DNA from: Adhaeribacter rhizoryzae
GTDB taxonomy: Bacteria; Bacteroidota; Bacteroidia; Cytophagales; Hymenobacteraceae
Assembly (NCBI RefSeq): GCF_008629685.1
Contig: NZ_VWSF01000016.1
Coordinates: 1 to 64,000, forward strand
Length of the DNA: 64,000 nt
Direction: 5' to 3'
The translations under genes were made by a program, and so were the position numbers. This document shows positions 1-64,000 of this stretch, one piece after another; within the stretch, counting starts at the first letter, position 1; each line of letters starts with the position of its first letter. The notes below the pieces were generated by a model that saw only the letters and a list, made by a program, of their open reading frames with translations, had not been told where the DNA came from and searched no databases.

Positions 1-147
1 GTTATGCAGCAGACGGTAGTAACTCCGCTGCTCGGCTTCGCTCGCACTTAGCTGATGTATCACCACACTTTGCTTTTCTATTATCTTTTCTACTACTTGC
101 TTGACCCGTCGCTCTATCCGAATGTTGCTAAATATTGCATCTGCCAT
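1..147 (-). CDS. IS4/Tn5-like transposase, N-terminal part (cut by window edge)
   Basis: The minus strand reads open from the ATG at 147 to the window edge, giving 49 residues that start MADAIFSNIRIERRVKQ and end RSYYRLLHN. An aromatic/arginine-rich start, a helical RVKQVVEKI stretch and a terminal S/A-YR-L-N segment resemble the N-terminal DNA-binding domain of Tn5/IS4-type transposases (compare the LGDPRRTARL and GAYRFIRN segments of Tn5 transposase). A GGAGG sits 3 bases upstream of the ATG, a stronger ribosome binding site than other genes here have, as is common for mobile genes. The catalytic DDE part lies outside the window, so neither intactness nor element ends can be judged. A non-transposase DNA-binding protein is possible. 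Confidence 0.55.
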   Translation of the reverse strand, partial: MADAIFSNIRIERRVKQVVEKIIEKQSVVIHQLSASEAEQRSYYRLLHN

Positions 148-429
148 TTACCTCCAACAGCTCCCCGCTCCATTTTGTGTCCTAATCGTAGCCCTAATTT
201 AGGGAAGGTGCCCGGAGGGCGGAAGGGTTAATCTGCGCCAGAAGAAAAGCCAAACCGACTAAAGTTAGAAAGGCCGAAAAAGTACCACAGAATATCAAAG
301 AGCTCTGAATAAATTACAAAGAACCTTCCTCTTAGAATAATACCTGAACAGCCTTTCTATGGAATATTGATTATAGAAATTGGTATCACTTGCCAATTAC
401 AGACTTGCCGGTAATTTATGCAACAAATA
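148..429. other. Intergenic, no gene seen
   Basis: This gap separates the transposase start from the 3' end of the oxidoreductase. It holds a short palindrome CCCTAATTTAGGG near 192-204. No convincing terminal inverted repeat of an insertion sequence was identified by eye. Confidence 0.4.
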
Positions 430-1878
430 TTATAAACTGGGTGTAGCCCGGATATTAAAGACGTCTTTTAGCGCCCGGCGGGCCGCGTGGTAGCCGCACA
501 TGCCGTGTACACCGCCGCCCGGTGGGGTAGCAGAAGAACAAATGTAAATGCCTTTGGCCGAGGTACGATACGGCGAAAGCCGCAAGGCTGGCCGGGTAAA
601 AAGTTGCCCAATATCAATAATGCCGCCGTTTATGTCGCCGCCAATATAATTGCTGTTATAAGCCTGCATCTGGGCGGTGTTCATGACGTGGCGGTGCAGA
701 ATTAAATCCCGGAAGCCGGGGGCAAAGCGCTCAACCTGGTTTTCAATAGCGGCGGTCATGTCTTTTTCGGAACCGTTGGGTACGTGGCAGTAAGCCCAGG
801 CAGTATGTTGTCCGGATGGAGCGCGGGTTGCATCGAACAAACTCTGTTGGGCCAGCAGTACAAAAGGCTTTTCGGAATGTTTGCCTTGAGAGGTTGATTT
901 TTCCGAAGCGGCAATTTCTTCCAGGGTATTGCCTAAATGTACGGTGCCGGCCTGCCGGACTTCAGGTGCTGTAAAAGGAATGGGGCCAGCCAACGCCCAG
1001 TCAATTTTAAATACGCCCATGCCGTAGCGGTACCGTTGTAGTTGCCATTTATAAACCGATGAAAATTGGTGACCGGCAATTTGCAATAATTGTTTGGGGG
1101 TAACATCGAGCAAAACGGCGTGAGTAGCAGGCAATTCTTTTAAAGAACTTACATAAGTATTTGTTTCTATTTTTCCACCCAGCGAAATAAAATAAGCGGC
1201 TAATGCATCCGCAATAGACTGAGAGCCGCCTTTGGGCATTGGCCAGCCGTGCAAATGCCCCATGGCCATTAGTACCAGCCCAATAGCCGAAGTGGTAATA
1301 TTAGATAAAGGCTGAATAGCATGCGCCGCCATGCCAGCCCAAAGCCCGCGCGCCTTGGTAGTTTTAAAGTAGCGGTTAGCCAGAAAGCTTGCCGAAGTAA
1401 GCGCCTTTAAGCCAAACCGGGCCATAGCAAACGGATTACTTGGAATGCGCAACGGTCCCAATATTGCGGTTGCCAATCCGGGCCAGTCTTTTATTAAAGG
1501 CGCTAACAAATTTTGATAAGCTTGCGCATCCGTTCCGAGTAAATGAGCGGTTTCGGTTAATGATTTGCCCAGGATAGCGGCAGTACCATCATCGAAGGGA
1601 TGCGCCGCCGCAACAAGCGGGTAAATATATTCCAGGCCGTGAGCTTGCAGCGACAATGTTTTAAAAAAAGGCGACTCGGCGGCCAGCGGGTGAATAGCGG
1701 AACAAATATCGTGGGTAAAGCCGGGTAAGGTTAGTTCGGCGGAGCGTAACCCGCCACCAATGGTAGCTTTAGCTTCCAGCAACAAAACCGATAACCCAGA
1801 CTTTTGTAAGGTAATGGCCGCGGCCAAACCGTTAGGGCCGCTGCCTACTACTACCGCATCAAAATCACGTTTAGTCAA
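430..1878 (-). CDS. Phytoene dehydrogenase-like FAD-dependent oxidoreductase
   Basis: This 482-residue protein belongs to the NAD(P)/FAD-dependent oxidoreductase group related to phytoene desaturases and PYROXD2 (COG1233). The N-terminus has the dinucleotide-binding fingerprint GSGPNGLAAA at about residues 12-21, followed by the acidic end of beta-2 (LLLEAKATIGGG). The C-terminus has the second FAD-contacting segment with GGGVHGMCGYHAARRAL. Length is normal for the family. It is probably cytosolic or membrane-associated and oxidises a hydrophobic substrate that the sequence does not identify. No carotenoid genes lie beside it, so carotenoid synthesis is not implied. It appears to be a single-gene unit. 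Confidence 0.8.
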   Translation of the reverse strand: MTKRDFDAVVVGSGPNGLAAAITLQKSGLSVLLLEAKATIGGGLRSAELTLPGFTHDICSAIHPLAAESPFFKTLSLQAHGLEYIYPLVAAAHPFDDGTAAILGKSLTETAHLLGTDAQAYQNLLAPLIKDWPGLATAILGPLRIPSNPFAMARFGLKALTSASFLANRYFKTTKARGLWAGMAAHAIQPLSNITTSAIGLVLMAMGHLHGWPMPKGGSQSIADALAAYFISLGGKIETNTYVSSLKELPATHAVLLDVTPKQLLQIAGHQFSSVYKWQLQRYRYGMGVFKIDWALAGPIPFTAPEVRQAGTVHLGNTLEEIAASEKSTSQGKHSEKPFVLLAQQSLFDATRAPSGQHTAWAYCHVPNGSEKDMTAAIENQVERFAPGFRDLILHRHVMNTAQMQAYNSNYIGGDINGGIIDIGQLFTRPALRLSPYRTSAKGIYICSSATPPGGGVHGMCGYHAARRALKDVFNIRATPSL

Positions 1879-1980
1879 ATTATTTTATCTAAAATATAGC
1901 TGGCAAGGTATACTCATTTCCCCAATACAGGGTTAAAATATTCAGAATTATTCCGGATTAATAAAAAAATAGAATTGGGT

Positions 1981-2958
1981 TTACAGCCAGCCCGATTGCT
2001 TGAAATGCCGGTAAAGGAAAACACAGGTACCGGCAATAAATACCAGTACCACCGGGTAACCAAACCGCCAGTTTAATTCCGGAATAAATTCGAAATTCAT
2101 GCCGTAAATGCCGGCAATGGCTGTGGGTACGCCCAGAATGGCCGCCCAACCGGCAAATTTTTTAGATACCTCGTTCTGCGAAATAGAAATAAGCGAGAAA
2201 TTAACTTCGAGTACACTGGTAAGCAGTTCGCGGGTGGTATCTATCATTTCGTTTATCCGGATGGCGTGGTCGTAAATATCTCTAAAGTAGGGGCGGGTTT
2301 CTTCCGGAATAATGGTAGAGTCGAAGCGCATGAGGCGGTTACAAATATCTATCTGCGGCGAAACGGCTCGCTTTATTTCCAGCAGTTCCCGTTTTAGCTG
2401 GTAAATCTGGGTAATGGTTTCGCGGTTGGGTTTGCCGCTGAAAACATCAGCTTCCAGCTTTTCCAGTTCTTCGCCTAAGGCTTGTATAATGGGAAAATAC
2501 TGATCAACAATGGCATCCATAACCGCATAAAGGGCAAAGAAGGGGCCTTTGCGCAACAGGTGCGGCGTACTTTCGCAGCGGGCGCGCACATCGCTGTAAG
2601 AAAAAGTAGAGCCATGCCGCACCGATACAATAAAATTTACGCCTACAAAAAAGTGGGTCTCGCCAAAAACAATTTCGCGCTGACCTTCCTGTAACTGGGC
2701 CGTGCGCAGTACAATAAAGAAAGTGTCGCCGTAGGTTTCAATTTTGGGCCGCTGGTGGGCGCGGTGGGCATCTTCAATGGCCAAGTCGTGTAAGCCAAAT
2801 TCTTGCTGGGCTTCGGCCAGCAACGCTTCGTCGGGCTCGTTAAGGCCTATCCAAACAAATTTATCGGTTTGCTGGAGTATTTTGCCAATGTCGTTTATTT
2901 TGAGGTTGGCTATCCGGTGACCATTGGTATAGGCAGCACAATTTATGACGGCGCTCAT
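1981..2958 (-). CDS. corA: CorA-type magnesium/divalent cation channel
   Basis: This 325-residue protein has the CorA layout: a large acidic and helical cytoplasmic domain, then two C-terminal membrane helices. The signature G-M-N occurs at about residues 286-288 between the two helices (IAGIYGMNF), the second helix is YPVVLVFIAGTCVFLY, and the tail ends in basic residues. The long helical stalk with LEKLEADVF and LKRELLEIKR is typical. CorA proteins form pentamers in the inner membrane and let Mg2+ (or Co2+/Ni2+) flow in. The gene stands alone. Specificity for Mg2+ over other metals is assumed from the family. Confidence 0.92.
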   Translation of the reverse strand: MSAVINCAAYTNGHRIANLKINDIGKILQQTDKFVWIGLNEPDEALLAEAQQEFGLHDLAIEDAHRAHQRPKIETYGDTFFIVLRTAQLQEGQREIVFGETHFFVGVNFIVSVRHGSTFSYSDVRARCESTPHLLRKGPFFALYAVMDAIVDQYFPIIQALGEELEKLEADVFSGKPNRETITQIYQLKRELLEIKRAVSPQIDICNRLMRFDSTIIPEETRPYFRDIYDHAIRINEMIDTTRELLTSVLEVNFSLISISQNEVSKKFAGWAAILGVPTAIAGIYGMNFEFIPELNWRFGYPVVLVFIAGTCVFLYRHFKQSGWL

Positions 2959-3190
2959 GCTTCAATCTATAAAAAAAGTCTTTATTCTTTTACTTTTCTG
3001 CTATAAATAAAACTGCGTTTGCTTGCGAAGTGCGGCAATATTTAAATTAAAAATAGTTTTCAGGTTGATTTTCGATAACAATTATTAAAGACTACTAACC
3101 AGAAATATCTGGCGCAGAAACAGCAATATTTCATCCTACTAGTTTGGCGTTAAATTATTTACTTTGCCGGCGTAAATATTAAACCCAACT

Positions 3191-4078
3191 ATGCGCCAGT
3201 TACTGCCCGGATTATTTTTTGCCATGCTGTGGGCTTCGGCATCGGTAGCAACCAAAATAGGCATCCAGGCCGCCGACCCGCTCGTGCTGGCTTTGGTCCG
3301 GTTTTTAATAGCGGGCAGCCTTATGCTGGGTTATGCTTATTTTTTAAAACCCGGCGGCAATCCGATGCCCCGCGGCGTACAATGGCGTTATATAATGGTG
3401 TTTGCGCTGCTGAATACTACTATTTACCTGGGCGCTTTTGTACTGGCATTAAAACAGGTTTCGGCGGGCATCGGCAGTTTATCTACGGCTACTAATCCTT
3501 TGTTTATTACTTTACTTTCGGCGGTTTGGCTGCGACGCACCTTAAAGTGGTACGAAGGAGCCGGTATTTTGCTGGGTTTGGCGGGTGTAGCTTTGGCCAC
3601 TTACCCCTTACTGCAAACCAGCCACGCAACCCTTACCGGCTTAATAATATTGCTCACCGGAATGGTATCGGTTTCGGCAGCTACGGTTTATTATGCGCGC
3701 ATAACCTGGAATTTGCCGGCTTTGGTTATTAACGGTTGGCAGGTATTAATTGGCGGTATTTTTCTGCTGCCTTTTACTTTGTTTACTGCCAATATTAGCG
3801 CCACCCGCTGGAATGCGCAGTTTTGGGGCGGCGTGTTGTGGCTCATCGGGCCGGTTTCGATTGTGGCCTTACAACTCTGGTTTTTCCTGGTGCGGCAAGA
3901 CACGGTTCGGGCTTCGCTTTGGTTATTTCTTTGCCCTATATTTGGCTTTATTTATTCCTGGGCCTTACTGGGCGAGCCAATTACCGGTTATACATACGGC
4001 GGCACGGCTATGGTAATTGCCGGCTTGGTGCTGGCCCAACGCGAAAAACTCCGCCGGACTAAAATGGCGGAAGCCTGA
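3191..4078 (+). CDS. EamA/DMT-family membrane exporter
   Basis: This 295-residue, very hydrophobic protein begins MRQLLPGLFFAMLWASASVATKIG, the typical first helix of EamA/RhaT-type drug/metabolite transporters. About ten membrane helices fall in two similar halves. The second half starts near residue 150 with LTGLIILLTGMVSVSAATVYYAR, and the end of the first half has LRRTLKWYEGAGILLGLAGVAL, the usual EamA loop. The C-terminus is short and basic. The family exports small metabolites or amino acids, and the substrate cannot be deduced. It converges with the gene at 4114 across a 35-bp gap. Confidence 0.85.
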   Translation: MRQLLPGLFFAMLWASASVATKIGIQAADPLVLALVRFLIAGSLMLGYAYFLKPGGNPMPRGVQWRYIMVFALLNTTIYLGAFVLALKQVSAGIGSLSTATNPLFITLLSAVWLRRTLKWYEGAGILLGLAGVALATYPLLQTSHATLTGLIILLTGMVSVSAATVYYARITWNLPALVINGWQVLIGGIFLLPFTLFTANISATRWNAQFWGGVLWLIGPVSIVALQLWFFLVRQDTVRASLWLFLCPIFGFIYSWALLGEPITGYTYGGTAMVIAGLVLAQREKLRRTKMAEA

Positions 4079-4113
4079 TGATAGGCAGTGATACATTTTT
4101 AATTGGTTAGGCT

Positions 4114-5199
4114 TTAACTTCTCTTCTTTAAATTGCCAGGGCTTTGTTTCCGCTGCACATTAACCACAATGCGGGGCTCGCGGGTAAGAATTGTTTTCAG
4201 GTTTAAACGTACCAAATCGCCCATATTATTGCACCGCAAAAACTCCTCTGACTGGTGATGTTCAGCCAAATCTTTTTTTAGCTGTTCTATTTTTTCGGCC
4301 GTCGAAATGGTGTCGGTACGCATAATATCAATTAAATCTTTCAGGCGGTAGCGGGCCAGTTTTAAACGGTGGTACAGCAGGGTGCGTTCTTCGCTTAAAT
4401 ATTGCTGCACGGTTTGGGGCTTCAGCAGTTTTAATACCAGTTCTACTACCTTGTTGTTGTCTTTAAAAAACTGGGGCAGGTACATAACCTTGCGGCCTTC
4501 GTACGATTGCTGGTCGAAATCGATGGAACGCACCCGGTACTGCTCGTCTTCAAAATCAGGCGTAACATCTATTACGTAGTTATAAGAGCGCATATCGCCG
4601 AGGAGCCGGATAAAGCAGCGTTCGTTAAATTTTACAAACTCTTTGGCAATGCGTACCAGGTTGGTATTGGGACGGTGCAAATATTCTTTTATAAACACGT
4701 CGCCGGGTATGCCGGCAATGTGCTCTTCAATTAGGGTTTCGCCGTCTACGAGGTAATTAATGCGGCTCGGCGATAATATATGCTCCAGTTCCAGACCGTA
4801 AATGCGGGAAGCATCGGCCCGTTTCACGTAAAAATAATCGTAGTTGTCGTTAAGCTGGTTTTTAATTTGTACCCGGAACGGATTGGTATTGCCGAAAGTA
4901 CAATAATCAACGCGCGATACCTCTAAGTGCTCCATCACCGAAATATCGCCATCGGTTTTTAATAAGGCATAAATCATGGTTAAGCCCTGGTTTATTTCTT
5001 CGCGCAGGTGTTGTTCGTAAAGCACAATTTGCCACAGCGTATCTTGGCCTTGTTTATCGAAGTACGGAAAAGATTCGGTATAATGCGTAAGGTCTTCGTA
5101 GCCCAGGGGCAGCTTTCTTTCCCGGTCGTAGGTATGCAGGTATTTCCGCAGCTTTTTCGATACCGGGTAAACCAGCTTCTTTTTAGAAATAGTATGCAC
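4114..5199 (-). CDS. Uncharacterised protein with kinase-like (APH-type) motifs
   Basis: This 361-residue soluble protein matches no family I can name, but it carries spaced motifs of the protein-kinase/aminoglycoside-phosphotransferase fold. YFYVKR near 123-127 could supply the beta-3 lysine (K126). An acidic helix LELEH (about 136-140) would be helix C. EEHIAGIPGD (158-167) looks like the hinge. LLGDMRSYNYVID (199-211) matches the catalytic loop pattern GDxxxxN with D202 and N207. VRSIDFDQ (223-230) matches the metal-binding DFD/DFG position. The C-terminal third is helical and basic. No signal peptide or membrane helix is evident. It would be a cytosolic phosphotransferase of unknown substrate; this is inference from motif order, not a database match. 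Confidence 0.6.
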   Translation of the reverse strand: MHTISKKKLVYPVSKKLRKYLHTYDRERKLPLGYEDLTHYTESFPYFDKQGQDTLWQIVLYEQHLREEINQGLTMIYALLKTDGDISVMEHLEVSRVDYCTFGNTNPFRVQIKNQLNDNYDYFYVKRADASRIYGLELEHILSPSRINYLVDGETLIEEHIAGIPGDVFIKEYLHRPNTNLVRIAKEFVKFNERCFIRLLGDMRSYNYVIDVTPDFEDEQYRVRSIDFDQQSYEGRKVMYLPQFFKDNNKVVELVLKLLKPQTVQQYLSEERTLLYHRLKLARYRLKDLIDIMRTDTISTAEKIEQLKKDLAEHHQSEEFLRCNNMGDLVRLNLKTILTREPRIVVNVQRKQSPGNLKKRS

Positions 5200-5452
5200 A
5201 GGTTAAATAATTTAAGGTAAATCTAAGCAAAATAATGGCTTGGTTTTACGGCCGTTTACGTTTATCTTATAAGCGTATAACGTTACAAATAATAAGCATA
5301 CTATGCGCATTATTGGTTTTGTTATCGGGTTATTTCGCCAGAACCAGCCTGATGCATACGCCTGCTTCGTATTTAGTTCTGGCGCAGCTTCAATTACCCA
5401 CTTAATAAAAAGCAGTGATATTTTAATAACTATAACTTTTAAATAAAACAGC

Positions 5453-5893
5453 ATGAAGGTAATATTTATCCTGCCAATATTTTTATGGCTGTTAGTAGGT
5501 TGTGCCGAAAAAGCAGCGCCGGTGCCTAGCCTGGACGACCGCCTACAAGGAAACTGGAAAAGCACCTTTACCCGCAATTATTACGATGGCGCGGGTAACA
5601 AAATTTTTGAGGAGCAGGAAAACGATACTGTTACTTTTAAATTTACGAAAGGGTATGTTACCTTATCAAAGCAAAATGCAGCGCCGAAATCATCTAAGTA
5701 TGTGTTACACGAGATAGAAGATGAAAAATATATTCTTCTGGACACACCCGGCGGTTCGCAACACTTAATTACCTTTTTAACCGAAGAAAGAATGTACTGG
5801 CAAGTAGCTATTACGCCCGATAATTATATAGAAAACGGAGTTACTAAGCGGGCTGCTAAAATGGTTGTGGTAACGGCATTTATTAAGCAATAG
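5453..5893 (+). CDS. Small lipoprotein, lipocalin-like
   Basis: This 146-residue protein has a lipoprotein signal MKVIFILPIFLWLLVGC, with the lipidated cysteine at residue 17. The mature part opens with LDDRLQGNWKSTF, typical of lipocalin-like and META-type small beta-barrel lipoproteins of Bacteroidota, followed by beta-rich sequence (TVTFKFTKGYVTL, KYVLHEIEDEKYILL). It probably faces the periplasm from the inner or outer membrane. Ligand and role are unknown. A short inverted repeat CGCCAGAAC/GTTCTGGCG lies upstream at 5336-5384. It is a single-gene unit. Confidence 0.7.
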   Translation: MKVIFILPIFLWLLVGCAEKAAPVPSLDDRLQGNWKSTFTRNYYDGAGNKIFEEQENDTVTFKFTKGYVTLSKQNAAPKSSKYVLHEIEDEKYILLDTPGGSQHLITFLTEERMYWQVAITPDNYIENGVTKRAAKMVVVTAFIKQ

Positions 5894-6184
5894 TAGCAGG
5901 CGTTTTCTCAGAACTTATTGGCTGATATTTTATGCCTGATAGCTTGGTGCTACTTGCGACAGGAATACTGAATTTTAGGGTAGCCTGAATTTTGAAAATA
6001 AAAAGCACCAGCCAATTTTTAAAAGCGCCGATTCCCTAGACCTGAATGCATCGCTGAAAATATTACCGGTGGAATATTAACAAGCTTCCGGTAAAAAAAG
6101 AATATTTTTTTATTTACCCGAAAAGCACTGCCATAGGGTTGTCACTGGAACAGCGTTTCTTTGCTTTATAAACAACTAAAAACT

Positions 6185-6682
6185 ATGGATATTATTAAAA
6201 TGTTCTCGAAAGAGTTGGAGCAGGAAGCCCAAACTACCCGCAAAATGCTGGAGCGTGTACCCAACGACAAATACGATTGGCAGCCGCACCCCAAAAGCAT
6301 GACCATTAAACGGCTGGCTACCCACATTGCCGAACTGCCCGGTTGGGTGACCATGGCGCTTACCACCGATGAACTCGACTTTGCGAACAACCCGTACCAA
6401 CCCGTAAATATTAACAACACCGAAGAATTGCTGGCCTATTTTGAAGAATCTTTAGCCGATGGCAGAGCTTCTTTGGCGCAGGCCACCGAAGAACCACTAA
6501 CGCAACCCTGGACGCTGCGCAACGGCGACGAAATTTATAGCACCTCACCCAAACACGAAGTAATCCGGATGGCCTTTAGCCAGATTATTCACCACCGGGC
6601 CCAGTTAGGCGTTTATTTGCGGTTGTTAAATATTCCTATACCCGGCAGCTACGGCCCAAGCGCCGACGAAATGAATTTTTAA
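6185..6682 (+). CDS. DinB-family protein
   Basis: The ATG at 6185 is chosen over an upstream TTG at 6161 because family members begin at about MDIIKMFSKELEQE; this gives 165 residues. The sequence shows the DinB/YfiT four-helix bundle with WQPHPKSMTIKRLATHIAELPGW, which contains the first metal histidine (in HIAE), and the C-terminal FSQIIHHRAQLGVYLRLL, which contains the paired histidines. These three histidines normally bind a divalent metal. Members act as thiol-dependent S-transferases or metal-dependent hydrolases; which applies here is unknown. A hairpin terminator follows directly. Confidence 0.85.
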   Translation: MDIIKMFSKELEQEAQTTRKMLERVPNDKYDWQPHPKSMTIKRLATHIAELPGWVTMALTTDELDFANNPYQPVNINNTEELLAYFEESLADGRASLAQATEEPLTQPWTLRNGDEIYSTSPKHEVIRMAFSQIIHHRAQLGVYLRLLNIPIPGSYGPSADEMNF

Positions 6683-6690
6683 ATAATTAG

Positions 6691-6726
6691 AAAAGCTGTT
6701 CTGCAATACGGAACAGCCTTTTTCTT
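6691..6726 (+). terminator. Rho-independent terminator after the DinB gene
   Basis: GCTGTTC (6695-6701) pairs with GAACAGC (6711-6717) around a short loop, flanked by A-rich and T-rich tracts (TTTTTCTTTT after the stem). It lies 12 bases after the stop codon at 6682. Confidence 0.7.
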
Positions 6727-6804
6727 TTAATTTTTTCCGGAATAATTTATACAGAATGAGTTGATTATTGTGCTTTAAAATAAAGCAAAGGCCGTACCTC
6801 CCAC

Positions 6805-6867
6805 CGCGGTCATTCTGAAAGAATCTTATTAGCTGCCTACTGATAAGATTCCTCCGGAATGACCGCG
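6805..6867. repeat. Dispersed palindrome, family 1 copy
   Basis: Outer arms CGCGGTCATTC and GAATGACCGCG are perfectly complementary, with inner arms GAATCTTAT/ATAAGATTC. It shares the TCATTC...GAATGA ends and a GATTCCTCC block with copies at 11189, 15541 and 47018. It lies between two converging genes. Confidence 0.75.
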
Positions 6868-6960
6868 TTGGGTTAGGATTCCTGAGAAAATATTAATAAA
6901 GAAGTTAACGCGCATTTTCTATTTGAAAGTAGTATTACCAGACCCAAACAAAGCGAAAGA

Positions 6961-7983
6961 TTACACCTTTACGGGTTTACCTGTAGCGGCGGCTTCGTAA
7001 ATCGCCATCATGAGTTTTACATCTTGTAAGCCTTCTTCGCCGGGTGTTTTGGGTGTTTTGTTTTCCAGAATGCACTCCGAAAAATGATCAATTTCGGCGG
7101 CAAAGTGGTTGTTTCCTTCTAATTTAATTTCTTCGGTGCCGGCATCGGTTTTAAGCGTAAGTTGGTGCTCGTTGTAATCGGTGGCGGGGTCGAGGGTAAT
7201 ATTGCCTTCGGAGCCGAAAGCCTGGAAGCGTTTTATCTCAAAAAAGCTGTAACTGGAACTGCAATTAGCCAATACGCCGCCCGGGAAACGTAAACTAAAA
7301 GTAATATTTTCTTCTACTTCATTAAAACGCGGGTCGTTGGGGGTGTTGCTCATCATGGCCGATATTTCAACGGGTTCTTCGCCAGTTAAGTAACGGCAAG
7401 CCTGCAAACTGTAAATACCAATATCCATGAGTGAGCCGCCGCCGGCCAACTTTTTATTAGTGCGCCATTTATCTTCCGGCTGATCGGGTTTTAAGGGGCG
7501 GCCGTGGTCGGAGGTAATTAGTTTTAGGTCACCAATTTTACCCTCCCGGATTAATTCTATGCACTTCAGGTTGTAAGTCTCGTACTGCGCGCGATAGCCA
7601 ATCATGAGTTTTTTACCGGCTTGCCGGCAGGCTTCTATCATTTTCTGGCAATCTTCCACGCTGGTAGCCATGGGTTTTTCGCACATAATATGCTTGCCGG
7701 CCTGGGCGCCTCTAACGGTAAATTCGGCGTGTAAGCTGTTGGGCAAAACAATATAAATTACATCTACCGCCGGGTTGTCTTTTATAGAGTCGTAGTTCTG
7801 GTAATCGTAAATATTGCTGGCATCCAGGTTATATTCGGCGGCAATGCGTTTGGCTTTATCCGGCGAGCCGCTTACCAAAGCAACTAGTTCAGAATATTTA
7901 CAATCTTTAAAAGCAGGTATTAATTGTTCGGTGGCAAATTTCCCCAGGCCCACAATGGCCCAGCCTAATTTTTTATTTTCCAT
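6961..7983 (-). CDS. Gfo/Idh/MocA-family NAD(P)-dependent oxidoreductase
   Basis: This 340-residue protein starts with a Rossmann fold (LGWAIVGLGKFATEQLIPAF, about residues 5-24). It carries the family's catalytic-lysine motif EKPMATS near residue 102. Downstream are GGGSLMDIGIYSLQACRYL, the usual segment with the catalytic Asp-containing helix, and a C-terminal alpha/beta domain. These enzymes oxidise or reduce sugars, inositols or related polyols using NAD(P). It closely follows the glucose-fructose oxidoreductase-like branch by eye, but no sugar operon surrounds it, so the substrate is open. It is cytosolic, as no signal peptide is present. Confidence 0.88.
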   Translation of the reverse strand: MENKKLGWAIVGLGKFATEQLIPAFKDCKYSELVALVSGSPDKAKRIAAEYNLDASNIYDYQNYDSIKDNPAVDVIYIVLPNSLHAEFTVRGAQAGKHIMCEKPMATSVEDCQKMIEACRQAGKKLMIGYRAQYETYNLKCIELIREGKIGDLKLITSDHGRPLKPDQPEDKWRTNKKLAGGGSLMDIGIYSLQACRYLTGEEPVEISAMMSNTPNDPRFNEVEENITFSLRFPGGVLANCSSSYSFFEIKRFQAFGSEGNITLDPATDYNEHQLTLKTDAGTEEIKLEGNNHFAAEIDHFSECILENKTPKTPGEEGLQDVKLMMAIYEAAATGKPVKV

Positions 7984-8244
7984 AGTTTTCTGTTTGCGGG
8001 TGCCGGCAAGATAGTTTGTTTAGCCCAACGCTACTGAAAACGGAATTAAATGCGGGTGGTTACAAGCCCTCCCAGCCAAGTTCTGATTATAATATTGCCC
8101 CATCTCAATATTTTGCATCTGCTCGGTTAAGGTTGGTTGTTGGTTTTACCACCCCTAGCTCCTCCTAAAATAGGCGGGGAACTCCGCTGATGCGTTTTCT
8201 ACGGCTAACTTTTCATAGTTAGTATTTCTTCAAAAATAATATTA

Positions 8245-8418
8245 ATGGAAAGAGCAACAACCAGCAGCTACGAAGCAGACTACAGCAGTTTGGGCGATGA
8301 GGACCTTTTGGAAGATGCTCTTCTGGGTTTCCGGTGCGCAGCATTCCGACGTAGGAGGAAAGGAAAGATGAGCAGCCCGAATGACCAAACGGGCCCTCGC
8401 GGGCTAGAGCAAACTTAG
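8245..8418 (+). pseudogene. Possible remnant of an ECF sigma factor 5' end
   Basis: A 57-codon frame from ATG 8245 to TAG 8416-8418 contains LGDEDLLEDALLGFR followed by AAFRRRRKG. This resembles the region-2 start of ECF sigma factors (LsDeeLl...gd..AF..lY). After that the frame runs into repeat-family-6 DNA and stops, so it would be a truncated relic. The similarity is short and could be chance. Confidence 0.25.
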
Positions 8419-8478
8419 GCTTTTAAATACAGTTAGCACCATCACCTTGAAAGATGAAATCTTTCGAAAGATAAAACC
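8384..8478. repeat. Dispersed repeat, family 6 copy
   Basis: It shares, in the same order, CGGGCCCTCGCGG, AGCAAACTTA, AGTTAGCACC and a GATAAA(A)CCT end with 59930-60022. The two copies are about 95 bp long with moderate divergence in between. Confidence 0.6.
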
Positions 8479-8579
8479 TAATTAATTTAATACCAGACTT
8501 TTAATAAAAGAATAAGGCAGCAGAGCCCTAAAAGAAGTGAATTAGTAGCAGAAAGAGAAAGTATAAGAGGGGATTTGTG

Positions 8580-8616
8580 AAAAAAAATCCTTACCAGCAC
8601 AAAGTTGGTAAGGATT
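8580..8616 (-). terminator. Rho-independent terminator of the PepSY-like gene
   Basis: AATCCTTACCA (8586-8596) pairs perfectly with TGGTAAGGATT (8606-8616). On the minus strand the stem is followed by eight T residues (8587-8580). It lies 38 bases past the stop of the gene at 8654-9106. Confidence 0.9.
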
Positions 8617-8653
8617 CAGGCATTTTTCTGGCTTTACAATTCATAACATCCGG

Positions 8654-9106
8654 TTATTTCAAATCTTTAAAATAACCAATGTTCGCATCATCTGTAATTT
8701 TTACCAGGAAGTTCTCTTTTTCATTTCTCAGGTTTACAAAGTAAGCTTCGTTGTTGCCAGTGTATTTGATAATTTCGCCCATTTGGTAACCCGGATAATG
8801 CTTAATCAGGCTTTTAATGGCAGTTGCCGGCAATTGGGTAACTTCTATCAGTTGGGTAGTAGCTACGTACTCGTTTACGCGGTTGTAAAAGGCAGTCATT
8901 TGTACGCCGTCTTTCACAAATGTAGCTTTCTTAAACCTTGCAGATGAAGACCATACCACGTTTTCGGCATCGGCAAGCTCGCTCGAATATTTAACTTTAG
9001 CGGGAGCGTTGTTTTTAGCTTCTTTTCCTTCGTCGTTAACGGTTTTGGCAAATGAGCCCACTGATAACCCCGTCATCAATAAGGCAGTGTAAATAACTTT
9101 TTTCAT
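8654..9106 (-). CDS. Secreted PepSY-like protein (beta-lactamase-inhibitor-like)
   Basis: This 150-residue protein has a signal peptide MKKVIYTALLMTGLSVGSFA and a mature domain of the type called putative beta-lactamase-inhibitor-like, PepSY-like (PF11396), common in Bacteroidota. Typical parts are the ENVVWSSSARFKKATFVKDG block and the second half, LPATAIKSLIKHYPGYQMGEIIKY. The link to beta-lactamase inhibition is structural only, and the real role is unknown. It is a periplasmic or secreted single-gene unit with its own promoter (9130-9161) and terminator, which suggests strong independent expression. Confidence 0.8.
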   Translation of the reverse strand: MKKVIYTALLMTGLSVGSFAKTVNDEGKEAKNNAPAKVKYSSELADAENVVWSSSARFKKATFVKDGVQMTAFYNRVNEYVATTQLIEVTQLPATAIKSLIKHYPGYQMGEIIKYTGNNEAYFVNLRNEKENFLVKITDDANIGYFKDLK

Positions 9107-9692
9107 AATAGTAATATTTATTTTCGTTACAAATGTATGCTACTATTACGTGTATGTCAATAAAAAAGCTGTTTTTTTAAATTTAATTTAGAATAAATCG
9201 AAACTATTTAAAAATATATCAAAATAGATGGTTGAGATTTAATGGCTCAAAATGGAACATTGCTTTTGCCGTATATTTTCTAATATTATTGTTTAGTAAT
9301 ATAAAACTAAAGTTAAAAGGTTCGAATTTTGAATCATTTACAAAATATAAATTGTATTTAGCCATTATGTTGTAAAAAATGCAGCTAAATCAGTTTTTAA
9401 AGCTTGTTGTTACAGCAGGAGCCGGGTAGTTAATTTTTAAGAACCCGCAATAACTGCAAAGCAGATATTATAATTATGGTTTGGCAGGAGGGCATTGGGG
9501 TGGTATAAGCTGGAATTAACCCGATTTTCGGTAATTAGAGTAAGGTTAATTCTGCATTTTATCTTTTACCTTTGTTATAAATTTGGCAACGCCATCGGGT
9601 AATTAAACAAAAATCAAAAATTCGGTTCGGTAATATAATCTGCTATTGGTAATTGCGCTTAACTGTTACCGTTTGGCGCTCCTGAAAAATTA
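9107..9692. other. Divergent intergenic region
   Basis: This is an AT-rich divergent gap between the PepSY-like gene and the outer-membrane protein gene. Apart from the promoter at 9130-9161, I see no gene, RNA or repeat in it. Confidence 0.5.
9130..9161 (-). promoter_or_regulatory. Bacteroidota-type -33/-7 promoter
   Basis: On the minus strand TACATTTG matches the -7 consensus TAnnTTTG exactly (9137-9130). ATTG (9161-9158) lies 20 bases upstream as the -33 element. It drives the PepSY-like gene starting at 9106. Confidence 0.75.
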
Positions 9693-10262
9693 ATGAAGAC
9701 AATTGGTTTATATTTATTATTAGGGATGTTGGGAATATTTGCCGGGCAACCAATTGCCTGGGCACAGGTGCCAGCACCCAAAATTCAGGTGGGTAGTTCG
9801 CTGAGTACGAGTTTATCTTATACCGGCCTGGGCGTTTCGGCGGGGCTAAGTGTTAAAAGAAATAACCTGGCTTTAACGGTTGGCCCCCGTTTTTTGCTCA
9901 CCGATAGTTACCGGCTGGCTTCCGGGCCCTGGGGTGGCGCAGCAGCTTTCTATTACTATACTTCTTTTTCGGCTAACCAACGGTTGCAGGGCTTTGCCAA
10001 CATAGATTACCAGAATTCTTTTCAGCGGCCTTACTGCCCCACCGGCGATTGCAGTGACAAGCGCAATATTACCCACGAAATAAGTTTGGGCTACGGTTTA
10101 CAATACAGCCTGAGTGCACGGCTCGCCATATTTAACGCTATTAACGTGGGCCTCTACCACGAGTCGGTTTCCAGTCGTTTCCGCGACGATAATTTGCAGG
10201 TGCAGGGTTTAAATATGCTGGTTAAATTAGGGCTTGCTTATCACTTCGGAAATGAAATTTAA
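9693..10262 (+). CDS. Small outer-membrane beta-barrel-like protein
   Basis: This 189-residue protein starts with a signal peptide (MKTIGLYLLLGMLGIFAGQPIAWAQ). The mature sequence alternates polar and hydrophobic residues in strands such as KIQVGSSLSTSLSYTGLGVSAGLSV, NLALTVGPRFLL and LNMLVKLGLAYHFG, as expected for a small outer-membrane barrel of about eight strands. Two cysteines (YCPTGDCSD) sit in a putative loop. It shares the end of its frame with the next gene (ATG at 10252 before the stop at 10260-10262), so the two are probably translated together. Function is unknown. Confidence 0.7.
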   Translation: MKTIGLYLLLGMLGIFAGQPIAWAQVPAPKIQVGSSLSTSLSYTGLGVSAGLSVKRNNLALTVGPRFLLTDSYRLASGPWGGAAAFYYYTSFSANQRLQGFANIDYQNSFQRPYCPTGDCSDKRNITHEISLGYGLQYSLSARLAIFNAINVGLYHESVSSRFRDDNLQVQGLNMLVKLGLAYHFGNEI

Positions 10263-11121
10263 ACAAGCATGCTTGCTACTGGCGGCTGGTTTGGCAGGGT
10301 TAACTGGGTGCGAAAAAATAGAACCAGCTAAGATTCAGAACCTCAACAATGGCAAAATATTGGTTATCGGGCATGGTGGCGGCGGCTTTCAGTCGTACTT
10401 TAACCCGTTGCCGGCCAATAGCCTGCTTGGTATAAGCCAAGCCATTGAGGGTTTGCAAGCAGATGGGGTGGAAGTGGACGTGCAACTTACCGCCGATAAC
10501 CAATTAATTTTGTACCACGACGAATTTCTGCAAAGCCAAACTAATTGTTCGGACTGTATCTCGGGCCAGACGGCCGAAGAAGTTTTGAAATGCCGCTACA
10601 ACCGGGATGTAAGTAATTCTTTAAGAAATCAGGAAAGACTAATTACCCTGGAAACGGTGTTGCAAAAATTTGCCGGCTACCCGCAAAAGCCCCAAATTCA
10701 TATTGATATTAAACTGCTGAATAGCTGTAATCTAAAGAAAGTACCCCACGTTGTGGATTTTGCAGAAGCTATTGCGGCCTTAATAAATAAATATAATGCT
10801 TATTCCTGGACCCACGTAGAAACCAGTTCGGTGCTGATGGTACAAGCGTTACAGGCCCAGGATAGCCGTTTGTGGATATCGCTTTATACCCGATACCCCG
10901 ATACCGATATTCCGGTGGCGGTGCAATTAGGCGTTAAAGGTATTACAGTGTTTAGCTACGAAATTACCGGCACCCAGGTACAGGAAGCGCACCGGCAAGG
11001 TTTATTTGTAACGGTACTCGGTATAAAATCGCGCAGTGGCTTGGTAAAAGCTATTCAGAAAAACCCCGATGCCATTCAAACCGATAATATTCCGCTTCTG
11101 ATAAATATTCTGCACGATTAA
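10252..11121 (+). CDS. Glycerophosphodiester phosphodiesterase-like lipoprotein
   Basis: The start at 10252 is preferred over 10234 because it gives a clean lipoprotein signal (MKFKQACLLLAAGLAGLTGC), for 289 residues. The mature part follows the GDPD TIM-barrel: a first-strand histidine in VIGHGGGG, then GVEVDVQLTADNQLILYHDEFL, which contains the E-x-D pair and the HD pair that bind metal and act in catalysis, then HIDIKLL. The usual HRG motif reads HGG and ENT reads ANS, so the phosphate-binding arginine is missing at its normal place. It probably hydrolyses glycerophosphodiesters or a related substrate at the envelope. It overlaps the upstream barrel gene by 11 bp. Confidence 0.78.
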   Translation: MKFKQACLLLAAGLAGLTGCEKIEPAKIQNLNNGKILVIGHGGGGFQSYFNPLPANSLLGISQAIEGLQADGVEVDVQLTADNQLILYHDEFLQSQTNCSDCISGQTAEEVLKCRYNRDVSNSLRNQERLITLETVLQKFAGYPQKPQIHIDIKLLNSCNLKKVPHVVDFAEAIAALINKYNAYSWTHVETSSVLMVQALQAQDSRLWISLYTRYPDTDIPVAVQLGVKGITVFSYEITGTQVQEAHRQGLFVTVLGIKSRSGLVKAIQKNPDAIQTDNIPLLINILHD

Positions 11122-11188
11122 GTACTGATGTTTGAGGATTTAAATAAAGATTAAATTTTACCTTGCTTTGGTTTATTGATCCAAATCT

Positions 11189-11263
11189 TATCATTCAGGA
11201 GGAACCTATTTGGTTACTTGCTAAATAGTTTCCTCCCGGAATACTTGTATTCCCAGAATGATA
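11189..11263. repeat. Dispersed palindrome, family 1 copy with an extra hairpin
   Basis: Ends TATCATTC/GAATGATA flank GGAGGAACCTATTTGG and a complementary AAATAGTTTCCTCC. A small extra hairpin (GGAATACTTGTATTCC) is inserted near the right end. It lies between converging genes and may double as a terminator. Confidence 0.7.
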
Positions 11264-11370
11264 GAGCGTGAATTACTTATACTTTTAATTCTTTACGTGT
11301 TAGTATCTGAGAAATAAAACGGTTTCTAAATATTGAAGTCAAGGTTGGATTTACCTTCTTGCCGGAATAT

Positions 11371-12465
11371 TTAAGTGCCGTTGCTGTTTTCGTCTTTGCC
11401 CAGTAGGTAGCCGTAGGGCCGGAGTTTATTTACGTGGTCGAAAATAACTTTGGCAATGCCCAGGTACGGAATAACCAGAATCATGCCGGCTACACCCCAA
11501 ATAAAGCCCCCCAGCAGCAAGCCTATAATAATGGCCATAGGGTTTAGCCGTACCTTGGCGCCGGTAATATTAGGCGTTAGAAAATAGCTTTCGCTTAGTT
11601 GCACCACCAGAAAAAATATTCCAATAATTAATGGCATAGACCACGAATCGCGGGTAATTAACGCATAAACCACCGGAATAAGGCTGCCGCCCACCGAACC
11701 CACATAGGGTATAATATTTAAAATACCCGCCAGTATCCCGAAAAACAAAGCGTGCTCCAAACCAATTAGCATCAGCCCCAGCGTATTTACCACCGATAAT
11801 ATTAAAGTTACCAAAAATACCCCGGCAATATACGAGTTGGCTACCTGGGCAATATCGTTAATAATGGCGCTGGGGTGGCTGGTGCCCTCTGCCGCTACAA
11901 TCAAGTACGGGTCGTGGTGCTGGTAAGCGCCAAACAGCATGTATACAAAGTTTTTGAGTTTGGTCCGGTAAAACAAAAACACCGCCGTTAAAATCATTAC
12001 CAGAATAAACTTTATCAGAATAGTGCCGGAAAAACGAAGTACAGTTTTTAAAGAAGAAGCTATTGTTTGCACCGATATTTTCAGCTCCTGCCGGATGTAT
12101 TCCATCTGCTGCTGATTGGTGAGGTTAAATTTATCTATAATAAAGGCGTGGATTTGTTCTAATTTATCGGCCAGGGTTTTACCCAGTTCCGGAAGGTCGT
12201 TGGTGAGGTTGCCAATTTGGTTAATGAGTAAGATTAGTAAAATTACCAGCACAATTACAATGGCAATAACACTAATAACTGCGGCCCACAACCTTGGAAT
12301 ACCCCATTTTTCGAGTTTATGGCTAACGGGCACCAGCAACATGGCAAATAAACCGCCAATGGCCAACGGTTTTAAAAAAGGCGCGCCCAAGTGTAAAAAA
12401 CTAAAAAACAGCAAAAATGCCAGCATAACCCGGTTAAATTTCTGCAAAGTAGTAGGCCTTGCCAT
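11371..12465 (-). CDS. AI-2E/PerM-family membrane permease
   Basis: This 364-residue multi-spanning protein has the PerM/YdiK-type layout. Two hydrophobic hairpins open the protein (VMLAFLLFFSFLHLGAPFLKPLAIGGLFAMLLVPVS). A soluble helical stretch follows at about residues 90-150, then the C-terminal conserved core with GILNIIPYVGSVGG and NPMAIIIGLLLGGFIWGVAGMILVIPYLG, the best-known signature. Some relatives export autoinducer-2 and others are Na+/H+ antiporters, so the substrate is open. The gene is monocistronic; its 3' end faces the palindrome at 11189. Confidence 0.88.
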   Translation of the reverse strand: MARPTTLQKFNRVMLAFLLFFSFLHLGAPFLKPLAIGGLFAMLLVPVSHKLEKWGIPRLWAAVISVIAIVIVLVILLILLINQIGNLTNDLPELGKTLADKLEQIHAFIIDKFNLTNQQQMEYIRQELKISVQTIASSLKTVLRFSGTILIKFILVMILTAVFLFYRTKLKNFVYMLFGAYQHHDPYLIVAAEGTSHPSAIINDIAQVANSYIAGVFLVTLILSVVNTLGLMLIGLEHALFFGILAGILNIIPYVGSVGGSLIPVVYALITRDSWSMPLIIGIFFLVVQLSESYFLTPNITGAKVRLNPMAIIIGLLLGGFIWGVAGMILVIPYLGIAKVIFDHVNKLRPYGYLLGKDENSNGT

Positions 12466-12703
12466 TTTGGTTTAGGTTAAGGGTGCATTCGGATGTACTG
12501 ATTACATCTTTTTTAGTTATTGTAAGCTAAATAATAATTGTAAATCGTTAATAAATAAGAACTTGTTAAAATATCAGCTAAATTAACTGCACATTACCTT
12601 ACGCCAACAACAAACCCGCACCAGCGGGAATTAACCTTAGCACAAATGAGGTTATATAGAAAGAAACTCGTATATTAAATATTATTTAGGAAAGGAGATT
12701 ATT

Positions 12704-13378
12704 ATGAAGTGGCTATATAGTATTCAACAAAAATCTAAAACTGCTCTCTTGTTGCTGGCAATAGTAGTTACCATTATGGGTAGTAATTTTTTAGAGAAGA
12801 AATATTTTACCGATATAAACGAATCGGTTTCGTCTATTTACAACGACCGGCTGATACCGGCCGCCGAGCTTTTTCATGCCAACGATATTATGTACAGAAA
12901 GCGGTTGGCTTTGGAAAAATATTTGATTAACCCGGCCAGTCAGGATTTTCGATTAATTAAAAAGCAACTGGCGGCGCATAACAGCCAAATAGATTCGATT
13001 ATTCTGGCTTACGAATCTACTTACCTGGTAGATGAAGAAAGTACCAGTCTGAATCATTTTAAAGCCAGCGTGCGCCAGTACAACAAATTAGAAACCGAAT
13101 ATTTAACTAATAAAGAAAGCTTAGCGGCAGATACCTACGAGAAAGAAATGGGGCCTTTGTTTTTAGCTATTCATAAAGATTTGGTGCAGTTGAGTAGTAT
13201 TCAAACCAGCGTGGGCAAAGAATTAATGAATGGCTCCCAGCATATTTCGAGTGGCGCTTACATGATTAGTAACCTGCAAACGGCTATTGTAGTAGTAATT
13301 ATGCTAGTGGTATATGGCTTGCTGTTAACCTCCCGCACTTTAATACCCAAAAAATTTCAGAAATTTCACTTAAATTAA
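12704..13378 (+). CDS. Membrane protein with four-helix-bundle sensor domain, no output domain
   Basis: In these 224 residues, an N-terminal membrane helix (ALLLLAIVVTIMG) is followed by about 150 residues of helical extracytoplasmic sequence of the MCP four-helix-bundle type (SVSSIYNDRLIPAAELFHANDIMY, where RL-PA is typical). A second membrane helix follows (AIVVVIMLVVYGLLL), then only a short basic tail. Chemoreceptors and histidine kinases normally continue with HAMP and signalling domains; here the protein stops. It may be a stand-alone sensor or partner subunit. A strong Shine-Dalgarno (GGAAAGGAG) lies just upstream of the ATG, unusual in this window. A terminator follows. Confidence 0.72.
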   Translation: MKWLYSIQQKSKTALLLLAIVVTIMGSNFLEKKYFTDINESVSSIYNDRLIPAAELFHANDIMYRKRLALEKYLINPASQDFRLIKKQLAAHNSQIDSIILAYESTYLVDEESTSLNHFKASVRQYNKLETEYLTNKESLAADTYEKEMGPLFLAIHKDLVQLSSIQTSVGKELMNGSQHISSGAYMISNLQTAIVVVIMLVVYGLLLTSRTLIPKKFQKFHLN

Positions 13379-13415
13379 ATAAGTAAGAAGTTTTAAGTGA
13401 TAAGTTATAAGTAAT

Positions 13416-13451
13416 AAAGACGTTCCCCGGCTAAGAGGAACGTCTTTTATA
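13416..13451 (+). terminator. Rho-independent terminator, possibly bidirectional
   Basis: AAAGACGTTCC (13416-13426) pairs perfectly with GGAACGTCTTT (13437-13447), followed by T-rich sequence. It serves the gene ending at 13378 and may also stop mreB transcripts from the other strand. Confidence 0.88.
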
Positions 13452-13500
13452 TTTTATAAGGCTTTGTATAAAAGCAGCCTAAATAAATAAGGCGCCGGTT

Positions 13501-14523
13501 TTAACGCATTAAAAAGTTAAAGCGGCCTACGTTTTTCAGGGCTACGCCGGTACCCCGGGCTACCGCGCGGAGCGGGTCAGGGGCAATATGCACCGGCAGT
13601 TTGGTGCGGAGCGAAATGCGCCGGTCCAGGCCGCGCAGCAAAGCTCCGCCGCCGGTTAAGTACATACCGTTCTGGTAAATATCCGAAGATAATTCCGGGG
13701 GCGTAATTTCCAGCGCTTTCATAACGGCTTCTTCAATCTTGGCAATCGATTTATCCAGGCACTCGGCAATTTCAGAGTACGTTATTTTTATTTCCTTCGG
13801 AATACCCGACATCAGGTCGCGGCCCAGTACGGCAATATCATCGGGTGGTTCCTGTAGTTCGCTTAGCGCCGAACCTACGGATATTTTTATCATTTCGGCC
13901 GTACGAATACCAATCATGAGGTTGTGCTGCTGCCGCATAAATTGCATTATTTCGGAGTCGAAGGTTTGGCCGGCAATCCGGATAGACTGGTCGCAAACAA
14001 TGCCGCTCATGGCAATTACTGCAATTTCGGTGGTGCCGCCGCCAATATCTATAATCATGTTGCCGGTAGGTTCTTCTACATCAATGCCAATGCCAATAGC
14101 GGCTGCCATGGGCTCGTGAATGAGGTAAACTTCTTTCGCACCGGCAATTTCGGCAGAGTCGCGGATAGCTCTTTTTTCAACCTCGGTAATACCCGCCGGA
14201 ATGCAAACCACCATGCGCAACGACGGCGAAAACCAATGCCGTTTCATGTTTACCATTTTTATCATGCCCCGAATCATGTGCTCGGCCGCATTAAAATCGG
14301 CAATAACGCCATCGGTTAAAGGCCTTACCGTTCGTATATTTTCGTGGGTTTTCCCTTCCATGCGCATGGCTTTATGCCCAATGGCCAGTACTTTGTTGGT
14401 AGTACGGTCAAAAGCCACAATTGCCGGTTCATCTACTACTACTTCATCGCGGTAAATAATTAATATATTAGCAGTACCCAGATCAATGGCTATGTCGTGC
14501 GTTAAAAAATTGAAAAGACCCAT
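13501..14523 (-). CDS. mreB: Rod shape-determining protein MreB
   Basis: This 340-residue actin-like ATPase shows all MreB signatures: phosphate-1 DIAIDLGTANILI (about 9-21), the connect-1 region with LIHEPMAAAIGIGI, phosphate-2 MIIDIGGGTTEIAVI, and the adenosine motif YLTGGGALLRGLD. MreB forms filaments under the inner membrane and guides lateral cell-wall synthesis. Its usual partners mreC and mreD are not downstream here: the next gene converges from the other strand. The copy is therefore solitary and may be a second MreB or an unlinked one. Confidence 0.94.
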   Translation of the reverse strand: MGLFNFLTHDIAIDLGTANILIIYRDEVVVDEPAIVAFDRTTNKVLAIGHKAMRMEGKTHENIRTVRPLTDGVIADFNAAEHMIRGMIKMVNMKRHWFSPSLRMVVCIPAGITEVEKRAIRDSAEIAGAKEVYLIHEPMAAAIGIGIDVEEPTGNMIIDIGGGTTEIAVIAMSGIVCDQSIRIAGQTFDSEIMQFMRQQHNLMIGIRTAEMIKISVGSALSELQEPPDDIAVLGRDLMSGIPKEIKITYSEIAECLDKSIAKIEEAVMKALEITPPELSSDIYQNGMYLTGGGALLRGLDRRISLRTKLPVHIAPDPLRAVARGTGVALKNVGRFNFLMR

Positions 14524-14928
14524 GCAATACTTTTTAAACCGGTAATAAATATTTATTAACTATACTAACTCTGTACAACGAAAGAATAGTATATGTTAGT
14601 AAGCGCTTGTGCTGTAGCAGCAGCCGGGCTTAGGCGGCAGTAACGTTTCAGCGGTTTGATTCAGAGGAATATAACTGTGTAAATACCACGAAAAAAAATC
14701 TGCCAACCCTTTTTACCAGCTTGCTTCTAATGGGTGCAAATATAATTTATTTATTCCTGATGCCCGAAATATTTCGGCTTTTGGCTCAAAAGGTTAGCGG
14801 TTAAAGAGTTTGCTGTTCTGGGAGCAAGGCCAGAATATTCCGTTGCAGCCATTCTGTTATATTTTTAACCGGGTTATAATCGGTAGCAGCTGCAATTTAT
14901 ATTCAGCTAAAAATTAACCCAAGCTTTT
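14524..14928. other. Intergenic, upstream of mreB
   Basis: This gap of about 400 bases carries the mreB leader at its left end. No ORF, repeat or RNA recognised. Confidence 0.5.
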
Positions 14929-15429
14929 TTACGCCAGCCGCACAACATCGCCTACTTTAAGTAACCCGCCTTGTAAAATGCGGGCCGTAATGCCGCCGTG
15001 GCCGCGCATGGCATTGTAGCCGCCGGGGCCCAGGTTTTCTTCCATGCGCGAGCACGGATGGCAAAGGCCGGTATATTCGAGCAAAACTTCGCCTACCCAA
15101 AATTGCCGGTCTTTCAGGGCTAATAAATTTAAACCCGCTACTACCAGGTTCCGCCGGATTAAGCCAGGGTCCAGGTTAGGAATATTCATTATCGCGGCTA
15201 CAGTAGTTAAGTGTTCGGCCTGAATAAGGGTAACTTGCCGTTTGCTGCCGGGTTTACCTGCGTAATGGTCGCCGGCCAGGTGGCGGTTGGTTAGGGCTTC
15301 TACGGTGGTAACCGCAACAGGCGTTTGGCGGCGTTCCGGCCGAATGCCAATCCAGGTGATGCGCCCGGTTTGGGGCATTGTATCCATGAGTTTACCCAAA
15401 ACAGAACCTTCGGAAGCCGGAAATGCCAT
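14929..15429 (-). CDS. MOSC-domain protein
   Basis: The ATG at 15429 (MAFPASEGSVLGKLMDTMP) is preferred over 15507, whose extra 26 residues look like leader sequence; this gives 166 residues. The MOSC beta-barrel is recognised by GDHYAGKPGSKRQVTLIQAEHL (about 66-87), RRNLVVAGLNLLAL and the conserved cysteine in TGLCHPCSRME, followed by GHGGITARILQGG near the end. MOSC proteins handle sulfur carried on cysteine, often linked to molybdenum cofactor sulfuration or N-hydroxylated substrates. No molybdenum genes lie nearby. Cytosolic. Confidence 0.85.
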   Translation of the reverse strand: MAFPASEGSVLGKLMDTMPQTGRITWIGIRPERRQTPVAVTTVEALTNRHLAGDHYAGKPGSKRQVTLIQAEHLTTVAAIMNIPNLDPGLIRRNLVVAGLNLLALKDRQFWVGEVLLEYTGLCHPCSRMEENLGPGGYNAMRGHGGITARILQGGLLKVGDVVRLA

Positions 15430-15900
15430 GTTGATTTTTTTAACTTTATTAGAATACCGCCTTGCCTGGCTTAATGTTTTTAAATCTAAATATCTGCTAT
15501 TACGCAAAAGTTAATAATAGAATTTTAAGTAATTCACACGTGTCATTCAGGAGGAACCTATTTAGCAAGCAGCCAAATAGATTCCTCCTGAATGACACAA
15601 GTGGGCTCAAGACAAAAGTTCATCTTTCCCGAATTATTGTGTAGCATCAGTAAATAAGAAGGCTTTAGAACAAAATAAAAGCCATAATCTATCGGAATTT
15701 GTTAAAAATAATTAATCTACTTTTAGGCTTTAATACAGGTGTTTTTAGCCTATTTTTGGCCAGTAGCTAGCGTTACAAGTGGCCTAATAATTTTCTGCTG
15801 AACGGCTAAACCAGCTTTATTATTGTGTTTGTCTTTTCAGAATATTCTCTCATATTTGAATAAATAATACAAGGTTTTAAACTGATTATTATATATATCT
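15430..15900. other. Divergent intergenic region with palindrome
   Basis: This 471-base gap lies between the MOSC gene and the small membrane protein gene on the other strand. It holds the family-1 palindrome at 15540-15598. The remainder is AT-rich with nothing I can name. Confidence 0.5.
15540..15598. repeat. Dispersed palindrome, family 1, best-preserved copy
   Basis: GTGTCATTCAGGAGGAA on the left and TTCCTCCTGAATGACAC on the right are perfect complements. CTATTT/AAATAG extends the stem past one mismatch, closing on a loop of about 13 bases. As RNA this would be a very stable hairpin. Here it lies between divergent genes, so it is not simply a terminator. Confidence 0.85.
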
Positions 15901-16284
15901 ATGCTAATATTTCTGGTCGAAGTAGCGCTAATTCTGTTTTTAGTAGTAGTTTATTTAAGAAAAGAATTAGAAATAAGCATGCGGGACTTTCGGCACGGCG
16001 ATGTTATTTGGGTACGCGATCGTTCTTTAAAACCCGAGCGCGCCGTACTGTCTAAATGGAACGGAAAAACGTTTTGTTATATGCTGGATGGTAGTTGCGA
16101 TTTACGGTTTAAAAAGTGGTTTTTCCTGGCCCGAAACGAATCTTACCAGGAACGGGAAAAGGAGAATGCCAATTTAGATAATAAAATTAAAGTTACCGGC
16201 CTGGCTGGTTTTAGCCGGGCACAGGCCTGGCAATTATTTCTTATTTATTTTCTGCTCCCTTGGCAAAAGCCACCGCAAACCTAA
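15901..16284 (+). CDS. Small membrane-anchored protein, unknown function
   Basis: This 127-residue protein has an N-terminal membrane helix (MLIFLVEVALILFLVVVYL), then a charged domain with FRHGDVIWVRDR and FCYMLDGSCDLRFKKWFF, which could be a small SH3-like beta barrel. A second hydrophobic stretch near the end (AWQLFLIYFLLPW) lies over the 3' end of the opposing helicase gene, with a 44-base overlap. The last 15 codons are therefore less certain than the rest. I recognise no family. Confidence 0.55.
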   Translation: MLIFLVEVALILFLVVVYLRKELEISMRDFRHGDVIWVRDRSLKPERAVLSKWNGKTFCYMLDGSCDLRFKKWFFLARNESYQEREKENANLDNKIKVTGLAGFSRAQAWQLFLIYFLLPWQKPPQT

Positions 16285-18511
16285 TATCGGTATAAGAGAA
16301 TTCATCGCCCAGCAATTGTTTTATCGGCGAAAGCTGGTCGGTATCTACGGTGCGGGCTACAATTAATATTTGCTCTAGTTTTACCGGGTCCAGGAACGTT
16401 TCAATGGGAATAGCGCCGGCTTGCACGTAGCGGGCTAGGTGTCCTTCAATAGTAGTTTGGGCTAAGCCCCGCGTAGCCGCAATTTCCGAAATGCTTAATC
16501 CTTCGCGGTACAGCCGGTAGCTTTCTTCCTGGGTTTGCCCTTTTTCTTTCTTTTCACCTTTTTCTTTTGGTTCGGCATTATTCGTGGTTCGGCTTTTCCG
16601 GGTACGCGTTGGCAGGGCATCTTCTATTTGCTGCTGGCGTTCCTGGGTGGCTACATTTGGTACGGCCTCTTTGGTTAGCTCTTTGCCTTCTTTAAAAGAG
16701 CTGAGCAGGGCCGTGGCTTTTTCGAGGTGTTGCTGCAACCGGAATATTTGCGATTCGAGTTCTTTTAGTTCGGCTTGGTATTGCTTTGTTTTTTTCTCCT
16801 GGGCTACTTTCCCGGCTTGCGTTAGCACACTGCTGCTTAGTTCTTTCAGGCGGGGCCGGAAATATTCGGTAGCGGCGCGGATGCGGGCTTCCAGTTGTTC
16901 CAGGTTTAGCGGTTGCTGCTCTACCAATCCGGCCAGTTGTTGCCCAAACTTATCGGCTACTTCTTTTTCCTTCCGGAATATTGCTTCCAGTTCCTGGGCC
17001 CAAGGTAAATATTTTTGCCGCGTAGAGCGTTGTTCGTCTTTGGTGTAATTGGCCAAATGCTGCCGCAAATGCCCGGCACAAAGCGCAAAATCGAAACAGC
17101 GCCGCAACGAATTTTTCAGGAAAGCCTGCGATTCGGTTTTCAGTACGCTTTCTAATGGCTCCTGACCTGTGCTGCCGGCAAAACCCGTAATGGCCTGATC
17201 CTGGTTGGGGAGCACCGATGGTACCGGCGAACTAAGTACCAGCCCTTGAAGCGATACCAACCGGGAGAGCGCTACATACACTTGCCCCGGCGCAAAAGCG
17301 CTGCCCAAATCCAGAACGGCTTTCTCGAAAGTAAGCCCCTGGCTTTTGTGCACCGTAATGGCCCAGGCCAGCCGCACCGGATATTGCCGGAAAGTGCCCA
17401 GTACTTCTTCTTCTACCTCGTTGGTGGTTTCGTTAAAACGGTACCTGATATTTTGCCATTCGTATTTTTCTACCTTTACTTTTGTTTTATCGTCCGGAAA
17501 TTCTACCTGAAAACCATCTTCATTAATATCGGCTATTTTGCCAATTCTGCCGTTGTAAAAACGTTTCTCGCCGGTAGGATCATTTTTAATAAACATTACC
17601 TGGGCACCGGGTTTTAATTCCATGGTGGCTTCCAGCGGAAACATGTGTTCGGGGTAATCTTTATCTATTTCGGCCTGAAAATAATACGATGTGCCCGGCA
17701 ATTTTTGCAGTGCTTCGCGGTTAACCGTATCGGCTTTGTGGTTGTGGGTGGTGAGCAGAATGTAAGGGTCGTTGGGGGCGGGCCGGAAGCCGGGTTGGTA
17801 GTGGCGGTTCAGCAGTTCGGCATCTTGCGGCAGCAACCGGTTATGGCGCAAATTATTCAGCAACTTTATAAAAGTATCGTCGGACTGCCGGTAAACTTTG
17901 TCTAGTTCAATATACAGCGGCTTGTGCGGCCCTTGCAGACACTGGGCATCGAAGAAAAACGGACTGTTGTAATACTGTTGCAGCACTTGCCATTCCTGGT
18001 CTTTTACCACCGGGGGCAACTGCAATAAATCGCCGATAAAAAGCACTTGTACTCCGCCAAAAGGCATATTGCCCTGCCGCCGTACTACCTGCAACACCGT
18101 GTTAATGGCATCGAGTAAATCGGCCCGAAGCATACTTACTTCATCAATTATTAGTAGTTCCAGTTCCTGCAACAGCCGCCGCTTGTTACCTCTAATTTGC
18201 AAGCCCCTGATAAGCGACTCGCGGGTATTAAAATGCTGGTTGTTATGGCTGGCCGGTAATTTGGTATCGGGTAGGTAAGCGCCAAATGGCAACTGAAAAA
18301 GCGAGTGCAACGTTACGCCCCCGGCGTTGATAGCGGCCACGCCCGTAGGGGCGGCAATTACCGCCTGCTTGTGCGTGTGGTTGGTAATGTAGCGCAGAAA
18401 AGTGGTTTTGCCCGTGCCCGCCTTGCCTGTTAAGAATACGTGGCGGTGCGTGTTGTTTACGAACCGGGCGGCTAACGCGGCAATATTTTTATCGGTGGTG
18501 GTGATGCTCAT
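16241..18511 (-). CDS. Pif1/RecD2-like superfamily 1 DNA helicase with C-terminal HTH
   Basis: This 756-residue protein has Walker A at GKAGTGKTT (29-37), motif Ia AAPTGVAAINAGG, Walker B LLIIDEVSM (119-127), and GDLLQLPPV as motif III. The C-terminal helicase motifs include AITVHKSQGLTFEKAVLDLG and GQVYVALSRL. A charged coiled-coil stretch follows (about 535-600), then a helix-turn-helix RQC/HTH_40-like domain beginning ESYRLYREGLSISEIAATRGL near 650. This Pif1-like architecture with a C-terminal HTH is common in Bacteroidota. It would unwind DNA 5' to 3' in replication or repair. Its 3' end overlaps the opposing small gene by 44 bp. Confidence 0.9.
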   Translation of the reverse strand: MSITTTDKNIAALAARFVNNTHRHVFLTGKAGTGKTTFLRYITNHTHKQAVIAAPTGVAAINAGGVTLHSLFQLPFGAYLPDTKLPASHNNQHFNTRESLIRGLQIRGNKRRLLQELELLIIDEVSMLRADLLDAINTVLQVVRRQGNMPFGGVQVLFIGDLLQLPPVVKDQEWQVLQQYYNSPFFFDAQCLQGPHKPLYIELDKVYRQSDDTFIKLLNNLRHNRLLPQDAELLNRHYQPGFRPAPNDPYILLTTHNHKADTVNREALQKLPGTSYYFQAEIDKDYPEHMFPLEATMELKPGAQVMFIKNDPTGEKRFYNGRIGKIADINEDGFQVEFPDDKTKVKVEKYEWQNIRYRFNETTNEVEEEVLGTFRQYPVRLAWAITVHKSQGLTFEKAVLDLGSAFAPGQVYVALSRLVSLQGLVLSSPVPSVLPNQDQAITGFAGSTGQEPLESVLKTESQAFLKNSLRRCFDFALCAGHLRQHLANYTKDEQRSTRQKYLPWAQELEAIFRKEKEVADKFGQQLAGLVEQQPLNLEQLEARIRAATEYFRPRLKELSSSVLTQAGKVAQEKKTKQYQAELKELESQIFRLQQHLEKATALLSSFKEGKELTKEAVPNVATQERQQQIEDALPTRTRKSRTTNNAEPKEKGEKKEKGQTQEESYRLYREGLSISEIAATRGLAQTTIEGHLARYVQAGAIPIETFLDPVKLEQILIVARTVDTDQLSPIKQLLGDEFSYTDIRFAVAFAKGAENK

Positions 18512-18847
18512 TGTTTAATTTTTTGCTAATAAAGCTTAAAATTGGCTTTACTTAAATACGTAAATTTCTGCTATATCTCTACCCAAAAGAAGCAAAACCC
18601 TTGGCAGTAGAAAATATTTATTTAGTTTAATATTTAAGCAAGTATTTATAATTATTTTCTTCGCTGGTGCGGGCGAGCTTGCAACTGGTGCCAGCGGAAG
18701 AATCTTTTATTTTTATTCTTTTTATCTTTACCTAAACCTGCCATAAACTAAAAATTAGATGGCCGGCAAATTTCTTTAACCTAAATAATAACCCTATTTT
18801 TCAAAGGTATCTGATTATACCGGCCAACATCTACTATACCTGCTTAA
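18512..18847. other. Divergent intergenic region
   Basis: This 336-base gap lies between the helicase and the GDSL-like gene. A small inverted repeat CGCTGG (18662-18667)/CCAGCG (18691-18696) surrounds a GC-rich centre. Nothing else recognised. Confidence 0.45.
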
Positions 18848-19978
18848 ATGCTGAAATATTACAAACAAACCGCCATAATCTTTTTAAATACGCTCATCTT
18901 TTTGCTCCTGCTAAATTTTATTTTAGCTGTTTTTTATTCTTATAAAGAAAAGAACCAGGCAAATTACGATAACCAGATAACGCAGAAATACGGGAAAGAA
19001 GCGGTTACAAAGGCGTATCCCCATTTATCTTATTCCCAAATAAACCAATTGCTAACAGAAACCTGGAACCGCCCTTTGGCATACAATTATTACACTACTT
19101 TTAAAGAGAAGCCTTTTAAAGGCACTTATGTAAATATCCATTCTGCCGGCTTCCGGTTTATTAAAGACCAAAGCGCCTGGCCAATCGATACAAGTAAATA
19201 CAATATTTTTGTTTTTGGGGGCTCTACCACTTTTGGCTACGGCGTAGCCGATCAGGAGACGATACCCTCTTATTTGCAAAACCTGTTAAATAAAAACAGC
19301 CGGACAAAAAAACAAATTGCCGTTTATAACTTCGGGACAGCATTTTATTACTCGGTGCAGGAAAAGCTTTTTTTTGAAAAATTGATTTACCAAAATCAGG
19401 TTCCGGATTTAGCTATATTTATTGATGGCCTAAATGATGTTGGGGTATTTGCAGAGCCTTCTTATGCCACCGAAATGCGAAATTTGTACGAAGGCAAACC
19501 TGGTTTCTTTTTACAAAAATGGGTTAAGCAAATACCTTTAATGCGGTTGGTTTACGCCATACAAGGCCGAATTTTAAAAAATACCGAAGCGAATATTCCG
19601 GACTTTTGCGCACCCAGCCATTTAGAAAGGTGTTACAACAGATATATTCAGACTAAAAGCATGATAGAGGCCGTTGCCAGTCAAAAAAGAATAAACACCT
19701 TATTTGTTTGGCAGCCTTCTTCCCGCTACCTGTATTTCCCGAAAGAAGATTTGTTTGGTGTCCGTAATGCCTATAATCCGAACTCCCGGGATTGTGCTTA
19801 CACTTACTTTTTCAAGAACTTAAAGGAATTAGAAGCGCAAGGAAATTTCATTTGGCTGGCTGATATGCAAAAGAATAAAAAACAAAATTTGTACGTAGAT
19901 AAAGTGCATTATTCGAACAAGCTGAATTTTATTATAGCCGATACCCTGGCTACTTACCTTTCTCAGAACCTGTTATAA
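18848..19978 (+). CDS. Membrane-anchored SGNH/GDSL-like hydrolase
   Basis: This 376-residue protein has one N-terminal membrane helix (IIFLNTLIFLLLLNFILAVFY), so the catalytic part is extracytoplasmic. SGNH blocks are visible: block I VFGGSTTFGYGV with the nucleophile S126, block III FIDGLND with G194/N196/D197, and block V DKVHYS with D351 and H354. The middle region with paired cysteines (DFCAPSHLERCYNR) may hold a disulfide. Such proteins act as esterases or O-acetyl-transferring enzymes on polysaccharide or lipid. The substrate is unknown and no polysaccharide cluster is adjacent. Confidence 0.75.
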   Translation: MLKYYKQTAIIFLNTLIFLLLLNFILAVFYSYKEKNQANYDNQITQKYGKEAVTKAYPHLSYSQINQLLTETWNRPLAYNYYTTFKEKPFKGTYVNIHSAGFRFIKDQSAWPIDTSKYNIFVFGGSTTFGYGVADQETIPSYLQNLLNKNSRTKKQIAVYNFGTAFYYSVQEKLFFEKLIYQNQVPDLAIFIDGLNDVGVFAEPSYATEMRNLYEGKPGFFLQKWVKQIPLMRLVYAIQGRILKNTEANIPDFCAPSHLERCYNRYIQTKSMIEAVASQKRINTLFVWQPSSRYLYFPKEDLFGVRNAYNPNSRDCAYTYFFKNLKELEAQGNFIWLADMQKNKKQNLYVDKVHYSNKLNFIIADTLATYLSQNLL

Positions 19979-20050
19979 TATAAGGCTATTCTTAGATTGA
20001 AAATAAACCTCCTTTTTACCCACTGGGCGCAAGGCTTAAGCAAGCCTCGT

Positions 20051-20112
20051 TATGCGTAGAGTTAGCGAAGCGCTCTACGCATTTTTAGGAAAGCCAATCT
20101 CCCGATTGGCGT
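20051..20112. repeat. Dispersed double hairpin, family 2 copy
   Basis: TGCGTAGAG (20053-20061) pairs with CTCTACGCA (20073-20081). A second hairpin GCCAATC (20093-20099)/GATTGGC (20104-20110) follows. The same two-hairpin unit recurs at 25437 (inverted) and 25672. It lies between converging genes. Confidence 0.8.
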
Positions 20113-20201
20113 TGTTAAAATAATTAGAACTACAACCAAAATATCACTTCCCAATCTTTTACGAGAGGAATCCTTTATGCCAAAAAAAACGATTTTTAAG
20201 T

Positions 20202-20972
20202 CTAATATCGGGAAGATAATTGGGAAACTAATCTGCAATCATCGCATTTAAAGGCAACTAAATTATTGTTGGTGCTATCCGGAATAAACCAATCTTTACC
20301 GCAACCGGGGCATTTCCGGCTTTTGTCCTTTGTCTTGCCCCAGGCCCGATCGTTAAACAGAAAATAGTAGGTAGGAATATTCGTAACCTTTTCTATTTGC
20401 CGGCAACAGGATACGCCTTTTTGGTTCAGTTCACTTTTGTAATTCTGTAACTGGTTTAGCGTCCACCGGTCCTGACCATAACCAATATGCCACAAAGTTT
20501 TAATACTTCGGTAATTATATTCCCAATAATTTATTTCCTGGTGGCTTTTACCTTCATAAGTAAAGGGGATTTTGTACAACGGAATTTGGTTATAAGTATC
20601 GCCGCAAATAAGCGGTGACCAATTGCCATCTAAGGGTTCAGTTAAAATGTAATGCGTAGATTTTTTTGGAATAAATGTTTTTCCTAATTCCGGGTCTAGA
20701 CCAACCAGTTCAAAAGTTAAATTCAGTTCTAATTCGGTCGGGAAATTGTTTTTGGCATTAATTGCATAGTAACTAGCGTTTTTGTCTTTGTAAGAATCTT
20801 TCTCCGGACAATATAAATTTAGCATCACACCGTTTTCGGTGGCCTCATACTGTAATTCATTATTAATTATTTGGGTGTTTTTATAAAGTAATCTTAAATA
20901 ATAACCAACATAATGAAAGATGTCGGGCAGGGATGCACTTGGGGAAGTAATTTTTAATTTAATGATGTACAT
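20202..20972 (-). CDS. Zn-ribbon protein, DUF2310-like
   Basis: This 256-residue protein ends in a zinc-ribbon: two CxxC pairs in CPGCGKDW and FKCDDCRLVSQL. The N-terminus starts MYIIKLKITSPSASL. The middle has no motif I can assign beyond aromatic-rich strands (YRSIKTLWHIGYGQDRWTLNQL). The arrangement fits the DUF2310 Zn-ribbon group, described as possibly nucleic-acid binding; the assignment is from memory of the pattern. It lies 14 bases downstream of the CDF exporter gene on the same strand, so the two probably form an operon, perhaps linking the protein to zinc status. Confidence 0.6.
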   Translation of the reverse strand: MYIIKLKITSPSASLPDIFHYVGYYLRLLYKNTQIINNELQYEATENGVMLNLYCPEKDSYKDKNASYYAINAKNNFPTELELNLTFELVGLDPELGKTFIPKKSTHYILTEPLDGNWSPLICGDTYNQIPLYKIPFTYEGKSHQEINYWEYNYRSIKTLWHIGYGQDRWTLNQLQNYKSELNQKGVSCCRQIEKVTNIPTYYFLFNDRAWGKTKDKSRKCPGCGKDWFIPDSTNNNLVAFKCDDCRLVSQLSSRY

Positions 20973-20986
20973 AGTTGGCTAGTCGC

Positions 20987-21961
20987 TTAATTATTTGTAA
21001 CCGTTGGGCTGGTAGGATTAATAAATATTTGTTTCACCGGCGGAATTTGCTGTTGAATATTTTGCTGGATGCGCGCGATGGTTTCGGTAATTTCGCGGCT
21101 GGTTACCTCATCCCGGAAGGTTATGGGAATAGCCAAAATAATATCTTCCGGCCCCATGTACATCGAGAGCGGCAACCCAACTTTGGCAACCCCCGGGTTG
21201 TTGCTGGCCAGTTGCATGGCTTCTTGCAATATTTCTGGTTCGGCGGTTTCGCCCATGAGCAAACTCCGGCTTTCTATCAGCAATAAGGTTGCTATAGCGG
21301 CCAGTATAACGCCAATCAGCATCGAAGCAATGCCATCGAAATAAGGGTTTTGGTAATAATGGCCCAGGAATACGCCCAGAAAAGCTACGGTAAGACCAAG
21401 CAGGTCGGCGGCATCTTCGAATAACACTACAAAGGTAGATGGGTCTTTGCTTTTCCGGACGGCCGCCCAGAACGGCGTGCTGCCCCGCTGGCGGGTAAAT
21501 TCGCGCTGGGCGGTAAAAAACGAAAAGCCATCGAGTACAAACGCAATGCCCAGCACCAGGTAATTCCAATGCGGATCTTCAATAACAGATGGGTGCTGCA
21601 AATGCGTAACGCCTTCGTAAAAGGAAATACCCCCGCCTATGCCAAATATTAAGATAGAAACAATAAAAGCCCAGAAATATAATTCTTTGCTGTAGCCAAA
21701 TGGGCGTTGGGCATCGGCGGGTTTTTTACTCCGGTGAATGCCATATAAGAGCAATATTTCGTTGGTAGTATCTACTAAGGAGTGAATACCTTCCGAAATC
21801 ATGGCCGAACTACCCGTGGCGCCGGCAGCAATAAATTTGGTAATGGCAATGGCTAAGTTAGCCACCAAGGCACTGTATAAAGGAATTTTAGAGGCAGCCA
21901 TAGCAGGGGTAAATAAATAGTACATTTCTACTGCTTTTTTTACCCGATGGTTGAGGCCCAA
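20987..21961 (-). CDS. Cation diffusion facilitator (CDF) metal exporter
   Basis: This 324-residue membrane protein has six predicted helices. The helix-2 metal site is in SEGIHSLVDTTNEILLLYG (H and D four apart) and the helix-5 site in FEDAADLLGLTVAFLG (D and D four apart), the tetrahedral Zn2+ site of CDF proteins. The loop RSKKPADAQRPFGYSKELYFWAF is also typical. The C-terminal domain is short (EILQEAMQLASNNPGV...). It most likely exports Zn2+, Co2+ or Fe2+ in exchange for protons. The HxxxD site in helix 2 resembles the Zn-CDF branch. It is the first gene of a two-gene operon with the Zn-ribbon protein. Confidence 0.9.
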   Translation of the reverse strand: MGLNHRVKKAVEMYYLFTPAMAASKIPLYSALVANLAIAITKFIAAGATGSSAMISEGIHSLVDTTNEILLLYGIHRSKKPADAQRPFGYSKELYFWAFIVSILIFGIGGGISFYEGVTHLQHPSVIEDPHWNYLVLGIAFVLDGFSFFTAQREFTRQRGSTPFWAAVRKSKDPSTFVVLFEDAADLLGLTVAFLGVFLGHYYQNPYFDGIASMLIGVILAAIATLLLIESRSLLMGETAEPEILQEAMQLASNNPGVAKVGLPLSMYMGPEDIILAIPITFRDEVTSREITETIARIQQNIQQQIPPVKQIFINPTSPTVTNN

Positions 21962-22349
21962 ACTTACGGCTGTGGGTGCGGTACTCGTAAAAGCGCGTTA
22001 GAGAGGTTTAAAATATTGATTCACCGGCTAGCCGATAGGGAAATAAATAGATTCTAATCAAAATATAATTACGCGTAAGCCGAGTTATGCTAACCCTAAA
22101 ACTTGCCTCCTATTTAATATTTAAAACTACCGCAAGCCGGTAAAAGCTTGTAGTCAGTAAAAAAAGGGGCATTTTAAATTCCTGTAAACTAACCTGATAA
22201 GGTAAATCTGTTGTTTACGGGCAAAGCGCTTGCAACCTATATTAAATAAGGTGGGTCATTTTGGTGTTCGTCCCCGATAAAACAGAACCCGCGCAATCTG
22301 TTTTAAGGGTAAGGGCAAAATTAATGTATCACCAATTTAATTATTTTCA
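21962..22349. other. Divergent intergenic region
   Basis: This 388-base gap lies between the CDF gene and the DUF4397 lipoprotein gene. It contains AACAGA...TCTGTT inverted repeat arms near 22281-22302. No gene or RNA recognised. Confidence 0.45.
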
Positions 22350-23069
22350 ATGAAAAGTATTTTCAGTAATCTATTCTTAAAAAGAGCCAGTCTTGTTTTA
22401 GTAAGTGTATTTTCTTTGTCGTTAACTTCTTGTTTAGATAAGAACGACGATTCCCCTGAACCAATGCCGGTAGCCTATGTAACCTTATACCACGGCTCGC
22501 CAGATGCCCCCGATGTTGATATTTTAGTAGATAACCAACGCTTAAATTCGCAGCCTTTTAAGTATAATAATTATTCTAATTATTTAAATTTCCTGACCGG
22601 CAAACGGAAGTTTAAGTTTACGCCGGTAAATGCCGCCAACGCTTACATCGATACTACTTTAACGTTTAAAGAAGACAAGCTTTATTCAATATTTACGGTA
22701 AACCGGCTGCAGAACATAGAAATATTAGTTGTAAACGACACCATTATAACACCTGCCAGCGGTAAAGCCGGCTTGCGCCTTATTCATTTATCGCCGGATG
22801 CGCCGGCTGTAGATGTGGTAACTACCGGCACCACGGGCACCTCAGTTGCTGCCGATTTAGCTTTTAAAGAACATACATTGTTTAAAGATTTAACCAGTGG
22901 TAGCCAAACCATACAAGTTAAAAGAGCCGGTACCAACGAGGTTTTATTAACCCTTTCGGACGTGTCCTTAACCGCCGGTAAATCTTATTCGTTGCTCTTA
23001 AGAGGATTTTTAACGCCTCCTGCAGGTAATACCAATATTTTAAGCGGTCAGCTCGTTACCAACTATTAA
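22350..23069 (+). CDS. DUF4397-domain lipoprotein
   Basis: This 239-residue protein has a lipoprotein signal whose lipidated cysteine is in LSLTSCLDKND (about residue 28). Two DUF4397 repeats follow. The first starts YVTLYHGSPDAPDVDILVDNQ (about 43-62). The second has LRLIHLSPDAPAVDVVTTG. The HxSPDAPxVDV motif is the hallmark of this family of surface or periplasmic proteins, frequent in Bacteroidota and Firmicutes, with no established function. Length is normal for a two-repeat member. The gene is followed by a strong bidirectional terminator. Confidence 0.87.
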   Translation: MKSIFSNLFLKRASLVLVSVFSLSLTSCLDKNDDSPEPMPVAYVTLYHGSPDAPDVDILVDNQRLNSQPFKYNNYSNYLNFLTGKRKFKFTPVNAANAYIDTTLTFKEDKLYSIFTVNRLQNIEILVVNDTIITPASGKAGLRLIHLSPDAPAVDVVTTGTTGTSVAADLAFKEHTLFKDLTSGSQTIQVKRAGTNEVLLTLSDVSLTAGKSYSLLLRGFLTPPAGNTNILSGQLVTNY

Positions 23070-23123
23070 GCAATCCTGGTATTACTAATGCCGGAATATT
23101 CTTAGATTTTTCTTTTACTTAAA

Positions 23124-23165
23124 AAAACAAAAGCCTGTTTAACTACATAAACAGGCTTTTGTTTT
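23124..23165. terminator. Bidirectional rho-independent terminator
   Basis: A perfect 18-bp stem (23124-23141 with 23148-23165), core AAAAGCCTGTTTA, encloses a 6-base loop. The ends are A- and T-rich on both strands. It lies exactly between the converging genes ending at 23069 and 23186. Confidence 0.95.
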
Positions 23166-23185
23166 AATTACTAAATCCGGGCTAC

Positions 23186-25237
23186 TTACCAGATTTTAAC
23201 GCGTTTCTCCGGGGCTAAATACAAAGAATCAGTTGGTTGTACCTTAAAGGCGGTATAAAATTCCGGTACGTTCCGGACCACACCGTTTACCCGGAACTTG
23301 GCCGGCGAATGCGGATCGGTGTTTACCTGGTTGCGGAGAGATTCCGGGCGAGCTTTGTTCAGCCAGGCTTGTCCCCAGCCAATAAATACCCGTTGCTCAC
23401 CGGTAAAGCCATCCAGTACTGGTGCTTCTTTGCCGTTTAAGCTTAATTTATAGGCTTTTAAGGCAATGCTTAAACCACCCAAATCGCCAATATTTTCGCC
23501 TAAGGTAAATGTGCCGTTTACATTTAAATCCGGAAATACCTTAAATGCATTGTACTGGTTTACCAAAGAGCCGGTCCGCTTTTTAAATTCCTGCTGGTCT
23601 TTTTCGGTCCACCAGTTGCGCATTACGCCGTTGCCATCAAAGGTGCTGCCCTGGTCGTCGAAGCCATGGCCAATTTCGTGACCGATAACGCCCCCAATAG
23701 CACCGTAATTAACGGCATCTTCGGCGTTCAGGTCAAAGAAAGGCGGTTGCAGAATAGCGGCCGGAAACACAATTTCGTTTAACGGCGGGTTGTAATACGC
23801 ATTAATGGTTTGGGGTGTCATGTACCACTCGCCGCGGTCAACGGGCTTGCCCAGCTTATTAATGTTGCGGTTGTACTCAAATTCGGTGGCCCGCATCATG
23901 TTGCCAAATAAATCGCCTTTTACAATTTTCAGGTCTGAGTAATCGCGCCATTTATCGGGGTAGCCAATTTTGGGCGTAAATTTATTTAATTTATCCAGGG
24001 CTTGCTTTTTGGTGTCTTCGCTCATCCAATCCAGCTCTTTAATGCTAGATTCGTAAGCTTTCAATAAATTTTTCACCAAGGCATCCATCCGTTCTTTGGC
24101 TGCGGGCGGAAAATGTTTTTTCACGTACACTTTGCCCACCATTTCGCCTAAACTGCCGTTTATTACATCTACAGCCCGGCGCCATTGCGGCCGTTGTTCC
24201 TGGGTACCATTCAGGGTTTTGTTGTAAAAATTAAAGTTCTCCTGATCCAACGGTGTGTTTAAAACGGTAGCTGCGCCATGCACCACGCTCCACTGCAGGT
24301 AAGTTTTCCAGGTATCGAGGGGGGTAGCTTTAATAATATTGTTTAAATCTTTGGTATAAGCTACCTGCGCCACTACAATACTATCTTGCTTAATGCCAGC
24401 TTGCTGCAATAAATACGGTAAATCAAAATCGGGCATTAAGGTGTTCAGGCTTTTTACCGCGTACTTGTTATAAAGGGCCACCATGTTGCGGGTATCTTCT
24501 TTTTTCATGTGCTTGGTAGCCAGTTGCGTTTCCAGGGCCATTATTTGGGCCGCTTTGGCTTTGGCATCGGCAATGCCCGCCAGCGTTAACATTTTCTCGA
24601 TGTGCGCTACGTATTTCGCCCGGATGTCTTTCGATTTAGCATCGGTTAGCAAATAATATTCCCGCTCGGGTAAGCCCAGGCCGCCTTGCCAGGTTAAGAG
24701 CATGTATTGCTTCGGATTTTTAAAATCTTCGGTAACCTGCACATTCATGGGCACCAGGTTGCTGTACTTATTCGCGTAAGCAAAATACCCGGCTAAATCT
24801 TTGTAATTATTGATGGCCGCAATTTTTTGGAACTCAGGCGCCAAAGGTTTAATGCCTAATTCGTCGCGCTTTTTGGTATCCAGATACGATTCGTATAAAT
24901 CACCAATCTTTTGTTCTTCGGTTCCCTCGTCAAAATCGCCTTTGGCCGATGCTTCAATAATGGCTTTTACATCTTCCTGGGCTTTGTCGTTGAGAATATG
25001 AAATACGCCGTACGTTGATTTATCGGCCGGAATAGCGGTTTTTTTGACCCAGTTGCCGTTTACATAAGCCGTAAAATTATTGCCGGGGGCAACGGTAGTA
25101 TCCATATTCTCGCGGATAATGCCGGAGTGCAATTCTCTGGCTTGCTCCGTTGTGCCCGATTTGTTGCAACTAACGGTTAAGAAAGAACCTGCTGCCAGCA
25201 AAGCAAGCCCTGAAAATTTAAGGGGGTGTTTTAACAT
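23186..25237 (-). CDS. pepO: M13-family zinc metallopeptidase lipoprotein
   Basis: This 683-residue neprilysin-like (PepO) endopeptidase has a lipoprotein signal (LLAAGSFLTVSC, cysteine near residue 24), the long helical N-terminal domain, and then the NAYYNPPLNEIVFPAAILQPPFF segment. The zinc site is HEIGH at 520-524, with the downstream glutamate in GENIGDLGG near 582. The C-terminal region has SPAKFRVNGVVRNVPEFYTAF and ends in W, as M13 enzymes do. It cleaves peptides at the periplasmic face of a membrane. Length is full for the family. It is a single-gene unit terminated by the hairpin at 23124. Confidence 0.95.
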   Translation of the reverse strand: MLKHPLKFSGLALLAAGSFLTVSCNKSGTTEQARELHSGIIRENMDTTVAPGNNFTAYVNGNWVKKTAIPADKSTYGVFHILNDKAQEDVKAIIEASAKGDFDEGTEEQKIGDLYESYLDTKKRDELGIKPLAPEFQKIAAINNYKDLAGYFAYANKYSNLVPMNVQVTEDFKNPKQYMLLTWQGGLGLPEREYYLLTDAKSKDIRAKYVAHIEKMLTLAGIADAKAKAAQIMALETQLATKHMKKEDTRNMVALYNKYAVKSLNTLMPDFDLPYLLQQAGIKQDSIVVAQVAYTKDLNNIIKATPLDTWKTYLQWSVVHGAATVLNTPLDQENFNFYNKTLNGTQEQRPQWRRAVDVINGSLGEMVGKVYVKKHFPPAAKERMDALVKNLLKAYESSIKELDWMSEDTKKQALDKLNKFTPKIGYPDKWRDYSDLKIVKGDLFGNMMRATEFEYNRNINKLGKPVDRGEWYMTPQTINAYYNPPLNEIVFPAAILQPPFFDLNAEDAVNYGAIGGVIGHEIGHGFDDQGSTFDGNGVMRNWWTEKDQQEFKKRTGSLVNQYNAFKVFPDLNVNGTFTLGENIGDLGGLSIALKAYKLSLNGKEAPVLDGFTGEQRVFIGWGQAWLNKARPESLRNQVNTDPHSPAKFRVNGVVRNVPEFYTAFKVQPTDSLYLAPEKRVKIW

Positions 25238-25436
25238 CTTTTAAGTTTGGTTTAAAAAGAAGATTTTAAGGCAAAGTTGGTGGTTTGTTACGCAAATACC
25301 AAAGCGCCTAATTAAAACGCTTTATTCTAAATTATTTGTATGCATGGTTGCAACATAGTAATACGGGATAATAAATCATTTCCATTATCCTTTGAAGTTA
25401 ATATGGGAGCAAAAAATAAAGGCTAATTGCTAGTGC

Positions 25437-25494
25437 GCCAATCAGGAGATTGGCTTTCCGAGGAATGCGTAGAGCGCTGCGCTAACTCTACGCA
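25437..25494. repeat. Dispersed double hairpin, family 2, inverted copy
   Basis: GCCAATC/GATTGGC (25437-25454) is followed by TGCGTAGAG/CTCTACGCA (25466-25494), the reverse order of the copies at 20051 and 25672. Confidence 0.8.
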
Positions 25495-25671
25495 TAACAA
25501 AGTTACTCTGTGTCTACTAAAACTTGTTTTAAATCTTCTTCGGAAAATTATTGAAATTTAATTAGCCAAATAGAAGTGAAAGGCACGGAAGTAACTTCCG
25601 CGCCATAGTTGCCATAACTGGAAATGTCTCGTCCTAAAAAAAGTTTACAGTTTAAAGTTTTAGCCACGTTA

Positions 25672-25755
25672 TCCGTAGAGTTAGCGCAGCGCTCTACGCA
25701 TTTTTAGGAAAGCCAATCTCCCGATTGGCGTAATACTATAACCCGATTGGCGTAA
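25672..25755. repeat. Dispersed double hairpin, family 2 copy with partial duplication
   Basis: TCCGTAGAG (25672-25680) pairs with CTCTACGCA (25692-25700), and GCCAATC/GATTGGC (25712-25729) follows. The CCCGATTGGCGTAA end is repeated at 25742-25755, so the tail has been duplicated. Confidence 0.8.
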
Positions 25756-25760
25756 CATAA

Positions 25761-27113
25761 TTAAAACTGCAACCGGAACACCGTACCTTCGTCTTCCACC
25801 GATTCTACCTGAATATTGCCTTTGTGCAGGTGCATAATTTGTTTGGCTAAACTCAGGCCAATACCCGAGCCGTCTTTGTGGGTGGTAAAAAACGGAATAA
25901 AAATACTGTCGAGGAGTTCGGGCGGAATGCCGGTCCCATTATCGATAACATCGATAGCAACGCGTTCGTTTTCGCCCAGGCGGCCTACCAATTGTATTAC
26001 CGGATTTTCGCGGTGGCGTACGGCTTTAGCGGCATTCAGCAACAGGTTTATGAGTACCTGCTCCATTAATTGCGAATCGGCCTGAAATATTAAATCGGGC
26101 GGCGTAACGGTAGTAACTAATTTTACATTCTTTTCTTCGAGCTGGTGTTTTAATAGGGCGCTGATGCTGTTGAAAAGTTCGGCTACAAAAACTGTAGTTA
26201 AATTAGGGTTGGTTATTTTACTGAAATTGCGGTAAATCTGGGCAAATTTTAACAAGCCTTCGCTGCGGTGCTGAATAATGCCAATGCCTTCGTCTACATC
26301 GTCGAGCAGGTCGGTGTTGTACATCGGCGGTTCCGTTACTTTTTCTTTTTCCAGGCGCACGTGGCGGCGCAGGGTATCGGCCAGCGAGGCAATAGGAGCC
26401 ACCGAGTTCATAATTTCGTGCGTCATTACGCGCAGCAGCTTTTGCCAGGCTTCGGTTTCGGTTTCGTCGAGGGCGTGGCTTACGTTTTTAAACGCAATTA
26501 AGGTAAGTTGGCGACCGTGCAGCATAAACAACGTGGCCGACAACAGCAACTGCATCGTTCTTTTACCAACGGTTAATTTTACCAGCGTGGTGTTGCCGGG
26601 TTTTAGTTTTGTAATGGCTTCGTATAATACTTCGTTGCGTTTACCCAGCGCATGAATATTTTTCAGGAAAGGTACTTCAATAGTTTGCTTAAAAGATTCG
26701 TTCAGCCATTCTACGTTTCCCTCCGCATCAAAAGAAATAATGCCGGTATCTATCAGTTCCAGAATGGTTTGCAAATATTGGTACTGGGCTTCTTTTTCGG
26801 AGCTGAGTTGCTTAAACGTATTGTTAATCTGGTTAAAAGCGTGGTGCAGCTGCTTTAAAGAAGGGTTGGTGTGGTTTTCGTTAAACTGCTGCGAAAAATC
26901 GCGGTACTTAACGGCCAGAATAAATTTTGCCAGCTCGTTGTTGCTGCGCGTAACGTAGCCGGCCAGTTCAATTACCAGCAAAACCATCAGGAAAGCCGCA
27001 AATATTACCTGCACGTACGAGGGGTTCAGTAAATAATAAACGGCCACGTACATGAGTACAAAAAGCAGAATAAGCCGGATAAATATTCCGATTTCAAGGC
27101 GTTTAAATGTCAT
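25761..27113 (-). CDS. Membrane sensor histidine kinase, NtrY/AtoS-like
   Basis: This 450-residue kinase has two N-terminal membrane helices (about 9-28 and 33-55) with almost no loop between them, so it probably senses within the membrane or through partners. A PAS-like region (about 105-215, GIISFDAEGNVEWLNESF) follows. The phospho-acceptor is H232 in MTHEIMNSVAPI. The ATPase domain has the N box LLLNAAKAVRHR, G1 DNGTGIPP, F box FIPFFTT and G2 GSGIGLSLAKQI. It overlaps the response-regulator gene by 11 bp, so they are co-translated partners. It should control the sigma-54 activator next to it and, by inference, the ABC operon on the other side. Confidence 0.92.
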   Translation of the reverse strand: MTFKRLEIGIFIRLILLFVLMYVAVYYLLNPSYVQVIFAAFLMVLLVIELAGYVTRSNNELAKFILAVKYRDFSQQFNENHTNPSLKQLHHAFNQINNTFKQLSSEKEAQYQYLQTILELIDTGIISFDAEGNVEWLNESFKQTIEVPFLKNIHALGKRNEVLYEAITKLKPGNTTLVKLTVGKRTMQLLLSATLFMLHGRQLTLIAFKNVSHALDETETEAWQKLLRVMTHEIMNSVAPIASLADTLRRHVRLEKEKVTEPPMYNTDLLDDVDEGIGIIQHRSEGLLKFAQIYRNFSKITNPNLTTVFVAELFNSISALLKHQLEEKNVKLVTTVTPPDLIFQADSQLMEQVLINLLLNAAKAVRHRENPVIQLVGRLGENERVAIDVIDNGTGIPPELLDSIFIPFFTTHKDGSGIGLSLAKQIMHLHKGNIQVESVEDEGTVFRLQF

Positions 27114-28479
27114 GTTTTTCGAGGCGGCGATAAAGGGCAGTGCGGGTAATACCTAATTCTTTGGCGGCTTTGGTTATGTTGCCGTTGTTGCGCTCAATTA
27201 CGCGTAAAATAGTGGTTTTTTCTACTTCGTTTAGTTGCAGCGGGCCATCTGCCATTACGGGTACGCCCGTAACCGGTACCGGCTGTTCCATAGCTGAGAA
27301 GCTAAAATCCTGCGGCTTCAGCACATTCCCTTCGGCTAATATTACGGCCCGCTCCACGGCGTGCTGCAATTCCCGAATATTGCCGGGCCAGGTGTGCTGC
27401 TTTAATTTTTTAAAGGTGGCTGGGTCGAAATCGGGCGTAGGTTTGTGGTTGCGTTCGGCGTAAATTCCGGCAAAATGTTTAGCCAGCATCAGCACATCGT
27501 CGCCGCGCTCGCGCAAGGGCGGCAAGGTAATTTCTACGGTGTTGATGCGGTAAATTAAATCTTTGCGGAACTGGTTTTTGGCGGCCAGTTCGTAAATAGG
27601 TACGTTGGTAGCCGATACTAACCTGATATCAATTGGTATGGGTGCGTTGCTGCCCAGCGGTATCACCTGTCGGTTTTGCAAAGCCGTTAATAATTTGGCT
27701 TGTTGCGGCAGCGAAATATTGCCAATCTCGTCTAAAAACAAAGTGCCACCCGAAGCGGCTTCAAAACGGCCCATGCGGTCTTCTTTAGCATCGGTAAAAG
27801 AGCCTTTTTTGTGCCCGAATAATTCGCTTTCAAATATTCCTTCGCTCATGGCCGCCAGATCGGCGGTAATAAATGGTTTGGTCGAGCGGAAAGATTTCTG
27901 ATGCAGCGCACGGGCCACTAATTCTTTACCGGTGCCGTTTTCGCCGAGGATTAAAATATTGGCTTCGGTAGGCGCAATTTTATCTATTTTATGAAACACA
28001 TCCTGCATCGCCTCCGACTCGCCGAGCATATCGAAGCCGGGTAGCGTACCAGCCGTTTTAGGCGCACCGGCATGGCTTTTACCTTTACCAGCCTTTTTCT
28101 GCAACGCTGTTTCCAGCGCTTCCAGGAGTTTATCGTTGTGCCAAGGCTTTACAATAAAATCGGTGGCGCCTTCTTTTAAAGACCGCACAGCCGTGCCAAT
28201 ATCGCCGTAAGCGGTAATCATAATAACCGTAGCTTCCTTGTCTCTTTCCAGAATTCGGTTAAGCCAGTAAAAGCCTTCGTTGCCGGTGTTTAGGGCACTT
28301 TTATAATTCATATCCAGGAAAATAACATCGAAGTTTTGTTTACTCAACAGCGACATTAAATTTTCCGGATTTTTTTCGGTTACTACTTCTTTAACCTCGG
28401 TTTTGAGCAGCATTTTTACCGCAAAAAGCACATCGCTTTCGTCGTCTACTACCAACACGCGCGCATTTTTGGAAATCAT
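27103..28479 (-). CDS. NtrC-family sigma-54-dependent response regulator
   Basis: This 458-residue activator has three domains. The receiver domain has phospho-acceptor D56 (DVIFLDMNY), T89 region and K111. The AAA+ domain has Walker A GENGTGKE (179-186) and Walker B GGTLFLDEIGN (244-254). A Fis-type helix-turn-helix closes the protein (NNGNITKAAKELGITRTALYRRLEKH). The sigma-54-contacting loop reads GSFTDA (226-231) rather than the classical GAFTGA. It should bind enhancer-like sites and open sigma-54 promoters when phosphorylated by the kinase encoded 3' of it. Candidate sites are the tandem motifs at 28749, 51719 and 60073. Confidence 0.94.
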   Translation of the reverse strand: MISKNARVLVVDDESDVLFAVKMLLKTEVKEVVTEKNPENLMSLLSKQNFDVIFLDMNYKSALNTGNEGFYWLNRILERDKEATVIMITAYGDIGTAVRSLKEGATDFIVKPWHNDKLLEALETALQKKAGKGKSHAGAPKTAGTLPGFDMLGESEAMQDVFHKIDKIAPTEANILILGENGTGKELVARALHQKSFRSTKPFITADLAAMSEGIFESELFGHKKGSFTDAKEDRMGRFEAASGGTLFLDEIGNISLPQQAKLLTALQNRQVIPLGSNAPIPIDIRLVSATNVPIYELAAKNQFRKDLIYRINTVEITLPPLRERGDDVLMLAKHFAGIYAERNHKPTPDFDPATFKKLKQHTWPGNIRELQHAVERAVILAEGNVLKPQDFSFSAMEQPVPVTGVPVMADGPLQLNEVEKTTILRVIERNNGNITKAAKELGITRTALYRRLEKHDI

Positions 28480-28748
28480 GGGTTAGTTTTATCAGGAATG
28501 GAAGAATTAGAACAATATACAACAATTTGGACGAAATGTAATAATATGCCGGAGCAATGGCAATTATTGATGTTGGCAAAGAGAAATTATTTTGATTGAC
28601 TTCCTTAATCTTAAATATCAAGGTAATAAAATTAACTTCCGGTAAATTAAAATATCAAATTTGGGCAGGTGTTTTTTCCTGGAGCTTTCATGATTATTTA
28701 TCTTCAAATCAACAGTAATATTTATTAATTTATCTCCTTATTTCCGGT

Positions 28749-28788
28749 GTTTCAGAAGCGGACACGCAGTTGTATCAAAACCGGACAA
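28749..28788 (+). promoter_or_regulatory. Tandem enhancer-like sites (UAS A)
   Basis: GTTTCAGAAGCGGACAC (28749-28765) and GTATCAAAACCGGACAA (28772-28788) are direct repeats 23 bp apart. The central CCG of the second lies 70 bp before the GG of the putative promoter. The same arrangement recurs at 51719 and 60073. Binding by the adjacent NtrC-type regulator is inferred. Confidence 0.75.
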
Positions 28789-28849
28789 TATTAGAGTAGA
28801 AAATAAAAAATAAGGCCTTAACGGATTGAAAAACAAAGCTTTGCTGTTT

Positions 28850-28865
28850 TGGCATTGTTCTTACT
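28850..28865 (+). promoter_or_regulatory. Sigma-54-like -24/-12 promoter of the adaptor operon
   Basis: TGGCATTGTTCTTACT matches the -24 box TGGCA exactly and has TTAC where TTGC is expected at -12, with correct 10-base GG-to-GC spacing. The adaptor gene ATG is 65 bases further on. Confidence 0.65.
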
Positions 28866-28914
28866 ATATACTCGTCGGGGGCTTACTTGAACCCGCAATT
28901 TAAAACCCATTACC

Positions 28915-30177
28915 ATGGATACTATTATTAAAAAGAAGAAATGGACCACCAAAAAGATTCTGCCCATTACAGGGGTAGCCCTGTTGGTGGTGCTGATTCT
29001 GGCCAGCTTCTTTTCTACTACCGGAAAGCCTAAATTAAATGTTGATAACCAACGCATTACCATTAGCGAAGTAAGCAAAGGCAATTTTCAGGAATTTATT
29101 CCGATTGACGGGGTAGTATTGCCCATTAAAACCATTTACCTGGATGCCACCGAAGGCGGACAAGTACAAAATATTCTGGTAGAGGACGGTGCTACGCTTA
29201 CCGAAGGCCAGCCCATTATTCAACTAACCAACACCGATTTGCAACTGGAAATGGTAAACCGCGAAACGGCTGTTTTTGACCTGATTAACAACCTGCAACA
29301 TACCCGCAACCTGATGCAGCAAAACCGCATTGCCCAATTAAACCAATTAGCTGATGTGGATTACAAATTAGCCGAGGCCAAGCGGGTGTACGACATGAAC
29401 AAAAAGCTGTACGAAGATAAAGTAATACCCCGGCAGGAATATCTGGAAAGCCAGAACAATTACAATTACCAGGTGCGCAAGCGCCAGTTAACCAAGCAAA
29501 CCTTGCGGCAAGATTCTGTATCGATGCAGCACCAGATTGGGCAGATGCAGGAATCGGTAACCCGCATGAAAAGCAACCTGGACCTGATGCGCAAGAAAAT
29601 GGATGACCTAACCATAAAAGCCCCGGTTGCCGGCCAGATTACCTCATTAAACGCCGAAATTGGTGAGTCGAAAACCCGCGGCCAGCGCATCGGTCAGATA
29701 GATGTACTGAACGGCTTTAAAGTACGCGCCAATATTGATGAACATTACATCTCCCGCATTTTTACCGGTCAGAAAGGCGAGTTTGCCTTTAATGGCAAAA
29801 CCTACGAACTCAGCGTGAAGAAAATATTCACCCAGGTTACCAACGGCCAGTTTCAGGTAGACATGGAGTTTACCAAAGAGGTACCCCAAGGCATCCGGCG
29901 CGGCCAAACCCTGCAGGTACGTTTAGCCCTAAGCGACCAGACGCAAGCGGTATTGGTAGCCAAAGGCGGCTTTTACCAGAAAACCGGTGGCAACTGGATA
30001 TTTAAAGTAGATGAAAACGGCAAAAAAGCTTACCGCACAGACATCCGCCTGGGCCGCCAGAACCCGGAATATTACGAAGTACTCGAAGGCTTGAACCCCG
30101 GTGACAAAGTTGTAACCAGCAGCTACGAAAGCTACGAAGATATGGGCGAGTTGGTAATTAATGATTCGAAGGAATAA
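28915..30177 (+). CDS. Periplasmic adaptor subunit of an ABC exporter (HlyD/MacA type)
   Basis: This 420-residue protein has one N-terminal membrane helix (ILPITGVALLVVLILASFF), then the membrane-fusion layout. A first lipoyl half (KTIYLDATEGGQVQNILVEDGATLTEGQPIIQL) precedes a long coiled-coil hairpin (about 110-225). The second lipoyl half follows (LTIKAPVAGQITSLNAEIGE), then beta-barrel and membrane-proximal domains (GFKVRANIDEHYISRIFTGQKGEF, VLEGLNPGDKVVTSSYESY). It should connect the inner-membrane FtsX-type permeases to an outer-membrane channel or act in their mechanotransmission. It is the first gene of the operon driven by the putative sigma-54 promoter at 28850. Confidence 0.9.
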   Translation: MDTIIKKKKWTTKKILPITGVALLVVLILASFFSTTGKPKLNVDNQRITISEVSKGNFQEFIPIDGVVLPIKTIYLDATEGGQVQNILVEDGATLTEGQPIIQLTNTDLQLEMVNRETAVFDLINNLQHTRNLMQQNRIAQLNQLADVDYKLAEAKRVYDMNKKLYEDKVIPRQEYLESQNNYNYQVRKRQLTKQTLRQDSVSMQHQIGQMQESVTRMKSNLDLMRKKMDDLTIKAPVAGQITSLNAEIGESKTRGQRIGQIDVLNGFKVRANIDEHYISRIFTGQKGEFAFNGKTYELSVKKIFTQVTNGQFQVDMEFTKEVPQGIRRGQTLQVRLALSDQTQAVLVAKGGFYQKTGGNWIFKVDENGKKAYRTDIRLGRQNPEYYEVLEGLNPGDKVVTSSYESYEDMGELVINDSKE

Positions 30178-30217
30178 TACTTAGGTTAGTTGTAAGAAGC
30201 TTAAATAATTACTAAAA

Positions 30218-30637
30218 ATGACTAAGATTGGCTTAACCTTACTTTTTTTTAGCCTGAGTTTTACGTTGCAAGCCCAAACAATCCACGACGAACAAGCGGT
30301 ACGGAAAGCCATTTTGGATTACGTGGAAAGCTTTTACCAGGCCGATACCACCAAAGTATACGCCAGTGTACATCCCGAATTAGCCAAACGCGGCTACTAC
30401 AAAAGAGAAGGTGTTTACCGCGAATCGAAGATGTCGTTTGCCCAGATGGTTAAACTATCGCAACGATGGAATAAAACAACCAAAGTAACTTCAGAAGCAC
30501 CGAAAGAAATTAATATATTCGAAATAAAAGACAAAATAGCGGTTGCCAAACTAAGAGCACTCTGGGGAACCGATTATTTTCATCTGGCAAAACTGGATGG
30601 TAAATGGCAGATTGTGAACGTAATCTGGCAGGATTAA
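30218..30637 (+). CDS. Secreted NTF2-like protein (putative lumazine-binding family)
   Basis: This 139-residue protein has a signal peptide (MTKIGLTLLFFSLSFTLQAQ) and a small SnoaL/NTF2-like fold of the putative lumazine-binding family. Its features are AVRKAILDYVESFYQADTTKVYASVHPELAKRGY in the first helices and YFHLAKLDGKWQIVNVIW as the last two strands. The lumazine name is historical and ligand binding is not shown. It sits 40 bases after the adaptor gene and 72 before the ATPase gene, so it is an in-operon periplasmic accessory protein, an uncommon member of MacAB-like operons. Confidence 0.78.
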   Translation: MTKIGLTLLFFSLSFTLQAQTIHDEQAVRKAILDYVESFYQADTTKVYASVHPELAKRGYYKREGVYRESKMSFAQMVKLSQRWNKTTKVTSEAPKEINIFEIKDKIAVAKLRALWGTDYFHLAKLDGKWQIVNVIWQD

Positions 30638-30709
30638 AGCATAGAAAAAGCTAATAAAGCAAAAAATAATAGATAAAAATATTAAGGAATCGCAAACAAC
30701 TACACCGTC

Positions 30710-31399
30710 ATGATCAAAATAGAAAACTTGGAAAAGGTTTACCGGACCGAAGAAGTGGAGACCAAAGCGCTGAACAAAGTATCCATTGAGGTAAACGAAG
30801 GCGAATTTGTAGCCATTATGGGTCCATCGGGTTGTGGTAAATCCACACTACTGAATATTTTGGGTTTACTGGATGAACCGGATGGCGGCAGCTTTAAATT
30901 TATTGGTACCGAAATCAGTAAGTTTAATGAGCGCAACCGGGCCGATCTGCGGAAGAAAAATATTGGCTTCGTGTTCCAGAGCTTTAACCTGATTGACGAA
31001 TTGACAGTGTTTGAAAATGTGGAACTGCCTTTAATTTACCTGGGCGTAAGCGCCGCCGAGCGCAAGGAAAAGGTAGAGAAAGTGCTCGAAAAAATGCAGA
31101 TCATGCACCGCCGCAACCATTTTCCGCAGCAGTTATCGGGTGGTCAGCAGCAGCGGGTAGCGGTGGCCCGGGCGGTAATCAACAACCCCAAATTAATTCT
31201 AGCCGATGAGCCTACCGGTAACCTCGACTCGACTAACGGTAACGAGGTAATGGAATTATTAACCGAACTGAACGAGGCCGGCACTACCGTAATTATGGTA
31301 ACGCACTCCGAGCACGATGCCCGCTACGCCCACCGCATCATCCGGCTACTCGACGGCGAAGTAGTAATGGAAAATGTGCGCGAGCAGTTTACCGTTTAA
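30710..31399 (+). CDS. ABC transporter ATP-binding protein (MacB/LolD type)
   Basis: This 229-residue ATPase has Walker A GPSGCGKST (38-46), Q-loop VFQSFNLIDELTVFENV, signature LSGGQQQRVAVARA, Walker B LILADEPTGNLDS and the switch histidine in VTHSEHDA. The sequence places it in the LolD/MacB/FtsE branch (COG1136), which pairs with FtsX-like permeases. It is the only ATPase gene visible in the window, whereas at least eight complete permease genes follow, so it may energise several of them. It is third in the operon behind the adaptor and the NTF2-like gene. Confidence 0.95.
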   Translation: MIKIENLEKVYRTEEVETKALNKVSIEVNEGEFVAIMGPSGCGKSTLLNILGLLDEPDGGSFKFIGTEISKFNERNRADLRKKNIGFVFQSFNLIDELTVFENVELPLIYLGVSAAERKEKVEKVLEKMQIMHRRNHFPQQLSGGQQQRVAVARAVINNPKLILADEPTGNLDSTNGNEVMELLTELNEAGTTVIMVTHSEHDARYAHRIIRLLDGEVVMENVREQFTV

Positions 31400-31426
31400 A
31401 GGTCAGAAAATTTGTAAATTATTGAA

Positions 31427-31456
31427 TGTCCCCCTTTGGAGGGGGTAGGGGGAGGA
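31427..31456. repeat. G-rich intergenic repeat, family 3 copy
   Basis: TGTCCCCCTTTGGAGGGGGT followed by AGGGGGAGGA: a short hairpin (CCCCC/GGGGG) plus extra G runs. It is shared with 36562 (inverted), 36712, 55331 and, partly, 55450. It lies between the ATPase gene and the first permease gene. Confidence 0.8.
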
Positions 31457-31610
31457 TAACTACAAGATAATAATTGATAAACTCCTTCCATTTGCAAAAG
31501 CCCTATAAATATCTGCCAGGTATAAAAGCCTGATAATAATATTGATGTATGTAATTAAATAATACAGGAGGCCCGTTTGGAGCTTCCCCAGCTCTTTATT
31601 GCCTGCTGTT

Positions 31611-34028
31611 ATGTTCCGAAACTACTTCAAAATTGCCCTTCGTAATTTCGTTAAGCACAAAACTTACTCGGTAATTAATTTAGCCGGCTTGGGTATCGCG
31701 ATTACCTGTTGCTTATTGCTGGGTTTGTTTCTGCAGCAGGAGTGGCGTTTCGACCGGTTTCATAGCAAAGCCGACCGGCTTTACCGGCCCTGGGTGCGCG
31801 AAATACACCAGAACGAGCCTATTGTGAATACCATTACGCCTTACCCCTTAGGCCCGGCTATGGTTGCTGCTTTACCCGAAGTAGAAGCCATGACCCGCAT
31901 CGTAACGCTGGATGTAAATACTCAAAGAAATGGCGATATTTTTAACGAGCGCGTGCATTTAGTAGAACCGGATTTTTTCCGGATGTTCGATTTTCCTTTA
32001 CTAAACCAACCACCAGGTAATCCGCTCACGCAACTGAAAGATGCGGTGCTGACCGAAGAAATTGCCCAAAAATATTTCGGTAACCAAAACCCCATTGGCC
32101 AAACTTTCCGGATGCAGCTCGATAGTGCAATGGAAACCTACACGGTGCGGGCTGTGGCCAAAAATGTACCTGCTAATTCCAGCATCCGCTTTGGCATTTT
32201 GCTTTCCTTCGAAAATATTAAGCCGCTCCGCTCCCAGAAACAAATGAACCATTGGCAACAGGTAGAAGCCGAAACTTACGTGCTGCTAAAATCTGGCGTG
32301 GAGGTAAAACAGGTAGCAGCCAAGTTGCCCGCTATGGTAAAAACGGCCACTAACAATAAATTTAAGCCCGGCGAGTACGTCGTAAACCTACAGCCCATCA
32401 CCGCCATTCACCTCGATAACACTTTGCCGCAAGGCATTGAGCCGGTCAGCAACCCGGCTTATTCTTATATTCTGGCTACCATTGCCTTGTTTATTCTGGT
32501 TATTGCCTGCATTAATTTCATGACCCTGGCCATTGGCCGTTCGGCCGGTCGGGCCCGCGAAGTAGGCGTACGCAAAGTCATGGGCGCCATCCGCCAGCAA
32601 TTAGTTTACCAGTTCTGGGGCGAAGCCCTGCTCATGACATTGGCCGCCGTGGTAGTAGGCGTGTTGCTTACCGTATTATTGCTACCCGCCTTTAACGAGC
32701 TTGCTGACCGCCAGTTAATATTTAAGCTAGATAGTACAACGCTGTTGAGTTTATTCGTACTCGTAGCCGTAGTGGGATTGGTAGCAGGCAGTTACCCGGC
32801 ATTGGTGTTATCCCGTTTCCAGCCGGTAGAAGTGCTAAAAGGCAAGTTAACGCTGAAAGGCGACCAGAATTGGTTCCGGCGCACCTTGGTAGTGGTACAA
32901 TTTGGTTTATCGGTGTTCCTGATGGTGGGTACGTTGGTAATGAACCGGCAGTTAAACTACCTGCAAGCCATGCCGCTCGGTTTTAAAACCGACCGCACCG
33001 TGGTTATTCCGGTAAATAAAGGCGGCGAAGAAGGCCTGGCCATTGTAGAACGGTACCGCAACGCCTTAAGCAGCCATAAAGAAATTGCGAATATTACGGC
33101 TTCGGCGTTTGCTTTTGGCACCGGCGCCTGGGCCGATGTTGGATTCAACGATAAAAACAAGGTATTCCGCTCGTTCCAGATGAATATGATCGACCCGGAA
33201 TTTATTCCGGTTTATAATATTAAACTCGTAGCTGGCCGCAATTTCGACCAGAATAATACCGCCGATAAATACACTGCCTTTATTATAAACGAAGCCTTTG
33301 TAAAAGCCTTTGGTTTGCCGGACCCACTGAATCAGAAATTACCCGGAGATTTCCCGGCGCACCAAATTATTGGGGTAGTCGAGGATTTTCATTATGCCTC
33401 GCTGCACTCAAAAGTAGAACCCCTGCTACTGGTGCAGCGGCCCGATTCGCTCTTTGCCGGTATTAACGATTTAATGTTCCAGTCGTCGCCGGACCCGGAT
33501 ATTTCGGTGCGTTTGCAGCCCGGCGCGGTAGCCGAACAAGTGGCCTTGTTAGAACAAACCTGGAAAAAAGTACTCCCGGACGAACCCTTTAGCTATACCT
33601 TCTTAGACGAGAATATCGCCAGCCAATACCAACAGGAAAAACGTTTGGGTACTATTGTAACCATTGCTTCGGGGCTTTCCATTTTTATTTCCTGCCTGGG
33701 TTTATTTGGTTTGGCTACACTGGCGGTAGCGCGCCGCACGAAAGAAATTGGCGTGCGCAAAGTACTGGGTGCTTCGGTGGGCGATATTATAAGCCTGCTT
33801 TCGAAAGATTTTATTGCCTTGGTAGTGGTAGCCAATATTTTGGCCTGGCCGCTGGCCTGGTACGGTCTGCACCAGTGGCTGCAGGATTTTGCTTACCGGG
33901 TAGATGTAGGCTGGTGGTTGTTCGGGTTGGCGGGCGCTGCAACGCTTTTAATTGCGCTGCTCACGGTCAGTTTTCACTCGGTACGGGCGGCATTGGTTAA
34001 CCCGGTCAAGAGTTTACGAACGGAATAA
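31611..34028 (+). CDS. FtsX-like ABC permease 1 (MacB-like, double FtsX)
   Basis: The ATG at 31611 (MFRNYFKIALRNF) is chosen over a TTG at 31599 because all paralogues here start at this point; this gives 805 residues. Topology is one N-terminal helix (AGLGIAITCCLLLGLFL), a MacB-type periplasmic domain to about 285, three helices, a single helix (LVVVQFGLSVFLMVGTLVM), a second periplasmic domain, and three final helices. Each half has the FtsX coupling loop: REVGVRKVMGA and KEIGVRKVLGA. It ends NPVKSLRTE. It lies 211 bases after the ATPase gene, with the family-3 repeat between them. It should move lipids, lipoproteins or peptides, or transmit force. The substrate is unknown. Confidence 0.92.
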   Translation: MFRNYFKIALRNFVKHKTYSVINLAGLGIAITCCLLLGLFLQQEWRFDRFHSKADRLYRPWVREIHQNEPIVNTITPYPLGPAMVAALPEVEAMTRIVTLDVNTQRNGDIFNERVHLVEPDFFRMFDFPLLNQPPGNPLTQLKDAVLTEEIAQKYFGNQNPIGQTFRMQLDSAMETYTVRAVAKNVPANSSIRFGILLSFENIKPLRSQKQMNHWQQVEAETYVLLKSGVEVKQVAAKLPAMVKTATNNKFKPGEYVVNLQPITAIHLDNTLPQGIEPVSNPAYSYILATIALFILVIACINFMTLAIGRSAGRAREVGVRKVMGAIRQQLVYQFWGEALLMTLAAVVVGVLLTVLLLPAFNELADRQLIFKLDSTTLLSLFVLVAVVGLVAGSYPALVLSRFQPVEVLKGKLTLKGDQNWFRRTLVVVQFGLSVFLMVGTLVMNRQLNYLQAMPLGFKTDRTVVIPVNKGGEEGLAIVERYRNALSSHKEIANITASAFAFGTGAWADVGFNDKNKVFRSFQMNMIDPEFIPVYNIKLVAGRNFDQNNTADKYTAFIINEAFVKAFGLPDPLNQKLPGDFPAHQIIGVVEDFHYASLHSKVEPLLLVQRPDSLFAGINDLMFQSSPDPDISVRLQPGAVAEQVALLEQTWKKVLPDEPFSYTFLDENIASQYQQEKRLGTIVTIASGLSIFISCLGLFGLATLAVARRTKEIGVRKVLGASVGDIISLLSKDFIALVVVANILAWPLAWYGLHQWLQDFAYRVDVGWWLFGLAGAATLLIALLTVSFHSVRAALVNPVKSLRTE

Positions 34029-34063
34029 TATTGATTTTTAATCTTCTTAAAAAAACCACTTTT

Positions 34064-36499
34064 ATGTTTAAAAATCATATTAAAACGGCCTGGCGACACA
34101 TCTGGCGAAACAAAATATTCACCTTCATAAACGTGGTGGGGCTATCTGTTGGATTAACCAGTTTTCTGCTGATTGCGCTCTATATTTTCGATGAGGTTAC
34201 CTTCGACCGGTTTCATCAGAATGCCAATAATATTTACCGGTTGGTAGAGCACCGCACTACGCCCGAAGGAAAGGAAACCAAAATAGCGGGTACCGGTTAC
34301 CAGGTGTCGGCTGGTGCCCAGGCTAATTTACCCGAAGTAAAAAATGCCGTGCGGCTGGTGGCGTTGGGCCGCGCCAATGTAGCGCCATCTAATAGTACCA
34401 ATATTTTTTACGAAGATTTCTGGATTAGCAGCCCCGGCTTTCTGCAAATATTCGATTTTAAATTGCTGCAAGGGAATGGCCAAACGGCTTTAAAGGCGCC
34501 CCATAGTGTAATTGTTACCGAAGAAATGGCCCGGAAAATGTTCGGCACCACCAACGCGCTGGGCAAAAGCATTAAAGTAGACCGGGAACCAACGCCTTTT
34601 CTCGTAACCGGGGTACTGAAGAATTTTCCGGTTAACTCCCAGTTTTCCTTTAACCTGCTTTTCTCCGAGGTTACTTACCAGGATGCTGGTTTTAACACCG
34701 ACTGGGACTCCAATAATTTTTATACCTATTTGTTATTAGACGCTAAAGCAAATCCGCAGGTCGTTTCCGGTAAAATAAATCAGTTAGTAGCCGCTAACCG
34801 CAAACCCGATAACCAGGATAAACGCCAGCTTACCTTACAACCTCTAAAAGAAGTGCATTTTAATTCCGAAGGCATTGAAGGCACTTTGGGCAAAACGGGT
34901 AGCCTGACTTATATATACGTTTTCTCGTTGATAGCCGTGTTTGTGCTGCTGCTGGCCTGCATTAATTACACCAATTTAACCACGGCCCTGTTCTCGAAAC
35001 GGGCAAAAGAAATTGGCGTACGCAAAATGATTGGGGCTTCGCGCAAAACCCTGGCGAACCAGTTTTTGGCCGAAGCTTTCCTAACTACTTTCATCTCGCT
35101 GGTCTTGGCCTTAACGCTCGTAAAACTGTTGTTGCCATATTTTAATGGCTTCACCGAAAAGCAACTTAGTCTGGGACCGGGAACTGATTACCGCATTTGG
35201 CTGGGCACGGCTATTATTATGCTTTTGGTGGGAGGTTTATCCGGTATTTACCCAGCCTTATTTCAGTCAAGGTTAAACCCGTTGGTGTTGTTTAAATCTA
35301 AAATTCCGGTTGGAAACGATAGTATTTCGCTTCGGCAGTTTCTGGTAGTAATGCAGTTCGCGGTTTCTATTGTGATGATAGTGGCCACGCTGGTGGTTTA
35401 CCGCCAAATAAAATATGTAAGTACCAAAGACATGGGCTTCACCAAAAGCCAGTTGCTGGTGGTAGATATTAACAGCGGCAAGGTACGCCAGGGCGCCGAA
35501 ACGATTAAAAATGAATTCGCTAAAATAGCGCAGGTAAAAGGCGTAACCGTTAGCTCGCGGGTGCCCGGCGAATGGAAAAATTTGCCCAAAGTAAAGGTTA
35601 CCCAAAACAACACCGCCCCGGCTGCGGACCACGAAATGTTTTTCCTGGGGGTAGATGATAAATTTCTTCCGACTTACGAAATTGAACTACTAAAAGGCCG
35701 CAACTTTAGAGCCGGCAGCCTGGCCGATTCGTCGGCGGTATTGCTAAACCAAACGGCGGCACATGAACTCGGCATTACCGAACCTTCCGGGCAAATTATT
35801 CAGATTCCGGCTACCAATTTCGGGAGTAGCTTTGACCCGATGCCGGCCGATAAGCCTTACCGGGTGCGGGTAGTGGGTATTGTAAAAGATTTCAACTTCC
35901 AGTCTTTACGCGAACCGCTGGCTCCCATGGTACTGGCTTTCCATAAAAATCCGGTGCACAACATCGATTATTTTACTGCCCGGGTAAGCGCCGCTAACAT
36001 GAGCGAAACCATTAAGCAAATGGAGGCGGTGCTGCACAACATAGACCAGGAACATTTATTTGAATATCATTTCCTGGATAGCCAGTGGGATTTGTTTTAC
36101 CGCGAAGATAAAATCCGGGAAACCATTTTTCTGATGGGCGCCGCGCTGGCTATTTTTATTGGTTGTTTAGGTTTATTCGGGCTGGCCACTTTTGCCGCCG
36201 AGCAACGCACGAAGGAAATTGGCATTCGCAAAGTGTTAGGTGCCAGCATCCAAAGCGTGGTGATTATGCTCTCGAAAGATTTTTTGAAGCTGGTATTCAT
36301 TGCTGCCATTATTGCTTTCCCGGTAGCGTGGTATGCCATGCACCAGTGGCTCCAGGATTTTGCTTACCGTATTAATTTAAGTTGGGGAATATTTGCGTTG
36401 GCCGGAGGAATAGGAGTTTTAATTGCTTTGTTTACAGTTAGTTTTCAGGCGATAAGAGCGGCGGTAGCTAATCCGGTTAAATCACTGCGGAGCGAGTAG
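34064..36499 (+). CDS. FtsX-like ABC permease 2
   Basis: The ATG at 34064 (MFKNHIKTAWRHIWRNK) fits the paralogues better than a TTG at 34031; this gives 811 residues. It has the same eight-helix double-FtsX layout, with coupling loops KEIGVRKMIGASRK and KEIGIRKVLGASIQ and the end NPVKSLRSE. The second periplasmic domain carries longer insertions (around SGQIIQIPATNFGSSFD) than the neighbours. The gene starts 35 bases after permease 1 and is clearly co-transcribed. Its first half differs most from permeases 3, 4 and 7, so it represents another subfamily rather than a recent copy. Confidence 0.92.
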   Translation: MFKNHIKTAWRHIWRNKIFTFINVVGLSVGLTSFLLIALYIFDEVTFDRFHQNANNIYRLVEHRTTPEGKETKIAGTGYQVSAGAQANLPEVKNAVRLVALGRANVAPSNSTNIFYEDFWISSPGFLQIFDFKLLQGNGQTALKAPHSVIVTEEMARKMFGTTNALGKSIKVDREPTPFLVTGVLKNFPVNSQFSFNLLFSEVTYQDAGFNTDWDSNNFYTYLLLDAKANPQVVSGKINQLVAANRKPDNQDKRQLTLQPLKEVHFNSEGIEGTLGKTGSLTYIYVFSLIAVFVLLLACINYTNLTTALFSKRAKEIGVRKMIGASRKTLANQFLAEAFLTTFISLVLALTLVKLLLPYFNGFTEKQLSLGPGTDYRIWLGTAIIMLLVGGLSGIYPALFQSRLNPLVLFKSKIPVGNDSISLRQFLVVMQFAVSIVMIVATLVVYRQIKYVSTKDMGFTKSQLLVVDINSGKVRQGAETIKNEFAKIAQVKGVTVSSRVPGEWKNLPKVKVTQNNTAPAADHEMFFLGVDDKFLPTYEIELLKGRNFRAGSLADSSAVLLNQTAAHELGITEPSGQIIQIPATNFGSSFDPMPADKPYRVRVVGIVKDFNFQSLREPLAPMVLAFHKNPVHNIDYFTARVSAANMSETIKQMEAVLHNIDQEHLFEYHFLDSQWDLFYREDKIRETIFLMGAALAIFIGCLGLFGLATFAAEQRTKEIGIRKVLGASIQSVVIMLSKDFLKLVFIAAIIAFPVAWYAMHQWLQDFAYRINLSWGIFALAGGIGVLIALFTVSFQAIRAAVANPVKSLRSE

Positions 36500-36561
36500 G
36501 TAAATTATTTATGGTTTGTGAATAATGGGATTGTTGATAATAGGGAATAGTGGTCAACAAA

Positions 36562-36590
36562 TCCTCCCCCTACCCCCTCCGAAGGGGGAC
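36562..36590. repeat. G-rich intergenic repeat, family 3, inverted copy
   Basis: TCCTCCCCCTACCCCCTCCG then AAGGGGGAC: the reverse complement of the other copies. It pairs with 36712-36740 at a distance of about 120 bases. Confidence 0.8.
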
Positions 36591-36711
36591 TTTCTGGTAA
36601 TGTGACTTTTGAGGAAAACGCCTTGAAGAAAGGTTTTTGAATTGATTATGAATGTTTTACCGAATTGCCTTTATGAAATGTATTTAAGGAAAATTTGCCC
36701 AGCCTGCGAAA

Positions 36712-36740
36712 GTGCCCCTTCGGAGGGGGTAGGGGGAGGA
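36712..36740. repeat. G-rich intergenic repeat, family 3 copy
   Basis: GTGCCCCTTCGGAGGGGGT then AGGGGGAGGA, with a CCCCTTCGGAGGGG hairpin and four G runs in a row on the plus strand. Confidence 0.8.
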
Positions 36741-36906
36741 CTGCACGCAACTAAGAAAAAGAAGCTCTTGGCATTATCACTATAAAGCATAAATTATAAG
36801 TAGTCTTTCATCTAAATAATAATCCAAAACAGATTCTAAATACATTAAATAATAATCATATTAATCATAAAAATCAGGTAAATCCTGGTTAAGACAATAT
36901 ACAGTC

Positions 36907-39330
36907 ATGTTTAAAAATTACCTCAAAATAGCTTTCCGCAACTTGTGGCGCAACAAAACCTTCTCGGCCATTAATATTTTGGGGCTGGCGATTGGTTTGG
37001 CTACTTGCTTAATTATCTCTTTGTTCGTGGTGCATGAACTCAGTTACGACCAATACCACGAAAAAGCCGACCGCCTGGTGCGGGTTATTTTCCGGGCCTC
37101 GATTAACGGCGATAAAATAAAAGAAGCCGTGGTGATGCCGCCGGTAGCAAAAACTTTGCAAGCCGATTACCCGGAAGTGCAGGCTGCTACCCGCATCCGC
37201 CAGGGTGGTGAACCGATGGTAACTTACGGCGACAAAGCTTTTAAAGAAACTTCCCTGGCCCACGTAGATGCTAATTTTTTCGAGGTGTTTACGCTGCCTT
37301 TGCTGCAAGGCAATCCCAAAACAGCCTTAGTAGAGCCTTATACTGTGGTTATTTCGCGGGCTACTGCGCAAAAATATTTCGGTGCGAGTAATCCCATTGG
37401 CAAGGTGCTGAACTTTAAAACCTGGAAAAAAACGTACCGCGTTACCGGCGTTTTCGACAAAATACCGGCTAACACCCATTTTCACTTCGACCTGATTGCC
37501 TCGCTGGCTTCCGACCAGGAAGCAAAATCTTCGTCGTGGATGACTTCTAATTATTTCACTTACCTGGTGCTACCCAAAGGCTACGATTACAAAAAGCTGG
37601 AAGCCAAACTGCCGCAGGTAATTGAAAAATATATGGGCCCTCAAATATTGCAAGCCATGGGCATGAGCCTGGCCGAATTCCGGAAAAAAGGTAACCAGAT
37701 TGGTTTGTTCCTGGAGCCGGTTACTTCTATTCATTTGCATTCTGAATCTACCAACGACATTGAACCCGTAGGCGATATCCGGTACGTGTACGTTTTCGGC
37801 GCTATCGCCCTTTTTATGCTTTTGATTGCCTGCATTAATTTTATGAATTTATCAACGGCCGGGGCTTCCAAGCGGGCTCGCGAGGTGGGCATCCGCAAAG
37901 TTTTGGGTTCGGTAAAGCTGCAGTTGGTGCGGCAGTTTTTATTGGAATCTATTCTGGTAACGGTTGTGGCTCTGGTGCTGGCTATTTTGCTGGTGCAACT
38001 GGCCTTACCCGTATTTAACCAACTGGCCGGTAAAAACTTGGAGTTTAATTTATTGGCGCATCCGGCTTTGTTGCCGGGCTTGCTGGTGTTCGGCTTGTTT
38101 ATTGGCGTTTTAGCGGGTTCTTACCCGGCTTTCTTTTTGTCTAGCTTCCAGCCGGTAACCGTACTAAAAGGCAAAATTACTTCCGCTAAAAGCAGCCTGA
38201 ATTTACGTAGTGGATTGGTGGTGTTTCAGTTTTTTATTTCCATTACGCTCATGATTAGCACCGTATTGGTGTACCAGCAACTGCGCTATATCTGGAACAA
38301 GGAGTTGGGCTACAACAAAGACCAGGTATTAATATTGCCGGAAACCTGGGTGTTGGGTGGCAACGAAAAAGCTTTCTTGAACCAGTTAGCGCAAGACTCC
38401 AGGGTAGTAAGTATGAGCGCTTCGGGTTATTTGCCAGTGGGACCAACCTACGGCAATAATAACATGATTTACACCGAAGACAACCCGAACCAGTTAGTTA
38501 AAACCCTGAAGTACGAAGTCGACCACCAATATATTGCTACGCTGGGTATGCAACTCATAGCCGGCCGTAATTTTTCTGAGGATTTAACCAGCGATTCGCT
38601 CAGCGTAATTCTGAACGAAACCGCCGTACGGACTTACGGCTGGGAAAAAGACCCGCTGGGCCGCCGCCTAACCGATTTTATAAACAACGATGGCGCGAAA
38701 AAGAATTACCGGGTAATTGGCGTGATAAAAGATTTCCATTTTAAATCGTTGCACGAGCGCATCTCGCCGCTGATGATGGTGCTGGGCCGGCACTCGGGTT
38801 CTATAATCGTGAAAGCCAAAACCTCCGACATGGCCGGCTTGCTCGCCGCCATGGAAACGAACTGGAAAAACTTAACCGCCGATTCGCCTTTTACTTACTC
38901 GTTCCTGGACGAACGTTTTCAGGCAACTTACGAAACTGAGAGAAAAACCGGAACCATTCTGGGTATTTTTGCCAGCCTCACCATTTTTATTGCTTGTTTG
39001 GGCTTGTTGGGTTTAGCCATTTTTATGGCCGAGCAGCGCACCAAAGAAATCGGTATTCGCAAAGTACTGGGTGCTTCGGTAACCAATATTCTAACACTGC
39101 TTTCGAAAGATTTTCTCAAACTGGTTTTAATAGCCAACCTCATTGCCTGGCCTTTGGCCTGGTGGGGCATGCGGCAGTGGCTCCAGGATTTCGAGTACCG
39201 CATCAATATAAGTCCGGGAATATTTGCTTTGGCTGGCGTGGCTGCTTTGCTGATTGCCTTGCTTACTATTAGTATTCAGGCAGTGCGGGCCGCTTTATCT
39301 AACCCGGTAAATTCGCTGCGGAACGAGTAA
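36907..39330 (+). CDS. FtsX-like ABC permease 3
   Basis: This 807-residue protein begins MFKNYLKIAFRNLWRNKTFS. The two coupling loops are REVGIRKVLGSVK and KEIGIRKVLGASV, and the end is NPVNSLRNE. Its middle signature STAGASKRAREVGIRKVLG is shared with permeases 4 and 7, which defines a subfamily. The N-terminal 120 residues align almost without gaps to permease 4 (AINILGLAIGLATCL against AINIFGLAIGMATCL). The downstream gap to permease 4 is only 31 bases. This pair is the clearest recent tandem duplication in the cluster. Integral inner-membrane protein. Confidence 0.92.
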   Translation: MFKNYLKIAFRNLWRNKTFSAINILGLAIGLATCLIISLFVVHELSYDQYHEKADRLVRVIFRASINGDKIKEAVVMPPVAKTLQADYPEVQAATRIRQGGEPMVTYGDKAFKETSLAHVDANFFEVFTLPLLQGNPKTALVEPYTVVISRATAQKYFGASNPIGKVLNFKTWKKTYRVTGVFDKIPANTHFHFDLIASLASDQEAKSSSWMTSNYFTYLVLPKGYDYKKLEAKLPQVIEKYMGPQILQAMGMSLAEFRKKGNQIGLFLEPVTSIHLHSESTNDIEPVGDIRYVYVFGAIALFMLLIACINFMNLSTAGASKRAREVGIRKVLGSVKLQLVRQFLLESILVTVVALVLAILLVQLALPVFNQLAGKNLEFNLLAHPALLPGLLVFGLFIGVLAGSYPAFFLSSFQPVTVLKGKITSAKSSLNLRSGLVVFQFFISITLMISTVLVYQQLRYIWNKELGYNKDQVLILPETWVLGGNEKAFLNQLAQDSRVVSMSASGYLPVGPTYGNNNMIYTEDNPNQLVKTLKYEVDHQYIATLGMQLIAGRNFSEDLTSDSLSVILNETAVRTYGWEKDPLGRRLTDFINNDGAKKNYRVIGVIKDFHFKSLHERISPLMMVLGRHSGSIIVKAKTSDMAGLLAAMETNWKNLTADSPFTYSFLDERFQATYETERKTGTILGIFASLTIFIACLGLLGLAIFMAEQRTKEIGIRKVLGASVTNILTLLSKDFLKLVLIANLIAWPLAWWGMRQWLQDFEYRINISPGIFALAGVAALLIALLTISIQAVRAALSNPVNSLRNE

Positions 39331-39361
39331 CAAACCAATATTGCCGATTAACAATAAAACT

Positions 39362-41785
39362 ATGTTTCAGAATTATTTAAAAATTGCGTTGCGTAATCTT
39401 TGGCGCAACAAGGCCTTCTCGGCCATAAACATATTTGGTTTGGCTATTGGTATGGCAACCTGCTTAATTATTATGCTCTTCGTGATGGATGAGCTGAGCT
39501 ACGACCGGTATAATATTAAAGCCGACCGGATGGTACGCTTAAACTTCCGGGCTGTACTAAACGGCGAAAAGTTGGAAACGCCTACTTCTGCGGCTCCCGC
39601 TGCGCAAACGTTTCTTGCCGATTACCCGGAGGTGCAGGAAGCTACGCGTTTGCGCCCTTACGGCTCGCCAATTGTTACCTACCAAAATAAAACTTTTAAG
39701 GAAGAAAGCTTTGCCTTTGTTGATGCTAATTTCTTTCAGGTTTTTACCATACCCTTGCTCAAGGGCGATGCTAAAGCGGCTTTGCAAGACCCCAATACCA
39801 TGGTTATTTCGCAGGCCATTGCCAAGAAATATTTCGGCGACCAAGACCCTATCGGGAAGGTGTTGCAATTTAAAAGCGAAAAAACAAATTATAAAATAAC
39901 CGGTGTAATAGACCGCGTACCCACTAATTCGCACTTCAAGTTCGATTTTTTTGCTTCTATGGCCAGCTTGCCGGAAGCTAAAGAGACCACCTGGTTAAGC
40001 AATAATTTTTTTACGTATTTGGTACTGCAGCCAGGTTATAATTATAAGCAACTCGAAGCCAAATTACCGCTGGTAGTAGAAAAGTACATGGGCCCGGAAA
40101 TCCAGAAATCTATGGGAATGAGCCTGGCGCAGTTTCGTAAAAAAGGCGATGATGCCGGTTTGTTTTTACAACCCCTCGCGGATATTCACTTGCATTCTAA
40201 TTTTACTTCCGACGTAGGTGCTGCCGGCGACATCCGGTACGTTTATATTTTCTCGGCTATTGCCTTATTTATGCTGCTTATTGCCGCTATAAATTTTATG
40301 AATCTTTCTACGGCCGGGGCTTCGCGCCGGGCCCGGGAAGTAGGCATCCGGAAAGTGCTGGGCTCGGTTAAAGGCGAATTAATACGCCAGTTCCTGTTTG
40401 AGTCTGTTCTGCTTACCATTATTGCCTTGCTGTTGGCAATAGTTCTGGTTCAGGTAGCTTTGCCCGTTTTTAATGAGTTGGCTAACAAACAATTAACCAT
40501 GCAATTCCTGAAGAATATTTGGGTACTTACTGGGCTTTGTTTATTTGGTTTGCTCGTGGGCATTTTAGCAGGTAGTTATCCGGCCTTTTTTCTTTCTTCC
40601 TTCCGGCCCGTGGCGGTGCTTAAAGGTAAGTTCAGTTCGGGTAAAGAAAGCCTGAGCCTTCGCAGTGGTTTGGTTGTATTTCAGTTCTTTGTTTCCATTG
40701 CCCTTATTATTAGTACAGCCGTGGTGTATGAGCAGCTTACCTTTATTCAAAATAAAAAAGTTGGCTACAGCAAAGACCAGTTAATGGTACTGCACGACAC
40801 CTACTTACTGGGCAAACAGGAAGAAATACTCCGGCAGAAACTCCTGCAAGATCCGCGGGTAGGTAATGCCAGTATATCTTCTTACCTGCCGGTAGGGCCA
40901 ACCAATGCAAATAATTCTGTGGTTTTTCCTGATAATAATGCCGCCCAAAGCGTGAGCACTTATCAGTACCGGGTTGATTATAATTATATTCCCACGTTGG
41001 GTATGCAGTTGGCGGCCGGCCGTAATTTCTCTAAAGACTTTGCTACCGATTCGGCCGGCATGATAATTAACGAAGCCGCTGCCAAAGCTTTTGGCTGGGG
41101 AAATAATATTCTGGGCCGTAAGGTTACCTGCTTTATAAATAACCAGGGCGATAAGGCTATTTACCAGGTTATTGGCGTGGTAAAAGATTTTCATTTTCAA
41201 TCGCTGCACCAACGCATTACCCCGCTGCTCATGATGCTGAACGATAATTCTGGCTCGCTGGTGGTAAAAGCTAAAACCAAAGATATGGCAGGCCTATTAA
41301 CCTCCATAAAAGAAGAATGGCAGAATTTAACGGCCGAAGCCCCGTTAACTTACACCTTTATGGATGAGCGTTTTGCCCAAACCTACCAGGCCGAACAAAA
41401 GATTGGCCGTATTCTGGCAATATTTGCGGGGCTCACCGTTTTTATTGCTTGTTTGGGTTTATTTGGCTTAGCCATGTTTACCGCCGAACAACGCACCAAA
41501 GAAATTGGCATCCGGAAAGTGCTGGGTGCTTCTTTGCTAAATATTGTTTCGCTTCTTTCTAAAGACTTACTAAAATTAGTATTGGTGGCCAATATTATTG
41601 CCTGGCCGCTAGCCTGGTATGCCATGCAGCAATGGTTACAAGATTTTGAATATCGCACCAATATTAGTGGCTGGGCCTTTATTCTGGCTGGGGTTATGGC
41701 TATGCTAATTGCCCTGGTACCGGTGAGTTTCCTGGCTATAAAAGCGGGCGTAGTTAACCCGGTAAAATCCTTAAGGAGCGAGTAG
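39362..41785 (+). CDS. FtsX-like ABC permease 4 (tandem paralogue of permease 3)
   Basis: The start at ATG 39362 (MFQNYLKIALRNLWRNKAFS) matches the paralogues; an in-frame TTG at 39341 is rejected. It has 807 residues, the same length as permease 3, with REVGIRKVLGSVK, KEIGIRKVLGASL and the end NPVKSLRSE. Differences from permease 3 concentrate in the periplasmic domains (for instance LNGEKLETPTSAAPAAQTF against INGDKIKEAVVMPPVAKTL), which suggests they diverged in what they recognise outside the membrane. It follows permease 3 by 31 bases and precedes permease 5 by 74 bases. Confidence 0.92.
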   Translation: MFQNYLKIALRNLWRNKAFSAINIFGLAIGMATCLIIMLFVMDELSYDRYNIKADRMVRLNFRAVLNGEKLETPTSAAPAAQTFLADYPEVQEATRLRPYGSPIVTYQNKTFKEESFAFVDANFFQVFTIPLLKGDAKAALQDPNTMVISQAIAKKYFGDQDPIGKVLQFKSEKTNYKITGVIDRVPTNSHFKFDFFASMASLPEAKETTWLSNNFFTYLVLQPGYNYKQLEAKLPLVVEKYMGPEIQKSMGMSLAQFRKKGDDAGLFLQPLADIHLHSNFTSDVGAAGDIRYVYIFSAIALFMLLIAAINFMNLSTAGASRRAREVGIRKVLGSVKGELIRQFLFESVLLTIIALLLAIVLVQVALPVFNELANKQLTMQFLKNIWVLTGLCLFGLLVGILAGSYPAFFLSSFRPVAVLKGKFSSGKESLSLRSGLVVFQFFVSIALIISTAVVYEQLTFIQNKKVGYSKDQLMVLHDTYLLGKQEEILRQKLLQDPRVGNASISSYLPVGPTNANNSVVFPDNNAAQSVSTYQYRVDYNYIPTLGMQLAAGRNFSKDFATDSAGMIINEAAAKAFGWGNNILGRKVTCFINNQGDKAIYQVIGVVKDFHFQSLHQRITPLLMMLNDNSGSLVVKAKTKDMAGLLTSIKEEWQNLTAEAPLTYTFMDERFAQTYQAEQKIGRILAIFAGLTVFIACLGLFGLAMFTAEQRTKEIGIRKVLGASLLNIVSLLSKDLLKLVLVANIIAWPLAWYAMQQWLQDFEYRTNISGWAFILAGVMAMLIALVPVSFLAIKAGVVNPVKSLRSE

Positions 41786-41859
41786 CAGTAATATTTATTA
41801 TTAAATAATTCAAATATTATTGAATAATTCAAACCGCTTAGGCAAGGTAAAGAAATAGC

Positions 41860-44262
41860 ATGGTGTACCCATTTCTGAAAATAGCTTTCCGTAACCTGCT
41901 GCGGCACCGGAGCCACTCGGTATTGAATATTCTGGGTTTAGCGTTGGGCATTACCGGGGCCATTCTGATTTTTTTGCTCGTGAAATACCACCTGAGCACC
42001 GACCGCTACCATACCAATGCTGACCGGATTTACCGGGTAGTTACCGATTTACACCTGGAAGACGGCAGCATTGAATATGGGCCCGGCAGCCCTTACCCGA
42101 TGGCCGAAGCGATTAGGAATGATTTTCCGGAGATTAAAACCACCGCCTTTATTATCCGGAACCAGGCCCTGACGGTGGAAATACCAAACAACCGACAAAC
42201 TGCGCCCAAACGCTACCTCGAAAAAGAAGGCATCAGCTTTGTTAGCCCCGCATGGTTTAAAATATTCGATTACCAATGGCTGGCCGGTAATCCGCAACAT
42301 GCCCTATCCGAACCGAACGCGGTGGTCTTAACGCAAGAGTGGGCGAATAAATATTTCGGGCAGGAGAACCCCATTGGTAAATTTATTCGGGTAAATAACC
42401 AGTTTACGTTTAAAGTAACCGGCTTACTACAAAACTTACCGGACAACACCGACACGAAAGCCAATATGTTGGTGTCGCTGAGCACGTATAAAATTATTAA
42501 GCCCGAATTTCCGGAAAACGACTGGGGTTGGATTGACAGCAACAAGGAAACCTTTGTGCTGCTACCACCTAGCTTTACGGCCCGCACATTTGACCAAGCT
42601 ATGCCGGCTTTCTCCCGTAAATACCACGGCGACCTGGCCCCGGTCTACCACCATCACTTGCAACCCTTAAGCGATATTCATTTTAACGAACGTTACAAAG
42701 GTGTAATCCGGAAATCGCTGCTCTGGGGCCTGAGTTTAATTGGCGTTTTCCTGGTAATTATTGCGGGTATTAATTTCGTGAACCTGGCTACGGTGCAGTC
42801 GTTCCGAAGGGCTAAAGAAATTGGGGTGCGGAAGGTACTGGGTAGCTCGCGGACTCAGCTTTTCCAGCAGTTTATGCTCGAAACGGGTTTGCTTACCTTG
42901 GCTGCTACGTTTCTGTCGTTGGTGCTTGCTAAGTTCTTTTTGCCTTACCTGAATAACTGGACCAGCTTGCCATTACAACTGAATCTGGCTACAGACCCGG
43001 TGCTATGGCTTTTCTTAGTATTATTGGCATTAACCATTATTTTCCTGGCGGGATTTTATCCGGCCCTGGTGTTGGCGGGTTTTAACCCGGTGGCGGCTTT
43101 AAAAGGCAAGGTCGCTACCCCGCAAATGAGCCTGGCAGCGCTACGCAAAGTATTGGTGGTTACCCAGTTTGCAATTGCCCAGGTACTTTTAATCTGTACG
43201 GTAGTGGTAGCTAACCAAATGAAGCTTTTCCGGAATACCGATTTGGGTTTTAATACCCAAGCGTTGGTAATGGTGCCTTTGCCGGAACCTGTTAAAGGCA
43301 AAATGGAAGCTTTCCGGAACGAGTTAAAACAGCTAGCTGAGGTGCGCCAGGTTAGTTTGTGTTTTCGGGCGCCAGCCTCTACCACCAACAATGGTGGCAG
43401 TTTTAAATACCATAACCGCACCGAATGGGAAGCCTTTCCTATTCGGTCTAAATGGGGTGATTCGGAATATTTAGCCACATTTGGCTTAAAATTGCTGGCC
43501 GGCCGGAATATAATTGACCGCGATTCTACGCTGGAACTGCTGGTAAACGAAACCTTATTGCGCAAACTCCAAATACAGGACCCAAACCAAATATTGGGTA
43601 AAAAACTAATAGTGGGCGAATTGGGCGATAAACCCGGCAAAGTGGTGGGCGTGGTTGCGGATTTTAATACCCGCTCTTTACACACCGACATTGAACCTAC
43701 CGTAATTGGCACCGCGCCGGAGACCTACCAATATGCTGCAATTGCATTACAGGGAAACAACTTAACTTCCAAGTTAGCTGCTATCCAAGCCAAATGGCAG
43801 GCTATTTACCCCAAAGAAGTTTTTGAATACCAGTTCCTGAACGAACAAATTGCCCGCTTTTATGCCACCGAAGCAATGCTGGGGAAATTAATCCAAGCTT
43901 TTACCTGGGTGGCTATATTCATTAGTTGCCTGGGTTTGTACGGTTTAATTTCCTTTGCCACGGTGCAGCGCACCAAAGAAATTGGCATTCGTAAGGTTTT
44001 AGGCGCTTCGGTAGCTACCATTGTGCGGTTATTAACCACAGATTTTCTGCGGTTGGTTTTACTAGCCAATATAATTGCCTGGCCGCTGGCGGGCTGGGCC
44101 ATGCACCGCTGGCTCCAGGATTACGCTTACCGCACAAATATTAGCTGGTGGATATTTGTTTTGGCTGGTTCAGCCGCCGTAATAATTGCTTTACTAACGG
44201 TGAGTTATCAGGCTTTAAAAGCGGCCTTAGCTAATCCGGTGAAAGCTTTGCGGAATGAGTAA
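41860..44262 (+). CDS. FtsX-like ABC permease 5
   Basis: This 800-residue protein starts MVYPFLKIAFRNLLRHRSHS. Coupling loops are KEIGVRKVLGSSR and KEIGIRKVLGASV, and it ends NPVKALRNE. The first half has VQSFRRAKEIGVRKVLGSS instead of the STAGAS signature, so it is not a close copy of permeases 3 and 4. The second periplasmic domain has a distinct asparagine-rich stretch (APASTTNNGGSFKYHNR). It is the last permease before an AT-rich insertion; a relic of another permease C-terminus lies 1.4 kb downstream at 45653. Confidence 0.92.
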   Translation: MVYPFLKIAFRNLLRHRSHSVLNILGLALGITGAILIFLLVKYHLSTDRYHTNADRIYRVVTDLHLEDGSIEYGPGSPYPMAEAIRNDFPEIKTTAFIIRNQALTVEIPNNRQTAPKRYLEKEGISFVSPAWFKIFDYQWLAGNPQHALSEPNAVVLTQEWANKYFGQENPIGKFIRVNNQFTFKVTGLLQNLPDNTDTKANMLVSLSTYKIIKPEFPENDWGWIDSNKETFVLLPPSFTARTFDQAMPAFSRKYHGDLAPVYHHHLQPLSDIHFNERYKGVIRKSLLWGLSLIGVFLVIIAGINFVNLATVQSFRRAKEIGVRKVLGSSRTQLFQQFMLETGLLTLAATFLSLVLAKFFLPYLNNWTSLPLQLNLATDPVLWLFLVLLALTIIFLAGFYPALVLAGFNPVAALKGKVATPQMSLAALRKVLVVTQFAIAQVLLICTVVVANQMKLFRNTDLGFNTQALVMVPLPEPVKGKMEAFRNELKQLAEVRQVSLCFRAPASTTNNGGSFKYHNRTEWEAFPIRSKWGDSEYLATFGLKLLAGRNIIDRDSTLELLVNETLLRKLQIQDPNQILGKKLIVGELGDKPGKVVGVVADFNTRSLHTDIEPTVIGTAPETYQYAAIALQGNNLTSKLAAIQAKWQAIYPKEVFEYQFLNEQIARFYATEAMLGKLIQAFTWVAIFISCLGLYGLISFATVQRTKEIGIRKVLGASVATIVRLLTTDFLRLVLLANIIAWPLAGWAMHRWLQDYAYRTNISWWIFVLAGSAAVIIALLTVSYQALKAALANPVKALRNE

Positions 44263-44359
44263 TTAAAATCGTATTGGATTTTTATTACTAAATTAATAGA
44301 AGTAAATTGAATAAATTTAAGATTTGATTTCAATCCCGATTTTATATTAATCCTAACTT

Positions 44360-45454
44360 ATGAATTTTGTGGCGTATACTTTTTCTGATCTCGGTAATGA
44401 ATTAGATATATTCACTAAAAGTTATACAATAGAGGAATTTATAGTTTGTCCTATTGAAGAAATAAAGAATCTTAAACCGAAAGAAGAGAGAAGATGCAGG
44501 TTTTGTGGGTTAGATTACTCACAGACAACTTTTGATAATAAACCACACATTATTTCAGAACTTCTAGGTAATAAGTATTTGATTTCAGATTTCGAATGTG
44601 ATAAATGTAATACTTTCTTTGGTGCTAATTATGAGAATGATTTAGCCAACTTTTTGGGCATGTCGAGAACATTCTCAGGTGTTAAGAACAAAAAAGATAA
44701 AATTCCAATATTTAATTCTCCTGGATATAACCTTTCGGCAAGGAGAACAGAGTTTCATGGAATAAAAGAAGGATTAATAATTTCCCTATCTAAATCGGCA
44801 AAAGGTATTTTTAATATTGATAGCAAAGAAGGAAGAACAGAGATTAAATACCCAAAGCAGCCATATATCCCTTTAAAGGTTTATAAGGCATTACTGAAAA
44901 TTGCGTTATCAATATTGCCTGAAAAATATGTATTGGAATATCAATATACTTTTGAATATTTGAAAAGAAGTGATAATAAATATTCTGAGGTAGCAAAAAT
45001 TATACATTATGAATTACCATATAATCATATAGTTCATAATCCGGTTTCTTTTTTGTTTAAAAAATTGAAACCTGAAAGTAGGATTATTAACCATGTATTT
45101 GCTCTATATTTCCAAAATCATGTCTTTCAATTTCCTATTCCTTTTTCTAAAGTAGATATAGACAATAATTTATATAATGGAGAACCTTATTCGGTTCCTT
45201 TATGTCCTCCATTACTATTATCAAAACCAGAATTTGGAGCTAAGTATTTCAGGGCTATAAAAGACTTATCATCAAATGAGAAAGTTAGAGAGGAAGAAAA
45301 AATTACATTCTCATTCGACCCAAACATAATGAATGATTTAAAAGCTTATGATAGTAAGACCGGAGAAGTTACAGATAAGGCTTTTGACCCTGATGAGATT
45401 ACAGAAATATACATCGCCCCTTATAATTCAGAGACTCTATTTTATAAAAGTTAG
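44360..45454 (+). CDS. HNH-family endonuclease-like protein
   Basis: These 364 residues have an HNH-type zinc/nuclease region near the N-terminus: C46-x-x-C49 in RRCRFCGLD, H63 in KPHIISELLG, and C80-x-x-C83-N84 in FECDKCNTFFG. This matches the pattern of HNH_5-like proteins, with the first histidine, the asparagine and two zinc-binding CxxC pairs. The remaining 260 residues are not recognised. The gene is visibly far more AT-rich than the permease genes on both sides and uses AT-rich codons, a sign of recent arrival. No partner restriction or toxin gene is adjacent. It may be a stand-alone defence or mobile nuclease. Confidence 0.72.
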   Translation: MNFVAYTFSDLGNELDIFTKSYTIEEFIVCPIEEIKNLKPKEERRCRFCGLDYSQTTFDNKPHIISELLGNKYLISDFECDKCNTFFGANYENDLANFLGMSRTFSGVKNKKDKIPIFNSPGYNLSARRTEFHGIKEGLIISLSKSAKGIFNIDSKEGRTEIKYPKQPYIPLKVYKALLKIALSILPEKYVLEYQYTFEYLKRSDNKYSEVAKIIHYELPYNHIVHNPVSFLFKKLKPESRIINHVFALYFQNHVFQFPIPFSKVDIDNNLYNGEPYSVPLCPPLLLSKPEFGAKYFRAIKDLSSNEKVREEEKITFSFDPNIMNDLKAYDSKTGEVTDKAFDPDEITEIYIAPYNSETLFYKS

Positions 45455-45652
45455 AGATACTTGATTATAGTTGTTTCATTTACGCTTACATAAATGAAAG
45501 AATATATTTTTAGTTCTTTTCCTTTGCAGTAAGTTTTTGTATTTAGAATAATACTTTTAGCCTCTTATGTATTAACCCGCTAGCGTGGAACCTTTGGGTA
45601 AGTTTAAGTTGAGAATGTAAGTGCTAGGTTATAACACCAGACACGGCAGAAA
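45455..45652. other. AT-rich intergenic flank of the HNH gene
   Basis: Nothing gene-like is seen. It runs from the HNH stop to the permease relic and is probably part of the inserted DNA. Confidence 0.4.
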
Positions 45653-45697
45653 AAGGCAGCACTGGCTAATCCGGTGCAGGCTTTGCGTAATGAGTAG
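45653..45697 (+). pseudogene. Relic of an FtsX-like permease C-terminus
   Basis: The frame reads KAALANPVQALRNE followed by TAG. Every intact permease in the window ends in the same way (AAL-NPVKSLRxE or NPVKALRxE followed by stop). Nothing upstream continues the permease frame, so this is the surviving 3' tip of a lost or disrupted permease gene. It marks the right edge of the AT-rich HNH segment. Confidence 0.75.
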
Positions 45698-45706
45698 CTG
45701 CAATAT

Positions 45707-46837
45707 TTATTTAGCGATCATCAGGCCCGCTAAGCCCTCTGTAATTTCTAAAACATTAGAAGCGTTGTTGGAGAGTACAATAATGGTTATATCTTCCTCT
45801 ACGTACTGAATAAGATTGGTAGCATAACCCGGCTGATTTCCGCCGTGCCACAAATAATTACCGTATTTATTCGTGCCAACGCCTATTCCGTAGCCATAGC
45901 TTTTTATTTTGGTAGCCAGATACATTGCAGAAGATGGATCAACAGTTACTTGTGGGGAAAGCATCTGCTGCTGGGTCTTTGTGCTGAGCAAGCTATTATT
46001 TTTTAAAGCCCGGTCCCACTTTAATAAATCGGCGGTAGTAGCATTTACATTACCATCGCCTTGGATGCCATCCCTCGGAATAACAAACCCATAAGAAAGT
46101 AAACTATCCGGCAGAATATACCTATCTCTACGCTCTGAATAAACGTAGCCATAAGCGTAATTAGCCATGCTTGCACCTGCTGAATGCCTGCTATTGTAAA
46201 TGCTGGTATGTTGCATCCGGAGCGGCTTGAAAATATTTTTATTCATGTAATCCGGGAAGGGTTGGCCGGATATTTTCTCTATAATAGAAGCCAGTAGTAC
46301 AAAGGCGGCGTTAGAGTATTTCCATTTTTCACCCGGTTTAAAAAAGCTAGCTGGTTTTGTTTTAATCAGAAAAGCAAGCACATCCTGATTAGAGGCAAAT
46401 TGGTTGGTGGGCCAGGTTTTCAGCATATCCATGTAATCGGGTAAACCGGAGGTATGCGTGAGCAGATGCCGAATAGTAATATTAGGGTAAGGGAGTTCCG
46501 GAAAGAACTTTCTCAAGGTATCCGATAATTTTAATTTGCCTTTTTCTACCAGGAGCAGAATGCCCACGGCGGTAAATTGCTTCGAAATGGATGCTAGTTC
46601 AAAGACCGAGTTGTTGGTTAAAGGCTCTTTGGTTGTATAATTTCGGTAACCAAAAGCCTTTTGATAAACAACCTTTCCGGATTTTGCCACCAGTACATTC
46701 CCATTAAAATGTTGCGTAGCCACTTTTGTTTGCATAAAACTATCGAGTTGGGCCGCCAGTTTATTTTGGGCTGATGTACGTAATGGCAACCATATCAATA
46801 ATATTATCCATATAAGAATTAGAAAAGCCTTCTGCAT
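45707..46837 (-). CDS. Serine hydrolase of the beta-lactamase/penicillin-binding fold (1)
   Basis: This 376-residue protein has a signal sequence (MQKAFLILIWIILLIWLPLRTSAQ). The active-site motif SISK (S83-K86) sits in FELASISKQFTAVGILLL. The second motif is the tyrosine in KYSNAAFVLLASII (Y-S-N), and the third is HGG in YLWHGGNQPGYATNLI. These are the class C beta-lactamase/D-Ala-D-Ala carboxypeptidase signatures (COG1680). In this group many members are esterases or peptidases, so antibiotic hydrolysis should not be assumed. It is one of three similar genes on the minus strand amid the permeases, probably acting on envelope substrates in the periplasm. Confidence 0.88.
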   Translation of the reverse strand: MQKAFLILIWIILLIWLPLRTSAQNKLAAQLDSFMQTKVATQHFNGNVLVAKSGKVVYQKAFGYRNYTTKEPLTNNSVFELASISKQFTAVGILLLVEKGKLKLSDTLRKFFPELPYPNITIRHLLTHTSGLPDYMDMLKTWPTNQFASNQDVLAFLIKTKPASFFKPGEKWKYSNAAFVLLASIIEKISGQPFPDYMNKNIFKPLRMQHTSIYNSRHSAGASMANYAYGYVYSERRDRYILPDSLLSYGFVIPRDGIQGDGNVNATTADLLKWDRALKNNSLLSTKTQQQMLSPQVTVDPSSAMYLATKIKSYGYGIGVGTNKYGNYLWHGGNQPGYATNLIQYVEEDITIIVLSNNASNVLEITEGLAGLMIAK

Positions 46838-47017
46838 GGTGCCTTAACAAGGTAAATAGTAACCGGAAAGTGAAGCGGCCGAAGTGTTGTGTAAGGATAA
46901 TAGAAAGGAGAAGCCTGGCTGAGCTTCTTAAAAAGTAGGCGCAATATTCTAGCTAAATAAAGCCAGGACAATATTGCCTGCAAACAAGACTTTGCTGTTT
47001 TTTTTAAGTGATAGGAG

Positions 47018-47090
47018 TCCACATTTGTCATTCCAGAGGAATCTATTTGGTTGCCTACTACATAGGTTCCTCCTGAATGACAAATGTGGA
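47018..47090. repeat. Dispersed palindrome, family 1, longest outer stem
   Basis: TCCACATTTGTCATTC (47018-47033) pairs perfectly with GAATGACAAATGTGGA (47075-47090). Inside are AGAGGAATCTAT and ATAGGTTCCTCC with few mismatches. It lies between two minus-strand genes. Confidence 0.85.
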
Positions 47091-47142
47091 TTGCTTAGAC
47101 CTTGCTCTTTAAAGGTAAGCGTTATCTAAAAAATAAAGCTGG

Positions 47143-47889
47143 TTACTCCTGCAAACCAAAATTGGTGATTTTACCGGCTGGGTTTAAGGTAAAACTCATC
47201 TGGAATGAAACTGCCTGGTTTTTACTTTTAAAATTGGCGGCTCCCGTTTCGGGATTAATGGGTTTGGTTGTATCCAGCATAATACCGCCGGTTTTTTGGT
47301 ACATTTCCTTTGCCTGCACCGTTAATTTTTCTAAGGTCAGCGCAGATATTAGGCTCTCATCCAGATAGGTTTTTAAAAAGCTTTGTATTTTATCGGTAGC
47401 GTTGGCGTTAATGGCTTCCTGAAAAGCTGGGAATATTTTCTGGTAACTTTGGTTTAAGCGGGCAGTTTCGGCTGCGCTTAGTTTCTTTTCAGTAGCGTTG
47501 GCGTTTGCTTTTATCCAAATATCCCTTTTAAAAGCAGTAACCTGGTTAATGGTGCCGCTCTTATCCTGGACAAAATCCAGGGTGAATTCCGGGTGCTCGG
47601 CGGCAACAAAGTTTAAATCTGCTTTTTGCTGAAAGCTGATTTCCCGGTTGCTCCAAAGTTCTTTCAGGGTTAAACCAGAACCGACAGCACTAATCTGTAA
47701 TTTCAGGTTTTGATCGCCAAGTAATTGGTAAGTGCCTTCAAACTGTTTTAAATCTGCTGCGGGTTGGCGGGTTATTTTCTGTGGTTTGTTAGCCAGCAGG
47801 CTGATTGGCAATACTAAAGCTAAAATAATTGCCAGGGTAAATGATAAATAGCTGCCGATCGGGCGAGATAAAAAAGGACTTGTTTTCAT
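47143..47889 (-). CDS. Exported protein with DUF3471-like domain
   Basis: This 248-residue protein has an N-terminal hydrophobic signal/anchor (GSYLSFTLAIILALVLPISLLA). It then has a beta-rich region LKQFEGTYQLLGDQNLKLQISAVGSGLTLKELW that resembles DUF3471, the small lipocalin-like domain normally fused to the C-terminus of beta-lactamase-fold serine hydrolases. Here no hydrolase domain precedes it. The second half (TARLNQSYQKIFPAFQEAINANATDKIQSFLKTYL) is helical and unassigned. It lies between two serine hydrolase genes on the same strand, which suggests a split or helper protein for them. Confidence 0.6.
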   Translation of the reverse strand: MKTSPFLSRPIGSYLSFTLAIILALVLPISLLANKPQKITRQPAADLKQFEGTYQLLGDQNLKLQISAVGSGLTLKELWSNREISFQQKADLNFVAAEHPEFTLDFVQDKSGTINQVTAFKRDIWIKANANATEKKLSAAETARLNQSYQKIFPAFQEAINANATDKIQSFLKTYLDESLISALTLEKLTVQAKEMYQKTGGIMLDTTKPINPETGAANFKSKNQAVSFQMSFTLNPAGKITNFGLQE

Positions 47890-48225
47890 AGCGAGAAAAT
47901 TTTATAGTTAAGGTTATAAGGTTTAGGTATATATTTAATTGAGGTGCAGGTAGGCAGCGTTTATAGCTGGGAGAAAGTAATAGCCAGCTGCAAGGCAAAC
48001 CCAACCCAGAGGAGAAAAATGTAGCAGCAGAGGTTTGGGTATTTTTTTCATAAGAATTGCCATGACTTGTTCTTTACAGATGCAAGTGCAATCGAATTCC
48101 ACAAAAATTTTATCTCTTTATTTTGATATTTTTCGCCATGTCAGGAGTTATCACCATGGCCTCAGGGTAAACGCAGCATTGTATTGCCCGGGAGCTTTAG
48201 CCCCGGGTTTTAAGAAATATTTGGC

Positions 48226-48247
48226 ACCCCTGACTGAAGTCAGGGGT
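48226..48247. repeat. Perfect short hairpin
   Basis: ACCCCTGACT pairs with AGTCAGGGGT around a 2-base GA loop. A second CCCGGG/CCCGGG hairpin lies just upstream (48187-48207). Neither is followed by a T run, so a terminator role is doubtful. Confidence 0.7.
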
Positions 48248-48313
48248 AATTCAAAGTCGGGGGATTAAGGGAAGATGCCCGTCAGACTAAGGAATATTTT
48301 AGAATAATTTACG

Positions 48314-48434
48314 TTTGCTCGCACCAGATTGTAGCTGGTGTGTTTTATGAAAGGACGTTTCCAATTTCCGACCAGTTGAAAACTGGCAATTATTAGTAGG
48401 CACAAGTTGCGCTTCGCTAAACTTGCGCCAGCGC
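48314..48434. repeat. Dispersed repeat, family 5 copy
   Basis: It shares with 63695-63797 the ordered blocks TGGTGTGTTT, ATGAAAG, TTTCC/GATTTCCG, a CCAGTTGAAAACTGG-like small palindrome, and a CGCTAAAC...GCGCCAGC end. Confidence 0.5.
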
Positions 48435-48537
48435 TAGTAGCTTAGCCTGCTTAGGGTGATAACCTGACGCGCCAGGAAAGCTATAGGTATTCTTTTAGGA
48501 TTATTTCCTAAGCCTATAAATTTTCTGCTATTCTAAT

Positions 48538-49809
48538 TTACTTAGGCAAGTATTCGCCATATACCGCATCCCGGAAGCGCTTGTGCAATTGGCCGTAAAA
48601 GGGCATGACCTGCACAAACAGTACGGCGGTGACTTCATTAACCGGATCTACCCAAAATAAAGTGCTGGCGGCGCCATCCCAGAAAAACTCACCCACTACA
48701 CCATTGTTTTCTTCTTTTGTAAAAGGCGGGCGCAGCCGCACCGCGAAATCAATGCCAAAACCCACCTGCCCTTTGCTGGGTAGCCACATGCGTTCGGTAA
48801 TACTTTCGGCTAAATGGTTGGTAGCCATTAATTTTATTGTTTCGGGTTTTAGAATAGTAGCTTTACCCGACTTGCCTTTATTCACCAGCATGCGGGCAAA
48901 TTTCATGTAATCGTCCAGGGTAGAGGTGAGGCCAAAACCGCCAGGTTTTAACGGCCAGTTTTTAATGTTGTAGGTGTTTTCATCATCGGGTACGCGCGTT
49001 AACTGGCCTTCGGTGCTGCGGCGATACATACCGGCAAACTTCTGCCGGTCGCTTGCCGGAACTACGTAACGGGTGTTGGTCATGCCCAGCGGATTAAAGA
49101 TATTTTCTTGCAAATATTGGTCAAAAGGTTTGCCGGAAATACGCTCTACCAAATAAGCCTGCACGTCTACCGATGGTCCGTAAGCCCATTGCTCGCCCGG
49201 ATGAAACTCCAGCGGCAGACCAGCTAATTTTTTAGCCATTTCGCTTAAGGTATTGGCAGGGTTCATCACATCAGCCTGCTTTACCAAATCGCTGAGGCCC
49301 GGCAGGTTGGTACTGGTAGCAAAACCAGCGGTATGGCGGGTAATATCGCGGATGGTAATGGGGCGTTTGGCCGGTTCCAATATTAAGTTGCCCGCCGCAT
49401 CAACACCTTTATACACTTTCATATCGGCAAACTCGGGCAGGTATTTGGCCAACGGATCATCCAGTTGGAAAGCACCTTTTTCATAAAGCTGCATTAAGGC
49501 TACCCCAGTTACCGGCTTGGTCATGGAATAAATGCGTACAATCGTATTTCGGTCCATCGGGATTTTGGCTTCACGGTCGGCATGGCCAAAAGCATTGTAA
49601 TAGACCTCCTTGTTTTTCTCAAAAATCAAAGCCGATACTCCTGCTATTTTGCCGGAATCAACAAAGCTTTTTAGAGTAGCATCTATGCGGGCCTTTACCG
49701 ATTTATCAATAATGGCTGGTACTTTCCTGGCTTTATAAGCAATTTCAGGTTGCTGAAACGAAGTCGCCAATAATAGAATGGATAATAATGCCAGGATGGT
49801 TTTGTTCAT
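48538..49809 (-). CDS. Serine hydrolase, EstB-like beta-lactamase fold (2)
   Basis: This 423-residue protein has a signal peptide (MNKTILALLSILLLATSFQ). The active-site motif SMTK is in VRIYSMTKPVTGVALMQL. The second-motif tyrosine is in EQWAYGPSVDVQAYLVERI (Y-G-P-S). The third region, FFWDGAASTLFWVDP, is in the style of family VIII esterases such as EstB, where HxG is replaced by WxG. This points to an esterase rather than a lactamase. It probably acts in the periplasm on small esters or envelope components. Full length. It forms a minus-strand block with the neighbouring hydrolases but is separated from each by several hundred bases. Confidence 0.88.
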   Translation of the reverse strand: MNKTILALLSILLLATSFQQPEIAYKARKVPAIIDKSVKARIDATLKSFVDSGKIAGVSALIFEKNKEVYYNAFGHADREAKIPMDRNTIVRIYSMTKPVTGVALMQLYEKGAFQLDDPLAKYLPEFADMKVYKGVDAAGNLILEPAKRPITIRDITRHTAGFATSTNLPGLSDLVKQADVMNPANTLSEMAKKLAGLPLEFHPGEQWAYGPSVDVQAYLVERISGKPFDQYLQENIFNPLGMTNTRYVVPASDRQKFAGMYRRSTEGQLTRVPDDENTYNIKNWPLKPGGFGLTSTLDDYMKFARMLVNKGKSGKATILKPETIKLMATNHLAESITERMWLPSKGQVGFGIDFAVRLRPPFTKEENNGVVGEFFWDGAASTLFWVDPVNEVTAVLFVQVMPFYGQLHKRFRDAVYGEYLPK

Positions 49810-49935
49810 CAGGGTATTGCTGTAAGGTTCAGGTTGAGAGCTATTGTTTTGTTTCTAATTTATAAAAATAAAGCTTGATACAAATTGTTATTATACCAAA
49901 AAATTACTTGAGTGCTTTATTTAATGTTATCGCCA

Positions 49936-50046
49936 GCGTCCCGCTGGAGATAATTTCTGCCGGCCTCTGGCCGCTTTCATCGGTAAAAAAATAGCCGGTT
50001 GTTTATAGCGGCCAGAGGCCAGAAAAAGAAGACACGGGCGGGACGC
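49936..50046. repeat. Nested inverted repeat, MITE-like
   Basis: Outer arms GCGTCCCGC (49936-49944) and GCGGGACGC (50038-50046) enclose perfect inner arms GGCCTCTGGCCGCT (49962-49975) and AGCGGCCAGAGGCC (50007-50020). The inner core GCGGCCTCTGGCCGC recurs at 63644-63658. About 110 bp, within the 394-base gap 49810-50203, which holds no gene. Confidence 0.7.
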
Positions 50047-50203
50047 CCGCGCCATATACCACCCGGTGTTTAATCTTCTTAAGCGCAGAACTGAAGTACT
50101 ATTCTTATTAATAAAAATATGTAAATTCCTGACTTATAATCTGGTATGTGTTGTACGGCCTCCAATTATAGAGTCTGTAACAAGATTCTCTGTGCCAATG
50201 AAA

Positions 50204-51475
50204 CTAAGATGAGTTGCGCCTACTTTGTTTGCGCCGGGCCGCTACCGATGATTTTTTAGCTTTCTTGGCGCGGGCTATTTTCTTAGTTGGTCGTTTTACT
50301 TTTCTTTCGGCAATAACCAATGGTTTTACTGTTTCGGGGTACAGAATGGCCTGCACATTTTGCATATACACCAAGCTGCCGTTGGTTACGTTGCTTAATA
50401 CAATTATGGCGCTGTGGTCTTTGCGGTTGCGCATAAAATAATTATTAAACCCGTGCCACAAGCCGCCATGGTACTCCACCGGTTCGGTGTCGGCGAGTTT
50501 GCGGAGGCGCCAGCCAAAGCCGTAATCTTCTTTTGTTGTTTCCTTGGCGGCTCCTACAAAAGCTTCTTCCAGGGTTTTCCGCTTAACCAGTTTTTCGGTG
50601 TACAAAGCCTGGTCCCATTTATATAAATCTTCTACCGTGGAATAAATACCTTTATCGCCCTGCACGCCATCTAAAAAATCAATTTCGCGTTTGCGGCGGC
50701 GGGCCGTGTGGCCAGGCGGAATTTCAGCGTTCTTATCGGTAAGTACCCAACTGTTTTTCATGCCCAGGGGCCGGAATATTTTCTTTTCCATAAACTGCTC
50801 GTAAGGCATACCCGATGCTTTGGCAACAATGGCGGCCAGCAACATATAGCCCGTATTACTATAATTAAAGCGTTTATCGGGTTGGTAATAAACGGCGGGT
50901 TTGTGTTGGGTCATCAGCCCGATTACTTCTTCGTTGCTGATAAAAGCCCGGCGGTCTTTCCAATATTTTTCGGTAAAATAAGTGTAGTTGGGCAAGCCCG
51001 AGCGGTGCGTAAGTAAGTGCCGGACGGTGATGCACTCGTAAGGAAAATCCGGGAAAAAACGCTGCACCTCGTCTTCGTATTTCAGGCGTCCTTGTTCCTG
51101 CAGCATCATAATGGCCATGGCGGTAAACTGCTTACTGACCGAGGCTAACTGAAAAGGCTTTTGCGTGGTTAAGGTGTCTTTCTTCTGAAAATCGGCGTAG
51201 CCAAAAGCGCCTTTGTATAATATTTGGTTGTACTGCGTTACCAGCACCGTGCCGTTAAATCCTCGTTTTTTATGTAAATCCCGGAACAGCGAATCCAGTT
51301 GGCACTCCTGCTTTTTGGCTCTTTCGGGGTTTACGAGCGCCACTATTTTATCGAACTGCTCGTCTTGTTCTGCTGCCGCTGCCTCATTTTTATCGGAGGC
51401 TGATTCGGAACAGGAAAACAACAAGCAGAAGCCCGCCAACCACAAAAACCTAACCAACGAAAAGAGTACCTTCAT
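50204..51475 (-). CDS. Serine hydrolase lipoprotein with lysine/arginine-rich tail (3)
   Basis: The start at 51475 (MKVLFSLVRFLWLAGFCLLFSC) gives a lipoprotein signal, preferred over 51484; 423 residues. Penicillin-binding-fold motifs are SVSK in FQLASVSKQFTAMAIMML, YSNTGYMLLAAIV, and HGG in VEYHGGLWHGFNNYFM. The last 35 residues are strongly basic (KRPTKKIARAKKAKKSS and a similar continuation). They are not part of the catalytic fold and could bind anionic envelope polymers or nucleic acid. It would face the periplasm or cell surface. It is the first gene of the minus-strand hydrolase block, divergent from permease 6, so its promoter shares the gap with the enhancer sites at 51719. Confidence 0.87.
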   Translation of the reverse strand: MKVLFSLVRFLWLAGFCLLFSCSESASDKNEAAAAEQDEQFDKIVALVNPERAKKQECQLDSLFRDLHKKRGFNGTVLVTQYNQILYKGAFGYADFQKKDTLTTQKPFQLASVSKQFTAMAIMMLQEQGRLKYEDEVQRFFPDFPYECITVRHLLTHRSGLPNYTYFTEKYWKDRRAFISNEEVIGLMTQHKPAVYYQPDKRFNYSNTGYMLLAAIVAKASGMPYEQFMEKKIFRPLGMKNSWVLTDKNAEIPPGHTARRRKREIDFLDGVQGDKGIYSTVEDLYKWDQALYTEKLVKRKTLEEAFVGAAKETTKEDYGFGWRLRKLADTEPVEYHGGLWHGFNNYFMRNRKDHSAIIVLSNVTNGSLVYMQNVQAILYPETVKPLVIAERKVKRPTKKIARAKKAKKSSVAARRKQSRRNSS

Positions 51476-51718
51476 GGACGCCATGCATAAATTTTAAGCC
51501 AAAACCAGATATCTAACATACAGAAAAATTCTTAAAACGCCTTCTATTTTCTCCAGCTTTTTGGGCAATTCGTTTTCTTTTACCCGCGGCCTGCCCGCTA
51601 AAAGCACGGACTTTAAAAACGGCGGTAAGCGGTAAAATATTTAAATTTAAAACAAATAAAGTTACAGGTTAAGGATTTACAAGTGGCCCCGTCCGGATTA
51701 AATTATCTGATTGGGGGT

Positions 51719-51758
51719 GTTATAAAACCGAACAAAAAAGTGTATCAAAACCGAACGG
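51719..51758 (+). promoter_or_regulatory. Tandem enhancer-like sites (UAS B)
   Basis: GTTATAAAACCGAACAA (51719-51735) and GTATCAAAACCGAACGG (51742-51758) are 23 bp apart. The second CCG is 70 bp before the GG of the promoter, the same geometry as UAS A. Confidence 0.78.
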
Positions 51759-51819
51759 TTTATTCCTTTAGTTTTAATATTTTTTATATAAATAATTGAT
51801 TAACAATAATATAATATTG

Positions 51820-51835
51820 TGGCATTTTTATTATT
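51820..51835 (+). promoter_or_regulatory. Sigma-54-like promoter of permease 6
   Basis: TGGCATTTTTATTATT has an exact -24 TGGCA box and a weak -12 (TTAT for TTGC). The identical 16 bases occur at 60174. The permease ATG is 118 bases downstream. Confidence 0.62.
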
Positions 51836-51937
51836 GAAAGAATAGCGGAGCCAGGTTAAATTATGCTTACTCCAAAACTTTCGGTTAGATTTCCTGATTC
51901 TGCTTAAACCACCACCATAGACCTATTTGCTGCTACT

Positions 51938-54343
51938 ATGCTGAAAAACTGTCTGAAAATTGCGTTTAGAAACCTGCTCCGGCACAAAGGTTATACTTTT
52001 ATTAACATGGCGGGTTTGGCGGTGGGCATTGCCTGCTGCACGTTTATTTTGCTGTATGTGCAGGATGAGCTTTCTTTTGAGAAACACCATCGGCAGGCCG
52101 AAAATATTTACCGGCTTACCATTACCATTGATAACAACGGCACCACCGAAAAAGCCGGTATTACCTCGCCGCCTATTGCGCCGCACCTAAAACAAGATTA
52201 CCCGGAAGTAAAACAATTTGTGCGTTTCAACAGTACCGGCGGCCACGAACTGCTCCGCTACGGTGACAAAGCCCTTTACGAAACCGGGGGCTTTTTTGCC
52301 GATTCCACGGTTTTTGAAGTATTCGATTTTCCGCTGGCAGCCGGAAACTCCCAAACGGCTTTAAGTGAGCCTAATTCGATTGTACTGAGTCAGGAGCTGG
52401 CCCAGAAATATTTCGGCAGCGAAAACCCGATGGGTAAAATAATTGAAATGGAAGGCAATACGCCGCATACCTTAAAAGTAACCGGAATATTGGCCGAAGT
52501 GCCGCGTACCACCCAATTACGTCCCGATTTTTTAGTACCCATGCGCCTGGCTGGTCGCGATTACCTAAATCAGTGGTTTGCTTACGGTGTTACAGCTTAT
52601 ATTTTGGTAAACAATAATTTTAATGCTGCTGCTTTCGATAAAAAACTGGCTGCTTTTACTAAAAAATATCAGCCCAATCGCCCTGGCACCCCGCCGCCGC
52701 CTTCTTTGCATATTCAACCTTTGTTAGCTATTCACCTGGACCCGGATTACGGCGGGCAGATAGCACCCGTTAGCGATATTAATAATATTTATCTGTTCTC
52801 GGCACTGGCTTTGTTTATTATTTTGCTGGCCTGCATTAATTTCATGAACCTGGCTACGGCCCGGTCGCAGAACCGCTCCAAAGAAGTAGGTGTGCGTAAG
52901 GTAATTGGCGCTACCCGTTCGCAACTTATTCGCCAGTTTTTAGCCGAATCAATGTTGCTTTCGGGCTTTGCCTTGCTACTAGCCATTATTATGGTTTACC
53001 TGGCTTTGCCTTTGTTTAATAAATTATCTGGTAAATATATCGAACTAAACTACCTGCATAATCCGGAGTTGTGGCTGGGTATGCTGGGGCTTACTTTATT
53101 GGCGGGTTTGGTAGCGGGCATTTATCCGGCGTTTTATTTATCGGGTTTCCGGCCGGTGCAGGTGCTTAAAGGCCGGCAAACCGGTGCGGTTAGCGGCGTG
53201 GCTTTGCGGCAGGGCTTGGTAATATTGCAGTTTGCCATTTCTATTGGCATGATTGTGGGCACCGCCGTAGTGTATAACCAGATGCAGTACGTGCAAAACA
53301 AACGCCTGGGCTTTAACCAGGAGCAAATGGTTATTGTAAATATTCCGGGTAACTTGCCTATCCAGAAATCACGCACCTTCCGCGACGAAATACGGCAGCT
53401 ACCGCAGGTAAAAAATGCCACCCTTACCGGCTCTATTCCGGCCGACGAAGGCTGGTGGCGTACGCCTATGCGCCCGATGGGTAAAGGCAATTCTCAGGAT
53501 AATTCTATCATTGGGTTTGTATTGCCCACCGATTTTGAATTTATTCAAACCTTCGACCTGGAGTTGAAAGCCGGGCGTTTCCTTGATAAGAAATTTGCCA
53601 CCGATACGGCCCGATCTATTATGCTGAACGAAGCAGCCGCTGCGGCTTTTGGCTGGCAATCGCCGGAAGAGGCCGTGGGGCAACGCATTAGTTATGGTGG
53701 CCGCGACTCGATTGGCAGCGTGGTAGTAGGCGTACTAAAAGACTTTAATTTCCAGTCGTTGCACCAGAAAGTAGAGCCCATGGTATTTAGCGCCAGCACC
53801 CGCCGTGTCTCGTTTTTGGCTGTGCGCCTGGCCACTAACGATATTTCCGGCACCCTGGCCCAACTCGAAAGCAAATGGAACGCCTTCGACCCCAAACACC
53901 CTTTTGACTTTACTTTTATGGACGACCGGTTACAGAATCAGTACCAGGCCGAACTGCAATTAGGTAGAATATTTGCCACTTTTGCCGGGTTAGCCATTTT
54001 TATTGCCTGTTTGGGTTTATTTGGCCTGGCTTCTTTTACCACTGAGCAGCGCACCAAAGAAATTGGTATCCGCAAAGTACTGGGGGCTTCGGTAAGCGGT
54101 ATTGTAGGCATGCTCTCCAAAGATTTCCTGAAACTAGTATTAGTAGCCAATATTATTGCCTGGCCGCTGGCCTGGTACGGCATGAACCAATGGTTGCAGA
54201 ACTTTGCCTTCCGGACGCCTTTTTCGTGGTGGATATTTATGGTAGCGGCTATGGCAGCGCTGGTGATTGCGTTGTTTACCGTAAGTTTCCACGCGGTAAA
54301 AGCAGCCGTTTCTAACCCGGTAAAAGCCTTGCGCAGCGAGTAA
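51938..54343 (+). CDS. FtsX-like ABC permease 6 (own enhancer and promoter)
   Basis: This 801-residue protein starts MLKNCLKIAFRNLLRHKG. Coupling loops are KEVGVRKVIGATR and KEIGIRKVLGASV, and the end is NPVKALRSE. The middle signature ATARSQNRSKEVGVRKVIGA is close to that of permease 8 (STARSAKRAKEVGVRKVIGA). These are the two permeases that carry the tandem enhancer-like sites in front, so subfamily and regulation go together. It has the same eight-helix layout with two periplasmic MacB domains. No ATPase gene accompanies it; the one at 30710 is the nearest. A toast-rack protein gene follows after 115 bases. Confidence 0.92.
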   Translation: MLKNCLKIAFRNLLRHKGYTFINMAGLAVGIACCTFILLYVQDELSFEKHHRQAENIYRLTITIDNNGTTEKAGITSPPIAPHLKQDYPEVKQFVRFNSTGGHELLRYGDKALYETGGFFADSTVFEVFDFPLAAGNSQTALSEPNSIVLSQELAQKYFGSENPMGKIIEMEGNTPHTLKVTGILAEVPRTTQLRPDFLVPMRLAGRDYLNQWFAYGVTAYILVNNNFNAAAFDKKLAAFTKKYQPNRPGTPPPPSLHIQPLLAIHLDPDYGGQIAPVSDINNIYLFSALALFIILLACINFMNLATARSQNRSKEVGVRKVIGATRSQLIRQFLAESMLLSGFALLLAIIMVYLALPLFNKLSGKYIELNYLHNPELWLGMLGLTLLAGLVAGIYPAFYLSGFRPVQVLKGRQTGAVSGVALRQGLVILQFAISIGMIVGTAVVYNQMQYVQNKRLGFNQEQMVIVNIPGNLPIQKSRTFRDEIRQLPQVKNATLTGSIPADEGWWRTPMRPMGKGNSQDNSIIGFVLPTDFEFIQTFDLELKAGRFLDKKFATDTARSIMLNEAAAAAFGWQSPEEAVGQRISYGGRDSIGSVVVGVLKDFNFQSLHQKVEPMVFSASTRRVSFLAVRLATNDISGTLAQLESKWNAFDPKHPFDFTFMDDRLQNQYQAELQLGRIFATFAGLAIFIACLGLFGLASFTTEQRTKEIGIRKVLGASVSGIVGMLSKDFLKLVLVANIIAWPLAWYGMNQWLQNFAFRTPFSWWIFMVAAMAALVIALFTVSFHAVKAAVSNPVKALRSE

Positions 54344-54458
54344 TTATTACTAAAAAATATTCCGAAAATTCCCCGCCTATTTTAGGTGGGGCAGGCGTGG
54401 TAAATAATAAATTAAGATTTATATTACTACCACCTTACACCTTATAACATTCAAAATA

Positions 54459-55238
54459 ATGCTCCCGAAACCATTCAAACTGCTTTTGTTTTATGCTGCC
54501 AGTTTCTTTTTAGTAAGTTGGTTTTTGGCAACTCCTGCCAAAAGTCAGCTTATTTCCAAGCAAACAATCGACTTAAAAAATATTAAAAATTTGCAAGCCG
54601 AACTGCAGCTGAATGCCGGCACCTTTAAGCTTACAACCCAGGACCAGGCAGCGGTAAATGCCAGTTTTAATTACACCCGCAAAAACTGGAAACCCGAAAT
54701 AAAATTTACACCACAAGCTGGTAAAGGAATATTAAGCATAAAGCAGCCCGAAGAAAAGAATACGAACATGCAGGAGAAGGAGCGGAACGAATGGGAAATA
54801 AAAATGCCCCGCTCTGTACCTACTGATCTGAAGTTTAGAATGGGAGCCGGTGAAGGCACGGTAAATTTAAGCGGGGCAAAAGTAAACCGGCTGGAAATGG
54901 AAGCTGGCGCCGGCGATTTTAAAGTAAATTTAGCCAATACCGCTGTTGCCAGTTTAAAAGTAAGTGCCGGAGTAGGTGCTTTAACCCTAAACCTCACGGG
55001 CAAACGCAACACCAATCTAAAAGCAGAAATTAATGGCGGCATCGGCGACCTGACCCTGGTACTGCCACGCCAAACTGGTGTGCGGGTAAAAGTCTCGGGC
55101 TTGGGCGGGGTAGAAAGCCGAACTTTGAGAAAACAAGGCGGCTACTACGTAAATGATGCCTACGGCAAAACCCCGCAGAACCTGGATATTACCGTTAGTG
55201 CCGGCATGGGCAGCATTAAGATGGAACTAGAAAAGTAA
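54459..55238 (+). CDS. Secreted toast-rack/LiaF-like beta-solenoid protein
   Basis: This 259-residue protein has an N-terminal signal (FKLLLFYAASFFLVSWFLATPAKS). A beta-rich mature part shows short glycine-spaced repeats: LQLNAGTFKLTT, FRMGAGEGTVNLSG, MEAGAGDFKVNLAN, VSAGVGALTLNLTG, INGGIGDLTLVLP, SAGMGSIKMELE. This GxGxxxLxL pattern is that of toast-rack domains, seen in LiaF-like C-termini and DUF4097 proteins. In Firmicutes LiaF senses envelope stress. Here it is a periplasmic protein between two ABC permeases, so a role as accessory or sensor for them is a reasonable inference. Confidence 0.75.
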   Translation: MLPKPFKLLLFYAASFFLVSWFLATPAKSQLISKQTIDLKNIKNLQAELQLNAGTFKLTTQDQAAVNASFNYTRKNWKPEIKFTPQAGKGILSIKQPEEKNTNMQEKERNEWEIKMPRSVPTDLKFRMGAGEGTVNLSGAKVNRLEMEAGAGDFKVNLANTAVASLKVSAGVGALTLNLTGKRNTNLKAEINGGIGDLTLVLPRQTGVRVKVSGLGGVESRTLRKQGGYYVNDAYGKTPQNLDITVSAGMGSIKMELEK

Positions 55239-55330
55239 TTTTTATAAGCTAAACAATCTGCCCTGACTATTCAGAAAAGGCCAATGTTGCCTACAACAAC
55301 TTTTCTGCCCGCCTAGCCGGTGTGGATGGC

Positions 55331-55360
55331 TGTCACCCTTTGGAGGGGGTAGGGGGAGGA
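55331..55360. repeat. G-rich intergenic repeat, family 3 copy
   Basis: TGTCACCCTTTGGAGGGGGT then AGGGGGAGGA. It is paired with an inverted partial copy at 55450, framing the gap before permease 7 just as 36562/36712 frame the gap before permease 3. Confidence 0.8.
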
Positions 55361-55449
55361 CAAGTACTGTTGCGGACACAAAAAACGGTTGTTGAAAGCT
55401 AAAGCGGTATAAATATTTTCATCAGAATATTTATTGCCTAGATGTGTAA

Positions 55450-55473
55450 TCCTGCCCCTCCAAAGGGGCACTT
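55450..55473. repeat. G-rich intergenic repeat, family 3, partial inverted copy
   Basis: TCCTGCCCCTCCAAAGGGGC then ACTT: the shorter inverted form, about 90 bases after the direct copy. Confidence 0.7.
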
Positions 55474-55515
55474 CGCATTAACGACAAAACAAAAGTTAGA
55501 TAACAATATCGAACC

Positions 55516-57948
55516 ATGCTTAAGAACTACCTGACGATTGCGATCCGGAATATTGCCCGGAACAAAGCATTTTCGGCGATTAATATTCTGGGTCTGGCTA
55601 TTGGCATTGCCTCCTGCCTGCTCATAATTTTATTTGTGTTCGATGAAGTTAGTTACGACAAGCATTTCAGTCGGGCCGACCAAATTTACCGGGTTGGGTT
55701 TAATGGCCGGTTAAACCAGGAGGTGCTGGAATTTCCGATGACCGGGGCGCCGGTGGGCGAGCAGCTTAAAACCGTTTTCCCGGAAGTAGCGGCCTATACC
55801 CGCATTCGGGTAAATGGCAGTCCGTTTGTGACCTACAATGGCCAAACGTTTAAAGAAGAAAAGTTTGCCTACGCCGATCCTACTTTTTTTCAGGTATTTG
55901 ATTTCCCGTTGTTGCAGGGCGATCCGGCCACCGCTTTATCCGACCCCAGCGGTATTGTCATTACCGAAGATTTCGCCCAAAAATATTTCGGGCAAGAAAA
56001 CCCCATGGGCAAAGTGCTGGATTTAAAAGCCTGGAATGCTTCTTATAAAATAACCGGCGTTATCTCCAAAATGCCCGCCAATACCCATTTCCATTTCGAT
56101 ATGCTGGCCTCGATGCACAGCCACGGTTTAGCTAAAAACCCAGCTTGGTTAGGTTTTAATTTTTACACCTACGTGCTGGTAAAACCCGGTACCAACATGC
56201 GCCAGCTCGAAACTAAATTTCAGGCGGAAGCCGAACGCTTTATCTCCAAAGAAGTAAAAGACGGCATTGGCGTTAGTATGGCCGAGTTCCGGAAAGCCGG
56301 TAACGATTTTGGGTTATTCTTACAGCCCCTGACCAGTATACATTTGCGGTCGCAGTATAAATTTGAACTGGAGCCGAACGGCAATATTCAGTACGTATAT
56401 ATTTTTCTGGCGATTGCGGGTTTTATGCTCTTGATTGCCTGTATTAATTTTATGAATTTATCTACGGCCGGGGCTTCCAAACGGGCCAAAGAAGTAGGCA
56501 TCCGGAAAGTATTGGGTTCGGTGCGCCAGCAGCTAATCTTTCAGTTTATGTCGGAATCGGTGCTGATTAGCTTTTGCGCGCTGTTTATTGCCATTTTTCT
56601 GGTGAGCCTGGCTTTACCGGTTTTCAACGACTTAACGGGTAAATCTTTCACCCTCGATTTTTTGCTACAGCCGGTTTACCTGGTGGGCTTGCCTGTATTT
56701 GGTATCCTGGTTGGTTTGCTGGCCGGCAGTTACCCCGCGTTTTATTTATCGGGTTTCCGGCCGGTAGCGGTTTTAAAAGGCAGTAGCCTGGGTAGCAAAT
56801 TATTCAGCGGTAACCAGTGGTGGGGCAGTTTTCGGTTACGGAGCATGCTGGTGGTGTTCCAGTTTTTTATTTCTATAGCCTTATTGGTGGGTACGGTGGT
56901 AGTGTACCGGCAGCTAACTTATATGCAGCAAAAAGCGGTGGGCTACAGCAAAGAGCAGGTGCTGGTGGTGCAGGATAGTTACGCCCTTAAAAAGAACGAA
57001 AAAGTATTTAAAGAGAAAATAGCGCAGTTCCCGCAGGTAGTGCAGGCCAGTATTTCGGGCAACGTACCGGTTGGCGATTCGAAAGAAAGCAACAATGGCT
57101 TTTTCCCGCAAGATCGGAAAGGCCAGCCTATTGTAATGCGGCAATATTTAATCGACGAAAATTACCTGCCTACCTTGGGCCTCAAACTGGTAGCTGGGCG
57201 CAATTTTTCGAAAGATTTTAAAACCGATTCTTTGGGGGTGCTGTTAAACGAAGCCGCCGTAACGGCCCTGAACTGGCAGAAAAACCCGTTGGGCCAGAAA
57301 ATTCAAGATGGTAATGGCCGCATCCTGCACGTAGTGGGCGTACTAAAAGATTTCCATTTTGAATCGATGCACCAGAAAATAGGTCCCATGGTCATGACCT
57401 ACGGCGAAAACTCCGGCAGCGTACTCGTAAAAATTAAAACCGATAATATTCCGGGTTTGATAGCTTCTCTGGAAAATACCTGGAACGACCTGACTGCCGA
57501 AGCGCCGTTTGCTTATTCTTTCCTCGACGACCGTTTTGCCGAGGTGTACCAAACCGAACAGAAATTAGGTAAAATATTGGGCATCTTTGCCGGGCTTACC
57601 ATTTTTATTGCCTGCCTGGGCTTGTTTGGGTTGGCAACTTTTACGGCCCAGCAACGGCGCAAAGAAATAGGCATCCGCAAAGTGCTCGGCGCCTCGGTCA
57701 GTGCCATTGTGGCTATGCTCTCAAAAGATTTTTTGAAACTGGTATTAGTAGCGAATTTAATTGCCTGGCCCCTGGCCTGGTACGGCATGCACCAGTGGCT
57801 CCAGGATTTTGCTTACCGCACCCAAATTAGCTGGTGGATATTTGTAGTGGCTGGTGCTTTGGCTATTATCATTGCTTTGGTTACTATTAGTTTCCAGGCG
57901 ATAAAAGCAGCGGTGTCTAACCCGGTAAAATCGCTTAGGAACGAATAA
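55516..57948 (+). CDS. FtsX-like ABC permease 7
   Basis: This 810-residue protein starts MLKNYLTIAIRNIARNKAFS. The first coupling region STAGASKRAKEVGIRKVLGSV belongs to the permease 3/4 subfamily. The second has QQRRKEIGIRKVLGASV, and the end is NPVKSLRNE. It is slightly longer than permeases 3 and 4 because of an insertion after VAVLKGSSLGSKLFSGNQWWG, just before the fifth helix. It lies beyond the toast-rack gene, with the G-rich repeat pair between them and no enhancer-like sites. It was probably copied from the permease 3/4 lineage and moved, or left behind after insertions between the copies. Confidence 0.92.
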   Translation: MLKNYLTIAIRNIARNKAFSAINILGLAIGIASCLLIILFVFDEVSYDKHFSRADQIYRVGFNGRLNQEVLEFPMTGAPVGEQLKTVFPEVAAYTRIRVNGSPFVTYNGQTFKEEKFAYADPTFFQVFDFPLLQGDPATALSDPSGIVITEDFAQKYFGQENPMGKVLDLKAWNASYKITGVISKMPANTHFHFDMLASMHSHGLAKNPAWLGFNFYTYVLVKPGTNMRQLETKFQAEAERFISKEVKDGIGVSMAEFRKAGNDFGLFLQPLTSIHLRSQYKFELEPNGNIQYVYIFLAIAGFMLLIACINFMNLSTAGASKRAKEVGIRKVLGSVRQQLIFQFMSESVLISFCALFIAIFLVSLALPVFNDLTGKSFTLDFLLQPVYLVGLPVFGILVGLLAGSYPAFYLSGFRPVAVLKGSSLGSKLFSGNQWWGSFRLRSMLVVFQFFISIALLVGTVVVYRQLTYMQQKAVGYSKEQVLVVQDSYALKKNEKVFKEKIAQFPQVVQASISGNVPVGDSKESNNGFFPQDRKGQPIVMRQYLIDENYLPTLGLKLVAGRNFSKDFKTDSLGVLLNEAAVTALNWQKNPLGQKIQDGNGRILHVVGVLKDFHFESMHQKIGPMVMTYGENSGSVLVKIKTDNIPGLIASLENTWNDLTAEAPFAYSFLDDRFAEVYQTEQKLGKILGIFAGLTIFIACLGLFGLATFTAQQRRKEIGIRKVLGASVSAIVAMLSKDFLKLVLVANLIAWPLAWYGMHQWLQDFAYRTQISWWIFVVAGALAIIIALVTISFQAIKAAVSNPVKSLRNE

Positions 57949-57974
57949 TCAGCTATCAGAAGAATTTTATTGTA

Positions 57975-58013
57975 TTATGCATAGAGTTAGTTTGTCACTA
58001 ACTTTATGCATAA
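57975..58013. repeat. Degenerate hairpin related to family 2
   Basis: TTATGCATAGAGTTAGT pairs with ACTAACTTTATGCATAA. It resembles the TATGCGTAGAGTTAG half of family 2. It lies between converging genes and may act as a terminator. Confidence 0.55.
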
Positions 58014-58021
58014 CATGAGGT

Positions 58022-59743
58022 TTAAACATATTTTCTAAATGCCGCAACGGTTTGATAAATACCATAGGCAATTAGGATTTTCCCTAAAATAAAGAAAAAT
58101 GAACTTAGGATACCGCACAATGCACCTAAAATACCACCTGTTACTTTTCTAATAGAAGATGTTAGTTCATTGAATCCGGTTGGTAGCCAAAAATAATTTA
58201 TGAATCCTGCCCAGAATGTTTGATCGTTTAGTAAAAAGTTATAATTATTAGTCCAAGGAAACCCGAATTCACTACTGCTCATAATAAATAAGCAATAAAA
58301 GACCAAGCCAGAACTAAATGTAAACACAACTGCTCTGCCCCAATCTAGACCATAATTGTTTGATATTTTGTTCATGAATAAAAGAAATGCATCTCCTTTT
58401 GATAAGCTTTTTAAATTCTTGGAGAACTTAATCATTTCAATTTTATGATAATTTAATGCTGAAATATTATTGTTTATTTTACGTGCTTCATGTTTTAATA
58501 ACCTTGCTGTGCTGCAATCACTAATAGCATTCGATAATGTATTATTATCTTGAATATTTCCTGAAACGACGGTGCCATCAAAGCTTATACTCGATAAAAA
58601 CACATTGCGTATATCTAACAGGCCACGTATAATGGCATTTGTAAATTTTAAAGTGCCAACTGGGTTCTGTTGCGAATTGATTTCAAAAATTCTGACTATA
58701 CTTCCACTACCTATTATAGCACCTTGAAAGGAAATTGTTCCATCAAATTTTTTACTTATGCCATTAGCTAAATGGCTTCCTAGCCAAAAGGCTGAATCAA
58801 TTTGAACACCAGTAAATGACAGAACTGCTGACTCAAAATTAATTTCTCTTAATTTTACTTCCTCTTTAAACCTGGAGTAGGCAAAGCTTAGATGTTTCTC
58901 TATAATTGTATTTTCAAAATCAATATTCTTGTTAAAAGTAGAATATGTAAAGTATGCTTTATTTCTGAAGGTAATGTCTTTTACAATTATGGATTCATGG
59001 AAGATTGCATTATGTGTGATTACCTTTTCTTCAAAGCATATTTTTGAAATATTAACCTTCCCATTAAATATAGTATTGCTAAAAACAGCCTCTTTAACTT
59101 TTATATATTCTTTAGTAATATCATTTCTTATACTGAATATAGAGTTAATAATAGAATTAGAAAAATCTAGCTTGCCTGCAAATGCTACATTGTTAATGCT
59201 TACATTTTTATTGAAAGTGGATTTGGTAAAATCAATAGGGGTGCTTACTATTGAATTCATTAAAATGATGTTCTCTTCAAATATGGAGTTAGAGAATTCG
59301 GTTATTGCTAAAATAGATTTGATAAAACTAATAGATTTGTTTATTTTTAAAGATCTGAAAATTGATGGTGTTTCAATTCTTGTATTAAAGAAATTTGCTT
59401 CTCCATGGAAAGAAGTAGTTATAATAGTAATGCCTTGCTCAAATATTACATTCCTTATATTTGTTGGCCCATTAATAGTAGATTGAAAAAATGAAACTGG
59501 CTTCTTAAATATTAAATTACAACAATAAAATCCAGGGCTAATTTTAGGTAAGAAGTCATCAACGTTATCATTAATTATATCATTCCTAATTTCTATTCCA
59601 TCTATTGGATTATTTTGGATAAATTCATATAAATTAAAGTCTAATTGAATTTCACACCAGGACAAATCAAATGTGTCTGGCTTTTTATTCAGTAACTTTA
59701 ATAAATCATCACAAGACTTTACAAGTTGATTTTCTTCTAACAT
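58022..59743 (-). CDS. Pentapeptide-like beta-solenoid protein with C-terminal membrane region
   Basis: These 573 residues start with a short helical region, then about 300 residues of repeats with hydrophobic residues at steps of 5 and 6 (for example STFNKNVSINNVAFAGKLDF). This gives an 11-residue period of the pentapeptide-repeat-like kind. After a linker with FKNATI-like strands come two membrane helices (AVVFTFSSGLVFYCLFIM and GILSSFFFILGKILIAYGIY) separated by an aromatic loop (GFINYFWLPTGFNEL). The gene is conspicuously AT-rich and points against the permease genes, which suggests separate origin. It could be a membrane-tethered scaffold or channel-like protein. Function is unknown. Confidence 0.65.
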   Translation of the reverse strand: MLEENQLVKSCDDLLKLLNKKPDTFDLSWCEIQLDFNLYEFIQNNPIDGIEIRNDIINDNVDDFLPKISPGFYCCNLIFKKPVSFFQSTINGPTNIRNVIFEQGITIITTSFHGEANFFNTRIETPSIFRSLKINKSISFIKSILAITEFSNSIFEENIILMNSIVSTPIDFTKSTFNKNVSINNVAFAGKLDFSNSIINSIFSIRNDITKEYIKVKEAVFSNTIFNGKVNISKICFEEKVITHNAIFHESIIVKDITFRNKAYFTYSTFNKNIDFENTIIEKHLSFAYSRFKEEVKLREINFESAVLSFTGVQIDSAFWLGSHLANGISKKFDGTISFQGAIIGSGSIVRIFEINSQQNPVGTLKFTNAIIRGLLDIRNVFLSSISFDGTVVSGNIQDNNTLSNAISDCSTARLLKHEARKINNNISALNYHKIEMIKFSKNLKSLSKGDAFLLFMNKISNNYGLDWGRAVVFTFSSGLVFYCLFIMSSSEFGFPWTNNYNFLLNDQTFWAGFINYFWLPTGFNELTSSIRKVTGGILGALCGILSSFFFILGKILIAYGIYQTVAAFRKYV

Positions 59744-59929
59744 ATGAAGAATTATAATAGTCGTTTTTATTAAAGAGATATTGTATTAGGCAAAATTGTT
59801 TTTGTTAATCCCCCATGATGCGTAGTGTGAACAGAATGCCCTTCACTTAGCAAAGTAGTAAAAATAAGTGTTAACTTAATTATTCAACTTCGGAAAGACA
59901 GTAACAACAGGCAATTAACAGTAGTTTGG

Positions 59930-60022
59930 CCACTCGGGCCCTCGCGGACATAAGCAAACTTAAACAGCAGCTAATAGTTAGCACCTGTGCTTCGATAGAT
60001 GCAATTTTTCAAATGATAAACC
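59930..60022. repeat. Dispersed repeat, family 6 copy
   Basis: Second copy of the element at 8384-8478, with the blocks CGGGCCCTCGCGG, AGCAAACTTA, AGTTAGCACC and GATAAACCT in the same order. It lies directly before UAS C. Confidence 0.6.
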
Positions 60023-60072
60023 TCTTGCTAACTAACGCTTCTGCTTCAAAAACAGCTTAATAAAAGCTGGCT

Positions 60073-60111
60073 GTTCTGAAACCGGACGAACATTGTATCA
60101 AAACCGAACAA
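60073..60111 (+). promoter_or_regulatory. Tandem enhancer-like sites (UAS C)
   Basis: GTTCTGAAACCGGACGA (60073-60089) and GTATCAAAACCGAACAA (60095-60111) are 22 bp apart. The second CCG is 71 bp before the promoter GG. Confidence 0.78.
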
Positions 60112-60173
60112 ATTTTAATTTATTTAAATATTAGATATGAGTTAATTTGTTGATATACAATGTTTTGATAAAC

Positions 60174-60189
60174 TGGCATTTTTATTATT
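60174..60189 (+). promoter_or_regulatory. Sigma-54-like promoter of permease 8
   Basis: TGGCATTTTTATTATT is identical over 16 bases to the sequence at 51820. The surrounding DNA differs, so it is a conserved site rather than a recent copy. Confidence 0.62.
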
Positions 60190-60305
60190 ACTTTTTCTAA
60201 AGCCGGAGGTAAACGCATGCCCTTTTTTTGCCAGACCCGACAAAAAATATTAAATTAAATAAAGCTGTTTTCCCAGCAGAAGCAGCTCTAATATAAACTG
60301 CATCT

Positions 60306-62666
60306 ATGTTTAAGAACTACCTCAAAATTGCTTTCCGGAACTTGCTGCGGCACAAGATATTCTCGTTCATCAATATTTTTGGTTTGGCGCTGGGCATGAC
60401 CTGTAGCATCCTGATTATGTTGTGGGTGCGCGACGAGCTGCGTTTTAACCGCTTTCATGCCAATTTAAATGATTTGTACCGGGTTATAGAAGAACAGCAT
60501 TATCCGGGCGGCGAAAACTTAACCATGTCGTCGACCCCAGGAACGCTGGCCGAAGCGCTGAAAAAAGAATTTCCGGAAGTATCCCATGCCACCAAAGTAA
60601 GCTGGGATGAGCAGGTGCTTTTTACCCACGGCGACAAAAGTTTTAAAGAAACCGGTAACTACGTAAGTCCCGATTTCCTGCGGATGTTTTCGTTTTCGCT
60701 AGTGGCGGGTAATGCTAACACGGCGCTAAATCAGCCCAATTCAGTGGTGATTACCGAAACCTTAGCTAAAAAATATTTTGGTACCACCCAGGTGTTGGGC
60801 CAGGTGTTTAAAATAAATAACGCTGATAGTTACAAAATAACCGGCGTGCTGCGCGATGTACCCAAAAACTCTTCGCTGCAGTTTTCTTATTTAATGCCGG
60901 TAAATGATTACGAAGCCAAACCCGACAAACAATGGCTGAAATCCTGGGACAGCAACGGCATCCGGACCTTTGTGCAATTACACCCCAATGCCACCAAAGC
61001 CGGCCTCGACCCCAAAATTGAAGAATTTATTACCCAAAATAGCAAACAGACCCATATTAAACTCTTTTTGCAGCCGGTAAAAGATATGTACCTGCGCAGC
61101 GATTTTCAAAACGACCGCGTTGGCGGCGGACGCATTGCGTACGTGCGGCTGTTTTCGGTGGTGGCGGTGTTTGTGCTGTTAATTGCCTGCATTAATTTCA
61201 TGAACCTTTCTACGGCCCGTTCGGCTAAGCGCGCGAAAGAAGTAGGCGTGCGTAAAGTTATTGGGGCCGTGCGGTCGGTGCTGGTGGGCCAGTTTATCGG
61301 CGAATCAATGCTTATTTCGTTGCTGGCAATATTTATTTCAATAGGCTTAACCCAGTTGTTTTTGCCGGCTTTTAATGAGTTTACCGGTAAGTCTATTATG
61401 CTTGGATATGCCGAGCCGGCTTTCTGGGGATCGCTGCTGGGTATTGCGCTAATAACCGGGTTGGTGGCGGGCAGTTATCCGGCCTTGTTTTTGTCTTCTT
61501 TTAAACCCGTAACCGTACTCAAAGGCACTTTAAAATTCAGCAACAGCGTGGCCTTATTCCGGAAAGGTTTGGTGGTATTTCAGTTTGTGTTATCGGCTAT
61601 TCTTATAATTAGTACGCTGGTGGTTTACCGGCAGGTAGAGTACATCCGGAGTAAAAATATTGGTTTAAGCCGCGAAAATGTAGCTTATGTGTCGCTGGAA
61701 GGCGATTTAAGTAAAAACGCCGAAGCCTTTAAAAACCAGTTGGCGCAGGCACCTGGCATTAAAGCCGTAGGAGCCGCCAACCAAAGCCCCATTGCGGTGG
61801 GCAATAACGGCGGCGGGGTAGCTTGGCGGGGCAAAGACCCGGGTATCGATATTTTATTTTCTTTTTTACAAACCGATTACGGTTTTCCTCAAACCCTGGA
61901 CGTGCAACTAAAAGAAGGCCGCTTTTTCTCTAAGGAGTTCGGGGCCGACTCCAGTAAAGTGCTGGTAAACGAAGAAGCCGTGCGAATAATGGGCTTTAAA
62001 GAACCGTTGGGCGAAAAAATTACTTTAAACGGGCAAGAAGTAAATATTGTGGGCGTGGTGAAAGACTTCCATGTGACATCGTTGCACGCGCCCATGCAGC
62101 CCTTGTTAATATTTTTAAGCCCGCAGAATGCTAATTTCCTTTTTGTGCGCACCGAAGCCGGCAAAACCAAAGAAGCCCTGGCCAGCCTGGAAAATTTAAC
62201 CAAGCGGTTCAACCCAAATTATCCTTTTAACTACCGGTTCCTGGACGAAGATTTTGAACAAATGTACCGCAGCGAAGCCGTTATTGGTAAACTGGCCAAT
62301 TACTTTGCCGGCATTGCCATTGTTATTTCTTGCTTGGGATTATTTGGCCTGGCCTTATTTACTGCCGAGCAGCGCACCAAAGAAATCGGCATCCGGAAAG
62401 TGCTGGGTGCTTCGGTAAGCGGCATTGTGGCCATGCTCTCCAAAGATTTCCTGAAACTAGTATTAATTGCCAACTTAATTGCCTGGCCGCTGGGCTGGTA
62501 CCTGATGCATAACTGGCTGCAAAATTATGCCTTCCGGGCCGATATGGGCTGGTGGATATTTGTGCTGGCGGGCGGCGCCACCCTGCTGATTGCCTTACTT
62601 ACGGTTAGTTTTCAGGCGGTGCGGGCGGCGCTTACCAACCCGGTGCAATCGCTTAGGAGCGAGTAA
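60306..62666 (+). CDS. FtsX-like ABC permease 8 (own enhancer and promoter)
   Basis: These 786 residues make it the shortest of the complete permeases. It starts MFKNYLKIAFRNLLRHKIFS, with coupling loops KEVGVRKVIGAVR and KEIGIRKVLGASV and the end NPVQSLRSE. It resembles permease 6 in the first coupling region, and the partial permease 9 in its first helices (RHKI-SFIN-FGL). The second periplasmic domain contains an unusual glycine-rich part (AVGNNGGGVAWRGKD). A secreted 11-residue-repeat protein gene lies 85 bases downstream and is probably co-transcribed. Confidence 0.92.
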   Translation: MFKNYLKIAFRNLLRHKIFSFINIFGLALGMTCSILIMLWVRDELRFNRFHANLNDLYRVIEEQHYPGGENLTMSSTPGTLAEALKKEFPEVSHATKVSWDEQVLFTHGDKSFKETGNYVSPDFLRMFSFSLVAGNANTALNQPNSVVITETLAKKYFGTTQVLGQVFKINNADSYKITGVLRDVPKNSSLQFSYLMPVNDYEAKPDKQWLKSWDSNGIRTFVQLHPNATKAGLDPKIEEFITQNSKQTHIKLFLQPVKDMYLRSDFQNDRVGGGRIAYVRLFSVVAVFVLLIACINFMNLSTARSAKRAKEVGVRKVIGAVRSVLVGQFIGESMLISLLAIFISIGLTQLFLPAFNEFTGKSIMLGYAEPAFWGSLLGIALITGLVAGSYPALFLSSFKPVTVLKGTLKFSNSVALFRKGLVVFQFVLSAILIISTLVVYRQVEYIRSKNIGLSRENVAYVSLEGDLSKNAEAFKNQLAQAPGIKAVGAANQSPIAVGNNGGGVAWRGKDPGIDILFSFLQTDYGFPQTLDVQLKEGRFFSKEFGADSSKVLVNEEAVRIMGFKEPLGEKITLNGQEVNIVGVVKDFHVTSLHAPMQPLLIFLSPQNANFLFVRTEAGKTKEALASLENLTKRFNPNYPFNYRFLDEDFEQMYRSEAVIGKLANYFAGIAIVISCLGLFGLALFTAEQRTKEIGIRKVLGASVSGIVAMLSKDFLKLVLIANLIAWPLGWYLMHNWLQNYAFRADMGWWIFVLAGGATLLIALLTVSFQAVRAALTNPVQSLRSE

Positions 62667-62751
62667 AATTTTTTTATCAAGATTTGTTACTTTTTGCCGG
62701 CAAGGCAGTGCTGTAAATATTAAGTTCTTTTTCACCTTTAAAAGTTGCCTT

Positions 62752-63582
62752 ATGAAAAAGTATGCTCAGGTTTTGTTGCTGCTGTTGCTTTTGCCGGCGC
62801 TCTCTTTTGCGCAGAGCCGGATAGATGCCAAAGAAATTATTGCCAGAATAAATCGCGGCGAAGCCGTAAATTATAAAAATGCGCGCATTGAAGGAAACCT
62901 GGATTTTACCCAGTTAGCTAACAAAAAACTAAAGAAAGAAACCGATACCGAAGACCAGAGTAAGGTGTATATCAGTACGGTAGTAGCGCCAATCTCTTTT
63001 ACCAACTGTACTTTCAGCGGCCACGTGCTGGGCTATTTTAACCCGGATAATTTTGATCTTTCGAATGGCGGCACGGTCCGGAATTTAACCAGGAGTTGGG
63101 TAGGCGAAGCGAAAAACGAAGTGTACAATGCTAATTTCGAAAAAGAAGTTACGTTTCTGAATTGCACCTTCGAGCAGAGCAGTAATTTTAAATATTCAGA
63201 GTTTAAAGAGGGCGTATCTTTTGCCGGCAGCCGGTTTGGGAAAGAAGCAGTTTTTAAGTATACTAAGTTTGAGAAAGCCGCTGATTTTAATAAAGCCCAG
63301 TTCCAGAACGGGGCCATATTTAAATACGTGAAATTTCCGCAGCAACCCAATTTTAGCGGCGCTGCTTTTGCCGGCGAAACCGACTTTAAATACGCCCACT
63401 TTCCGGAAGGCGTAAATTTCCAGAAAACCCAGTTTAAAGATTTCGCCAACTTTAAATATACCCAGTTTGCCGAACCCCTGAATCTGAAAGGCGCTGCTTT
63501 TAAAAAAGAAGGCGATTTTAAATATACCCAGCTAAACGGCCGCAAAGTTTCCAGTACTTATTTCCTGGATAAAGCCGAATAA
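62752..63582 (+). CDS. Secreted pentapeptide-like protein with five perfect-length 22-residue repeats
   Basis: The ATG at 62752 is chosen because it begins a signal peptide (MKKYAQVLLLLLLLPALSFA); upstream in-frame sequence overlaps permease 8. It has 276 residues. After a first strand region (NARIEGNLDFTQL), the C-terminal half has five consecutive 22-residue units each opening with FKY (FKYSEF, FKYTKF, FKYVKF, FKYAHF, FKYTQF) and a sixth partial one. Phenylalanines fall at steps of 5 and 6, so the basic repeat is 11 residues. It should form a right-handed beta-solenoid in the periplasm. It lies between permeases 8 and 9 and is probably an accessory or scaffold for them. Confidence 0.78.
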   Translation: MKKYAQVLLLLLLLPALSFAQSRIDAKEIIARINRGEAVNYKNARIEGNLDFTQLANKKLKKETDTEDQSKVYISTVVAPISFTNCTFSGHVLGYFNPDNFDLSNGGTVRNLTRSWVGEAKNEVYNANFEKEVTFLNCTFEQSSNFKYSEFKEGVSFAGSRFGKEAVFKYTKFEKAADFNKAQFQNGAIFKYVKFPQQPNFSGAAFAGETDFKYAHFPEGVNFQKTQFKDFANFKYTQFAEPLNLKGAAFKKEGDFKYTQLNGRKVSSTYFLDKAE

Positions 63583-63643
63583 GCCAACTTATAATGTTTC
63601 GGAAAGCTCCTATCGTGAGCGCCCGCGCTCGTGATTACTTCCT

Positions 63644-63658
63644 GCGGCCTCTGGCCGC
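63644..63658. repeat. Short palindrome shared with the 49936 element
   Basis: GCGGCCTCTGGCCGC: the inner core of the nested repeat at 49936-50046. A GAGCGCCCGCGCTC palindrome lies just upstream (63617-63630). Confidence 0.55.
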
Positions 63659-63694
63659 CTTGATTTATAATTAAATGCCGTCGCTCGCGTCAGT

Positions 63695-63797
63695 CTCTGA
63701 GTGGTGTGTTTACATGAAAGAGAGTCTTTGATTTCCGGAAGTTAAAACTTCCATTTATAATCAGCTACCAGTTATGCTGCGCTAAACGGGCGCCAGC
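63695..63797. repeat. Dispersed repeat, family 5 copy
   Basis: Similar to 48314-48434: TGGTGTGTTT, ATGAAAG, GATTTCCG, a GGAAGTTAAAACTTCC palindrome and GCTAAAC...GCGCCAGC, in the same order. Confidence 0.5.
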
Positions 63798-63861
63798 ATG
63801 TGCTAAGTAATTTTTAAAGCACTTTAACCGCTTAAATATTTCACCTTTAAAGCCCAGTAGC

Positions 63862-64000
63862 ATGTTTAAGAACTATCTTAAAATCGCTTTCCGGAATATG
63901 CTGCGGCATAAAATATATTCCTTTATAAATTTATTTGGCTTGACGGTAGGGTTAACCTGCTGCCTGCTGATTACGCTGTACATAACCAACGAGCTGAGCT
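63862..64000 (+). CDS. FtsX-like ABC permease 9, N-terminal part (cut by window edge)
   Basis: The frame is open from the ATG at 63862 to the window end, 46 residues. It starts MFKNYLKIAFRNMLRHKIYS and runs through the first membrane helix (GLTVGLTCCLLITLYI) to TNELS. The match to the first 45 residues of permeases 1-8 is nearly colinear, closest to permease 8. It shows that the permease array continues beyond the window. No enhancer-like tandem site is seen in the 279 bases upstream, which carry repeat elements instead. Confidence 0.9.
   Translation, partial: MFKNYLKIAFRNMLRHKIYSFINLFGLTVGLTCCLLITLYITNELS

Follow-up and report, generated by a model that had tools for sequence, protein, structure and literature searches.

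An unnamed family of Bacteroidota proteins with a predicted protein-kinase-like fold and an intact predicted active site

We propose that the product of one gene of a 64,000-nucleotide stretch of Adhaeribacter rhizoryzae DNA (hereafter the window) is very probably a phosphotransferase of the protein-kinase-like fold superfamily with its catalytic apparatus intact, and that it founds a Bacteroidota family which has no name and is usually present in single copy. Judged by the predicted structure and by the residues that relatives keep, this family combines a protein-kinase-like fold with a predicted active site that is intact; it has so far gone unrecognised. The kinase-fold order of residues (strand lysine, helix glutamate, catalytic aspartate and asparagine, metal aspartate) is present in the family. 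A first-pass annotation of the window had listed the gene as a candidate unrecognised atypical kinase, and both the predicted kinase fold and the conserved residues support that reading. Of the two outcomes that it named as refuting, a predicted fold unrelated to kinases and a lack of conservation of these residues in homologues, neither was found. The gene and its parts, all on the minus strand, are as follows.

4114-5199, minus strand: gene for the kinase-like protein, 361 amino acids, GTG start at 5199 and stop codon at 4114-4116 (open reading frame list and aligned relatives)
4927-5199, minus strand: N-terminal segment, residues 1-91, with helices 15-23, 34-37, 63-82 and 86-91, strands 42-47 and 53-60, and invariant R26, W56 and Y77 (model and conservation)
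4873-4902, minus strand: turn of residues 100-109 at the phosphate-loop position, reading C-x-x-G-N-[ST]-x-P-F-R, with no glycine-rich stretch (model and alignment)
4783-4824, minus strand: residues 126-139, with strand lysine K126, invariant D129, R132 and G135, and helix glutamates E137/E139 (model and conservation)
4702-4737, minus strand: hinge-like residues 155-166, with invariant E158, H160, G163 and P165 (model and conservation)
4579-4602, minus strand: predicted catalytic loop, residues 200-207, L-G-D-M-[RH]-x-x-N, with D202 and N207 (147 of 147 relatives; hhalign without significance)
4510-4524, minus strand: predicted metal-binding motif, residues 226-230, I-D-F-D-Q, in which the glycine of DFG has become the invariant D229 (D227, F228, D229 and Q230 in 147 of 147 relatives)
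4183-4464, minus strand: C-lobe helices, residues 246-339 (246-258, 261-281, 283-295, 301-315, 318-322 and 326-339; model), of which the core-only model described below, where the PI3K-like match disappeared, contains nothing beyond residue 262

The reading frame and the motifs quoted by the first-pass annotation (YVKR, LELEH, EEHIAGIPGD, GDMRSYN and SIDFDQ) are all present, residue for residue, and the kinase/APH-like order and spacing it saw in them fit the predicted fold. Conservation was assessed on a set that ran from 188 loci to 178 family proteins and then to 148 distinct, near-complete aligned sequences; removal of the window's own copy left 147 relatives, all different from each other over residues 84-339 and 42-84% identical to the query. 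K126, D202, N207 and D227, which had been picked out as the catalytic positions, are invariant in all 147, as are D129, R132, E158, G201, M203, F228, D229 and Q230. At position 137, Glu is found in 145 of the relatives and Asp in 2; at position 139 the counts are 146 and one. E159 is Glu in 144. Residue 204, an arginine in the query, is a histidine in 34 of the 147. Fully invariant positions number 35 of 361, many of them outside the motifs, and the probability that the four catalytic positions, picked blind, would all fall among these 35 is 7.5e-5, a figure that serves as a guide only since it treats positions as independent. On this sequence evidence, the named motifs are more than a chance resemblance. 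The glycine-rich loop had been called non-standard, and it is: the turn C100-x-x-G103-N104-[ST]-x-P107-F-R109, which sits between strands 92-100 and 108-114, has invariant C100, N104, P107 and R109, with G103 in 142 of the 147.

The AlphaFold2 model, made from a 64-row alignment of relatives of this single family only, is a two-lobed kinase fold with a pLDDT of 90.1 and a pTM of 0.86; stretches of three or more residues below pLDDT 50 are confined to residues 1-3 and 343-361. It begins with helices and two strands (1-91) and continues with strands 92-100, 108-114 and 119-127, the last carrying K126, and with helix 130-142, which carries E137 and E139. The middle part consists of strands 149-152 and 155-159, the second of which ends in E158/E159 and passes into a helix as a hinge would, and of two helices, 166-173 and the long 181-198. 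D202 and N207 lie in the loop that follows this long helix and leads through strands 208-214 and 219-225 to I-D-F-D-Q, after which seven helices, the first one short, extend to residue 339.

Fold prediction and structural search, suggested at the outset as a check, came out in favour of a kinase fold. With Foldseek, the full model gave a best E of 2.2e-5 and a probability of 1.00 against the PDB, and the best 50 rows listed are kinase-fold chains; the TM-scores were low (0.22-0.39 by query length). VIA-align returned 276 of 983 chains at Z>=8. The best 50 of these 276 entries are VPS34, PI4K, PI3K or PIKK (Z 13.3 to 11.4), led by VPS34 chain 7rsj (Z 13.3, rmsd 4.1, 269 residues aligned), and APH, HipA and other families missing from these 50 are not thereby excluded as nearest folds. 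Matches in a viral structure library were mainly to giant-virus kinases.

Two readings that would deny the protein a kinase activity can be weighed here. One holds that it is no kinase, with a motif order that arose by chance on some other fold; a significant sequence match to the kinase profiles tried is indeed absent, but the confident kinase-fold model together with the invariant predicted active site makes this highly improbable. The other holds that it is a pseudokinase, serving as a nucleotide-binding scaffold or sensor, and would account for conservation that reaches well past the active site to many invariant positions outside the motifs. Pseudokinases usually do not keep the Lys, Asp, Asn and metal-Asp positions, all of which are retained in 147 of 147 relatives, and we consider this second reading very unlikely.

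The family is widespread in Bacteroidota. A scan of genome contigs gave at least 582 confirmed relatives, and the best 80 of the 582 were kept; Pontibacter, Hymenobacter, Adhaeribacter, Rufibacter, Chitinophaga, Runella and Saprospiraceae are among their names, and all 80 carry Bacteroidota lineage labels except one from a metagenome-assembled genome labelled Fibrobacteres (L045), which may be mislabelled. Among 296 sampled genomes drawn across the phylum, the gene was matched in 80, that is, in 57 of the 73 from the window's own class (with its own genome and the fragments of genome G249 counted in) and in 23 of the 223 from other classes. A single match was found in 78 of these 80; the exceptions are G091, with a second copy that is 42% identical to the query, and G249, with its fragments. 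A profile search of 395 genomes matched 100 at E<=0.01, nearly all very strongly, and the family therefore has a sharp edge; weak matches were confined to the G249 fragments and, at 17 bits, to a frame in G031. Mean column identity is 61% over 64 members, and identity among relatives declines with kinship, a pattern that would suit a vertically kept gene. Overall, this is a Bacteroidota family that is usually single-copy.

The two exceptional matches deserve a short description. In G249, a genome that is 99% complete, L165 (G249:C1 around 3158142-3158410) consists of two short matches with stop codons only and is probably a copy being lost. In G031, L166 (G031:C20:990-1136) matches positions 169-218 of the family profile within a 429-aa frame, and is possibly a remote relative or a chance match.

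Within the window, agreement of the gene's start with those of relatives is rough. Ten of 15 aligned relatives, whose starts were chosen by a simple rule, begin within a few residues, and the other five (L040, L046, L055, L066 and L069) carry extensions of 2 to 13 residues; GTG or TTG starts are common at about the same place in Pontibacter relatives. A 121-aa frame (5212-5577, minus strand) ends 12 bases upstream on the same strand and overlaps a divergent 146-aa frame (5453-5893, plus strand). We do not count the 121-aa frame as a gene because of this overlap and because it has no counterpart next to the kinase-like genes of relatives; as it is the sole short co-directional neighbour, no toxin-antitoxin-like pair is kept either. 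The 146-aa frame is lipoprotein-like and has no NCBIfam match. Downstream lies a convergent, exporter-like gene (3191-4078, plus strand). As for a phage, plasmid or defence setting, the gene has no PADLOC match and no plasmid match, and it lies on no viral contig.

Sequence libraries supplied no name for the protein. The statement that it matches no known family holds in Pfam and NCBIfam, where nothing was found at E<=10, and in PADLOC, where the protein itself has no match; the best PHROGs match has an E of 0.23, and the best PDB sequence matches, optineurin and KmAtg10, lie at chance level (E about 0.08). Weak Pfam hits of single members, such as Hemerythrin (5 of 64 members, best E 2.2e-4), were put down to chance, since no such hit is found for the window protein itself. 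The optineurin and zinc-finger PDB sequence matches were rejected in like manner. SelO and CotH, which we take to be PF02696 and PF08757, gave no match for the window protein within the Pfam search at E<=10, nor did the eukaryotic-type protein kinases (PF00069). The portions of PMC9758233 and PMC6282198 available to us contain no name for the family, and a nameless family cannot be shown to be absent from print. Within a superfamily that is itself well known, the kinase-like family is thus one that the libraries searched do not yet contain. That so conserved and widespread a Bacteroidota family should be without a Pfam or NCBIfam match marks a real gap in the bacterial kinome.

Profile comparison, also proposed by the first-pass annotation, gave a more guarded answer. 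We compared a 149-row family alignment by hhalign with APH (15 sequences), HipA (5), Pkinase (11), fructosamine kinase (3) and PI3K (5 typed), with reversed profiles as decoys. Forward P values ranged from 0.04 to 0.85 and those of the reversed decoys from 0.03 to 0.36, so that none of the five kinase families was matched significantly, and for APH (P 0.11 versus 0.061 reversed) and HipA (0.85 versus 0.36) the suggested comparison failed to yield a match better than the decoys. Values were 0.04 versus 0.032 for fructosamine kinase, with the alignment outside the catalytic loop, and 0.19 versus 0.27 for PI3K. Four of the five forward comparisons (APH, HipA, Pkinase and PI3K; not fructosamine kinase) aligned at the columns of the catalytic loop. 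Among the five reversed decoys, that of PI3K also came near these columns. The APH and PI3K alignments show the right register at this loop, and the Pkinase column numbers agree with the APH-Pkinase and Pkinase-PI3K controls. As controls, APH-Pkinase gave P 7.5e-7, APH-fructosamine kinase 6.3e-9 and Pkinase-fructosamine kinase 5.3e-7. HipA found none of the other kinase families, and hhalign therefore misses true but remote kinase kin.

The most substantial alternative is that the protein is a bacterial outlier of the PI3K/PI4K/PIKK branch (PF00454; VPS34), a lipid or protein kinase with that branch's own motifs and the same C-lobe helices; we consider this possible but doubtful. It has the best matches of the full model in its favour, since the best 50 VIA-align entries all come from the branch. 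In addition, K126-x-x-D129-x-x-R132 can be mapped to K-x-G-D-D-L-R-Q-D, G-D-M-[RH]-x-x-N to G-D-R-H-x-x-N, and I-D-F-D to I-D-F-G, with D129 and R132 invariant and with the histidine at residue 204 of 34 relatives giving G-D-M-H-x-x-N. These motifs were mapped on a confirmed VPS34 sequence, and hhalign pairs the catalytic loop of the family with that of the PI3K profile and, at a probability of 0.2%, with that of VPS34 alone. PI3Ks, too, are without a standard glycine-rich loop.

Comparison with the PI3K branch shows both likeness and difference. The family shares K-x-x-D-x-x-R after the strand lysine, the G-D-x-[RH]-x-x-N loop and I-D-F with PI3Ks, but it has D-F-D where they have D-F-G; of K-x-G-D-D-L-R-Q-D it keeps the Lys, the first Asp and the Arg and not the rest, and L-R-Q-D is not retained. 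The spacing from catalytic to metal Asp is 25 residues, compared with 18 in VPS34, and the family protein stands alone at 361 aa. Against the PI3K reading, the window protein has no PF00454 match at E<=10, and PF00454 is not among the 25 of 33 Pfam families listed for 64 members; a search of its own genome at E<=1 matched another locus and not the kinase-like gene. The hhalign result for PI3K is hardly better than its reversed decoy, and G-D-x-H-x-x-N and I-D-F-D also occur in APH-type kinases.

A core-only model (residues 84-262; pLDDT 79.3, weaker than the full model) bears on the same question. The 50 best rows of each search with it are again kinase-fold chains, at lower Z (best 8.4), and include OspG, NleH, Bud32, IRE1, MPS1, Rio2, lanthipeptide-synthetase and other protein-kinase chains. 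No PI3K is among these best 50 rows; either the PI3K likeness comes from the terminal parts, or the lower quality of this model hid it. With the core-only model and hhalign giving no backing, PI3K as a settled assignment was rejected. OspG and NleH (Z 8.4), Bud32 (8.0) and Rio2 (7.1) are among the closest to the core-only model, but identity over the rows of that search is 6-12%, and the family has its own N- and C-terminal helical parts.

Other kinase families resemble this one in part. For the APH/choline-kinase type (PF01636), hhalign pairs the family's catalytic loop and I-D-F-D with those of APH, and we read G-D-x-[RH]-x-x-N and I-D-F-D as APH-like motifs; the window protein has no PF01636 profile match, and the APH match of its own genome is another gene (at G000:C53). 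The HipA proteins (PF07804) are bacterial kinase-fold proteins, and the HipA alignment falls on the catalytic-loop columns; the window protein has no PF07804 profile match, and HipA_C has none in its own genome at E<=1e-8. Fructosamine kinase (PF03881) likewise has no profile match for the window protein and none in its own genome at E<=1e-8. Eukaryotic-type protein kinases carry G-x-G-x-x-G, H-R-D, D-F-G and A-P-E, whereas the family has C-x-x-G-N-[ST]-x-P-F-R, L-G-D, D-F-D and no A-P-E. The motifs of the family are part PI3K-like and part APH-like, and may help to relate those branches of the kinase superfamily.

Another small protein of the same genome was seen during these searches. It has 265 aa (L111:1273-2070, minus strand; G000:C50) and a weak PF00454 match (E 0.004, below cut-off), and frames of similar length match in five relatives. 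In sequence it resembles a small HipA-type kinase.

In the phosphotransferase that we propose, the predicted fold and the invariant residues suggest ATP binding, metal binding and phosphate transfer. MgATP would lie between the two lobes, with the C100-R109 turn taking the place of the glycine loop. K126 would position the phosphates and would itself be held by a glutamate of the helix that follows, E139 (or E137). D202 would act as the catalytic base, while N207 and D227, probably with D229, would hold the metal ions. As the segment that follows I-D-F-D-Q is short, with no APE end such as eukaryotic-type protein kinases have, a lipid or small molecule is a more likely substrate than a broad range of proteins.

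Alternatively, the protein could have a kinase fold and yet carry out a different transfer (of AMP, as in SelO, or glutamylation, as in SidJ), or could modify proteins, instead of being a phosphate-transferring metabolite kinase. Atypical kinase-fold families with altered motifs do use other chemistry, the turn 100-109 and D229 are non-standard, and a role in marking proteins would agree with the place of a divergent second copy in a clpP-clpP-[copy]-clpX cluster. Against this, the Lys, catalytic Asp, Asn and metal Asp stand in standard order, the flipped-nucleotide signature of SelO is, as far as we can judge, missing from the family, and the Clp setting concerns the second copy alone, in 2 genomes. 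We therefore regard such chemistry as unlikely and retain the phosphotransferase reading.

Gene order offers a hint of a metabolic role. Comparison of the 113 loci that span 7000 bases or more showed no neighbour common to the whole family, and no conserved operon was seen in the window's own class. Directly upstream and on the same strand, bshA was found in 20 loci (tblastn with one BshA query), which correspond to 17 distinct genomes after removal of three duplicates. The pair is present in 17 of the 21 other-class genomes examined, these being the subset with flanks of 28 other-class genomes with a strong profile match, and in 7 of the 9 families among these 21; it is missing from the other four (L149, L153, L184 and L186). 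The two genes lie about 0 to 90 bases apart, the exact distance varying with the choice of start. One upstream BshA protein scored 547.6 bits with TIGR03999 (cut-off 273.7), which confirms the name by profile for one genome. At the remaining loci, own class included, no BshA match was found at E<=1e-20; most of these flanks are 1.5 to 6 kb long, and a bshA farther away is possible. The window itself contains no bshA.

BshC (PF10079) was found in 291 of the 296 sampled genomes, including all 80 kinase carriers. As BshC is near-universal, co-occurrence is uninformative and was dropped as an argument, which leaves gene order to carry the thiol link; and since BshC is found with or without the kinase, bacillithiol synthesis does not in general require the kinase. 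To our knowledge, no kinase step belongs to the bacillithiol pathway. A paper whose accessible portions do not mention a kinase in this context (PMC6282198) reports that Bacteroidetes have genes for bacillithiol and N-methyl-bacillithiol and that one Polaribacter strain contains the thiol. In other classes, the pairing with bshA is a weak pointer to a role in the metabolism of low-molecular-weight thiols (bacillithiol), or in the control of that metabolism. A fuller version would have this as an ancient kinase family of its own across Bacteroidota, with an active site between the PI3K and APH styles, that phosphorylates bacillithiol, a precursor or a conjugate, or that controls BshA by phosphorylation; we offer it tentatively, as rather unlikely in its entirety. 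The substrate, once known, could add a missing step to Bacteroidota metabolism, perhaps in thiol metabolism.

Finally, some other neighbours recur only within a genus or among close relatives. These include a LytTR-like pair in Pontibacter and, in some Chitinophagaceae, an aldolase gene and a cysteine-synthase-like gene beside the kinase-like gene. L168 and L170 have a flavodoxin gene whose end is 4-7 bases upstream of the kinase-like gene, and an RnfB-like gene downstream. Flavodoxin was confirmed by profile for L170 only (TIGR01752); the LytTR-like, aldolase, cysteine-synthase-like and RnfB-like assignments were read off the sequence. The clpP-clpP-copy-clpX order was seen in two species of one genus (G091 and G446; L164:6019-7011, minus strand, L242 and L243), and a search at E<=1e-95 of 60 genomes of the taxonomic family to which this genus belongs found the divergent second copy in 2.
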